From NCBI GenBank assembly GCA_947462765.1, contig CANHQK010000005.1, positions 1 through 64,000 on the forward strand: a stretch of DNA of 64,000 nucleotides, given 5' to 3'. Positions 1 through 64,000 of the stretch are shown piece after piece. The stretch's first letter is position 1, and each line of letters starts with the position of its first letter. The notes beneath the pieces were generated by a model. The model was given only the letters and a program-made list of their open reading frames with translations, was not told the origin of the DNA and ran no database searches. The translations under genes and the position numbers were made by a program. Source of the DNA: Bdellovibrionales bacterium. GTDB lineage: Bacteria > Bdellovibrionota > UBA1018 > CAIMNF01.

Positions 1-1809
1 GATCCTCAAAAGAATAAAGAACCTCAAGGAAGCGCATCTGCGTCCCCCTCGCCCTCCGCAAGCACCACCTCCGGGGTTTACAGCCCGAGCCAGGAAAATA
101 TCGACGCTGGCCATCTCTCGATGACTCAAAGGCAGCAAATCAAAAAGGACTATGAGGACAAAAAGAAAGCCTTGGAGGACAAAAGAAAAGCTCTGAGCGA
201 GAGTAGGGAAAAAAGAAGAGACGACAGAAAAGAGTTGCGTAGCCTGAATAATGAAAAGTTTTCAACGGACGAAGAAGCCCTAGAAAACGGTGGAATGGCC
301 AGTCGAAAAACCGGTCTGGACCAATCGGTCAAAACTCAAGAACAGAATTTGAATGATTCAAAACAACAAGTGAGGGATGACAGAAAAGCTCTCAAACAAG
401 CAAGGAAAGATGAACGGGAAGCCCGGAGAAACAACGAAGAAGCCGAAGGCGTTGAGGACATCAAGAGAGAGCACCAAGGCGCTTACGGAGGAAACTATGG
501 GGGTGAGAACGTGGCCATGTCGACCGCAATCGCCCAGACCTCGACCCAGGTCTCAGGCGCTACAGAAAGCGTAGCCGGCCAAAAAGTCCAAATGGCCGCA
601 CAGGATCGCGAGGCATCCCTGCGACAACAGGGCGCTGCGAATACCAACCTCGAGCAGGTCAACGAGGCTCGCCGTCAAACGGCGAGCGAAGCCAAGAAAG
701 CACTGAACGCCGGGGGAATCCTGGACATGGCGCTCGGAGCATTCCAAGCCTTCCGTGCGGAAGAACACTTCCGTTCCATGAGTAATGTGAAGGACGCGGC
801 TAGCAGTGCCAACAAGGAGCTCGATGCTGATTTGGATGACAATCGGAAAATCACCACGACTACCGCCGATAACGAAATTGGTGCAATCAAGGGAGAAATC
901 TCTCAGGCGCAAACCGATTTGGGCAAATGCATCCAGACTGATACGAGCTGCATGTTACTGAATAATAACAAGCTCACAGATGCCCAGAACAGGCTGAAAC
1001 TGAGGGAAGAGAAGAAAGTAGCCGACCTCAAAGCCGTTGATGACCGCTACAATTATCAGGTGGGCACCGTTTCGAAGAATGAGGGAGAAGAGAACAAAAG
1101 CCAGGCGGTTGCAGGAGTGACTCAGGGGGTGGCGGCCGCCGGCATGATGTTTCAGGGGATTCAAAAAATGCAGCAGGCTGCTGCGATCAGCGCCATCGAA
1201 GCCCAAATGGGCCCGGGCAAACAATTCGGGATCACTCTAGGCTCAGGTGTCCTCCAGGGCGAGGGCTCAGACGGCGTGAATACATTGACCCCGATACAGG
1301 CGGCGGTCACTACTGAGGAAGAACAAAAGAAGGAAGAGCTCGCTCAGAATGCTCCCATCAACCCGACTGATCCGAACATGATTCCTGGCGGGCCTGCGGC
1401 AGCTCCTTTCGAGTACCAAGATCCGACTGCTTCAGGTGCCGGTGCGGGCGGAGGTCCGGGCATGGCGGGTGGCACTTCTGCTGATAGAAGCGCCATGGAA
1501 GCCGGGTCGCAAGGTCCGGCTGCTGTGACCAAAGCGGGCAGTTATGCTGCGGTGGCTGGCGGAGGCGGATACAAAGCCAAGAACGCCGGTGGGGCTGGAA
1601 AAGCGGGAGTCGATACTGCGTTCGCAGACCTGCTGAAAAAGTTCCTCCCAGGAGCTGAGCCAGAAAAGAAAAAGTCGGCTGGAGAGCTTCAGTTCGGAGA
1701 TCGCTCCCCTGCTTCGAGCCAGACTGCTGTGATCGGTCGGAACAAGAATATCTTCGAGGAAATCAGCAAGCGCTATCAGAAAAAATCGGCCGAAGGGTCG
1801 GTTTTCTGA
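1..1809 (+). CDS. Coiled-coil/low-complexity protein of unknown function, 5'-truncated by the window edge
   Basis: The listed ORF starts at 121, but the same frame is open back to base 1 (DPQKNKEPQGSASASPSPSASTTSGVYSPSQENIDAGHLS-MTQRQ...). Charged coiled-coil N-terminal part; Gly/Ala/Pro-rich C-terminal part; ends NIFEEISKRYQKKSAEGSVF. Confidence 0.8.
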   Translation, partial: DPQKNKEPQGSASASPSPSASTTSGVYSPSQENIDAGHLSMTQRQQIKKDYEDKKKALEDKRKALSESREKRRDDRKELRSLNNEKFSTDEEALENGGMASRKTGLDQSVKTQEQNLNDSKQQVRDDRKALKQARKDEREARRNNEEAEGVEDIKREHQGAYGGNYGGENVAMSTAIAQTSTQVSGATESVAGQKVQMAAQDREASLRQQGAANTNLEQVNEARRQTASEAKKALNAGGILDMALGAFQAFRAEEHFRSMSNVKDAASSANKELDADLDDNRKITTTTADNEIGAIKGEISQAQTDLGKCIQTDTSCMLLNNNKLTDAQNRLKLREEKKVADLKAVDDRYNYQVGTVSKNEGEENKSQAVAGVTQGVAAAGMMFQGIQKMQQAAAISAIEAQMGPGKQFGITLGSGVLQGEGSDGVNTLTPIQAAVTTEEEQKKEELAQNAPINPTDPNMIPGGPAAAPFEYQDPTASGAGAGGGPGMAGGTSADRSAMEAGSQGPAAVTKAGSYAAVAGGGGYKAKNAGGAGKAGVDTAFADLLKKFLPGAEPEKKKSAGELQFGDRSPASSQTAVIGRNKNIFEEISKRYQKKSAEGSVF

Positions 1810-1872
1810 ATTCGAAACTGATGGTCTCGGGGTCCTCACGGTAAATTAAAGTTAAATCATGAAGGGGGAAAA

Positions 1873-3252
1873 ATGATGAAACTTTCAATCCGGATCAATG
1901 CAGGGGTGGCGTTCATTCTAATGCAATGCCTGATCTTGAATCCGCTGGCCGTCAGTCCGGCCACTGCAGTTCCACATGACGGTCAGTACAACTCGGTCTG
2001 TAAGCCGGTATTGGATGCCAATCAAGAGCAGATGCAAAGGGATCCTACACTCGGGGGTACCCAGGCCTCGGCTGCTTGCACCAATGCGAAGAACGCCAGA
2101 ACCCTTTACAAAGTGGAAATCGCAAAAGTCGTGCTCTATGCTGCGACAGCGATCACCTTGACGGCCTTGGCGGTCACCAACGCCACCATAAAAATCTTTG
2201 GGGGGGATATCAGTGCTCTCTGCTCTCTCATCAGCACGGTTTCGGGCGCCACAGCCATGGGTATGGACATGGGATTCAAGGCTGCAGCTCAGGTGGCCAC
2301 CGAACATTGGGTTGAAAACGTGAAACCGATCGCCAGTAGCGTTTCAACCGCTACCTCCGGCTTGATGACTGCCGGGGCGCTCTTTGGAAAGAAAGCTGGA
2401 GAGACTGCCGCGAAAGAAGGAACGAAAGCCGCCGCGAAAGAAGGCGCTAGCAAGGCATCCGAGCGGATCGGGTGCTGGGTGGGCGTCGGGTTTGCCGTAG
2501 TCAACGGAACCCTGTCTGCAATCGGCATCAGTGCTGCCGCCAACGCGATCAAGAAAAACCTCGAGGTTGCGGATTCAGTCAGAAAAAACGCGACTACCGG
2601 AGCTATCGCAGGTCCGGGTAGCCCGACCCGCGGATTCCAGACCGGAGCTGCAGACATGAATGCACCGGCGGCCATGAACTCGGCCGCTGAATGCTCGTCG
2701 GTTGGGGGGGATGCTTACCTGAGTTGTATCAATCAGGATGTGCAGGACCCTACCCTTTCGGCCATGACTTCCAATAAGGACTTCATGAACGCAATGAAAG
2801 ATGCACTCGGGATGCCTGTAGGTGATTTCGTCAAAGGATATGACGGTGACGGCTCTTCGGGCTCAGTCGGAGCCTATGCGGCAAATGCCCTCGGAATGCC
2901 GCAGATGGGTGGGGTCGTTTCGGCCAGCATTGAAAAGGCTAAAGCGGACCTTGCAAAAGAGCCCGAATTTGTCAGTAAATACGCAAGCAAAGCAGCTCCC
3001 AAGTCCGGCAGGAAGGACCCGATGGTCGATTTCGGCTCCATGATGAACAGCATGCTCGGAAACCTGAATCCCCAGGGCGGAAAATCAAAGGACGACCCGA
3101 AGGCTCTCGTGTTCCGGAGACTGGAAGCCATGTCAGAAGAGCGAATCCTCGAAGCCAAGGACATCAGCCTCTTCGACCGGATCACTCGCCGGTACCAGAA
3201 GCAGGCTAACGCACCTGAAGCCAAAGCAGAGGGTTCCGTACAGAATCGGTAA
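1873..3252 (+). CDS. Predicted exported protein of unknown function; C-terminal motif shared with the preceding ORF
   Basis: N-terminal signal-like hydrophobic segment (MMKLSIRINAGVAFILMQCLILNPLAVSPATA); RBS-like gaaggggg upstream; C-term SLFDRITRRYQKQANAPEAKAEGSVQNR. Confidence 0.8.
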   Translation: MMKLSIRINAGVAFILMQCLILNPLAVSPATAVPHDGQYNSVCKPVLDANQEQMQRDPTLGGTQASAACTNAKNARTLYKVEIAKVVLYAATAITLTALAVTNATIKIFGGDISALCSLISTVSGATAMGMDMGFKAAAQVATEHWVENVKPIASSVSTATSGLMTAGALFGKKAGETAAKEGTKAAAKEGASKASERIGCWVGVGFAVVNGTLSAIGISAAANAIKKNLEVADSVRKNATTGAIAGPGSPTRGFQTGAADMNAPAAMNSAAECSSVGGDAYLSCINQDVQDPTLSAMTSNKDFMNAMKDALGMPVGDFVKGYDGDGSSGSVGAYAANALGMPQMGGVVSASIEKAKADLAKEPEFVSKYASKAAPKSGRKDPMVDFGSMMNSMLGNLNPQGGKSKDDPKALVFRRLEAMSEERILEAKDISLFDRITRRYQKQANAPEAKAEGSVQNR

Positions 3253-3260
3253 AGGTTGAC

Positions 3261-4613
3261 TCAGCTCTCCTGGAGCGCCTGCATGATTTTTTGGAAGTAA
3301 TTCCCTCTCAGCAGGTTCTTGTGGATCTTGATGAATTCCTCGACTGTCCAAGTAGGGTTCTCAATCACGTAATCCACAAAGTAGTGGGACACAATGAACA
3401 AAGAAGAGAGAGGAGCAATCTGGGCACCGGAAATACCGTGCGGAAACCCACTCGAATCAGGGAGCTCTTTTTGTTGCAGTAGAATCTTGATAGCATCCGG
3501 AAACGAAGACAGATCCTGACGTGCGATTTCAGCCGCATAGGCTGGAGACTCAAGGAATGCGTTCTTCTCCTCCTCGTTCAGAGTTGACTCGATCTGGAGA
3601 AAATCCCGTTTGCCCTGGATGCGAGCCAGATGAGGGTGCTGCGCAAATCGGATATCGTGCAGATAGGCAATATAGATCAGTTTATCGACGCTTTTTTCGG
3701 AAATCCAACCCAGGCGAGTACCGAGTCCTGCCATCACCTGACAAAGCAAATGAATGTGCTGCCTCAAATAGTGGGCATCCCCTCCACCTTTATCGAGTAG
3801 AGCGAGGAATTTTTTGAATGGACCTTTTTTTGTCAGATCTTTATGAATGGCTCCGATTTTTGCCTTCACATTTTCACGGAACTCCTGATCACGGACCAGC
3901 TGTTTATCCTCGATAGAAAACACGGTCGTCTTTTGTACGAATCTCTCGATCATCGATTCCTGCAAAGACTCGGAAAACCTCATCCCGACCTTGAAACCGT
4001 CCCGCTTACCCATCCCCTCGTAAATCGAAAATGGGATCGAGAATAGCAATTCACCCTCCACCGGTGGAGAAACACGCAGATCACCCATTTGCCAGAGACG
4101 GATCTTCTCTCCGATTTCGAAAAACGGCTTCAACTTGGCCGGGATGAATACGGCAAGACCTCCCCGACTCACATCGCAAACCAATACGGCATGAAGACGC
4201 TCCGACTCCGGCTTCCCTGACTTGTACGTTACCAACTGGGCGTACTTTTCTTCGCTAGGGTGAAAGTAGAACCGGGGCGAACTGCGCTTTTCTTCAAGAG
4301 CGAGCTCATCCGGAAAGCCGATAACGGCTTCACCCCCGCTTAAGGAGATGACTCTCGCTTTAAACGCCGCATCCCTGAAGTGGAGTTTTAAGAAAATGGT
4401 CTGCCCTTTTTCAAGCTTGGAGGTCGAAGTCTCCAGCCTCACTTTGACCAAGCTTTTTTCAGGATCCACTTCCTCCACCACACATGGAAACTTGACTCGA
4501 CGGGCTCCATCCGGCATCCAAATAAAACTTCCACGATCGGAAACACTCTTTCCCACGATCTGGAAGATTTCTTGAAAACGCTTGGTGATCCGGAGCTTAA
4601 TCTTCTGAGCCAC
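3261..4613 (-). CDS. PilZ-like N-terminal domain plus degenerate HD-GYP-like C-terminal domain
   Basis: PilZ-type features (RSSPRFYFHPSE..., CDVSRGGLAVFIPAKLKPF). C-term has YLHDI and ILLQQKELPDSSGFPHGISGAQIAPLSSLFIVSHYFVDYV, which resembles HHExxDGSGYP of HD-GYP with substitutions. Confidence 0.6.
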   Translation of the reverse strand: MAQKIKLRITKRFQEIFQIVGKSVSDRGSFIWMPDGARRVKFPCVVEEVDPEKSLVKVRLETSTSKLEKGQTIFLKLHFRDAAFKARVISLSGGEAVIGFPDELALEEKRSSPRFYFHPSEEKYAQLVTYKSGKPESERLHAVLVCDVSRGGLAVFIPAKLKPFFEIGEKIRLWQMGDLRVSPPVEGELLFSIPFSIYEGMGKRDGFKVGMRFSESLQESMIERFVQKTTVFSIEDKQLVRDQEFRENVKAKIGAIHKDLTKKGPFKKFLALLDKGGGDAHYLRQHIHLLCQVMAGLGTRLGWISEKSVDKLIYIAYLHDIRFAQHPHLARIQGKRDFLQIESTLNEEEKNAFLESPAYAAEIARQDLSSFPDAIKILLQQKELPDSSGFPHGISGAQIAPLSSLFIVSHYFVDYVIENPTWTVEEFIKIHKNLLRGNYFQKIMQALQES

Positions 4614-4647
4614 TTGGACCCATTACATCAAGGGTGACTGTTTTTGT

Positions 4648-7600
4648 CTACTGAAGTCTAGCGACAGTGCGTCCGAAGATCCGGTTCACCTCAGCAGCGA
4701 ATTGAGGGGTCGCATCGACACGGAGCTCTTTAGGAAACTCCATGCGTCCCCTCCAATCCGGAGCCGTAAAATGTATCTGAACCGGGCATTTTCCACGATT
4801 CTTCAAAACATGTTGCTTGAGGCTACGGAGTTGTTCAATCCCGGTCTCATCAGGATCGATTTCAAGTATCACGCTGACTGACCTTGAGGCATGCGCATCC
4901 TCGAGCTTTTGAACTGATGAGGCAAGCACCTTGGGCTGACCCTCTTTGACTTGAAAGTCTCCAGTGATGACAAGGGGTTCCGGAGAATCTTTCAACTCAT
5001 GCAGGAGTGCTGAATGCTGTGAATAAAACTCGGCAAAGGCAACGATCTCGGTCCTGCCGAACAGATCCTCGAGCTGCATAAAAGCCATTTTCGAGCCACG
5101 TTTCGTGGTGATTTCCTTGAATTCGCTGACAATACCCGCGATCCTCACTTCTTTACGCTTTGGCTTCTGGGCGCCACTCCCCCAACTCTGTTGTTCTGGA
5201 ACCTGAGGTGTGTTTGCTGCCAGCTCCTTGAGGCTCACTGAATGATGTCCAAGCCAGTCCTGGCAGATCGACTGCCAGTTTTCCATCGGGTGTCCCGAGA
5301 CGAAAAACCCGAGAACCTGTTTCTCAGATAGCAAGCGTTTAGCAAGCGGCCATTCCGGCTCTTTTTTAATCAATGAATCCACTGGCGCAGAAACGCGGAC
5401 TTCCTCCGCCTTGAAATCATCAAAAAGAGAGCTCTGACCGAGCTCGGCCTTAGCCTGCTCGTCCTGTCCGAATTGGATCAGATTCTCAATGGAAGCGAAA
5501 AGCGAGGCACGATTGAACCCTGTTTTCCCGATGATCCCGTCAAACGCCCCGGCTTGAATCAAGGACTCAAGAACCTTCTTATTCACCTTGCGCATCGAGC
5601 AACGCTTGGCAAAATCCAGAGGCGAAAGAAATGCCCCCGCCGCCCGAGCCTCAAGAATGGCATCCACCGCAGCGCCACCCACACCCTTGATCGCCTCAAG
5701 ACCGAAGCGGATCGCATGGTCGAATCCATTGATCCGGGAGGGTAAAGCCTCCACAGTGAACGCATGGATGGAGGTGTTCACGTCAGGAGCCAGAACCGAG
5801 ATTCCCATGGCACGGGCATCCGCCGTATACTTGGCGAGCTTGTCGGTATCGCTCATTTCAGTGGTCATCAAAGCAGCCATGAATTCGACCGGGAAATAGG
5901 TTTTCAAGTAGGCGGTCTGATAAGTGATCAGCCCGTAAGCCGCTGAGTGCGACTTGTTGAACCCGTACTCGGCGAACTTGGCCATGAGCTCAAAGAGATC
6001 CCCCGCTTTTTTGGCGTCGACCCCCCTACCCGTGGCCCCTTGCACGAAGATCTCCTTGTGCTTGGCCATCTCCTCGGCTTTTTTCTTACCCATGGCCCGA
6101 CGGAGCATGTCTGCCTGCCCGAGCGAATACCCGGCGACATCCCGGGCGATCTGCATCACCTGCTCCTGATACAGAATCACCCCGTAAGTATCTTTCAGGA
6201 TCGGCTCAAGCACAGGTAGCTCATACCTTGTCTCAAGACGCCCGTGTTTACGGTCGATGAAATCATCCACCATCCCCGAACCGAGCGGCCCGGGACGGTA
6301 AAGGGCGTTAATCGCCGTGATGTCCTCGAGGCTGTTCGGGATGATCCTTCTGCAAAGATCCTTCATGCCCTCGGATTCAACCTGGAACACACCATTGGTA
6401 TTCCCGCTCGAAATCAAATCGAACACCTTCGGGTCCTTATAAGAAACAGCCTTGAGGTCGAACTTTTCTTGCCCGGAACGGTTACGGATGAAGCGGACGG
6501 CGCTATCGATCACCGTAAGTGTCTTCAAACCGAGGAAATCGAACTTCACCAACCCGATCTTCTCAGCATAATCCTTGTCGAATTGGGTCACTACATCGCC
6601 ATCTTTTGAGACGTAGAGCGGACAATAACTCACGATCGGCTCTTCCGTGATAATCACACCGGCTGCGTGCATCCCCGCATTGCGATACAGACCCTCGAGT
6701 TTGACGGCGTACTCCCAGACTTTCTTGAGTTTAGGCTCCGACTCGATCTTCGCTTTGAGGTCTTGGCTCATCTCAAGCGCTTTCTCGAGCTTGATGTTCA
6801 ATTCATCCGGAAAAAGCTTGGTGATCTGGTCCGTCTCGGAGAACTGGAGCCCGAGCACCCGCCCGACGTCCTTGATCACCGCCTTGGCCTGAAGCTTACC
6901 GAAAGTGATAATCTGCGATACGTTTTCTTTTCCGTACTTGTTCTCGACGTATTCGATCACTCTACCCCGGCGATCCTGGCAAAAATCGATATCAAAGTCG
7001 GGCATGGACACCCGCTCAGGATTGATGAATCGCTCAAAGAGCAGCTTGAACTCAATCGGATCGATATCCGTGATGTACAAACAGTAGGCCACCAATGAAC
7101 CGGCACCTGAGCCACGACCGGGCCCGACCGGAATGTCATTCGACTTGGCCCATTTGATGAAATCCGAGACAATCAAAAAGTAACCGGAAAAACCGGTCTT
7201 TTCGATCATGCCAAGTTCTTCTTCGAGTCGGGCCAGATATTCCCGCTCGAGATCGCTCCAATTCGAAAGGCGCATCTTCCCTTCGGGCCCGGAAAACTCG
7301 GGTTCCTCGAAACGCCTTTTTAGACCCTCTCGGGCCTCTCTCTTGAAGAACTCTACAGCGTCAAACGAGTCACCTTTAGCGACCCCATCGGGCCTGAAGG
7401 TAGGCAGATGATAAATCGCTTTTCCGCTCTCGTCCTTGAACCGGAACTTGAGATCACACTTAGACGAAATCTTTCCTGCGTTCTCGTACGCCCCCTGAAA
7501 GGCTTCGAGACGCTCCTGCATCAACGCTGAAGATTTGAAATAATACTCGGACGGAACCAGAGACTTCGGGCGGTCGAAACCCAAATTCCTTCCCAAAGGA

Positions 7601-8295
7601 ATGCACTGAAGGATCTCATGAGCCTCGGCGTAAGAAGGGTCCAGGTAATGGACCTCACTGGTCCCGACCAACTCGACACCAAGACCAGGGGCGAGCTCGC
7701 CCAGACGCTGGTTCACAGATTCCTGCTCGGGGATTCCGTTATCGACAATCTCCAGATAGAAATCCTCACCGAAACGCTGTTTAAACCAGCGAATCGAGGC
7801 AATCGCCTCGTCTTCCTGCCCAGTGAGCAATCGGTAACCGATCTCCCCACGAATGGAGGAGCTGAGCACGATCAAACCGTCTCCGAATTGGTTCAACAAT
7901 TCCCGATCGACCACTCCGCGGACCAAATCACTGAGCGGGGTCTTGTTATTCGAACCGTCTTTGAAAGCACGGGTCAACAACTGGGAAAGATTCTGGTAAC
8001 CGGTCATGTTTTTGCAAAGAACAACCAAAGAATGAAGGGTTTTCTTACTTCCAGGCTCGAAAACCTGATCCCGGCCATCCGGACAATAAACCAGGTCGCA
8101 TCCGATGATCGGCTTGATCCCCGCGTCCTTACAGGCGAAGTAAAATTCAATCGCACCGAAGATGTTATTTGAATCGGTCAGCGCGAGTGCGGACATCCCT
8201 TCCGCCTTGGCGCGATCCACCAAGTCCTTGATCTTCACGGTAGAAGACAAAAAGCTATTATGAGAATGGACGTGAAGGTGGACAAAAGGCTCCAT
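4648..8295 (-). CDS. dnaE: DNA polymerase III alpha subunit
   Basis: 1215 aa; PHP-like N-term (HLHVHSHNSFLSS); PDFDIDFCQDRRGRVIEYV; GPGRGSGAGSLVAYCL; C-terminal OB region. Confidence 0.97.
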   Translation of the reverse strand: MEPFVHLHVHSHNSFLSSTVKIKDLVDRAKAEGMSALALTDSNNIFGAIEFYFACKDAGIKPIIGCDLVYCPDGRDQVFEPGSKKTLHSLVVLCKNMTGYQNLSQLLTRAFKDGSNNKTPLSDLVRGVVDRELLNQFGDGLIVLSSSIRGEIGYRLLTGQEDEAIASIRWFKQRFGEDFYLEIVDNGIPEQESVNQRLGELAPGLGVELVGTSEVHYLDPSYAEAHEILQCIPLGRNLGFDRPKSLVPSEYYFKSSALMQERLEAFQGAYENAGKISSKCDLKFRFKDESGKAIYHLPTFRPDGVAKGDSFDAVEFFKREAREGLKRRFEEPEFSGPEGKMRLSNWSDLEREYLARLEEELGMIEKTGFSGYFLIVSDFIKWAKSNDIPVGPGRGSGAGSLVAYCLYITDIDPIEFKLLFERFINPERVSMPDFDIDFCQDRRGRVIEYVENKYGKENVSQIITFGKLQAKAVIKDVGRVLGLQFSETDQITKLFPDELNIKLEKALEMSQDLKAKIESEPKLKKVWEYAVKLEGLYRNAGMHAAGVIITEEPIVSYCPLYVSKDGDVVTQFDKDYAEKIGLVKFDFLGLKTLTVIDSAVRFIRNRSGQEKFDLKAVSYKDPKVFDLISSGNTNGVFQVESEGMKDLCRRIIPNSLEDITAINALYRPGPLGSGMVDDFIDRKHGRLETRYELPVLEPILKDTYGVILYQEQVMQIARDVAGYSLGQADMLRRAMGKKKAEEMAKHKEIFVQGATGRGVDAKKAGDLFELMAKFAEYGFNKSHSAAYGLITYQTAYLKTYFPVEFMAALMTTEMSDTDKLAKYTADARAMGISVLAPDVNTSIHAFTVEALPSRINGFDHAIRFGLEAIKGVGGAAVDAILEARAAGAFLSPLDFAKRCSMRKVNKKVLESLIQAGAFDGIIGKTGFNRASLFASIENLIQFGQDEQAKAELGQSSLFDDFKAEEVRVSAPVDSLIKKEPEWPLAKRLLSEKQVLGFFVSGHPMENWQSICQDWLGHHSVSLKELAANTPQVPEQQSWGSGAQKPKRKEVRIAGIVSEFKEITTKRGSKMAFMQLEDLFGRTEIVAFAEFYSQHSALLHELKDSPEPLVITGDFQVKEGQPKVLASSVQKLEDAHASRSVSVILEIDPDETGIEQLRSLKQHVLKNRGKCPVQIHFTAPDWRGRMEFPKELRVDATPQFAAEVNRIFGRTVARLQ

Positions 8296-8858
8296 TAGCA
8301 GTCACCTTCTCCATCCTCACCGAAAAGCTGTTTAAACTCTCCGTTGTAGAGGGCGGTATCCCCGACATAATTGGCGGCTGAAGCCTTCAACAGTTGCATC
8401 TCCTCATCCGTCAACTCCCGAACCACTTTGGCAGGAGCACCCTGGATCAGCGACCGAGGCGGAAAGCGCTTGCCTTTGGTCACCAAAGCTCCGGCTGCCA
8501 CAATCGAATCGTCACCGATGGACGCCTCATCCAGAATCACCGCACCCATCCCGACAAGAATCCGGCTTCCCAGCGTGCAACCATGCAGAGTCACGCGATG
8601 TCCGATCGTCACATCGTCTCCGATGGACAAAGATGCCCCCTTCATGGGCGGATGATTGCGGGTGACATGCAAGACCGAGCCGTCCTGGACATTGGTCCGT
8701 GCACCGATGCGGATCCGATTCACATCACCCCGGATCACAACCTGGAACCAGACTGATGAGGATTCACCGAGCTCGACATCACCGATGATGTCGGCGGAAG
8801 GGGCGATGAAACAACTCTCTGGAATGACCGGATTGATCCCCCGATGAGGAAGAATCAT
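8295..8858 (-). CDS. Gamma carbonic anhydrase-like hexapeptide-repeat protein
   Basis: Left-handed beta-helix repeats (SSVWFQVVIRGDVNRIRIGARTNVQDGSVLHV...IGHRVTLHGC), YrdA/PaaY type. Confidence 0.9.
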   Translation of the reverse strand: MILPHRGINPVIPESCFIAPSADIIGDVELGESSSVWFQVVIRGDVNRIRIGARTNVQDGSVLHVTRNHPPMKGASLSIGDDVTIGHRVTLHGCTLGSRILVGMGAVILDEASIGDDSIVAAGALVTKGKRFPPRSLIQGAPAKVVRELTDEEMQLLKASAANYVGDTALYNGEFKQLFGEDGEGDC

Positions 8859-10381
8859 GGTGCCACCTCCGACGTGGAATAAGAAGAGGTGTACTGGACG
8901 AGTTCGTCGTTCTTTTCGGCAAAGTGAGGGTCATGTACCAATTCACCCGAAAGGGAGAGTGAGGTCGATCCGGTGATCCTGACAGAAAGGAAACGCCCGA
9001 GGTGGTTACGGGGACTATCATCGATAAAATTAACGACCCGATTACAGGAGGTCCGCCCGGTCCAAACCCGGCCACTTCCGCCTTCCGGAATGAGGTTCTG
9101 GTTTTTGGCGATACCCTCGACCAACACCTCGAGCACCTGGCCCACTCTTGATGCATAGGTCTTTTTGGCAATCTTCAGCTGATGTGCCAGCAATTCGTTC
9201 AGACGTCGATTCTTTGTCTCAGCCGGGACATCGTCTACCATCCTTGAAGCGCGGGTTCCCGGCCTCGGAGAGTAAGCGAAAGCGTAGATATTGTCGTATT
9301 CGATCGCATCAAGGAGGGCGATCGTCTCCAGAAACTCCTCCTCGGTCTCTGTCGGGAATCCGACGATCAGGTCAGTGGAGAGCCCGATACCGGGACAGAG
9401 CTCCTTCAAACGCTTCATCTGTGAGATGTAATGTTCAATGCGGTGATGGCGCCCCATTTTGGTCAGCACCCGATTCGAACCGGATTGGACCGGCAGATGA
9501 AGGTGCCGAGCAAGCTTGGCGACTCCACCCTGCTCCACCGGAGCATAACAGGCGATCAGCTCATCGCTGAAATCGAGCGGATGCGATGAAGTGAAGCGGA
9601 TCCGCTTCAGGCGGGTCAGGCGCGGATCACGGTCGATCGCATAGAGCAATTGGGGGAAGTTCTCCTCACCCGCCCTGGGCCCCACTCTTCCGATGGGATT
9701 GTTCAACTCACGGGGTTCGTAACCCTCGGTATTGGGATTGCCCTTCCCGAATGAGTTCACATTCTGCCCGAGCAGGGTGATTTCACGGACTCCTTTTTCG
9801 ACCAGACCGGCAAGATCATCGAGAACCTCACGGATGGTGCGCGATTTTTCGCGGCCGCGGGTGAAGGGCACGATGCAGTAAGTGCAGTATTTATCACAAC
9901 CCTTCATGATGTTGACAAACGCCTGGGCTTTGGAGCCATGGACTTTGGTACGGGTCGAGTAGGCCAAAGTCTTGTCGAATTCGACCTGAACGAAATGTCG
10001 TTGCCCACTCTGTGCGCGGTGAACCATTTCCGGAAGCTGGTCAATGGCGTCGGGACCGAAAACGAAATCGAGATAAGGTGCACGTCTGAACACTTCGCCC
10101 TTGTCGAGCTGGCCGACGCAACCTCCGAGAGCAATGACCGGGTTTTTGGCATTCGGACCGCGCTTCAGGACCTGCTGTTCACCCAGGTAGGAGACGGCTT
10201 TGTGAACGGCTTTGTCCCGCACGGAGCACCCGTTGATGATGATCACATCAGCCTCGGCAGGGTTCTCTGTCGGGGTCATTCCCTGCTCACCCATGAGAGC
10301 GATCATCCGTTCTGTATCGGCCACGTTCATCTGGCAGCCGAAAGTCTTCACCAATACTTTTTTATTCTCGTTCGTTTCCAT
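8855..10381 (-). CDS. miaB: tRNA-2-methylthio-N6-dimethylallyladenosine synthase
   Basis: KTFGCQMNVADTERM, GCDKYCTYCIVPFTRGREKSR radical SAM CxxxCxxC, TRAM-like C-term; SD ggggaggaaat before ATG. Confidence 0.95.
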   Translation of the reverse strand: METNENKKVLVKTFGCQMNVADTERMIALMGEQGMTPTENPAEADVIIINGCSVRDKAVHKAVSYLGEQQVLKRGPNAKNPVIALGGCVGQLDKGEVFRRAPYLDFVFGPDAIDQLPEMVHRAQSGQRHFVQVEFDKTLAYSTRTKVHGSKAQAFVNIMKGCDKYCTYCIVPFTRGREKSRTIREVLDDLAGLVEKGVREITLLGQNVNSFGKGNPNTEGYEPRELNNPIGRVGPRAGEENFPQLLYAIDRDPRLTRLKRIRFTSSHPLDFSDELIACYAPVEQGGVAKLARHLHLPVQSGSNRVLTKMGRHHRIEHYISQMKRLKELCPGIGLSTDLIVGFPTETEEEFLETIALLDAIEYDNIYAFAYSPRPGTRASRMVDDVPAETKNRRLNELLAHQLKIAKKTYASRVGQVLEVLVEGIAKNQNLIPEGGSGRVWTGRTSCNRVVNFIDDSPRNHLGRFLSVRITGSTSLSLSGELVHDPHFAEKNDELVQYTSSYSTSEVAP

Positions 10382-10565
10382 ATTTCCTCCCCGGAGAACC
10401 GGCTGTAAAATCCGCTCCGAGATTGTTAAGGTCGAAGGCCAAGGAATAGCACACTAAAGGGCCAAAAACACCCGCTGCTCCAGGAAATTTACGCACTGCA
10501 AATTCAATGACTTCCGAAGGTTTTTCTTGCCCTGCGGCACGATCTTTTGTTAGAACCGGGCCTCC

Positions 10566-13178
10566 ATGACTTACCGGCTCGATCCCAATTCGCCTGAATG
10601 CTCCACGCCCCTCATGAAGCAATTCGTGCGACTCAAGCAGGAAGCCGGAGATGCGTTCCTTTTTTTCAGGATGGGAGACTTCTACGAGCTCTTCGCTGAA
10701 GACGCCGTCGCGGCCGCCCCTCTTCTGGGTGTGACGCTGACCTCCCGGGACAAGCGGAGTGAAAATCCGATGCCCATGGCCGGGGTGCCCTTTCATAGCG
10801 CCACAAATTACATCCAGAAAATCCTGAACGCCGGAAAAAAGGTGGCGATTGCTGAACAGATCCTTCCCGAGGGAATGACCGCAGACCAGATCAAGGGGAT
10901 CGTCGACAGGAAAATCATCCGAACCTTCAGTCCTGCTGTCCAGTTCGAGCTCGGTCGGAATCAGCAATCCAACTACCTGGCCTGCTTGGTTCCGACTTCT
11001 GATAAGCGCCAAGTCTTGGCACTCCTTGAGCCGGCCACAGGTGAACTCAGAGTTTCTGACCCCCTCGACACGGCGCAATTGCTCCAGGATCCCACTTTGA
11101 GAGAAATCCGGCACTTCTTGAACTCCGGGAAAACGCCCAATGAGGTTCTTGCAGTCCTCGAGAATTCCGAGCACACCCTGATCGAGGAAGTAGCACCGAA
11201 TCTTGTTTCAGCCGTCGATGTAGATCCTTTTTTGAAAGTCCAGTTCGACAGGCAAGTGCTTCCGGTTCTCCTCGCGACTGAGGCGGCATCAAGGGCCGTT
11301 GCAATATTGGTCCGCTATGTTCTGAAATCGCAGGGAATCGAACGACTTCCCCACCTTCATGAACCGAAACCCCTTCATGAGAGCGATCGTCTCAAGACCG
11401 GCCCGGAGACTCTCCGGCACCTCGACCTCGAAGATCTTTTTCGTTTTGTCGACCGGACCGCGACATCGATGGGTTCTAGAAGACTGAAGCCGGAAATCGA
11501 GAGTCCGCTCCGTGATTTGAAGGCGATTCACGACCGGCAAGAGGCGATCCGGGAGCTTGCAGAACGGGCACTCGATGCCCGGCAAATCCATGAAACTTTG
11601 AAAGGCGTCTATGACCTCGACCGGATCCTCGGTCGACTTTCGACCCGCTTGGCTAATCCGCGAGACACCTTTGCGCTGGCCGAAAGTCTTGCTTGTGCCT
11701 TCCGTTTCCGCGCCCTTCTCGGAAGGTTCCAATCCGGGGTGCTACGGTCCCTGGGGTTGCGGTTCGAAGCCGCAGTAGTCGATCTCGAAGAAATCACCGG
11801 ACGAATTCTGAAAATACAAAAACCAGATGCTCCGACTCACACCCGTGAGGGAGGAATATTCGAGACAGGAGCCGATTCTGAGCTCGATCGTTTGCTCGAG
11901 CTGACCCGTGATGGGGAAAAATTCTTGCTCGAACTCGAGACTCGGGAGAGGGAGACGACAGGAATTTCGTCTCTCAAAGTGAAATACAACCGTGTATTCG
12001 GTTACTTTATCGAGATTTCGAGTGCCAACCTCAAGCATGTTCCGGATCGCTACCAGCGTAAGCAGACCATGGTCGGAGGCGAGCGTTTTTTCACCGAGGA
12101 GCTTAAAAAATTCGAAGAAGAAATCCTGTCCGCTTCAAGCCGGCAGCGGGCACTCGAATCCAAGCTCTTCGAAAAACTGGTCGAAGAATTGCTCGGCCAC
12201 TCAGGGGTCTTGAAGTCCCTTTCCGACACTATCGGGGAACTCGATGCCTGGCTCAGTCTGTCCTTCCTCGCTGCCCGGCCTGGATGGTGCTTCCCCCGTT
12301 TGGATGACAGTCTCGACCTCAAACTCGAGGGATCCCGACATCCGGTCGTGGAGGATTCACTCGCCGGGGATTTCGTTCCGAACGATCTGGAACTGAGCAC
12401 ATCCACCCGGACCCTCATCATCACCGGCCCGAACATGGGCGGTAAATCCACCTTGATGCGCCAAGTGGCACAGATCCTCCTACTCGGGCAGGCCGGGGCA
12501 CCCGTTCCCGCAAGATCAGCCAGTTGGGGAGTTTTCCATTCGCTCTATACCCGCATCGGAGCTCAGGATGCCATTGCCAAGGGTCAGAGTACCTTCATGG
12601 TGGAAATGGTGGAACTCGCGCACATCCTCAAGCATGCGGATGAGCGTTCATTCATTGTTTTGGATGAAATCGGGCGGGGTACGAGCACTTTCGACGGAAT
12701 GAGCGTGGCACGGGCAAGCCTTGAGTATTTGCACAGGAATTCCGGCGCTAGGATTGTTTTCGCCACTCATTATCACGAACTCACCGAGCTTGAGGCCGGG
12801 CTCCCCGGCCTGAAAAACGCCTACATGAAGGTTCTCGATGAGCGCGGAAAACTCACTTTCCTCTACGAGATGGCTTTGGGGCGCTCATCAAAAAGTTTCG
12901 GCATTCAAGTGGCCGAACTCGCGGGTCTTCCAAAACCGGTGATCAAACAGGCTTGGGAGATCCTGAAGGAACTCGAGTCCCAGGGTGCCGGTTCTGCATC
13001 ATCCCAACTGTCCCTTTTCGCACCTGTGCCGGAAGAGCCGGTCTCCTCCAAGCCGGACGCCATCCCCCACGCTTTCCTTGATGAACTCAGAAGCCTCGAC
13101 CCGGACTCTCTCCGTCCAATCGATGCCCTACAAAAGCTTGCCGATTGGAAGCTCAGGCTCGAGTCGGGGGAAACATGA
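10566..13178 (+). CDS. mutS: DNA mismatch repair protein MutS
   Basis: 870 aa; MKQFVRLKQEAGDAFLFFRMGDFYELF; Walker A TGPNMGGKSTLMRQ; DEIGRGTSTFDG; FATHYHEL. Confidence 0.98.
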   Translation: MTYRLDPNSPECSTPLMKQFVRLKQEAGDAFLFFRMGDFYELFAEDAVAAAPLLGVTLTSRDKRSENPMPMAGVPFHSATNYIQKILNAGKKVAIAEQILPEGMTADQIKGIVDRKIIRTFSPAVQFELGRNQQSNYLACLVPTSDKRQVLALLEPATGELRVSDPLDTAQLLQDPTLREIRHFLNSGKTPNEVLAVLENSEHTLIEEVAPNLVSAVDVDPFLKVQFDRQVLPVLLATEAASRAVAILVRYVLKSQGIERLPHLHEPKPLHESDRLKTGPETLRHLDLEDLFRFVDRTATSMGSRRLKPEIESPLRDLKAIHDRQEAIRELAERALDARQIHETLKGVYDLDRILGRLSTRLANPRDTFALAESLACAFRFRALLGRFQSGVLRSLGLRFEAAVVDLEEITGRILKIQKPDAPTHTREGGIFETGADSELDRLLELTRDGEKFLLELETRERETTGISSLKVKYNRVFGYFIEISSANLKHVPDRYQRKQTMVGGERFFTEELKKFEEEILSASSRQRALESKLFEKLVEELLGHSGVLKSLSDTIGELDAWLSLSFLAARPGWCFPRLDDSLDLKLEGSRHPVVEDSLAGDFVPNDLELSTSTRTLIITGPNMGGKSTLMRQVAQILLLGQAGAPVPARSASWGVFHSLYTRIGAQDAIAKGQSTFMVEMVELAHILKHADERSFIVLDEIGRGTSTFDGMSVARASLEYLHRNSGARIVFATHYHELTELEAGLPGLKNAYMKVLDERGKLTFLYEMALGRSSKSFGIQVAELAGLPKPVIKQAWEILKELESQGAGSASSQLSLFAPVPEEPVSSKPDAIPHAFLDELRSLDPDSLRPIDALQKLADWKLRLESGET

Positions 13179-13927
13179 TCCGCAATCGCGTCCTGCTTGC
13201 CCTGACTTGGATTTTGCTCGGAGCGAAGAGCGGATTCGCGACACCTTCCCTGATCGGAGAGGGCATCGTGCGGGTCTCGGAAAAGGACCATCCTTCACTT
13301 TGCAGGATTTCCATTTTCATTGAAACAGAGGAAGGTGAGATCGAGGCTCTCTGCAGCGGGAGTCTGATCTCTGAGAACACCATTCTCACCTCAGCACACT
13401 GTTTCCAACGGAACCGACAGCACTCAGCGACCGTGACCTGCGGTGGGAATTGGCTTGGCAGGGTGAAGCGCTACCGACTTCCCGTGGATTCAGACTGGGT
13501 GGACCCAGAGCATCCACTTGCAGCGCATGATGTGGCCGTGATCGAGACGCGAAGACGGAGCAAGACCACTCCCCTGACTCAGGCCCGGACACCGACGGAT
13601 TGGTTTGAGGAAGACGGTAGACTCAAGAATTCGGTCAACTGCCGAATTGCTGGGTTCGGAATGAATGAATACGGAAAATCGGGCCCATTACTTTTCGGAT
13701 ATCCTTCGGATGTGGAGTATTATCTCGAAGATGGCTTGATTCATATGGTACCGGTCTCAGGTTGGCTCAAGACCTCAGCTAATCCGGGGGACTCGGGGGG
13801 CCCTCTCCTCTGCCACCACCCCGGATCTCCTGAAGAAATCATCGGAATTACGCAATCTTACAGATATTTCGAGAAAAAGAACCAACGCCTGGAGAATTTA
13901 TTTGTTCCAGCATGGACCAGGCTCTGA
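13175..13927 (+). CDS. Secreted trypsin-like (S1) serine protease
   Basis: Signal peptide MIRNRVLLALTWILLGAKSGFA; triad motifs TSAHC, HDVAVIE, NPGDSGGPLL. ATG overlaps the mutS stop (ATGA); the ORF track starts at 13145. Confidence 0.88.
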   Translation: MIRNRVLLALTWILLGAKSGFATPSLIGEGIVRVSEKDHPSLCRISIFIETEEGEIEALCSGSLISENTILTSAHCFQRNRQHSATVTCGGNWLGRVKRYRLPVDSDWVDPEHPLAAHDVAVIETRRRSKTTPLTQARTPTDWFEEDGRLKNSVNCRIAGFGMNEYGKSGPLLFGYPSDVEYYLEDGLIHMVPVSGWLKTSANPGDSGGPLLCHHPGSPEEIIGITQSYRYFEKKNQRLENLFVPAWTRL

Positions 13928-13993
13928 TCCCAATTCCTTGCGGTTTTTGCTGAATCTTGATAGGGTGCGGCAAAATCCAGGAGAACCTGCCCC

Positions 13994-14539
13994 ATGAACT
14001 TGTTCGCTCTGTTTGCCATGTTGATTAGCTCTACCGCTTTTGCTCAAGTCACCGACCGTGCCGGTGAGAGCTATCATGAGTTTTCTGCCTCAATCAAGGT
14101 CGCAAATGGAGAAACCAAGAACATCATTTTCAAGATCAACACCCAGGTGCGCGTGGACCGTTTCGGTGATCCCGAGATTCCTTCTCACGGGCACTACGAT
14201 TATGTGCTGACCGGCAGCCTGATCGAACAAGGCAAATCATGTAAATTCGAAGCGCTTCTCACTCAAGGAGAGGGTGAGGCTTTGAGTACGGACGAAGTCC
14301 GGGCCACAGGCAAAGATCGAAGCGATACCATCCGACTCTGCTCAGGGCTTTCTCTCACGATTCAATCCGTCCGAGCTCTTCTGATCACCGGTGACTCCCG
14401 TGGGGTCTTGACGGCACCCGGGCTCTCCCTCCCGATCGGTGAAGGAGTCATCCGCTATGTCGCGCGCCGTACGATTGAAGAACCGCGATGTTCGGACCCC
14501 TGGCACTGCGCGCCGGATTACACTGGCCCTGGACGCTGA
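13994..14539 (+). CDS. Small predicted secreted protein, function unknown
   Basis: Signal peptide MNLFALFAMLISSTAFA; SD aggag upstream. Confidence 0.7.
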   Translation: MNLFALFAMLISSTAFAQVTDRAGESYHEFSASIKVANGETKNIIFKINTQVRVDRFGDPEIPSHGHYDYVLTGSLIEQGKSCKFEALLTQGEGEALSTDEVRATGKDRSDTIRLCSGLSLTIQSVRALLITGDSRGVLTAPGLSLPIGEGVIRYVARRTIEEPRCSDPWHCAPDYTGPGR

Positions 14540-15555
14540 TCGATCTCTTGCCGCAGTCGGATGAGCGCCCTCCGTGTCGGCGCCGGCACAGCAGGCAATT
14601 CATTCAAAGAAAACCACTCATAACCCGATTTGAGGCTGAGGCGTGAAACCCGGTAAGCCCGGTGCTGTCGATTGATCCGGTGACGGGTGACGGCGTAGGA
14701 CGAAGACCACTCCGCTAAAAGAGCATTGTCACGGCCCAACGCCACGGAGCCAGAGGGGGGGAAATCCCAGAGTCCGCGCCTCCATGGGCCCGAGGAATTC
14801 TGTTTCAGGACCACCTCGCACTTCCTTCCGTCCCGGCGATAGAGGATCCAGACTTCCTCTGCAACCTTCAGCACTTCGGCTTTTTTCTTTTTCACCGGAT
14901 AACGAGAAGGATCTGTCTTTCCACGGCAGTTCCGACGGATCGGACACTCCTCACAACGGGGATTCCGCGGCGTGCAGATCAAGGCCCCGAGCTCCATCAA
15001 ACCTTGATTGATGGTTTCAGGTTCGACCTCAAGCACCTCCACCCACTTGCGCGCATGTTTCCAGATCTCCGCATGCCGGGGATCCGAATTTTCAATGGCA
15101 TAGAACCGCGACATGACACGTACTACATTGCCATCCACAATCGGCTCACGAAGACCAAGTGCAATCGAGCACACCGCTCCGGCGGTATAAGGTCCGACAC
15201 CTGGAATCTCGAGCCAGTCTTTACGACTCCCGGGATACCCTTTTCCGGCACGCAAACGTCCAGCCAGAGAACGGGCGCCCGCATGGAGATTCCGGGCCCG
15301 GGAGTAATAACCCAGCCCCGCCCACAACCGCAACACCTCATCCACCGGTGCGTCGGCCAGATCTTCCAAAGCAGGAAATTTATCGAGAAAGGCCTCGAAA
15401 TAGGGAATGACTGTTTTGACCTGCGTTTGCTGAAGCATGATCTCGGACAACCAGATGCGGTATGGATCGCGGTCCCGTCGCCACGGGAGGTCGCGTGCAT
15501 TCCGTCGATACCAATCCCCGAGTTTCCGAACCGTGTTGACGCTCATCCACCTCAT
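14518..15555 (-). CDS. mutY: A/G-specific adenine glycosylase
   Basis: RDLPWRRDRDPYRIWLSEIMLQQTQVKTVIPYFEAF; HhH IPGVGPYTAGAV; CTPRNPRCEECPIRRNC 4Fe-4S cluster. Confidence 0.96.
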   Translation of the reverse strand: MRWMSVNTVRKLGDWYRRNARDLPWRRDRDPYRIWLSEIMLQQTQVKTVIPYFEAFLDKFPALEDLADAPVDEVLRLWAGLGYYSRARNLHAGARSLAGRLRAGKGYPGSRKDWLEIPGVGPYTAGAVCSIALGLREPIVDGNVVRVMSRFYAIENSDPRHAEIWKHARKWVEVLEVEPETINQGLMELGALICTPRNPRCEECPIRRNCRGKTDPSRYPVKKKKAEVLKVAEEVWILYRRDGRKCEVVLKQNSSGPWRRGLWDFPPSGSVALGRDNALLAEWSSSYAVTRHRINRQHRAYRVSRLSLKSGYEWFSLNELPAVPAPTRRALIRLRQEIDQRPGPV

Positions 15556-15572
15556 GATACCCTAAGCCTCAC

Positions 15573-16415
15573 GTGGGAATCATCCGGAAACAGACCGCTT
15601 TTTTCACCGTAATGATCTCGCTCCTCATGTCCGTAGAGGGGCTCGCATCAGAACGTAAATTCACGGTGGTGATCGACCCCGGACATGGGGGCCCGGATAC
15701 GGGAGCGGTCCACAAGCAGGTCGGGGATGTGACCCTGACCGAGAAACACTTCACCTTGTTGCTCGCCAGGGATCTCTCCCGCGAGCTGGTCATCCGCGGC
15801 CACAAAGTGGCACTCACCCGGACCGACGACCGTGAAGTCCTGCTGAGTGATCGGACGGCACTGGCCAACAAGCTCCGCGCTGACGTATTCATCTCGATCC
15901 ACATGAACTCCAGCAATGACACCGTCCGGTCGGGAGGAGTGGAAACCTTCATCCTGAACCATGCCACGGATGACACCTCCAAGCGCCTGGCCGACCTCGA
16001 AAACGCGGTATTGAAGGGATCACAGGCTAATGCTGCCTCGGGCTCGAACCACGTATCGCTGATCATGAAAGACCTCATTCTCGATTCGAATCTGGCACCA
16101 TCGAAAGAGCTAGCCTGCTCGGTACAAGCCCGAATCAAGCATGCGGCGACCGACCGTGGGGTCAAGCAAGCCTTATTCTACGTTCTCCTCGGCACGGACA
16201 TGCCGAGCATCCTGATCGAATCCGGATTCATGAACTTGAAGGAAGACCGGGACCGGATCCTGTTCCGGCAATCCCGCATGACTCTGGCCGCAGAGATCGC
16301 AGCGGCAGTTGACGATTACCGGCTCAAACGCACGCCTAAAAAATGCAGGATTCGCAGCGAAAAGCAGTTCATTCGAAAAGAAGAACCCACCCCGCGGCCC
16401 AAAGACAGGATCTGA
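15573..16415 (+). CDS. N-acetylmuramoyl-L-alanine amidase (Amidase_3)
   Basis: TVVIDPGHGGPDTGA, VALTRTDDREVLLSDRTALANKLRADVFISIHMNSS, SILIESGFMNLKEDR; GTG start with signal-like N-term. Confidence 0.93.
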   Translation: MGIIRKQTAFFTVMISLLMSVEGLASERKFTVVIDPGHGGPDTGAVHKQVGDVTLTEKHFTLLLARDLSRELVIRGHKVALTRTDDREVLLSDRTALANKLRADVFISIHMNSSNDTVRSGGVETFILNHATDDTSKRLADLENAVLKGSQANAASGSNHVSLIMKDLILDSNLAPSKELACSVQARIKHAATDRGVKQALFYVLLGTDMPSILIESGFMNLKEDRDRILFRQSRMTLAAEIAAAVDDYRLKRTPKKCRIRSEKQFIRKEEPTPRPKDRI

Positions 16416-16422
16416 AAGGCAC

Positions 16423-16929
16423 TCAGGCCTCCATCGACAACCATTTGGTGATGTTTTCGGGAATCTTCGGTGGATCGATGTTCACCCGGATGAGCCGCAA
16501 GGTCTCTTCGGGAGTGATGTTGCGCCCCTGTCCCCTGAAAAGCGTCTTCACGAGTCCCACTGCGACGGTCCGGTTTCCGCGCTCGAAGCGTTGTTCGATA
16601 TAAAACCACTTCTCATCCCAACCGACGACCTTCGTGCGCAATCGATACTTTTGGAATGGCATCAGCGACATCTTGTAACGGATATTGAGTGCCCCAACGA
16701 GTGGCTGCCACCGATGCCGCACCAAAGCTTGAGCAAGATCGGTCCGGATCAGGAGATCGAGCCGCCCGAGATCCATGAGGGACAGATAGCGTCCGTTGTT
16801 CATGTGCAGGTTCAGATCGAGATCGTTCGGAAGCACTCTGAGGTGCAAGACGGACTCTGAAAGCGGATGGAGTTTACGTCTGAAAAAACTCTCGAAAATG
16901 ATCCAAGCCAAGCGGACAAGCAGGTTCAC
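16423..16929 (-). CDS. Hotdog-fold acyl-CoA thioesterase-like protein
   Basis: VLPNDLDLNLHMNNGRYLSLMDLGRLDLLIR...GWDEKWFYIEQRF. GTG start at 16929 overlaps the holA stop (GTGA); the ORF track extends to 17073. Confidence 0.8.
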   Translation of the reverse strand: MNLLVRLAWIIFESFFRRKLHPLSESVLHLRVLPNDLDLNLHMNNGRYLSLMDLGRLDLLIRTDLAQALVRHRWQPLVGALNIRYKMSLMPFQKYRLRTKVVGWDEKWFYIEQRFERGNRTVAVGLVKTLFRGQGRNITPEETLRLIRVNIDPPKIPENITKWLSMEA

Positions 16930-17933
16930 GGATTTCCTTTCCGGCCGGTGGCCACCAATAGATCGGTCCACAGGCCCGCTGAAAGCAAACGTGTGTTCTT
17001 GAGTGAGAAATCGATTCCGAACAGTCCCTGTTCGAGACGTCTGAGAGAGGCCGAACTCCAGTGCCTCCGCCAACGTTCAAGGTTCTTGAGCAGATACGGA
17101 TTCCGCTTCTCCACCGAGCGACCCCGGGTCTCCTGCTCGAGTACATAAAGTTTTAGATGCCGTAAGTTCCACGAAAGAAGTCCGAGAAAGGGTAACTGAA
17201 CCTCCATATCGGCGCAAAACAGGTGATGAAGACCGAGAGCACGGGGAAGATCCCGACAAAAAATGGAATCGATGAAATCATCCCGTGCGTATGCGCTCAC
17301 TCCGCTCAGGAGGGCTTGAGCACGCAAAGACGTATCCTCCCCGACAAGTTCGAGCTTCGCGAGTTCCTGGTCAACAATGTCCAGGGACCAGGGTTCGAGT
17401 CCCCTGAGAGTGAGACGTTCATTCGGTTCGAGACGGAAACCCCTGCGCTTGGCCAGATAATCCACCCAGGGCTCACGATCCTGTTCCTGCACCTCTTCGC
17501 ACTCGATAACGGCAGCCGATTCCAGAATGGTCTTAGAAGCTTTTTTCCTGCCATCGAAACTCTTGGCCACCAGAATGAGCACACTCTGAAGCTCGTAGGG
17601 GTCAACCGCTTCAGATGGTGGAAGGGGCTTCAAATAATCCCCGAGTGGGTCGAGATTCTTCCAGTCCTCGACATTCCGGACCAGAATCACCCGGACCCCG
17701 CCACCGAGCGAGAAGCCCTGGGTGGCGTCCAGAACCCGCTCCACCCCGACTTCCCCCGCATCCAGTTTTTCAAAATTGAAGGCATTCGGCTCCGCCCCGG
17801 CCAAGGCTCCCCGGAGAATCCGTCGGACCAATTCTCTCGACTTCATCCGCTCGGGGCCATGCAAAAAGTACACGGGACGGACCTTCCCGGATTCCAACTC
17901 TTTTTGAAGGGCCTTGGCCTCGATTTTCGGCAT
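16926..17933 (-). CDS. holA: DNA polymerase III delta subunit
   Basis: PVYFLHGPERMKSRELVRRILRGAL...NFEKLDAGEVGVERVLDATQGFSLGGGVRVILVRNVEDW; HolA-like length and layout. Confidence 0.85.
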   Translation of the reverse strand: MPKIEAKALQKELESGKVRPVYFLHGPERMKSRELVRRILRGALAGAEPNAFNFEKLDAGEVGVERVLDATQGFSLGGGVRVILVRNVEDWKNLDPLGDYLKPLPPSEAVDPYELQSVLILVAKSFDGRKKASKTILESAAVIECEEVQEQDREPWVDYLAKRRGFRLEPNERLTLRGLEPWSLDIVDQELAKLELVGEDTSLRAQALLSGVSAYARDDFIDSIFCRDLPRALGLHHLFCADMEVQLPFLGLLSWNLRHLKLYVLEQETRGRSVEKRNPYLLKNLERWRRHWSSASLRRLEQGLFGIDFSLKNTRLLSAGLWTDLLVATGRKGNP

Positions 17934-17990
17934 ACTTTCAAAGATTTATCGGGTATTTCGTCTCTTGGAAAGCGTTTTCTATGCCTGAAA

Positions 17991-18028
17991 TCCGCCCCAC
18001 CACAATCCCTTGTGGTTTCCATGGCGGA
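17991..18028 (+). promoter_or_regulatory. Composite inverted repeat upstream of nrdR
   Basis: TCCGCC-cc-ACCACAA-tccc-TTGTGGT-ttccat-GGCGGA. Confidence 0.4.
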
Positions 18029-18057
18029 ACGACCCATCTTGTAGTAGGGTTCGGGGC

Positions 18058-18573
18058 ATGAAATGCCCGATTTGCTCCACCCCGGAGACCAAGGTCATCG
18101 ACTCCCGATTGAACCAGACCGGCGACATGACCCGCCGCAGAAGAGAGTGTCTCGAGTGCGGTGGACGCTTCACGACCTATGAGCGTATTGAAGAGGTCAT
18201 GCCGAACGTGATCAAGAAAGATGGCAGAAGAGAGCCCTTCGCCCGTGAAAAGATTTTCATGGGGATGCAGAAGTCCTGTCAAAAACGCCCGGTCACGACC
18301 GGCCAGATCGAAGCGGCAGTCACCCAGATCGAGAAGAACATCCAAAGCTACGGCCTGAAAGAAATCCCCTCGAAAAGCGTGGGTGAGATGGTGATGAGCG
18401 CCCTTCACAAGCTCGATAAGGTGGCTTATGTCCGGTTTGCATCAGTTTACCGGGAGTTCCGGGATGTTGAAGAGTTCGTGGCTGACCTGAACTCGCACCT
18501 GGACGCACCGGTGACTTTCACCGGCGAGAAGACCAACTTGAGCTTCCCCTTCCTGAACGAGGAACCGACATGA
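18058..18573 (+). CDS. nrdR: Transcriptional repressor NrdR
   Basis: MKCPICSTPETKVIDSRL...RRRRECLECGGRFTTYERIE...VKKDGRREPF-type ATP-cone; KVAYVRFASVYREFRDVEEF. Confidence 0.97.
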   Translation: MKCPICSTPETKVIDSRLNQTGDMTRRRRECLECGGRFTTYERIEEVMPNVIKKDGRREPFAREKIFMGMQKSCQKRPVTTGQIEAAVTQIEKNIQSYGLKEIPSKSVGEMVMSALHKLDKVAYVRFASVYREFRDVEEFVADLNSHLDAPVTFTGEKTNLSFPFLNEEPT

Positions 18574-19043
18574 GCACCCCTTCTTCCCAACTCACACCGA
18601 GACAGAAGGCCCGGGAGCTAGCGTTCCAGTTTTTGTACCGCTACGACGGACAGCAGGAGCCCCTCATCGAAAAATCGGAAATCGAGGAGGATTTCAGCCG
18701 GCACCTGAGCCATTTCGGAGCGCATGAACTCTCGACTGAATTCGCACTTCGGCTGATCGTGACCACCCTGCGGGAAATCAACCGGATCGACACGGTCATC
18801 GAACAATTCGCGGATAACTGGAAATTCGAGCGAATTGCAGCCGTCGACAAGGCGTTCCTCAGAATCGGAACCGCGGAACTCCTGTTCTTCAAGGATGTAC
18901 CGGCAAAGGTCACCCTCAATGAAATCATCGAGCTGTCCAAGATTTTCGGCGAAAAGGATACCCCATCGTTCCTGAACGGCATTCTTGACCCGATCAGTAA
19001 GACCCCCGAATCCCAATCAGGCAAGGTGCCGTCAGAAACCTGA
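18570..19043 (+). CDS. nusB: Transcription antitermination factor NusB
   Basis: RQKARELAFQFLYRYD...DNWKFERIAAVDKAFLRIGTAELLFFKDVPAKVTLNEIIELSKIFGEKDTPSFLNGILDPI; 4-nt overlap with nrdR. Confidence 0.95.
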   Translation: MSTPSSQLTPRQKARELAFQFLYRYDGQQEPLIEKSEIEEDFSRHLSHFGAHELSTEFALRLIVTTLREINRIDTVIEQFADNWKFERIAAVDKAFLRIGTAELLFFKDVPAKVTLNEIIELSKIFGEKDTPSFLNGILDPISKTPESQSGKVPSET

Positions 19044-19082
19044 CGCCTTTGTTTTCGTCACCGAATCGGCTATCCTGAACGG

Positions 19083-19487
19083 GTGTTGATGGTCGATCGA
19101 GCACTCTCGAACCAGCAGATTTCCGGCCTCTTACTCCTTTGTTTCGAGAACGAGCGTCCGCTACAGGGGATGATTGCCCACCTCGATTGGCGATTGGATG
19201 GTCATTTTTCAAGACTCATGAAGTCACAGCTGATTACTGGAGCACGTGGTGAAGCGGTTTATGCACCGATTCTTTGGAACGAGAGAACTTTGCATTTTCT
19301 GGTGATCGGTGGAGGAATGCGGGATGAAACCCAGACACGATCCGAGTCCTCGCGGCCTCTGCTCCTGGAAGCTTTGAAAAAGTGGGATGAACTCAGAATA
19401 CCCGATATGGCCCTGTCCAGGACGGACTGGGAGATCGAGGAAGAACAAAACGAAGTGAAAGAGCGGAAATTATGCATCGTGAATTAG
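19083..19487 (+). CDS. Peptidase-M17-N-terminal-domain-like protein without catalytic domain
   Basis: ENERPLQGMIAHLDWRLDGHFSRLMKSQLITGARGEAVYAPILWNERTLHFLVIGGG resembles stand-alone M17 N-terminal-like proteins. Confidence 0.55.
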   Translation: MLMVDRALSNQQISGLLLLCFENERPLQGMIAHLDWRLDGHFSRLMKSQLITGARGEAVYAPILWNERTLHFLVIGGGMRDETQTRSESSRPLLLEALKKWDELRIPDMALSRTDWEIEEEQNEVKERKLCIVN

Positions 19488-19777
19488 GATTGTTCTCGAT
19501 CACCGATTTGGAAAAAGGCCGAGTGGAGGAGTCGAGCGCCGACCCGAAAAACCTGGCCCGTTTTGGAGAGCTTGAAAACCTCGTCTCCGGTTCTTTACGA
19601 TCCGAGTCCTTGCAGACGGATCCGATGGGTGTGAAGACTAAGCAAGATCTCCGCCCCGCCCGCCCTGCACTGGGAAAAAAGGGCTCTTCCCGTGACGAAT
19701 CCGTTTTGCAGAAACTGTTGCAGTACCGTGACCGGATTCCGCTTTCCTCCCGGATCATCCGGACTGGGCAGTCATGA
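19472..19777 (+). CDS. Hypothetical protein (operon with prkA)
   Basis: 101-aa ORF overlapping both neighbours in an overlapping gene string leading to prkA. Confidence 0.55.
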   Translation: MHRELGLFSITDLEKGRVEESSADPKNLARFGELENLVSGSLRSESLQTDPMGVKTKQDLRPARPALGKKGSSRDESVLQKLLQYRDRIPLSSRIIRTGQS

Positions 19778-20232
19778 TCTGGGGAGAAGTCATCAACGCA
19801 TTGAGAAATCTTCATCGTGACCTCGTGGTGGAATTCTCCGTTCCACCCGCCCTCTTTTCAGAGGATCGCGAACTCCAGCGTGAAATCGTTGTTTTTCCGG
19901 CAGCCTTGGATGATTTTGACGAATGGATCGAGCCGGTGTTCGAAGAACCACTCGCAGAACTCATTCCGCTTCATCCGGTGGAGCGGGTACTGGTCGAGGG
20001 GCCTCTCCTTCCAATCCAGAAGATCGAGTTCGCCTCGAAGGCGGAGATTGACGCCTTGTTCGCATCGATGATCTCTCTGGAAAAAGAGTGGTTCACGAAG
20101 TGTGGCATCGCTTCGTTGGACAAAACCCAGTACATCGAGAATTTTCTGGTGGTACAGGCGCTGAAGCTCTCCGTACGCGCGGGGTTCGGCAAGTTTGCCG
20201 CACTGAAAGGAAAAGAAAATGGATCTGAATGA
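19774..20232 (+). CDS. Hypothetical protein (operon with prkA)
   Basis: 152-aa ORF; 4-nt overlap with the previous gene and 14-nt overlap with prkA. Confidence 0.65.
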   Translation: MIWGEVINALRNLHRDLVVEFSVPPALFSEDRELQREIVVFPAALDDFDEWIEPVFEEPLAELIPLHPVERVLVEGPLLPIQKIEFASKAEIDALFASMISLEKEWFTKCGIASLDKTQYIENFLVVQALKLSVRAGFGKFAALKGKENGSE

Positions 20233-22372
20233 ACTCAGCCGGAGCGTCAAACAGGGATTCCGGGACGACCAGCAGATCCTGAGCTTCGAAGAATATCTGA
20301 AAATCCTGAAGGATGAGCCGCAACGGCAACTGCGCGGTACAGCGGGCTATGCTGCGGACATGCTCGAGCATTACGGGAAACACGGGAGGGGCTTCCAAGT
20401 CTTCCGGGGCAAAGTCATCGGGCTCGAGCAAGTGCAGGAGCAGATTTACCGAATCCTGCGGGCATTCTCGAATCAGGGAATCAATAACCGTTTGATTCTG
20501 CTTCATGGTCCGAACGGGAGCGCTAAAAGTACCTTGGTCTCGGCCCTGATGGACGGACTCAGTGACTACTCGAGGGCCAAGGAAGGCGCTTTGTACACCT
20601 TCTCGTGGATTTTTCCGATCGACAAAGTCACCCGCGGAAGTCTCGGCATCCGGACTGGAGACCAAGAGCGGCGCTCGGGAAGTCTCTCGACTTACGCTTA
20701 CCTTCCGGATGAGGAAATTGCCTGCATCATTCCGAGCGAACTCCGGGATCATCCAGTCCTGCTGATTCCCGCCGAGGAGCGGGCAAAGTGGTTCGGGGAA
20801 TACGATTTCACGATCCCGACGCGCCTGAGGGAAGGCGGACTTTCACATCGTGATCAGTTGATTTATCAGGCCCTGCTCTACAGCTATCAAGGAGATTACT
20901 CCCAGGTCCTGAAACATATCCGAGTGGAGCGTTTCACCTTATCGCGCATTTACCGGACTGGACTGATCACGGTCGAACCCCAGATGCATGTCGATGCCCA
21001 TTATCAGCAACTGACCATGAACCGGTCCTTGTCACAGCTTCCGGCCAGCTTGCAGGGTATCAATCTGTTTTCGATTAGCGGTGATCTGGCCGAGGCGAAT
21101 CGTGGCATCATCGATTACAACGACCTCCTGAAACGCCCGCTCGACAGCTATAAGTACCTGTTGACCGCCTGTGAGACGGCCAAGGTCAATGTCGGGGGCA
21201 GCATCCTCCATCTCGACACGGTTTTCATCGGATCTTCAAATGAGCTCCAGCTCGACGCATTCAAGGAATACCCTGACTTCAGCAGTTTCAAGGGCAGGAT
21301 TGAACTCGTGAAGGTCCCCTACTTACTCAGGCTATCGGAGGAGCAACAGGTCTACGGGCCGATGCTTTCCTCGATTGCCGGCAATAAGCCAGTGACCCCA
21401 CATACGGCATGGACGATTGCCATGTGGTCCGTCTTGACTCGGTTGAAACGTCCCCACCATGACCACTATTCGGAGGAACTGTCCAAAGTGGTCGAACGTC
21501 TGACCCCGCTTGAGAAGTTAAAGCTCTATGAGAATGGTGAACTTCCCGAAAGAGTTTCGGCAGAGGAGCGCAAGCACCTGAAAGCCTCGTTGGCCCGAAT
21601 CGAAGAAGAGTATGCCAACGTACCGTACTACGAGGGGCGAACAGGCGCCTCGGCGAGAGAACTGAAATCACTCCTGATTGATGCCGCACAAAATCCCCAG
21701 TTCAAGACACTATCCCCCTTGGCGGTGATCCAGGAGCTGAAGAAATTCGTGAAGCGGATCACTGAGTACGAGTTCCTCCGGCAGGACCCCGTGGATCAGT
21801 ACCATGACCATGAGAAGTTCATCGATGTGGTCTTGGATGAGTATGCGCAACTGGTGGACCGGGAGGTCCGTGAGTGCCTGGGCCTTTATGATACGCGCCA
21901 GTGGGGCGATTTCATGCGTCGGTATATCGGGCATTTGTCGTCTCTCCTCAAGAAAGAGCGGATCAAGAATCCGATTACAGGTGGCTATGAGGAACCCGAT
22001 CAGGCTCTTTTGAAAGAGTTTGAGATGATTGTCGGAGCTCCGACCGAGGAAGAGGCCCGGACCCAGTTCCGGAGGAACCTGATCACGCAGATCGGTGCTT
22101 GGGCGCTCGATCATCCGAATGAGCAGATGGATTACTTCAAGGTGTTTCCCGAGATGCGCGTGAAAATGGAGAAGCACTTTTACGAGAGCCAGAAGGCTCT
22201 GCTTCAAAAGATGCATACTGCGCTCAAACAGTTCGGTACGGACCATGAGGAGCCGACGTCGGAGGGCTCGAAGCTGGCGACGTTGACGATTCAGAATATG
22301 CAGAAGAAGTTTGGGTATGGGGTGGATGGAGCCAAGGAAGTGATTGGTTTCCTGATGTCCCGCTCTAACTGA
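20219..22372 (+). CDS. prkA: PrkA-family serine protein kinase (AAA+)
   Basis: FRGKVIGLEQVQEQIYRILRAFSNQGINNRLILLHGPNGSAKSTLVSALMDGL; FIGSSNELQLDAFKEYPDFSSFKGRIELVKVPYLL; PrkA-like C-term. Confidence 0.93.
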   Translation: MDLNELSRSVKQGFRDDQQILSFEEYLKILKDEPQRQLRGTAGYAADMLEHYGKHGRGFQVFRGKVIGLEQVQEQIYRILRAFSNQGINNRLILLHGPNGSAKSTLVSALMDGLSDYSRAKEGALYTFSWIFPIDKVTRGSLGIRTGDQERRSGSLSTYAYLPDEEIACIIPSELRDHPVLLIPAEERAKWFGEYDFTIPTRLREGGLSHRDQLIYQALLYSYQGDYSQVLKHIRVERFTLSRIYRTGLITVEPQMHVDAHYQQLTMNRSLSQLPASLQGINLFSISGDLAEANRGIIDYNDLLKRPLDSYKYLLTACETAKVNVGGSILHLDTVFIGSSNELQLDAFKEYPDFSSFKGRIELVKVPYLLRLSEEQQVYGPMLSSIAGNKPVTPHTAWTIAMWSVLTRLKRPHHDHYSEELSKVVERLTPLEKLKLYENGELPERVSAEERKHLKASLARIEEEYANVPYYEGRTGASARELKSLLIDAAQNPQFKTLSPLAVIQELKKFVKRITEYEFLRQDPVDQYHDHEKFIDVVLDEYAQLVDREVRECLGLYDTRQWGDFMRRYIGHLSSLLKKERIKNPITGGYEEPDQALLKEFEMIVGAPTEEEARTQFRRNLITQIGAWALDHPNEQMDYFKVFPEMRVKMEKHFYESQKALLQKMHTALKQFGTDHEEPTSEGSKLATLTIQNMQKKFGYGVDGAKEVIGFLMSRSN

Positions 22373-22390
22373 CCCCTTTGACTGTTGGTC
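22366..22390 (+). repeat. Left terminal inverted repeat of the IS
   Basis: taactgacccctttgactgttggtc; contains the prkA stop codon TGA (22370-22372). Confidence 0.88.
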
Positions 22391-22397
22391 GCTCCCA

Positions 22398-23306
22398 TTA
22401 ACCGTTTGTCAAAACCTGATTGTGATAATCGACATATATTGCGAGGTGATCTCTTAGCCCTTGAATGGTCTTTGTTGTGCACCAGGTCCTTCTGAGTAAG
22501 CGATTCATATTTGCTCTCATCATGGCGAAGGTGTGATTCAGCGCGAAGAGAGGGTCATATACCAATTGTTTCAACTCTCCCTGCCCTGTCACGGCTCCTC
22601 TACCACCAGGAGTTGTTTCATGTCGGGAAAATGGAAAGTACTTCTTTAGGAAGAAGGGGTAATGAGGGTTCTGGTCGGACAAAAACTCGGCATCGCCCCG
22701 GACTAGGGGTCTCAAATCCCGGAACAGTGAGCCCCACCCCTTCCGTCGTTCATCCGATCTCTTTCCATACTTCCTCAATGCAATCTTGGCTTGAAGGCCC
22801 CGGGCAGGCATCCGTGAAACGTGAAATCCAAGAATTTTACGCGTACTGGGATCAACGGCCAACGCCACACTGAGCGGTTTCAACTTAGAGTGTTCAGAGG
22901 TTTCCAAATCATCGAATTGAACCTTTGAGATCGGATGCTGTTTGTAGACATTCAGCCGCCGTAGCTCCCTCTCCGAACACTGCCGTGCGATGAATCGGAA
23001 GTAACGCACCACGGTCTTTTTATCAACACCGAGAAGCCGTGCGGCCCTTCTTTGCGAGACCGTAGAGGCCATCATCCGATACAGCGGGGTAATGATTCTA
23101 CGTTTTTTCTGCCTGTACCTAGCCGTCCCGGTACTCTGAGAAAAGCTCAGCCCGCAAATCCTACATTTGAAACGTCTGATATGTCGGCTATCGTTGGCAC
23201 GAAAGAACGTCCCATAAGAGATCACGGATCCATTTTCCGGACTATGATTTGAAGAAGGATGGTCTTTAAAACGAGGGCAGCCTGGTTTCATGGATACCTC
23301 TTCCAC
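22398..23306 (-). CDS. Transposase, IS1-like/DDE type with N-terminal zinc ribbon and HTH
   Basis: FKCRICGLSFSQSTGTARYRQKKRRI; HTH SQRRAARLLGVDKKTVVRYFRF; D motifs VQFDDLETSEHSKLKPLSVALAVD and RGDAEFLSDQNPHYP; C-term NHTFAMMRANMNRLLRRTWCTTKT. Confidence 0.8.
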   Translation of the reverse strand: MEEVSMKPGCPRFKDHPSSNHSPENGSVISYGTFFRANDSRHIRRFKCRICGLSFSQSTGTARYRQKKRRIITPLYRMMASTVSQRRAARLLGVDKKTVVRYFRFIARQCSERELRRLNVYKQHPISKVQFDDLETSEHSKLKPLSVALAVDPSTRKILGFHVSRMPARGLQAKIALRKYGKRSDERRKGWGSLFRDLRPLVRGDAEFLSDQNPHYPFFLKKYFPFSRHETTPGGRGAVTGQGELKQLVYDPLFALNHTFAMMRANMNRLLRRTWCTTKTIQGLRDHLAIYVDYHNQVLTNG

Positions 23307-23341
23307 AAAAACCAGGCCAAAAAAGCGATCCCTCTAATTCA

Positions 23342-23366
23342 GACCAACAGGGAAAGGGGTCAGTTA
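23342..23366 (-). repeat. Right terminal inverted repeat of the IS
   Basis: Reverse complement taactgacccctttccctgttggtc; contains the stop codon of the convergent metallopeptidase gene (23360-23362). Confidence 0.88.
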
Positions 23367-24943
23367 ACGGGGAAACCCCTAGCCTTGAACCTGCCCACCA
23401 CCGCCTGCACATCCTGCGGATACAACTGCCGAGCCGCCACCACATAAGCCTTCGCAGCGTCCGCCTGGCCCGAACGCTCGTTCAAGCTCGCAATCGCCGT
23501 CCAAAACAGCTTATCAGCCTTCTCTTTACCAATCGTCTCGAGAATCTCCACACACACCGTAGCCCACAATTGGCCTGCCGTATGGATCGACCCGCGAGCT
23601 CCCTCCGGATACTTCGCCGCCACATTCGTCACACGACCGGGCCAGAATTCATTGTGCCCGTCGAAGGAAAACGTCCAATTGTACGCAATATGCCCGGGCT
23701 TCATGAACGTCCGCGAGTAAGATGCCGCCCAGTAATCCCCGGTACCCTCACTGAGCCCTTCTACCTGAGAAAGGTGCCCCTTCGTGAACCAGGAATGGAG
23801 CGCATGACCGAGCTCGTGGATGATCACGTCATGATCCTGAGCATCGTCCACCCCGCCTTGGCCGAACGCCAACTCGTCCGAGAACGGGCTGTAGTGAGAG
23901 TTATCATCCCCATTCAATCCATGAGGATCCACTTTGATCCCGCCTTTGTACTTGATCGGCTTGGCATTGAATCCGAGCTTGCCATTCAAATACTTCAGGT
24001 TCTTGTCGATATGGTAATACACGTTGACGCCATCAAAGCAGGCATCATTGCGCTTCAGATCGATCCGGTCACCGAAGGTGCACTCGGGATTCTTAGGATT
24101 CTCAGAATCCACAATCACCACATTCGGACCCGAAAGAACATACTTGCCGTTCTTCTGGTCAAGGTTATCGATCGTCACCTGAGTCAGAGCCGACTCGAAG
24201 AATGGATTGTGGGCATTGTTGGCATCGATCCCTTGAGCGGATTTACCCGACTTGATCGTCGGATTCGGATCGAAAACTTTAGCAGCCACCGGACCACGCC
24301 CGTGAGGACGGACATGAACCGAAAGATCGCGTGACCGGTGGATCCGACCATCCATCGCATCCACCAGGATCTCCCACGCGTAGAGGCGATCATTCGGAGA
24401 TGCCAACTGGATCTTGTAAACCGAGCGAAGCGAACCGGAGACCATCATCATGATCTTCGACGTCTCAAGCCGGGTCGGAGAGGACCTCATCTGGAGAACT
24501 TCGAAAGCCCGATCGAGTGCATTTTCTTCGGTCAGCTGGAAATTCTGCTTGGAAAAATACTCTAGTCCGTAACCATTGGCCGACCCGATGTAGTCACTCA
24601 CATAACCGAGGACCTGCAAGTCCTTCGAAAGGGTCAGAACCAGATTGGCGCCGTCGACCGGTAGACCATTCGACATCTGCTGGAAACGCACCGAGAACCC
24701 GGCCGGGGTCGGGGTGACCGACTCAAACGCCAGGTCCGAGAGATCGTCCCGGAGACCCAGTTCGGAGGCCAACCTCACCAGAAAATGCCTGGCAGCTGCC
24801 TCAGGCGAAGACGCCCGCTCGAGTTGCATGTATGCTTTAGAAGCCGGAACCACCTGAAAAGCGGCATTAGCGGAACCGGACACTACTGCTGATGTAGCAA
24901 TCATTGCTACCAGTAATGGATGAATCATATTTCCCCCTCTCAT
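23360..24943 (-). CDS. Secreted thermolysin-like zinc metallopeptidase with FTP-type propeptide
   Basis: DHDVIIHELGHALHSWFTKGHLSQVEGLSEGTGDYWAASYSR (HExxH...E); signal peptide; likely true start MIHPLLVAM preceded by gaggggg. Confidence 0.88.
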   Translation of the reverse strand: MRGGNMIHPLLVAMIATSAVVSGSANAAFQVVPASKAYMQLERASSPEAAARHFLVRLASELGLRDDLSDLAFESVTPTPAGFSVRFQQMSNGLPVDGANLVLTLSKDLQVLGYVSDYIGSANGYGLEYFSKQNFQLTEENALDRAFEVLQMRSSPTRLETSKIMMMVSGSLRSVYKIQLASPNDRLYAWEILVDAMDGRIHRSRDLSVHVRPHGRGPVAAKVFDPNPTIKSGKSAQGIDANNAHNPFFESALTQVTIDNLDQKNGKYVLSGPNVVIVDSENPKNPECTFGDRIDLKRNDACFDGVNVYYHIDKNLKYLNGKLGFNAKPIKYKGGIKVDPHGLNGDDNSHYSPFSDELAFGQGGVDDAQDHDVIIHELGHALHSWFTKGHLSQVEGLSEGTGDYWAASYSRTFMKPGHIAYNWTFSFDGHNEFWPGRVTNVAAKYPEGARGSIHTAGQLWATVCVEILETIGKEKADKLFWTAIASLNERSGQADAAKAYVVAARQLYPQDVQAVVGRFKARGFPVN

Positions 24944-25014
24944 CCCTGATGCTGAAGAGGGTAAGGAACAAAGGTGGAATTAGCAAATCTTTTTATGGTA
25001 AAGAAATTTTCCTA

Positions 25015-26226
25015 ATGAGTGACACCACGAAGAAAATCACCGGGACGGAATACCGGGTCACCCATTCCGTCGGACCGAATCAGGCGGGAATCCGCCTGGA
25101 CCGGTTCCTCATGGACCGTTACACTCGGCGCTCCAGGGAGCAATTGAAGCGCGCGATCGACTCGGGAGCAGTCACCGTTCTCCGTGAACATGCCCGTCAT
25201 CAGACCCTTGGAAAAATCAAGGCGAGCTTTGCCCTTCAACCAGGCGACATCGTGCAAGTTTTATCCATCCGAAGACCCGAGCCGGAAGTCGACTTCAACT
25301 ACAAGGTCCTTTATCAGGATGAAGAGATTCTCGTCATCAGCAAGCCGCCCCGCCTGCCTGTGCACCCTGCAGGACGATTCTTCTTCAACACCCTGCTCAT
25401 CCACCTGAAAACCGATGGCTTCAAGGTGGACTTGGCAAGCGAGCGCAAGTACTATCTCGTGCACCGCATTGACAAGGAAACCAGCGGGGTGCTTCTACTC
25501 GCCAAGACCAAAGAAGCCTGCAATGCGTTGACCTCGCAATTCCGGAACCGGGAAACCGAAAAGTACTACTTGGCGATCGTCCGGGGTCGCCCCGAACAGA
25601 GTCATTTCACGGTCGAAACTCCGATCGGAAAAAACCCAAAAGGTCGAATCGGCCTCAAAATGGTCGCCTTACCTGTCGAATCGGGAGGTCTTCCATCTGA
25701 AACCCGATTCGAGAGGGTCGAGTCCCGCAAGGGTACCCAGGGTGAATTCACTCTGATGGCCTGCTTCCCGAGAACCGGTCGCCAGCACCAGATCCGGGTC
25801 CATGCGGAAATCGCTGGCTATCCCCTGGTCGGTGACAAGGTGTATGGAATTCCCGAAGAGGACGTCTTGACCCTTCTGGATGGCAATCGCGAAGATCTTC
25901 GATCGGAGGTCTCACCCGACCCGGTTGAAAGCGAGGATACGAGCGGGTCCGAATCGGATGTTTTGGAGACTGGCGCTTACCCGGAGGGTGACTCGGATGA
26001 GGATGCCCCCTTTGAGATCCCAGGGCCAGTGTCCACGACATACGCGGAAATCCAAGCACGACTCCTGATTCCCCGACACGCTCTCCATGCAGCCGGACTC
26101 CGATTCCGCCATCCCTCCACTGGAAAGGTCATGGCCTTCGAGGCCGACTTGCCGGACGATCTCCGGAAGTTTTTTGAAGACCTAACCGGAACACCCCTCG
26201 CGCCGTTCCGGACGGCACATTGGTAA
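25015..26226 (+). CDS. RluC/RluD-family 23S rRNA pseudouridine synthase with an acidic insertion
   Basis: S4-like N-term; VHPAGRFFFNTL...LVHRIDKETSGVLLLAKT; FPRTGRQHQIRVHAEIAGYPLVGDKVYG; HALHAAGLRFRHP. The ORF track starts at 24904; ATG at 25015 is more likely. Confidence 0.9.
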   Translation: MSDTTKKITGTEYRVTHSVGPNQAGIRLDRFLMDRYTRRSREQLKRAIDSGAVTVLREHARHQTLGKIKASFALQPGDIVQVLSIRRPEPEVDFNYKVLYQDEEILVISKPPRLPVHPAGRFFFNTLLIHLKTDGFKVDLASERKYYLVHRIDKETSGVLLLAKTKEACNALTSQFRNRETEKYYLAIVRGRPEQSHFTVETPIGKNPKGRIGLKMVALPVESGGLPSETRFERVESRKGTQGEFTLMACFPRTGRQHQIRVHAEIAGYPLVGDKVYGIPEEDVLTLLDGNREDLRSEVSPDPVESEDTSGSESDVLETGAYPEGDSDEDAPFEIPGPVSTTYAEIQARLLIPRHALHAAGLRFRHPSTGKVMAFEADLPDDLRKFFEDLTGTPLAPFRTAHW

Positions 26227-26240
26227 CGATCCGAGCGGAA

Positions 26241-26969
26241 TCAAGCCCGGATCAAACCGCCATCGACCGCAATTACCTGGCCCGTGATGTAAGCGGATTC
26301 AGGCGCTGCGAGAAAAGCAGCCAGCTTTCCGTGTTCGAACGGCTCAGCCAGCCTTTTCAGTGGAACAGTCTGCTCGATATGGCTTGAACCACCGGTGATC
26401 AACGGATCTCCAGTGCGGGTATATCCCGGTAAGATGGCATTGACCGTAATCTGTTCGGACGCCAGTTCCCGGGACAGCGACTTAGTGAGAGAAGCGAGTC
26501 CGGCTCGCAAGGAACTCGAAATAGGAAGCCCCGGAATCGGCTCTCGCGCTGCTGTAGACAGCACGAAGATCACCCGGGGAGAAACCGAGCTCTTAAGCGC
26601 CGGAAGCGACGCCTGTAGCGCCTCAAGGGGGGCCAGATACAATTTCTGGAATCCGTCTTTCCAGTCCTCGGGCTTCAGGTACTCGACATACCCTTTCACC
26701 GGAGCGGGTGAATGGAGCACGAGGATGTCGAGTCCGCCCCATTTCTCGATCAGTTTTTCGACTGCCGGACGGGTTGAGCCCGGAAACGAATGATCGACCT
26801 GAACCGTCTCCTCGATCGGCATGAGGCTCCTCGCCTCCAGCAAACGCTCGGCTGTACGACCGGTAACGGCCACCCGTGCCCCTTCATTGAGCAACTCCGA
26901 GGCGATGCCGAATCCGATCCCACCCGAAGCACACAACACCAGAGCTTTCTTACCGTCGAGCTTACCCAT
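26241..26969 (-). CDS. Short-chain dehydrogenase/reductase
   Basis: KKALVLCASGGIGFGIASELLNEGARVAVTGR; GLPISSSLRAGLASLTKSLSRELASEQITVNAILPGYTRT; ITGQVIAVDGGLI. Confidence 0.9.
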   Translation of the reverse strand: MGKLDGKKALVLCASGGIGFGIASELLNEGARVAVTGRTAERLLEARSLMPIEETVQVDHSFPGSTRPAVEKLIEKWGGLDILVLHSPAPVKGYVEYLKPEDWKDGFQKLYLAPLEALQASLPALKSSVSPRVIFVLSTAAREPIPGLPISSSLRAGLASLTKSLSRELASEQITVNAILPGYTRTGDPLITGGSSHIEQTVPLKRLAEPFEHGKLAAFLAAPESAYITGQVIAVDGGLIRA

Positions 26970-27587
26970 TCACTTTCCGATTTTTCCGACGATCTCACCG
27001 AGCTTGCTCGAAGAAGATGCTTCTACTTCCTTATGTAATGAATTCCCGTGAGCATCGATTGTGACCACGACAGGAAACTTTTCCACTCTGAGTTTCCAGA
27101 TCGCCTCCGGGCTTCCGAAGGTTTCAAGTCCGTAAACCCCCTCTACAGCCCGGATTCGTTCGGCCAGGACCTGAGCCGCCCCACCTACTGCATGCAAATA
27201 AACACACCCGAACTTCTTGCAGGCTTCTCGGGTTTTTTCGCCCATTCCGCCTTTTCCGATCACGGCTTTCAAGCCGAACTTCTCGATGATCCCCGCCTGA
27301 TAGGGCTCCTCGCGGATCGAAGTGGTGGGACCGGCGGCGGTCGCCACCCAGTTCTTGCCCTTTTTCATCATCACGGGTCCGCAATGGTAAATGATCGAAT
27401 TCTTGAGATCGACCTCCTTAACCGGGGGTTCATTGCCATCGTGCAACCACTTGTGTACCGCATCCCGACCCGTCAAGAGCAAGCCGGTGATCTCCACCAT
27501 GTCGCCTACTTTGAGACTCCGGATTTTTTCCTCGGTAAACGGCGCGGTCAACTGAATCGCCCCGCCCTCACGTTCTAGTACAGCCAT
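26970..27587 (-). CDS. Class I fumarate hydratase, beta (C-terminal) subunit
   Basis: LKVGDMVEITGLLLTGRDAVHKWL...IIYHCGPVMMKKGKNWVATAAGPTTSIREEPYQAGIIEKFGLKAVIGKGGMG. Confidence 0.93.
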   Translation of the reverse strand: MAVLEREGGAIQLTAPFTEEKIRSLKVGDMVEITGLLLTGRDAVHKWLHDGNEPPVKEVDLKNSIIYHCGPVMMKKGKNWVATAAGPTTSIREEPYQAGIIEKFGLKAVIGKGGMGEKTREACKKFGCVYLHAVGGAAQVLAERIRAVEGVYGLETFGSPEAIWKLRVEKFPVVVTIDAHGNSLHKEVEASSSSKLGEIVGKIGK

Positions 27588-28468
27588 TTCTGAATCTCCC
27601 CTTTATTACTCACCTTGGCGCCCTGACGACGGAAGGCCCAACACATGTAAGAAACGCTGACAAAAAATGAAGCCGGGACCCGATTGAGCGCGGTGATCTT
27701 TGTGGCAAGCAAGGTGGTTTTCCCGCCAAAACCCATCGGACCGATCCCGAGTTCATTCGCCTCACGGGTGATACGCTCTTCGAGTGCCGCCAGTTCCGGA
27801 TTCCGATTCCGGTCACCGAGCTTTCTCAAAAACTCCTCTTTCGAAGCGGCGTAACCGGTACCACGGTCACCGCCGATCGCCACTCCCAGAATCCCAGGAC
27901 CGCAGCCCTTGCCTTGGGCATTCTGAACGGCATCGAGGATGCACTTCTCTACGCCTTTGAGGTCACGCCCCGCCCCGACACGCGAGTCAGGAAGACTGTA
28001 CTGAGCGCCGACGTTCTCACACCCGCCTCCTTTCAGCATGAGCTTGATTTCAAAATGATCTTTCTTCCAGGGCTCTGCGTGGATCACGGGAGCGCCGGGC
28101 CCGATGTTGTTTCCGCTGTTTTTACCGGTGATGGAATCCACACTGTTCTGACGGAGGTAGCCCTTCTTGGTGGCGGAAACCACGGCTTTCTTAATCAATT
28201 TTTGAAGCTTTTCGTAATCAGTCTTCATCGGAAAATGAATGTAAAACAAGACTGTACCGGTATCCTGGCAGAGCGGCTGGGACTTGCGTTTGGCGATATC
28301 CACGTTGTCACAGATGATGTTCATCGCATAGGCGGCTGAAGATCCGGCCTGTTCGGCCTCGCGCCCCTTTTCAATCGCCTCGAACACATCGTCCGGCAGC
28401 TCGGCTGATGTCTTCCGGATGATCTCCACCAAAGAGTCATGAAGTCTGGTTTCCAATGTCTTATTCAT
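27575..28468 (-). CDS. Class I fumarate hydratase, alpha (N-terminal) subunit
   Basis: AMNIICDNVDIAKRKSQPLCQDTGTVLFYIHFP; GNNIGPGAPVIHAEPW; GCGPGILGVAIGGDRGTGY; ELGIGPMGFGGKTTLLATKI. Confidence 0.94.
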   Translation of the reverse strand: MNKTLETRLHDSLVEIIRKTSAELPDDVFEAIEKGREAEQAGSSAAYAMNIICDNVDIAKRKSQPLCQDTGTVLFYIHFPMKTDYEKLQKLIKKAVVSATKKGYLRQNSVDSITGKNSGNNIGPGAPVIHAEPWKKDHFEIKLMLKGGGCENVGAQYSLPDSRVGAGRDLKGVEKCILDAVQNAQGKGCGPGILGVAIGGDRGTGYAASKEEFLRKLGDRNRNPELAALEERITREANELGIGPMGFGGKTTLLATKITALNRVPASFFVSVSYMCWAFRRQGAKVSNKGEIQKWLY

Positions 28469-28515
28469 GAAGAAAACTTTAACTCGACGCCCCCGGTCAA
28501 TGCTAGAGTCAAATC

Positions 28516-29757
28516 ATGTTTTTGGTCTGGCTCACTCTCTGGATCACTCTCCGGATTACGGATGTCCACGCCAGAGATCTCACTTATGAAGACTGTGTCC
28601 GTATCGTGGCGCAAAAAAACCCCGAGCTTGGCAGTGCACAAGAGAACCTCCGTTCAGCCGAGGAGTCCGTTGCGGGTGCCTACTCACCGTTTTTTCCGGA
28701 ACTCTCTGCAGGCTTATCGGCTAGCCGGCAATCTCCTGCCTCGATTTACGGCGACCCGCTTCATGGGTTGAATGCCCAGCTCCGGATGAATCTGTTTTCT
28801 GGCCTTCGCGACTTCGCTTCGATCCGTCAGGCCAGAGCACGCAGGGCAGTAGCGGAAGCGACTCTGGATCAAACCCGGGCTCGCGTGAGCTTTCTGCTCA
28901 GAAAGGCCTATGCCCAGTATCGCTACGCACGTGAGAACCGTGATTTGGCCGAGAAAATCCGTGAGAGAAGGGCTCAGAATGAGCGTTTGGTGAGAGCACT
29001 CTACGAGAACGGCAGGGAGAACAAAGGTTCCTACTTGCTTTCGAAAGCGCTCCTCGAGCAAGCCGTGTTCGAAACTCGCGTGGCTCGCGATCAAGCGGTG
29101 ATCGCATCCCAACAACTGGCTCACGTCCTGGGTGAGGATTCTTTTGACATCGAACCGACCGGAGAAGTTCCGGTCCAAACCCCTCCGGAAGGTCTCAATG
29201 CCGCCGATTTTCTGATGGAGACCCCGCTACACCGCATCCGGAAGGCCCAACAAGAGCTGGCGGAAGCGCAAGCGAGTGGATCATGGAGCGGATTCCTTCC
29301 CAGTCTGGACCTTACCGGAAGTACTTCAAATCGCAGTGACCGCCCCCTTCCCGGGGAAAACCGCCAGTGGAACCTCGGTCTCAGCCTGACCATCCCGCTG
29401 TTCAGCGGACTCTCAACATTCCGTGAAGTCCGCGCTCGTTCTGCTCTAGAGCGTGCCGCCACCGCGGATCTTCAGGCGACCGACTTCGACATCTTAAACG
29501 AGCTCCGGCAAAATCTGTTCTCGTTCCAGCAGTCAGTGGAGAAGTGGAGGGTGGATCTCACCACTCTCGAAGCGGCTACGGTCCGTGCCACCATCTCCAG
29601 GAAGCGCTACAATAATGGAATCCTCATGTTCGAACAGTGGGACATCATCGAAACCGATCTGATCAACCGCCAAAAGACCGCCCTGATCAGCAAAAGAGAC
29701 CGGATCATCGCGGAAAGCGCCTGGATGCAGAGCCGGGGCAAAGGAGACCTTCCATGA
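28516..29757 (+). CDS. TolC-family outer-membrane efflux protein
   Basis: Signal peptide and long alpha-helical OEP-type repeats; cotranscribed with macA/macB-like genes. Confidence 0.9.
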   Translation: MFLVWLTLWITLRITDVHARDLTYEDCVRIVAQKNPELGSAQENLRSAEESVAGAYSPFFPELSAGLSASRQSPASIYGDPLHGLNAQLRMNLFSGLRDFASIRQARARRAVAEATLDQTRARVSFLLRKAYAQYRYARENRDLAEKIRERRAQNERLVRALYENGRENKGSYLLSKALLEQAVFETRVARDQAVIASQQLAHVLGEDSFDIEPTGEVPVQTPPEGLNAADFLMETPLHRIRKAQQELAEAQASGSWSGFLPSLDLTGSTSNRSDRPLPGENRQWNLGLSLTIPLFSGLSTFREVRARSALERAATADLQATDFDILNELRQNLFSFQQSVEKWRVDLTTLEAATVRATISRKRYNNGILMFEQWDIIETDLINRQKTALISKRDRIIAESAWMQSRGKGDLP

Positions 29758-30719
29758 AGAAGTCCGGAAAATACAAAATCTGGCTGATCACCGGAATCGG
29801 ATTGGCAGTGGGATCACTCCTCTTGTACCGGCTTTTCTGGCGGAGCAGTCCGGGCGAAAAGACTTTCCATGAAGCAAAAGTCGAGAAAGGGGCCTTCACT
29901 GAAATGATCCTTTCGACCGGAGCGGTCGCTCCGGAGAACCGTCTCGCCATTCGCCCTCCGATCGGCGGTCGAATCGAGAAGATCCTGGTCCGTGAAGGAC
30001 AAACCGTAGCCGCAGGAGCTGTGCTCGCCTGGGTCAGCACGACCGAGCGTGCCGCCCTACTCGACTCCGCCCGGGCCGAGGGTGAAGCGGAGTTGGCACA
30101 GTGGGAGCAATACTACCGCCCGACTCCGGTCTATGCTCCCATACGAGGCATGATCATTCTCCGCAACCTGGAGCCGGGGCAATCCTTCAATGCGGGGGAT
30201 ACCCTGCTCGTGATGTCGAACCGACTCACCGTCAAAGCCCAGGTCGACGAGACATCGATCTCGAAAGTCAGTGTCGGACAGCATGCACAGGTGATTCTCG
30301 ATGCCTATCCTAACGAGGTGCTCGAAGCCAGAGTGGTCCATCGTGGCTTCGACTCGAGGACCGTGAACAATGTCACCAGCTATGTGGTCGATGTCCTGCC
30401 GGACCGGGTTCCTTCTCACATGCTCTCCGGCATGACCGCAACTGTGAGATTCGTTCTACAAGAACTCCCTGATGCGCTCCAGGTGCCGAATGAGGCTCTA
30501 CAGTCCGAGAATGGAACCGCCTGCATTCGTAAAAAATCCACCGGCCTGGAACCCTGTCATCCCGTGAAAGCTGGTCCCAGTAGTGAGAGGAAAACAGTCA
30601 TTCTGAGCGGAGTCGAACCGGGAGAGATCTTGCTGGTTCCCGATCTGAAACCGATCGATTCGAACCGGAAATCGCAGCCCACCAATCCCTTCAGCCCGAT
30701 GGGCGGAAGGCGCCATTGA
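29754..30719 (+). CDS. MacA-like periplasmic adaptor (RND/HlyD family)
   Basis: MKKSGKYKIWLITGIGLAVGSLLL; VAPENRLAIRPPIGGRIEKILVREGQTVAAGAVLAWVS; ATGA overlap with the tolC-like gene. The ORF track starts at 29637. Confidence 0.9.
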   Translation: MKKSGKYKIWLITGIGLAVGSLLLYRLFWRSSPGEKTFHEAKVEKGAFTEMILSTGAVAPENRLAIRPPIGGRIEKILVREGQTVAAGAVLAWVSTTERAALLDSARAEGEAELAQWEQYYRPTPVYAPIRGMIILRNLEPGQSFNAGDTLLVMSNRLTVKAQVDETSISKVSVGQHAQVILDAYPNEVLEARVVHRGFDSRTVNNVTSYVVDVLPDRVPSHMLSGMTATVRFVLQELPDALQVPNEALQSENGTACIRKKSTGLEPCHPVKAGPSSERKTVILSGVEPGEILLVPDLKPIDSNRKSQPTNPFSPMGGRRH

Positions 30720-32701
30720 GAGGCCCCATCGTGGAACCGTTGATCCGGTTAGTGGATATCAAAAAAAGCTTTCCCCTCGGAGACGAACGGGTGGAGATTC
30801 TGAAAGGAATCTCACTCGAGATCTCAGCGGGTGAATTCGTAGCCATCACAGGACCCTCAGGCTCGGGAAAGTCAACGCTCATGAATGTCCTCGGTCTTCT
30901 CGATCGACCGGACTCCGGGAGCTACTGTCTCGAAGGAGTCGAGACCGCCCAAATGAAAGAACAGGAGTCGGCCGAGGCCCGACGCAGGGAGCTCGGCTTC
31001 GTGTTCCAGCAATTCCAACTCCTACCGCGCTTGAGCGCTTTGGAAAATGTGGCACTTCCTTTGCTCTATTCGCTGCGCACTCCTGACCTGGGTCCTGCCC
31101 GGGAGCTCCTCGTCAAGGTGGGACTCGAGGACCGGCTGGATCACCGACCGTCTCAGCTCTCCGGCGGACAGCAACAACGGGTTGCCATAGCCCGCGCACT
31201 CGTCAACCGTCCCCGGATCATCCTTGCGGACGAACCCACCGGGAATCTCGACAGCAAGAGCTCGAACGAGATCCTCGCCCTGCTGAAGGCACTCAATCGT
31301 GAGGGCATCACAGTCATTCTGATCACTCACGATCCGAATGTGGCCAATTCGGCCAATCGAGTCATCTCGGTGATGGATGGACGAATTGCAAATGACAAGA
31401 GTCGTGAGGCCCCGCCCATTCCCTCAAGTGAACCTGTTCTCGCCCCTGCGCTCTCGAGTCGATTCTCCATGGCGCCTGTCTCAGGACCTTACTTCGAACT
31501 CATCCGCCAAGCTTTCCACACCTTGGTCGCCCACCCTCTCAGAACCGTGCTCTCGACCCTCGGGGTTCTGATCGGTGTCGCTGCTGTGATTGCCATGCTT
31601 GCAATCGGGAAGGGCGCTCGCGAGTCCATTGAAGCCCAACTGTCATCTTTAGGATCCAACCTCATCTCGGTCAGACCAGCGGCAGTCCGCGTGGGTGGGG
31701 TCACCACTGAAAGCGACTGGCTCAAACTGACTCGCGAGGACGCCCGGGCCATAGCCGAAGTTCTGCCCATGGTGAAGAGTGCAACCTCCGTGGTGGTCGG
31801 AAACGGTCAACGGGTTGCCTGGCAGGAAAAAAACGCAGCCACCCAGGTCTATGGCGTGACACCCGGCTATGCCCGGATGCATGCGGTCGAGCCATTGATC
31901 GGACGCTATTTCACGGAAGACGAAAACCGAGATCGTGCCCTGGTTGCGGTCATCGGTCTTACGGTTTCAAGGAACCTGTTCGGTTCCGAGAACCCTGTAG
32001 GAAAGACCATGAAACTGAACCGCATGCCGGTCCGTGTGATCGGACTGCTTCCTGAAAAAGGTGCGAGCAGTTTCGGCGACCGGGACGATCAGATCCATCT
32101 GCCACTGAACGCCGCCATGTTCCGTGTATTCGGAAAACAGTGGGTCGACCTGATTGAGGTCGAAATCGTAAAAGGGGCCGACATGGCTGAGGCCCAGAGC
32201 CAACTCAGGAATCTGCTCTACGACCGCCATGAAATCCCGAAGTCCCAGACCGAGGAGGCCTTCCGGATCTTCAATATGGCCGACATCCAAAATGCCCTGA
32301 GCCAGACCAGCAAAACTCTCGGGACCCTGCTGATCGCGATCGCCAGTATCGCTCTCGTGGTGGGAGGAATCGGAATCATGAACATCATGCTAGTCTCCGT
32401 GACCGAGCGTACCCGGGAGATCGGCCTTCGAAAAGCGATCGGTGCTACTTCTCATGACATTTTGATCCAATTTCTGATCGAGGCAGCCACGATTGGAGTG
32501 CTCGGAGGGATGATCGGTATCTGCCTCGGAGTGATCATCTCTTTTGTCATCTCGGAGTTCGCGGGCTGGGTCACTTCGATATCGATTCCCGGCGTGCTCG
32601 GGGCCTTCTGGTTTTCAAGCCTCGTGGGGATGGCCTTCGGGATCTGGCCTGCGCGTCGTGCTGCCCGTCTTCATCCGATCGAGGCCTTGCGGGGTGACTG
32701 A
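30716..32701 (+). CDS. MacB-like ABC transporter (ATPase fused to FtsX-like permease)
   Basis: [55 protein letters not shown]; MacB_PCD; FtsX C-term [18 protein letters not shown] start. Confidence 0.93.
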
Positions 32702-34537
32702 CTCCGGCTCGCCATGACTCGCCCAGAGTGCGTTCAGTTCGGATTCGTCCAGACTCTCTTTTTCGAGCAGCCCGATCACCCCCACCTCGACGAACCGCTC
32801 ATGGTGGCGGAGGGTCCGGACAGCAAGACCATAGGCATGCTCGAGAATCCGGAGGGTCTCCTCATCAATTCGCTTTCGGAATTCCTCGCTATGGATAGAT
32901 GGCCCGTTCCATTCCCGGAGCGGAATCGGGGGTGCGGCATCATGAACCCATGAGGCCGGACCGAGGTCGCTACCCATGCCGTAACGCTCGACCATGGCCC
33001 TGGCGATCTCAGTGGCTTTCATGAGGTCATCAGCCGCCCCGGTCGATGAATCCTTGAAGTGGAGAAGCTCGGCAGCCCGCCCGCCGAGCAGGACCGCGAT
33101 CTGATGTTCGAGCTCGGATTGAGCGATCAATGTCCTATCCTCCATCGGTCGTCTCATCGTGTAGCCAAGTGCACCAATACCTCTTGGAATGATGCTCACC
33201 TTGTGAACGGCCTTACCCCGGTCGAGGGCGAATGAGACCGTGGCATGTCCCATCTCATGGATGGCCACTCTTTTCTTCTCTTCGGGCACGAGGACACGAC
33301 TCTTTCTCTCGAGTCCTCCCACCATTCTTTCGACAGCCGAGGTGAAATCAGGGGGCTCAACCTGATTGGCTCCCCGCCGGGTGGCGATGAGGGCCGCCTC
33401 ATTCACCAGATTTGCGAGGTCCGCACCCGAAAAACCAGCGGTCAATCCAGCAAGCACTTTGGCTTCGACCTGATCTGAATGATTCACCTTTCTGAGATGG
33501 ATCAGCAGAATATCCTCACGTCCTTTCCGGTCGGGCATGTCGATCAGGATCTGCCGATCAAAGCGTCCCGACCGGAGCAAGGCCGGATCGAGGATCTCCG
33601 GACGGTTGGTGGCCGCCAGAAGAACGATCCCGCCACTCGGATCGAAACCGTCGAGTTCAGCCAGGAGCTGGTTGAGCGTCTGCTCTTTCTCATCATTGGC
33701 TCCTCCCGAAATGATCCCGAGCCCGCGCGCTTTTCCCAATGCATCCATCTCATCGATGAAAATGATGCAGGGAGCGGCCTTCCGGGCCTGCTCGAACAGA
33801 TCCCTCACACGGGCGGCTCCGAGACCGACGAACAACTCGACAAATTCAGACCCGTTTATGGAAAAGAAAGGAACTTCGGCCTCCCCTGCTACAGCACGGG
33901 CCAAAAGAGTCTTGCCGGTCCCGGGTGGCCCCACCAGGAGCAAGCCCTTCGGCATCCGTCCACCCAAGCGGCCGTAACGGACGGGGTCCTTCAGGAACTC
34001 GACTACTTCGCGAAGTTCGACCTTGGCCTCATCGACCCCGGCCACATCTTGAAACCTGACCGGCAGATCGCGCTCCACGTACACCCTGGCTTTGGCTCGC
34101 CCGATGGTTCCCATCTGAGTTTGGCCACGACCGATCCCCCTCAGCATCCACCACCAGAACCCTGCCATGAAAAGGAGCGGGAGGACCCAGGAAAAAGTCT
34201 CCTGGATCCATCCCTCCCCTACCACTGAGTCGAAACGGACTCCGCCCGAGCGAAGACGCTCAATCAGGGTGGGGTCCTCGATTCGAGTGGTTCTGAACCC
34301 GCGCGCGAGCAGGAATGGCGGGGCCCAGCGCGTTCCTTCAATCCGATCCTCGCGGACTACGACCGAAGTGACTCTCCCCTGTTCAAGCTCGTCGAGAAAC
34401 GCGCTGTAGGGAAGAGTATGGTCTCCGATCCGGCTCAGATTCCTACCGGGGGTGAACAACAACCACCAGAGGACCAAGAGCACCAGGAGTAGCGGAAAGC
34501 GGCGCCGGCCCCGCATGCCGGGTTCAGTGTTTCTCAC
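32615..34537 (-). CDS. ftsH: ATP-dependent zinc metalloprotease FtsH
   Basis: [60 protein letters not shown]; two N-terminal TM segments. Confidence 0.96.
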
Positions 34538-35033
34538 CAGCTAGACCGATCTTGCCTTCCGTGATTTTGATCTGCTTCGACTGGGTCGGCTCGGACTTCG
34601 GGACCATCACCTGCAGCACTCCATCTCGATATTGGGCTTCGATCTGATCGGCTTTCACGGATTTAGGCAAAAGAAAAGACCGCTCGAACGCGCCCCACAT
34701 CCGCTCACGTTGTTGGACTGAGGCACTCTTGGTTTCTTTTTCGGCTTTTCTCTCGCCCTTCACTTTCAATTCGTTATCCGCGGTAATCTCGATACTCAGA
34801 TTCTCTTTTTTGATCCCGGGGAGATCGAAACTGAACTGATAGTGAGCGGGAAACTCCTCGACATCGCAAAGGGGCTCGAATCCAGCTTCCAGGGAAGACT
34901 CACTCCAGGCTTCCGGAAACGACTCGTTCATCAATTGATCCATCCTCCGCTGGAGATTCATGAGACTCCTGAACGGACTCCGCGAAACGGTTGAACCCAG
35001 GCTTCTTTCGAACAATGAGGGCAGTGTTTTCAT
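34524..35033 (-). CDS. Small heat-shock protein (Hsp20/alpha-crystallin)
   Basis: YQFSFDLPGIKKENLSIEITADNELKVKGERKAEKE...RSFLLPKSVKADQIEAQYRDGVLQVMVPKSE; SD aaaggag. Confidence 0.95.
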   Translation of the reverse strand: MKTLPSLFERSLGSTVSRSPFRSLMNLQRRMDQLMNESFPEAWSESSLEAGFEPLCDVEEFPAHYQFSFDLPGIKKENLSIEITADNELKVKGERKAEKETKSASVQQRERMWGAFERSFLLPKSVKADQIEAQYRDGVLQVMVPKSEPTQSKQIKITEGKIGLAGEKH

Positions 35034-35058
35034 AGGTTACTCCTTTTGCTGAAGATGA

Positions 35059-35074
35059 AGCAAATCCGGGGCCA
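35059..35074 (-). promoter_or_regulatory. Predicted sigma-54 promoter of hsp20-ftsH
   Basis: Minus-strand TGGCCCCGGATTTGCT (GG-N10-GC spacing), ~26 nt upstream of the hsp20 ATG. Confidence 0.6.
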
Positions 35075-35083
35075 GGTTGGGGT

Positions 35084-36064
35084 TCATCCTGGCGGAGGGG
35101 ACGGGGCCTCGAGTGACGGTCCAGTCGACCTTTGAGCCAGGATGACTCCGTAGGCTCTCGGACCGAGGGCCCAGACATTCATCTGGGACCAGCGAAACAA
35201 GCGCGTCGAAATGCTCCCGAGCACCAGCTTATCAAGTTCCGATCTGACCGAGGCGACGCCAATCAGCCGGACTCCCTGCTCGACAGCGATCTTCAGGATC
35301 ACAGATTCGGGATTGCTCCCGCACTCCTCCAGGAGAAATCTGGCACGAACACCGTTGTTCCTGGCATACTCCACCCAGGTCTCCCCCTCTGAAATCGAGG
35401 ATTCTTTCTGGATTTTCCAATACACCTCCGGAAGATAGGCTCCGACTCCCGTTAGTCCGTATCCGGTGATCAAACCCGGATACTGTTCCACATGCAGCAG
35501 TAATATCTCGGCATCCAGGGGTTTTACCTGTGCCACAAACACCGAAAAAGCCGCCTTTGAGGCAGGCGAGAAATCTGTGGGGAATAACAGGATCGGCGGG
35601 AGCTCGGTGACGACCGGGCGGGTCCCGAGAAACAAAACCGGTACGGGGGATTCGACCAGCAAACGCTCGGAAAAACTGCCGAGAATCATCCGGCTCATCC
35701 AGCGACGCCCCCGGGAGGCTACCAAGACCAGATCAACCGACTTCATCTCGATATGGGCCACCAGAGTGTCGACCGCACCCTCGCGGCCACCGAAGCGATC
35801 CTGGAGAACCGAGGGAGTGACCCACCCACTCATTCCCCAGTCCTCGATCAATCCAGTCAGACGGTCGTAGGATTTCTTGTAACGCTCGGCTGCATCCGAG
35901 GATTCCGGATCCCACTGAATGACGTGGACCGCTTCGAGAGTGGACCCCGAGTCTGCAAACCAACGCTTGAGATCCTGGATCTCGGACTCGTGAGGCTTCG
36001 AGTGTTTTTCAAAGGGATCGAGAGCGAGAAGAATCCGCATCGGGAATCGAGACATGCACAGCAC
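35084..36064 (-). CDS. Universal stress protein, two UspA domains
   Basis: MRILLALDPFEKHSK...VDLVLVASRGRRWMSRMILGSFSERLLVESPVPVLFL; second domain ILLFPTDFSPASKAAFSVFV...VLGSISTRLFRWSQMNVWAL. True start may be at 36040. Confidence 0.88.
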   Translation of the reverse strand: MLCMSRFPMRILLALDPFEKHSKPHESEIQDLKRWFADSGSTLEAVHVIQWDPESSDAAERYKKSYDRLTGLIEDWGMSGWVTPSVLQDRFGGREGAVDTLVAHIEMKSVDLVLVASRGRRWMSRMILGSFSERLLVESPVPVLFLGTRPVVTELPPILLFPTDFSPASKAAFSVFVAQVKPLDAEILLLHVEQYPGLITGYGLTGVGAYLPEVYWKIQKESSISEGETWVEYARNNGVRARFLLEECGSNPESVILKIAVEQGVRLIGVASVRSELDKLVLGSISTRLFRWSQMNVWALGPRAYGVILAQRSTGPSLEAPSPPPG

Positions 36065-38471
36065 TCCTTTTCTCCTGTTCGGAGACCACGGTGGCGACTT
36101 TCAGCAGGGCATCGGGACTGAGAGAGATGCTATCGATCCCCTCATCCACTAGAAAACGGGCGAACTCGGGATAGTCCGACGGGGCTTGCCCACAAAGGGA
36201 TGTCTGCATTCCGTACTGTTTGGCTTCCCGTATGGCAAAAGAGATCATCATCCGGACCGCCGGATGTCGTTCATCAAACAATGGGGCCACAGCCGAGGAG
36301 TCCCGATCGATTCCGAGCATCAATTGGGTCAGATCATTCGATCCGATCGAGATCCCGTCAAAACGCTCGCCGAATTCATTCATGGAAAACACATTCGCGG
36401 GGACCTCGCACATCATCCAGAACCGGAGCCCGTTTTCACCCCTTTTCAAGCCTGCCTGTTCCATGATCTCCAGTGCGGCATCGGCATCTGCAAGGGTCCG
36501 AACGAAAGGAATCATGACACTCAGGTTGTCGAAGCCCATGGTGTCCCTCACCGTACGGATGGCCCGACACTCAAGTGCGAAGGCCTCCCGGTAAACCGGA
36601 TGGGAGTACCTGGCCGCCCCACGGAGCCCGAGCATCGGATTCTCCTCCCGGATCTCGAACTCATCACCCCCGATCAGATTCGCATATTCATTGCTTTTGA
36701 AATCACTGAATCGGACCACCACCGGCCGCGGATAAAACGCACCGCAAATCGAGGCAACCCCCTCGGAGATCTTACGGACGAAGACTTCTTGCTTGTCTTC
36801 GATACCGCGGGTCAGTGCTTCGATCCTGCGACGGGTGTCCTCACTCCTGATGCTTCGAAGGTTCAGTAATGCCAGGGGATGAATCCGGATCTCAGATGCA
36901 ATCATGAACTCCATCCGCAGTAGTCCGACACCGCCACTTGGCAGAAGAGACCAGGATAGCGCATCACCCGGACGGGAAATGTTCATGAGCAAGCGGGTCC
37001 TCATCCCTGTCAGTGACACATCCGGCACGGGTACCTGGTGAACAGCCACGGTTCCAGGATAGACTCTTCCCTCCTCGCCTTCAGCAGAAGACACCGTGAC
37101 CTCAGCGCCATCCTGCAAGATTTCGATTCCCGCTCCGACACCGACCACACCGGGAATGCCGATTTCCCTGGCTACGATCGCTGCATGACAAGTCCTTCCT
37201 CCGCTTGCCGTGATGACCGCCGAGGCAATCTTCATCGCCGGCTCCCAATCCGGATCGGTTCGATGGGCCACCAGAATCTCTCCCGCCTGGAAGGATCCGA
37301 GGTCTTTGACCTCGCGGATCCGCCGCACTCTTCCCGAGGCGATGCGGTCTCCCACTCCACGGCCCGTGAGGATCGGACGGGGACTTCCCATGACCTCTAG
37401 TCTGAATGAAGGGCGTTTACCGGGCGAGGGACGAACCGAATGAACCGTTTCCGGGCGGGCCTGAACCAGAAAAATGCGACCGTTCAATCCGTCCTTTGCC
37501 CACTCGATGTCCATCGGTCTTCGGCGGAGGCTACCCTCCGAGTAATGGTCCTCCACCTGCAAGCAGGCACGGGCCAACTCAAGGACCTCATCATCCTGGA
37601 GAGAATATCGATGACGCTCCTCCTCCGCGACCCTGACCCGCAGGGTACGATCCGGATGAAACGGATCGTACACCAGGCTGAGCTCTTTCGAGCCGAGCTC
37701 TCTTTTCATCAACGGCTTGAAGCCCCTCTTGAGGCGTTCTTTGTGAACCACGAATTCATCCGGGATGACCTCGCCCTGAACCAGCAACTCCCCCAAGCCG
37801 AGCGCTGAATTGATCAGGATGACCCCCTCATGACCCGATTCAGGGTCTAGGGTGAATGCCACCCCTGCGGAAGCCAGATCCGATCGCACCATTTCCTGGA
37901 CAATGACCGAACACCCGGCCCCAATCTGCGGAATTTTCCGGCTGTCGCGGTAGCTGATCACTCGGGCCGTATAATTGGATGCAAAACACTCCCGGATGTG
38001 TTCGAGCAGGGAATCATCCCCTTCGACATTGAGAAACGAATCCAGCTGTCCGGCGAAACTAGCAGTGGGCAGATCCTCTGAGCTTGCACTGCTCCGAACC
38101 GCGACGTCCCTCCGGCCAACACGCCCTGCATTCAATCGGGCGTAGGCACTCAGAACCTCTGTGGCCAGATTCTCCGGCCAGTGACTTTTGGCGAATGCCT
38201 CTCGGATCTCCTGAGAAATGGATTCGATCTTTGTGGCATCCAGGCTCCGACCAGCCGGGAAGTGGCGACTCAGAATTAGATCGATCCCGTTTTTACTGAT
38301 GAACTCACGGTAGGCACTCAGAGTGAGCACGAATCCATCCGGCACTCGGATTCTGCCCTTCAGCAACCTTACCAATTCACCCAGATTCGCCGCTTTGCCT
38401 CCGACCCGCAAAAGATCCGTTCGGGACACCTCACTCAACTGCATGATTCGATTCTGCGGGGACTCATCCAT
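36009..38471 (-). CDS. Phosphoenolpyruvate synthase-like (PPDK N-domain + PEP-utilizing domains)
   Basis: VGGKAANLGELVRLLKGRIRVPDGFVLT; AVRSSASSEDLPTASFAGQLDSFLN; ITASGGRTCHAAIVAREIGIPGVVG; SIGSNDLTQLMLGIDRDS. Listed ORF starts at 38510; ATG at 38471 fits the promoter prediction better. Confidence 0.9.
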   Translation of the reverse strand: MDESPQNRIMQLSEVSRTDLLRVGGKAANLGELVRLLKGRIRVPDGFVLTLSAYREFISKNGIDLILSRHFPAGRSLDATKIESISQEIREAFAKSHWPENLATEVLSAYARLNAGRVGRRDVAVRSSASSEDLPTASFAGQLDSFLNVEGDDSLLEHIRECFASNYTARVISYRDSRKIPQIGAGCSVIVQEMVRSDLASAGVAFTLDPESGHEGVILINSALGLGELLVQGEVIPDEFVVHKERLKRGFKPLMKRELGSKELSLVYDPFHPDRTLRVRVAEEERHRYSLQDDEVLELARACLQVEDHYSEGSLRRRPMDIEWAKDGLNGRIFLVQARPETVHSVRPSPGKRPSFRLEVMGSPRPILTGRGVGDRIASGRVRRIREVKDLGSFQAGEILVAHRTDPDWEPAMKIASAVITASGGRTCHAAIVAREIGIPGVVGVGAGIEILQDGAEVTVSSAEGEEGRVYPGTVAVHQVPVPDVSLTGMRTRLLMNISRPGDALSWSLLPSGGVGLLRMEFMIASEIRIHPLALLNLRSIRSEDTRRRIEALTRGIEDKQEVFVRKISEGVASICGAFYPRPVVVRFSDFKSNEYANLIGGDEFEIREENPMLGLRGAARYSHPVYREAFALECRAIRTVRDTMGFDNLSVMIPFVRTLADADAALEIMEQAGLKRGENGLRFWMMCEVPANVFSMNEFGERFDGISIGSNDLTQLMLGIDRDSSAVAPLFDERHPAVRMMISFAIREAKQYGMQTSLCGQAPSDYPEFARFLVDEGIDSISLSPDALLKVATVVSEQEKRSAVHVSIPDADSSRSRSL

Positions 38472-38484
38472 GCACCGGTAGGAA

Positions 38485-38499
38485 GCAAGGTTCAAGCCA
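38485..38499 (-). promoter_or_regulatory. Predicted sigma-54 promoter of the pps-usp unit
   Basis: Minus-strand TGGCTTGAACCTTGC (GG-N10-GC spacing), ~14 nt upstream of ATG 38471. Confidence 0.5.
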
Positions 38500-38532
38500 G
38501 CAGTCGGCACACTTCCTGAACCCAGAAAAGGG

Positions 38533-39702
38533 ATGAACCACCTGACTCCGCTTTTGGTCCTTCTCTCAATGATCCTCCCCCGAGCCTCCCTTGCCCAGGG
38601 TGGCGAGACACTGAAAAACCGAATGAATGAACTTCACAGCATCCTGTTGAATCTGAATACTGATTTGGCCAAAGATCTTCCTTTCCCGGGATCTCCCCAG
38701 CACCAGCGAGTCGAGGTTCGCATGGAACGTTTTTCAAGCCTGGCCCACCGGATCACGGCTCGGACCGAGGATAACGGAATGGGACAACTCCTCCCGATCC
38801 TGGGAGAGGCTCTCCCGGAACAGGCAGATCAGATGACTTCCGCATGGAAACTCGGTCAGACCTCTTACGCGAGGGGAGTCTTCCGAACCCTGAGCGCTAC
38901 CTGTCTAGAGTGCCATGCAGCCAATGGACCCAAATCACCCGTCACACCCAGAATCCAGGAGACGGACTTGTCGGCATGGAACCCCATCGACCGGGGACGC
39001 TATTTGAGGAGTGCGGGTCTAGCAGAAAAAGCTTACGAGGAATTCAAGAGGGTGATCACCCGGCCCGGAACCGTTCCCGATCTGACCCTGACGCTCGAGG
39101 ATGCTCTCTACGAACTCCTGTCTCTCGAGATCGGGACCTCCGGTTCTCCCGAGCGGGTGGTCCAGGTCATTCGCCCCTTGCTCGAGCGGGATGACCTCCC
39201 CCGCTACCTGAAAACAGACCTGGCCGGGTGGATCCGCGATCTCGATACCTGGAAACGGGAGGGCTTCTCGAAGCCAAAGAAGAACGGAACCACCCAATTA
39301 AAAACAGCTCGATCGCACCTGCGAAAAGCGAAAGCCCTCCAGGAATCACCGACGGATCGTTCAAGTCTGGTCTGGTATTGGCGGGCAGTGGCAGAGCTTT
39401 ACGGAACCTTGAAAGAGAATCTCCGAATGGAGCAGAGGGCTGAGGCACTCTTCCTCCTGGGAAGCGCCTTCGAGGTCCTAACCCCGAGACACCAAGAGAC
39501 CCTTCATGAACGACTGTATGAAGCATGCATCCACGCACTACCCCATACCCCGCGTTCGGATCTCTGCTACCGGAAGCTCGAACGGAGTGTGATTGCCGGC
39601 TACACCGGCAGCGCGGGAACCCGTGTGCCCGAGGAAGTCAGGAAACGATTGCTGGAACTCTGGGGAACGGCCTTCTTGAAAAAGGGACTGGAACTCAGGT
39701 GA
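38533..39702 (+). CDS. Exported protein with a single c-type haem motif
   Basis: Signal peptide MNHLTPLLVLLSMILPRASLAQ; haem-binding CLECH in LSATCLECHAANGPKSP. Confidence 0.75.
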   Translation: MNHLTPLLVLLSMILPRASLAQGGETLKNRMNELHSILLNLNTDLAKDLPFPGSPQHQRVEVRMERFSSLAHRITARTEDNGMGQLLPILGEALPEQADQMTSAWKLGQTSYARGVFRTLSATCLECHAANGPKSPVTPRIQETDLSAWNPIDRGRYLRSAGLAEKAYEEFKRVITRPGTVPDLTLTLEDALYELLSLEIGTSGSPERVVQVIRPLLERDDLPRYLKTDLAGWIRDLDTWKREGFSKPKKNGTTQLKTARSHLRKAKALQESPTDRSSLVWYWRAVAELYGTLKENLRMEQRAEALFLLGSAFEVLTPRHQETLHERLYEACIHALPHTPRSDLCYRKLERSVIAGYTGSAGTRVPEEVRKRLLELWGTAFLKKGLELR

Positions 39703-39739
39703 TCGGGATAATCCGTCCAATGAACATCCGGTGTAGCGG

Positions 39740-40177
39740 ATGAGCCCAACTGCATTTGACTCCAGCCTGGCCCGATCCTTGCTTTTCCGGATGCTGGTCA
39801 TGTCACGCACTTCTGAGATTCTCGCATCACCGGATCATCGTCTCATCTCACTGCTTCTCTGGATCGGAACCACCGAGGCCGTACTCCTTGAAATTCCGGG
39901 GGATATCGGACATCCGGTCGAGCATCACTACAGAAGAGTGAATCAATCACCGATTCATAAATTGAAGACCTACATCGAGATGCTCCGCCACATGGAACGC
40001 CACCGCTACTGTGTTCTCAGCGGGCCGGGAATGGACAAGCACCACTTCCTCACCTGGCTGATCGGCTACGGGGAATCACACGTCAAACGAATCGTGAGCA
40101 CCGAAGAACAACTTTCAGGGACCCGGCAAAGCCTGCTCGACCTGCGAACGCACCTGAATCGACGCCTCGGGGAGTGA
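39740..40177 (+). CDS. Hypothetical protein, tentatively eRF1/host-attachment-like fold
   Basis: SGPGMDKHHFLTWLIGYGESHVKRIVSTEEQ resembles GPGexKhef...rIv.vE of bacterial eRF1-like proteins; weak by-eye match. Confidence 0.45.
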   Translation: MSPTAFDSSLARSLLFRMLVMSRTSEILASPDHRLISLLLWIGTTEAVLLEIPGDIGHPVEHHYRRVNQSPIHKLKTYIEMLRHMERHRYCVLSGPGMDKHHFLTWLIGYGESHVKRIVSTEEQLSGTRQSLLDLRTHLNRRLGE

Positions 40178-41281
40178 AAAGACCACCCGGGTTCCGGCTC
40201 CCGGTTGACTTTCGACTCCCAGTGTCCCGTTCCAGCTTTCGATCAAGCGATAGCTGATCGACAAGCCGAGGCCCCAGCCTTCTCCAAACCCCTTATTGGA
40301 GCGGAACGGATGAAACACTCCCTCGAGTTCTTCCGGACTCATCCCCACTCCGTTATCCTCAAAAACACACTCCACCCGCCCGGAATGATGCCGATACGAG
40401 GCGCGGATGCGTCCCTCCTGAATCAGGCCTCTCTTGATTCCAGCGTCAATCGCATGAATCGAATTTGAAAAAAGCTCGAAGAGCACCTGGCGGAAAGCCT
40501 CGGGCTCAACATTCACTGCACCCGGACCCCACTCACGTCCGCTCAGACTCACCGATATGCCCGACGCCACCAGTGCGGGCTCCATCAATGCAAGCACCTC
40601 GGCCATAATGGAGCAAAGACTGACCGTCACCCAACCCCGACTGGAGGATCCGGCCCCGAGATCAACCACACTCCGAACGTAGCGGGCAATCCGATCCACC
40701 TGCTGGATCATGACATTGAGATCCCTCACATAGCGGGGATCATCCTGGTGCTTCAGCAATTGGAATTCGGCCTTACCGCGAATCACTCCGAGCGGGGTTC
40801 CGATCTCATGGGCGATGCTCGAGGCGAAAAGTCCTACCGAGGCAAGTCTTTCACGGACAATGAGACGGGTCTCCGTATCCCGCCTTTCACTCTCCCGTAA
40901 GAATCTTTCAATCACCCGACGAACCGAGACTGCAAGCCAGTCAGCGCTCAGTGTCTCCCACAGCAGTACATCCTGGTACACGAAATCATGCTGAATCTTG
41001 TTTGCATCCTCTCTCCACACCAGTCCCAGAACCGGGACCTGGTGCATACGCGAGAAAGGTGTCATCCCGGGCCGGAAGCGTTCCAGCACCAGGTCCGGAT
41101 TCTCCGTACCGGGCTCGATCCAGACACAGAAGGGACAATCCGACTCACTGGAAGACAACAACTCCACCAGTCTGTTTTGCTCTTCAGGATTGAACCCCAG
41201 GACGAGGATGTTCTGACGAATCATCATGCGCTGATTCATACCAATATCTTTGCAAAGAGTGAAAGAAGATTTTCTATACAA
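40115..41281 (-). CDS. Cytoplasmic sensor histidine kinase with degenerate receiver-like N-terminal region
   Basis: ASVGLFASSIAHEIGTPLGVIRGKAEF (H-box); VLFELFSNSIHAID (N-box); DNGVGMSPEEL; GWGLGLSISYRLIE; no TM segments. Confidence 0.92.
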   Translation of the reverse strand: MYRKSSFTLCKDIGMNQRMMIRQNILVLGFNPEEQNRLVELLSSSESDCPFCVWIEPGTENPDLVLERFRPGMTPFSRMHQVPVLGLVWREDANKIQHDFVYQDVLLWETLSADWLAVSVRRVIERFLRESERRDTETRLIVRERLASVGLFASSIAHEIGTPLGVIRGKAEFQLLKHQDDPRYVRDLNVMIQQVDRIARYVRSVVDLGAGSSSRGWVTVSLCSIMAEVLALMEPALVASGISVSLSGREWGPGAVNVEPEAFRQVLFELFSNSIHAIDAGIKRGLIQEGRIRASYRHHSGRVECVFEDNGVGMSPEELEGVFHPFRSNKGFGEGWGLGLSISYRLIESWNGTLGVESQPGAGTRVVFSLPEASIQVRSQVEQALPGP

Positions 41282-41293
41282 CGAATTTAAACC

Positions 41294-41309
41294 TTGAAGT
41301 AATCTTCAA
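41294..41309. promoter_or_regulatory. Perfect palindrome in the divergent kinase/regulator intergenic region
   Basis: TTGAAG-TAAT-CTTCAA. Confidence 0.4.
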
Positions 41310-41389
41310 TTTCTCCATCCTCAGAAAATAATGTGACACAGCTTGTTTTTGCTTCTTTTCATCGCAAAAAAAAAGTATTCCTCCGCACC

Positions 41390-42862
41390 ATGCAAAACGA
41401 AACCAACATCTACTCGATTGTGATCATAGACGACGAACCTGAAATGCGGACATTGCTCTCCGATGTTTTCACAGACCAGGGACACAAAACACATTGCTTT
41501 GCCGACGGAGCGTCGGCACTGGCAGCACTCTCCGAGGGAGGCCCCTTGGCGAGCAACGAAGAGGATGGGGAGATCGACCTGATCCTCTCCGATATCAAAA
41601 TGCCCGGTATGGACGGGATCGAGCTCACCTCGCAACTGAAACAATTAAGACCCGAGATCCCCGTTGTCCTCGCCACCGGATTCGGAACGATCGAAACAGC
41701 CATCGAGGCGATGCAAAAAGGCGCCTTTCATTACATCACCAAACCCTTCAAACTCGCGGAACTGAACACCGTCACGGAACGGGCGATCGAATTCCGGAAG
41801 CTCCAGCAAGACAACACCGTGCTCCGTCAGGAAGTCCGGAAGACCTGGTCCTACGGTAATGTGATCGGAAAGAGCCAGAACATGAAGGCGATCTTTGATC
41901 TCGTGGAGCGCGTATCGGGAGCCTCATCGAATGTCCTGATCACCGGCGAATCCGGAACCGGGAAAGAAATGATCGCTCAGGCCATCCACCGGAGCGGACC
42001 GCGTGCCAACAAGCCATTCGTTGCCATCAATTGTACGGCTATTCCCGAGAATCTGCTGGAGTCGGAACTGTTCGGGCATGCGAAGGGATCCTTCACGGGC
42101 GCGATTCAAAGAAAACGAGGTCTTTTTGAAGAGGCCAATGGAGGGACTATTTTCCTCGACGAGATCGGAGACATGAATGTCCTCTTGCAATCAAAACTCC
42201 TGCGGGTGATCCAGGAGCGTAAGATTCGTGCGGTCGGCGAGAATACCGCCATCGACGTGAATGTCCGGATCATTGCGGCGACCCACAAGGACCTACGGGC
42301 AGCCATGAAGGACGGACGCTTCCGGGACGACCTATTTTATCGTCTCTCCGTGATTCCCATCCAGATCCCGCCACTCCGCCATCGGCCTGAAGATATTCCA
42401 TTGCTTGCCGAGCATTTTCTGAAAAAATATGCGGCAGCCAACCAGGCCCGTGTGAAAGGCTTTACCAAGCGGGCGATTCAAAAATTGCTCCGCCTCAGAT
42501 GGGAAGGTAATGTTCGGGAACTTGAGAACGTGGTCGAACGCGCAGTGGTCCTATGCGGGGACTCCTTGGTCGATGAGGCCGACTTGCCGACACATGAACT
42601 GGTGAGTCCGGAGGGATTTTTCGGCGATGCCACTCGCGATTTCCCGACGATCGAAAAGCTTGAGGAACGCTACATCAAGCTCATTCTCGAGAAAACCGCA
42701 GGCCGGAAAGACAAGGCATCGAATATCCTGGGCATCAACCGCCGGACGCTTTACCGGAAGGAACGCGAGTACGGTCTGGTGAGCGCTAACGAGCCTGAAC
42801 CGGGGATGGATGAAGAAGCCTCCTCACTCCCTGCAAGCGAGTCGGGCATGAGTGCTCACTGA
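41390..42862 (+). CDS. NtrC-family sigma-54-dependent response regulator
   Basis: Receiver IVIIDDEPEMR...LILSDIKMPGMDGIE; GESGTGKEMIAQAIH; GAFTGA-type loop as GSFTGAIQRKRGLFEEANGGTIFLDEIGDM; C-terminal Fis-type HTH ASNILGINRRTLYRKEREY. The ORF track starts at 41333. Confidence 0.96.
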   Translation: MQNETNIYSIVIIDDEPEMRTLLSDVFTDQGHKTHCFADGASALAALSEGGPLASNEEDGEIDLILSDIKMPGMDGIELTSQLKQLRPEIPVVLATGFGTIETAIEAMQKGAFHYITKPFKLAELNTVTERAIEFRKLQQDNTVLRQEVRKTWSYGNVIGKSQNMKAIFDLVERVSGASSNVLITGESGTGKEMIAQAIHRSGPRANKPFVAINCTAIPENLLESELFGHAKGSFTGAIQRKRGLFEEANGGTIFLDEIGDMNVLLQSKLLRVIQERKIRAVGENTAIDVNVRIIAATHKDLRAAMKDGRFRDDLFYRLSVIPIQIPPLRHRPEDIPLLAEHFLKKYAAANQARVKGFTKRAIQKLLRLRWEGNVRELENVVERAVVLCGDSLVDEADLPTHELVSPEGFFGDATRDFPTIEKLEERYIKLILEKTAGRKDKASNILGINRRTLYRKEREYGLVSANEPEPGMDEEASSLPASESGMSAH

Positions 42863-42863
42863 A

Positions 42864-42907
42864 GAGGAGAAACGCCCCCCGGCATTCCCGGTCCGGGGGG
42901 CCTCCTC
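42864..42907 (+). terminator. Very stable hairpin after the response-regulator gene (no U-tract)
   Basis: GAGGAG-aaac-GCCCCCCGG-cattcccggt-CCGGGGGGC-CTCCTC. Confidence 0.5.
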
Positions 42908-42928
42908 CCTGCTTATTTGAAAAGGGCG

Positions 42929-42943
42929 TGGCACTGATCTTGC
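42929..42943 (+). promoter_or_regulatory. Predicted sigma-54 promoter (near-consensus)
   Basis: TGGCACTGATCTTGC matches TGGCAC-N5-TTGC; 12 nt before ATG 42956; directly downstream of a sigma-54 activator gene. Confidence 0.75.
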
Positions 42944-42955
42944 GATACACCGGAT

Positions 42956-43321
42956 ATGTGGATCGATTGCCTGAAAGCCAGCACCCTGCTCCTGCTCCTC
43001 GCCTGCCGGCCCATGCCGGTCGCTGCCGGACCGACGATCCTGAGCGTTCAAAACCATGTGGAGCACTCGGGGCGACTGTACGAAGTCCTGCCGGACCGCG
43101 CCCTCAATCGGGTCGTGGTGATGACCGGGCCCTTGGAACATCCGAAAGCCGCGCTCATTCTAAAAGTTTCCAATCGGGGCGGTATCTGGAAAAAAGTTCG
43201 CCTCGAGGTGAGTCGGATCTCACAAGAAAGCGTGGTCTATACGGGCTACCTTCCTGAGAGCCTTGAACTCAACTCGGACTCCCGCCTCGTTCTTCAAAGC
43301 GCAGGAGGAAAACACCCATGA
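42956..43321 (+). CDS. Small predicted secreted protein, function unknown
   Basis: 121 aa; signal-like MWIDCLKASTLLLLLACRPMPVAAGP; preceded by a sigma-54 promoter. Confidence 0.65.
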   Translation: MWIDCLKASTLLLLLACRPMPVAAGPTILSVQNHVEHSGRLYEVLPDRALNRVVVMTGPLEHPKAALILKVSNRGGIWKKVRLEVSRISQESVVYTGYLPESLELNSDSRLVLQSAGGKHP

Positions 43322-43574
43322 TTCGATATTCGGAGCCCCGGCAGGCCGGTCGTGATGACCCGTTGCGCCAGAGTCCCGATATGTGACCGCGGGGCTCCGG
43401 GACCGGTTCGACGGCCTGTCCCCTGGGTCGGATCCTTCATTGGATTCGACTGTCCCAACCCATCTGTTTCCATCAAGACCATCCCACCTTACGGGGATCC
43501 GGGCTCACCCCCGGGGCCCCGCCTCTTGACGCCGAATCAGACCCGGAGCCCCGCTGTCCGAATACTCAATTTTT
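43322..43574 (+). ncRNA. Candidate structured 5' leader (RNA switch/attenuator) of kup
   Basis: 8-bp closing helix 43327-43334/43557-43564; 13-bp perfect helix 43389-43401/43542-43554; alternative 10-bp helix 43331-43340/43390-43399; local hairpins 43427-43450 and 43492-43521. Confidence 0.55.
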
Positions 43575-43613
43575 AATGCCGTCTCCTTGAGCTTCGGTTA
43601 TGGTGGCCGAATC

Positions 43614-45524
43614 ATGGCAACCATCGGTGATTCTACAAAAAAATCCAATTCCATGCTCATGCTTCTCGGCGCACTCGGCGTCGTGTTTGGAGACATCGGA
43701 ACCAGCCCGCTCTACACCATTCAAGAATGTGTGAACCCGGTTCACGGAATTCCTGCCTCAGTTGAGGCGAATCTGATGGGATTGATGTCGCTCATCTTTT
43801 GGGCCCTGATGATGGTGATCACGATCAAGTACGTGGTCTTTGTGATGCGAGCGGATAACCGGGGCGAGGGCGGATCCATGGCTCTGCTCGCCCTGCTTCC
43901 TGAATCAGTGAAAATGCGAGCCCCCGGGAAAGTGGGTTTCACTGCAATTCTAGTGATTATCGCCGCTTCCTTGCTGTTCGGTGACGGCGTGATCACACCG
44001 GCGATCTCGGTCCTATCCGCCGTCGAGGGATTGAAGCTGATCTCCCCTACTTTCGAACCTTATGTGGTTCCTCTGACCGTCTCGATCCTGGTCGGCTTGT
44101 TCTACTTCCAGAAAAACGGAACCGAAAAAATTGGGAATGCATTCGGCCCCATCATGATGGTCTGGTTCCTCTGCCTCGGTGCCTTGGGAATCATGCACCT
44201 GTTCGATGCGCCGCGCATTCTTCGAGCCGTTTCTCCGGGATACGCGATCGAATTTTTGCGGGATAACGGGCTTCATTCTTTCAGGACTCTCGGGTCAGTC
44301 GTACTTGCGGTGACCGGGGGGGAGGCATTGTACGGAGACATGGGCCATTTTGGAAGAGTCCCGATCCGTAAAGCCTGGCTGTTCATTGTTTTTCCCTGTC
44401 TCTTGCTCAACTATTTCGGCCAAGCCGCTTTTCTGATCGCTCATCCCGAATCGGCCAACAATCCCTTTTACGAGATGGTTCCGAACTCTCTGCTCTATCC
44501 CATGGTCATTTTGGCGACCCTGGCGACGGTCATCGCGTCCCAGGCTATGATCACGGGCGCTTTTTCACTGACTTCCCAGGCCATCCGTCTCGGATATTTT
44601 CCCAGGCTCACGGTCAAACACACATCCGAACATGGCGAGGGACAAATCTATGTTCCTTTTATTAATCTGGTTCTCGCAGTTCTTTGTATTGCCCTGGTGG
44701 TCATTTTCCAGGCTTCCACAAAGCTTGCAGCCGCATACGGACTGGCGGTGACAGGAACGATGACGATCACTTCGATTGTGTTCTTTCAGGTCACCCGCCA
44801 CAAGTGGAAGTGGAACCCGCTTTATTCGTGGCTTTTTCTAGCGGTGTTTCTGACCATTGACCTTCACTTCTTGACGGCGACCGCATTCAAGTTTTTTGAT
44901 GGCGGGTGGATTCCTGTTTTCATCGGCATTTTCTTCTTCCTCGTCATGTGGCTCTGGAGGGTTGGAAGGAGCCTCCTCGCGCGTCACTTCATGCGAAGCG
45001 CCGAGCCGCTCGATGCATTCTTGGACAATCTCGAAAAAGAAGTCCCCTACCGCATTCCGGGCATCGGTGTGTTCCTCGCCTCCGATCCGAACGGCGTCCC
45101 CCCCGTGGTGCTCCGGATGGTGAGGCGCTTCCATACGCTCCACGCCAACATCCTCTTGCTCACGGTCACCTCCGAGACAGTTCCCTACTTTTGCAGGGGC
45201 GGTAAATGCGAGGATGACCGAGTCGAGGTGCAAACCCTGGGTAAAGGATTTCATCGGGTGCTCGTCCGCTACGGTTACATGGAGATGCCGGACATTCCAT
45301 CGATCATGGAAAAGGCGCTCCTCAAGCTCGAGATGAATGCCAATCTGAAAGAACTGGTCTATGTACTCGGACACGAGACCTTCGTCGAGCAGGAGAGCGG
45401 CGAGATGAATCGCTTCCAACAGGGGATCTTCTCGTTCCTGTCCCGCAATGCGCGAAATGCGACCGACTACTTCAAGCTCCCGCCGGACCAGGTGATCGAG
45501 CTCGGGACACACATCGACCTTTGA
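43614..45524 (+). CDS. kup: Low-affinity potassium transporter Kup
   Basis: LMLLGALGVVFGDIGTSPLYTIQECV; ADNRGEGGSMALLAL; ALYGDMGHFGR; SQAMITGAFSLTSQAIRLGYFPRL. The ORF track starts at TTG 43587. Confidence 0.96.
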   Translation: MATIGDSTKKSNSMLMLLGALGVVFGDIGTSPLYTIQECVNPVHGIPASVEANLMGLMSLIFWALMMVITIKYVVFVMRADNRGEGGSMALLALLPESVKMRAPGKVGFTAILVIIAASLLFGDGVITPAISVLSAVEGLKLISPTFEPYVVPLTVSILVGLFYFQKNGTEKIGNAFGPIMMVWFLCLGALGIMHLFDAPRILRAVSPGYAIEFLRDNGLHSFRTLGSVVLAVTGGEALYGDMGHFGRVPIRKAWLFIVFPCLLLNYFGQAAFLIAHPESANNPFYEMVPNSLLYPMVILATLATVIASQAMITGAFSLTSQAIRLGYFPRLTVKHTSEHGEGQIYVPFINLVLAVLCIALVVIFQASTKLAAAYGLAVTGTMTITSIVFFQVTRHKWKWNPLYSWLFLAVFLTIDLHFLTATAFKFFDGGWIPVFIGIFFFLVMWLWRVGRSLLARHFMRSAEPLDAFLDNLEKEVPYRIPGIGVFLASDPNGVPPVVLRMVRRFHTLHANILLLTVTSETVPYFCRGGKCEDDRVEVQTLGKGFHRVLVRYGYMEMPDIPSIMEKALLKLEMNANLKELVYVLGHETFVEQESGEMNRFQQGIFSFLSRNARNATDYFKLPPDQVIELGTHIDL

Positions 45525-46809
45525 TCCAAGAAGAGGCAACCAGAGTGTCGAAGGCGCTCCGGCGTCGCACACCGGCATGGAGGCGTTCGAGGATTTCCTC
45601 GGCGTTCCGTCCGGCAAGCACGCGATCCGACACCGGTACCACCATGAAATTGGCTTCCTTACTGGCCTTGAAATTCCCGGTGATCCGATCGAGTCCGAGA
45701 ATCGCAGCTCCAGCCAGAGTCGCACGGAACAGGGCCTTCACGCGGGTCGCGCCCTTCACGTCTGCTTTCCGGTTCTGACGGACAAAACTTTCCATCACAT
45801 CGAACATCGACAGGAATGGACCTCCTCCGATGTCGGAGCCGAGCGCCCAGCGCACGCCTGCTTTTTCCGTGCGGCGGAAGTCGAACAGTCCCGAGCCCAG
45901 TCCGAGATCTTTGACCGGAGCATTCGAGGTCGGACAGTGAGCGATTGCAGTGCGGGTGCGCGCTAAAAGACGAAGTTCGGCCGCAGACAGATGAATCCCG
46001 TGGCCCATGATCGAGCGGGGCCCGAGCATTCCGGCCTTTTGATAGATCTCGGTGTAGGTCCTGACCTTCTCAAAACCAGGTATTTTCCGGTATTGCGACA
46101 GCACGAACTCGATCTCTCCGGGAGTCTCCGACAAATGAGTCTGCTTGAAAGCCCGAGCTGTATCGGCCAGCCGGGCCCCCTCTTTCATCACCTTCGGAGT
46201 CGTGGTGATGGCAAAACGGGGAGTCAGGGCATAGCGGGTGCCGTATTGTTTCAGGAGTTTCCGGACCAGCCGGAGCGACTCTTCTTCCCCCACCGTGAGT
46301 TCGGGGGGCGACTCCATGTTCATGAGCACGTTTCCGATCACAAAATGCCCCTTCACTTCACGGAAGGCGCTCCGGATCGCGGTTTCATGGATCGAGCTGT
46401 AGATGGCTCCCCCTTGGGTTCCGGAGCCGCGAAGCTTCAAGAAAAACTCTTTCGCGCGCTTCCGTGAGTATGCGGGGTCGGCAAAGCGCATCTCTGTGGG
46501 AAAAGTGTACTTTTTGAGCCAGGTCAAAAGGGAGGCCTTTGGCATCACACGGACCTCATCCTGTACCCAATGGAAATGGAGGTCAAAGAAGCCGGGGATC
46601 AGCAGGGCCGAGCCATGGTCGATCACCGCTCTGCCTCCGAAGACCTTGCCATATCGGGCCCGTGCCCCCGCCAAATCATGGATCCCGTGGATTTTTCCGG
46701 TTCGGGCATCCACCGCCAAGACTCCCTCCCGGACCAGCTCACATTCGAGGTCGGAGAGCGGATTCAAGAGGGTCCCCAGATGAAAACGAAGCAAGGGCTT
46801 TTTGGTCAT
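45472..46809 (-). CDS. Guanine deaminase-like amidohydrolase
   Basis: LLIPGFFDLHFHWVQ; LLTWLKKYTFPTEMRFADPAYSRKRAKEFFLKLRGSGTQGGAIYSSIHETA; QTHLSETPGEIEFV; GHGIHLSAAELRLLARTRTAIAHCPTSN; ALGSDIGGG. Confidence 0.88.
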   Translation of the reverse strand: MTKKPLLRFHLGTLLNPLSDLECELVREGVLAVDARTGKIHGIHDLAGARARYGKVFGGRAVIDHGSALLIPGFFDLHFHWVQDEVRVMPKASLLTWLKKYTFPTEMRFADPAYSRKRAKEFFLKLRGSGTQGGAIYSSIHETAIRSAFREVKGHFVIGNVLMNMESPPELTVGEEESLRLVRKLLKQYGTRYALTPRFAITTTPKVMKEGARLADTARAFKQTHLSETPGEIEFVLSQYRKIPGFEKVRTYTEIYQKAGMLGPRSIMGHGIHLSAAELRLLARTRTAIAHCPTSNAPVKDLGLGSGLFDFRRTEKAGVRWALGSDIGGGPFLSMFDVMESFVRQNRKADVKGATRVKALFRATLAGAAILGLDRITGNFKASKEANFMVVPVSDRVLAGRNAEEILERLHAGVRRRSAFDTLVASSWIKGRCVSRARSPGPAGA

Positions 46810-46884
46810 ATCTGTCCAATATTAAACGCTTTTTACTGGCAGAGGGAGGGTTTTCTGCTAGAGTCCTTCAAAAAGGGGAACAAC

Positions 46885-48495
46885 GTGAATCAGGATCTTT
46901 TTGAATGGCTCCTCCTGCTGGGGCGTTGGGTGCACATCACCGTCGGCATCACCTGGATCGGGACCTCGATCTTTTTCATGTGGCTCGACCGGAGTTTTGT
47001 CCGGAATCCGGAGGCCCAGCACGAAGGCCATGTCGGGGAACTCTGGATGGTCCACGGAGGTGGCTTTTACCACGTTGAAAAGCTCCTGATGGGACCCACC
47101 AAAGTTCCGAAGGATCTCCATTGGTTCAAATGGGAGTCGTACTGGACCTGGATGTCCGGGATCTTTCTCCTGGCGATGATTTTTTACGCCGGGTCGGGAA
47201 CTTTTTTGCTCGATTCCTCAGTCTCCAAGATCACCTACGGTCAGGCGATCGCCCTTTCGATCGGCTCCCTCGTCGGATCCTGGTTCTTTTATGATTTTCT
47301 GTGGGAGTCCTCACTCACCAAGAAAAGCCCGATCACCGGGCACATCCTGACCCTCCTTTGGTTCGGGGGAATGGTTTACCTCCTCTGTCATACCCTTTCG
47401 GGTCGGGCCGCTTACATCCACATCGGGGGCATGGTCGGGACCTGGATGACGGCGAATGTCTTCCTCAGGATCATTCCCCGTCAGGTCAAGATGGTCGAGG
47501 CCTCGAAGCGAGGTGAACCGGTGAACCAGGAGTGGGGAAAGAATGCCAAAAACCGTTCGACCCACAACACCTACCTCACCCTACCCGTAATCTTCATCAT
47601 GCTTTCGAATCACTTTCCGAACACCTACGGAAACCCCTACAATTGGCAAATTCTGATTGCCATCAGTGCGGCAGGCGCCGCCATCCGTGAGTTCTTCGTG
47701 GTCCGCCTGTCGAATCCCGCCAGATCCAAGCTCTTCGGAGCCATCGGGGCTATTCTGATTCTGGCGGTGATGTTTCTGACCCGCGAAAACACCGGATACA
47801 CGGAATCGACGCCGCCTCCCGCTCCAGCTGCAACGGTGTCTGCCACCGCTACGCCTGCAGGCCCGGTCGGCAGCATTCGGGGCGTGATCTCGCTCGAGGG
47901 GTTGGCTCCTGAGCCAGAGAAGCTCTCTCTTCCGGCGGTCTGCAATCCGAAGAATAAACCCGTCATTTATTCCAATGACATCCAGATCGAAAACGGAAAG
48001 ATCAAGAACGTCCTCGTCCGGGTGATTTCCGGACAAGAAGGAAAACCGATCCCTCCGGCTCCGACCACTCCCGTAATCCTCGATCAGGTGGATTGCCAGT
48101 ACGAGCCCCGGGTGATTGCGGTCCGGGTCGGACAAGCGGTGGATTTTCTCAATAGCGATCCGACCTTTCACAATGTGAAGTCCCGGAGCAAGTCGAACGA
48201 GAACTTCAATGTGGCCATGCCAAATAAAGGGGATAAAGTCACGAAGGTCTTCACCAAACCGGAAATCGTCATCGAGTCGGAGTGCAGCGTTCACCCGTGG
48301 ATGAGTGCCTCCATTGCGGTGATGGACCACCCCTGGTTCGCGATCAGTGATGCCTCGGGATCCTACTCGATAGGCGGCTTGCCACCCGGAAAATACAAGA
48401 TCGAAGCCTGGCATGAGGTGTTCGGCTCGAAAACTCTCGAAGTCACCATCAGCGAAGGGAAAGAGGCAGTGGCCGATTTCTCATTCAAGAAATGA
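46885..48495 (+). CDS. puuD: PuuD-type membrane urate hydroxylase/oxidase fused to a C-terminal cupredoxin-like domain
   Basis: GTG start with SD aaggggaa. N-term DLFEWLLLLGRWVHITVGITWIGTSIFFMWLDRSF...GELWMVHGGGFYHVEKLLMGP and multiple TMs (urate oxidase N-terminal family). C-term FHNVKS...ECSVHPWM copper-site-like motifs; no CxxCH in the tail. Confidence 0.85.
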   Translation: MNQDLFEWLLLLGRWVHITVGITWIGTSIFFMWLDRSFVRNPEAQHEGHVGELWMVHGGGFYHVEKLLMGPTKVPKDLHWFKWESYWTWMSGIFLLAMIFYAGSGTFLLDSSVSKITYGQAIALSIGSLVGSWFFYDFLWESSLTKKSPITGHILTLLWFGGMVYLLCHTLSGRAAYIHIGGMVGTWMTANVFLRIIPRQVKMVEASKRGEPVNQEWGKNAKNRSTHNTYLTLPVIFIMLSNHFPNTYGNPYNWQILIAISAAGAAIREFFVVRLSNPARSKLFGAIGAILILAVMFLTRENTGYTESTPPPAPAATVSATATPAGPVGSIRGVISLEGLAPEPEKLSLPAVCNPKNKPVIYSNDIQIENGKIKNVLVRVISGQEGKPIPPAPTTPVILDQVDCQYEPRVIAVRVGQAVDFLNSDPTFHNVKSRSKSNENFNVAMPNKGDKVTKVFTKPEIVIESECSVHPWMSASIAVMDHPWFAISDASGSYSIGGLPPGKYKIEAWHEVFGSKTLEVTISEGKEAVADFSFKK

Positions 48496-48502
48496 GACGG
48501 AC

Positions 48503-48826
48503 ATGATCAGCACCCACATTCTCGACACCAGCAAAGGATTTCCCGCAAGCGGCGTGAAGGTCCATCTCGACACGATTCAGAACGGAAACTGGGCTCTTCT
48601 TGCGTCAGGTGAGACCAACTCAGACGGAAGATTCGTATTCGATGTTCCCTACCTGGCAGGTCAGTACCGGATCCGATTCGGAATCGAAGACCACTACTCC
48701 CGTTCCGGCCTGAAGCCGTTTTTCCTCGATGTCCCCGTTGCATTCGAAATCACGGATACTTCGAGAAAATACCACATCCCCCTGCTCCTGAACCCCTACG
48801 GGTATTCCACCTACCGAGGATCCTGA
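48503..48826 (+). CDS. 5-hydroxyisourate hydrolase (transthyretin-like)
   Basis: ISTHILDTSKGFPASGVKVHLD...HYHIPLLL-like KYHIPLLLNPYGYSTYRGS with the C-terminal YRGS signature. The ORF track starts at 48413. Confidence 0.95.
   Translation: MISTHILDTSKGFPASGVKVHLDTIQNGNWALLASGETNSDGRFVFDVPYLAGQYRIRFGIEDHYSRSGLKPFFLDVPVAFEITDTSRKYHIPLLLNPYGYSTYRGS

Positions 48827-64000: not shown

Follow-up and report, generated by a model that had tools for sequence, protein, structure and literature searches.

The closest described system is the urate oxidase PuuD of Agrobacterium fabrum (COG3748, DUF989/PF06181; PMC4562309), whose C-terminal tail is a cytochrome c. The defining paper describes the CXXCH motif as strictly conserved in all PuuD proteins (PMC4562309). 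For this haem form, a part of the tail in electron transfer was deduced rather than shown directly, and superoxide scavenging was raised as an alternative role of the cytochrome c (PMC4562309). Here we describe a window of 64,000 nucleotides from a Bdellovibrionales bacterium (contig CANHQK010000005.1, positions 1 to 64,000), in which a PuuD membrane domain is followed by a predicted cupredoxin.

Domain organization of the PuuD variant

The gene and its parts are located as follows:

46885..48495, + strand: whole gene, starting at GTG and encoding 536 aa; predicted urate oxidase of the PuuD type with a cupredoxin tail
46897..47775, + strand: Urate_ox_N (DUF989) membrane domain, aa 5-297, with 8 predicted helices (PF06181, E 2.6e-106; 3.7e-107 on DNA; helices in the model)
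47791..47853, + strand: disordered Pro/Ala-rich linker, aa 303-323 (pLDDT < 50; highly variable in the alignment)
47869..48327, + strand: predicted cupredoxin part of the tail, ~aa 329-481 (profile matches and Foldseek)
48310..48483, + strand: CarboxypepD_reg-like (transthyretin-like) segment, aa 476-533 (PF13620, E 4.2e-9)

The GTG start coincides with the start in relatives, which open with V/MNQ. The match to PF06181 is essentially complete (profile positions 3-292 of 295), in agreement with the original prediction, which had read the N-terminal ~300 residues as the PuuD/urate-oxidase-N membrane domain. Residues H17, H57, H79, H227, H243, R14, and W24 of this domain are invariant in copper-tailed, tailless and haem-tailed forms alike. 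The original prediction had also reported that CxxCH is absent, and translation of the whole 46885-48495 frame revealed none. Moreover, the Pro/Ala linker that it placed before the tail corresponds to the low-confidence stretch of the model, and its carboxypeptidase-regulatory-like segment was recovered as the CarboxypepD_reg match at the end of the tail, which comprises 208 residues after the linker. The product possesses the membrane domain, the invariant residues and the association with urate genes of a PuuD urate oxidase and lacks the CXXCH cytochrome c. Judged by its sequence it is a variant PuuD-domain urate oxidase, with predicted urate oxidation activity, and not a cytochrome c urate oxidase. 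A short DUF989 paralogue of 231 aa (L002:1228-1923, contig C6) is present in the same genome and widespread in the order; it resembles the short 4-helix DUF989 form mentioned previously (PMC4562309).

Charge distribution in the alignment of the fusions was used to orient the protein in the membrane. The four predicted cytoplasmic loops hold a mean of ~14.6 Lys and Arg, and the N terminus with the three outer loops ~0.7. By the positive-inside rule, the tail is therefore placed outside the cytoplasm, and the charges of the copper-tailed forms agree with the N-out/C-out topology of haem-form PuuD (PMC4562309).

The tail is a predicted amicyanin-like cupredoxin

The elements of the tail considered below are:

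47941..48096, + strand: stretch bounded by the invariant residues Cys353 (47941-47943) and Cys404 (48094-48096), from the alignment
48169..48171, + strand: His429, first predicted type-1 copper ligand, followed by the likewise invariant Asn430
48283..48303, + strand: predicted ligand loop CSVHPWM with Cys467, His470, and Met473

The blue-copper reading had been proposed from two motifs, FHNVKS and ECSVHPWM, and both are present (aa 428-433 and 466-473, respectively), giving H429...C467-x2-H470-x2-M473. The single sequence matched Copper-bind weakly (E 0.039 with the whole protein; 0.005 with the tail alone), and a single-sequence search of the PDB gave a match at 3.6e-4 to 5fc9, a blue copper protein. 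A profile built from 20 fused tails matched both 5fc9 (5.5e-7) and amicyanin (3.4e-6). In the profile alignment, H429 falls on the His of the amicyanin HNV motif and C467, H470, and M473 on its C-x2-H-x2-M; the four proposed ligands are accordingly in amicyanin register. The full-length AlphaFold model had a mean pLDDT of 84 (tail mostly 83-96, linker below 50). The tail modeled alone reached 93.8 and was almost entirely beta, a high-confidence cupredoxin prediction for which Foldseek returned NirK, a purple cupredoxin, amicyanin, and plastocyanin from the PDB, with TM-scores by target of ~0.7-0.8 for the small cupredoxins.

Among 20 complete fusions, which come from Bdellovibrionota, Acidobacteriota, Myxococcota, and Planctomycetota and share 40-71% identity with the window protein, the four ligands (His429, Cys467, His470, and Met473) do not vary. 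They are intact in 42 of the 43 distinct fused tails; the one exception is a tail truncated where the match ends. Because of this conservation the motifs are more than a chance resemblance. The Asn that follows the first His supports the Cys ligand in known cupredoxins. A CuA site of the COX2 type was rejected, since it needs two Cys (C-x3-C-x3-H) and CSVHPWM has amicyanin length with one Cys only. Cys353 and Cys404 may form a disulphide; such a bond would be consistent with a tail outside the cytoplasm. The tail was also considered as a CarboxypepD_reg domain split by insertion of the cupredoxin: joining the first strand of the tail to its last part clearly raised the Pfam score only for the Acidobacteria locus L047 and slightly for the Planctomycetota locus L054; the window protein and L035 gained nothing. 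The tail combines the predicted beta-sandwich with the His...Cys-x2-His-xn-Met set of a type-1 cupredoxin in register. These data support an amicyanin-like cupredoxin with a predicted type-1 copper site, and from ligands and fold the site would be occupied by copper. At the computational level the original prediction held, for the predicted fold as for the register of the ligands.

The gene lies in a purine degradation locus

The neighboring genes encode the following proteins:

45472..46809, - strand: divergent guanine-deaminase-like amidohydrolase (TIGR02967, 276 bits, below the cut-off)
48503..48826, + strand: 5-hydroxyisourate (HIU) hydrolase, the next pathway step, directly downstream (TIGR02962, 121 bits, over the cut-off)
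48826..53550, + strand: four-domain protein of 1574 aa with malate synthase, OHCU decarboxylase (UraD), serine beta-lactamase-like, and allantoicase domains
53513..58232, - strand: XdhC and the large and small subunits of xanthine dehydrogenase, the urate-forming enzyme

Genes for MoeA and MoaA are also found in the neighborhood. Counterparts of the four-domain protein are encoded at L032-L038, L040-L045, and L048. In almost every Bdellovibrionota copper-PuuD locus that extends far enough, a frame of 1413-1613 aa with the SLSK motif follows directly downstream. Two loci that fall outside the main Bdellovibrionota clade, L047 and L051, have HIUase, UraD, and allantoicase nearby as individual genes. 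The beta-lactamase-like domain of the four-domain protein keeps SLSK and YSG and is placed between the allantoin-making and allantoate-using domains. In the genome of the window (91% complete), no protein exceeds the TIGR03178 cut-off for allantoinase, and TIGR03212 gives no match. The beta-lactamase-like domain may be a new allantoinase. This genome also encodes one COX1-family oxidase with COX3 and COX4-cytochrome c subunits, near SCO1 and a gene for ActD of alternative complex III.

Copper and haem tails alternate among PuuD proteins

For the survey of PuuD tails suggested with the original prediction, the fusion alignment was used to scan a set with one genome for each species, and the best 80 loci were taken. 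The copper tail recurs among them as an alternative to cytochrome c: 20 loci carry copper tails and 56 carry CxxCH tails, three are tailless and one is frameshifted. One of the copper-tail loci, L046, ends before the ligand loop at a contig end. The carriers are mostly Bdellovibrionota, together with an Acidobacteria metagenome-assembled genome (MAG, L047), Labilithrix MAGs (L050 and L052), and a Planctomycetota MAG (L054). L033, a MAG labeled Lysobacteraceae, has a membrane domain identical to one from a genome of the window's own order and is probably mislabeled. The tail profile was found in 69 of 293 genomes of the window's phylum, in ~50 of them as part of a long frame together with the PuuD domain. 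No viral carriers of the fusion were found. Genome G272 has a haem PuuD (464 aa, CTTCH) together with a copper-tailed one. Its haem PuuD is divergently arranged from a serine beta-lactamase-like gene with the kind of domain seen in the four-domain protein (L170:1-570, - strand, and 858-2252, + strand).

In the membrane-domain tree the copper label needs five changes, at least four of them forced by well-supported branches, and L051 is placed inside a haem clade (support 97/90). Grouping every non-haem PuuD into one clade was rejected on the membrane domain (p-AU 0.0036), and hence the tails have been exchanged repeatedly. The tree of the tail alone is not resolved at its base and is compatible with one origin of fused tails. 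Haem and copper tails thus appear, from these trees, to have been swapped repeatedly, with a count and direction that the base of the tail tree leaves loose and with caution due to the long branches of L054, L051, and L047. Loss of cytochrome c maturation was ruled out as the reason for the swap, because a Cytochrom_C_asm protein is retained in the genome of the window and in the copper-tailed relatives searched.

Tailless forms are found at two places within the copper clade of the membrane-domain tree (L053; L048 and L049), and the tail was therefore probably lost twice. Tailless PuuDs are ~302-313 aa long (L048:2076-3008, L049:3416-4348, L053:983-1915, L188:1760-2668, L189:1795-2736), and those of L048 and L049 are still within the same purine operon. 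A tail copy acting in trans was also considered: seven genomes of the phylum with PuuD frames of 305-339 aa are not among the tail-profile matches, and this profile finds nothing anywhere in them.

Stand-alone homologues of the tail

Small, secreted-looking cupredoxin/CarboxypepD_reg proteins are encoded at L152:3924-4613, L153:3878-4627, L154:3933-4625, L156:2779-3480, and L166:3904-4557. The first four are homologous to the tail over its whole length and share a CDVHGWM loop; unlike the fusion, they have their own N-terminal signal-like sequence and no membrane domain. We know of no characterized member of this stand-alone family. In other Bdellovibrionota the stand-alone homologues adjoin ctaA, at L153 also a UbiA-family (ctaB-like) gene, and in several cases NAD synthase. 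The ctaA/ctaB neighbors point to a respiratory-carrier origin of the tail. Secreted cupredoxins beside such oxidase-assembly genes are flagged by this finding as likely respiratory carriers, those beside ctaA likely being uncharacterized copper carriers. The stand-alone homologues of phylum family f17 (L159, L160, L161, and L162) match the tail profile, but at least one copper ligand is lost in them (NCHM, FCHM, HNHM, and FDHI).

Proposed role of the copper tail

The protein is probably a urate oxidase of the PuuD type in which an amicyanin-like type-1 copper cupredoxin, in place of cytochrome c, serves as the C-terminal electron-accepting domain, and we infer the copper, its redox role, the direction of the electrons, and their partner. 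By homology and genomic context, urate would be oxidized by the 8-helix membrane domain on the cytoplasmic side, in line with the proposal made for the haem form. The electrons would then reach the copper centre in the tethered periplasmic tail, as the position of the replaced cytochrome c, the topology, and the kin of the tail suggest, and continue to the respiratory chain, most likely by a cytochrome c/aa3-type oxidase path. With electron exit to the periplasm, no hydrogen peroxide would be made in the cytoplasm. Exit through the tail is proposed because the tail occupies the position of cytochrome c and the tails were exchanged repeatedly. From replacement, topology, and kin, delivery of urate electrons by the copper tail to the periplasmic respiratory chain is the most likely function. 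The existence of tailless PuuDs speaks against an obligatory tail, since not every lineage needs one.

Other explanations of the tail have to be weighed against this one. It might be a real copper cupredoxin with no catalytic electron role, serving in copper storage or sensing or in scavenging of superoxide formed at the membrane domain. Scavenging was raised for the haem tail (PMC4562309) and PuuDs do occur without any tail; however, two unrelated one-electron carrier domains exchanged at one place argue for a shared role in electron transfer, and the loop, of amicyanin type, matches that of an electron carrier, which makes a non-electron role unlikely. We consider very unlikely that the cupredoxin fold is copper-free and structural, or a docking domain for a partner, with electrons leaving by a separate carrier. 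Some distant stand-alone homologues have indeed lost one or more ligands and tailless PuuDs demonstrate that the core can exist alone, but a structural domain would have no need of the four ligands, every one of which persists in the fused tails across four phyla. Finally, the carriers are mostly metagenome-assembled genomes, and the fusion could be suspected as an artefact of assembly or gene prediction. Its recurrence as a single open frame in ~50 genomes of the phylum and in four phyla, with ligands and gene order conserved, refutes this suspicion, to which we give practically no weight.

Electron exit through a type-1 copper tail remains the preferred reading. A more general one, which we hold at about even chances, is that the PuuD membrane domain with its own redox centre is a general urate-oxidizing module whose electron exits (cytochrome c, type-1 copper, or none, with a free partner) were exchanged several times across phyla. 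If this is true, urate becomes an electron donor to respiration via haem or copper. The recurrent natural replacement by copper in the place of cytochrome c offers comparative evidence for the tail as electron exit, and the copper tail provides a haem-free, spectroscopically clean tail for testing this exit.

Comparison with known systems

Relative to described haem-tailed PuuD, the copper-tailed form would be a new variant on sequence grounds. No work on a PuuD with cupredoxin architecture was found in the open-access literature searched, and a mention elsewhere may have gone unnoticed. The PuuD of A. fabrum shares with the window protein the 8-helix domain, the invariant residues, the linker-plus-tail layout, the predicted topology, and the pathway neighbors. 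It differs in the tail, which is a CXXCH cytochrome c there and here a predicted cupredoxin with an H/C/H/M set and a CarboxypepD_reg-like end. With amicyanin (1aac, 1sfd) and the Nitrosopumilus cupredoxin 5fc9 the tail has in common the predicted fold, the His/Cys-x2-His-x2-Met register, and the HN motif, at ~20-26% identity. In contrast to these proteins, it is tethered to a membrane enzyme and has an extra N-terminal part with the Cys pair and a transthyretin-like end.

Copper nitrite reductases are known with a tethered cytochrome c (Ralstonia pickettii) or azurin (Hyphomicrobium denitrificans) (PMC9358711), and subunit II of some nitric oxide reductases contains a cupredoxin in place of haem c (PMC8756737). 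As in PuuD, the electron partner of one and the same catalytic core may be a haem c or a cupredoxin. However, the cores of these reductases are unrelated soluble or haem-copper ones, and the partner delivers electrons there whereas in PuuD it is expected to remove them. The PuuD core, too, can apparently be linked with respiration through different electron carriers.
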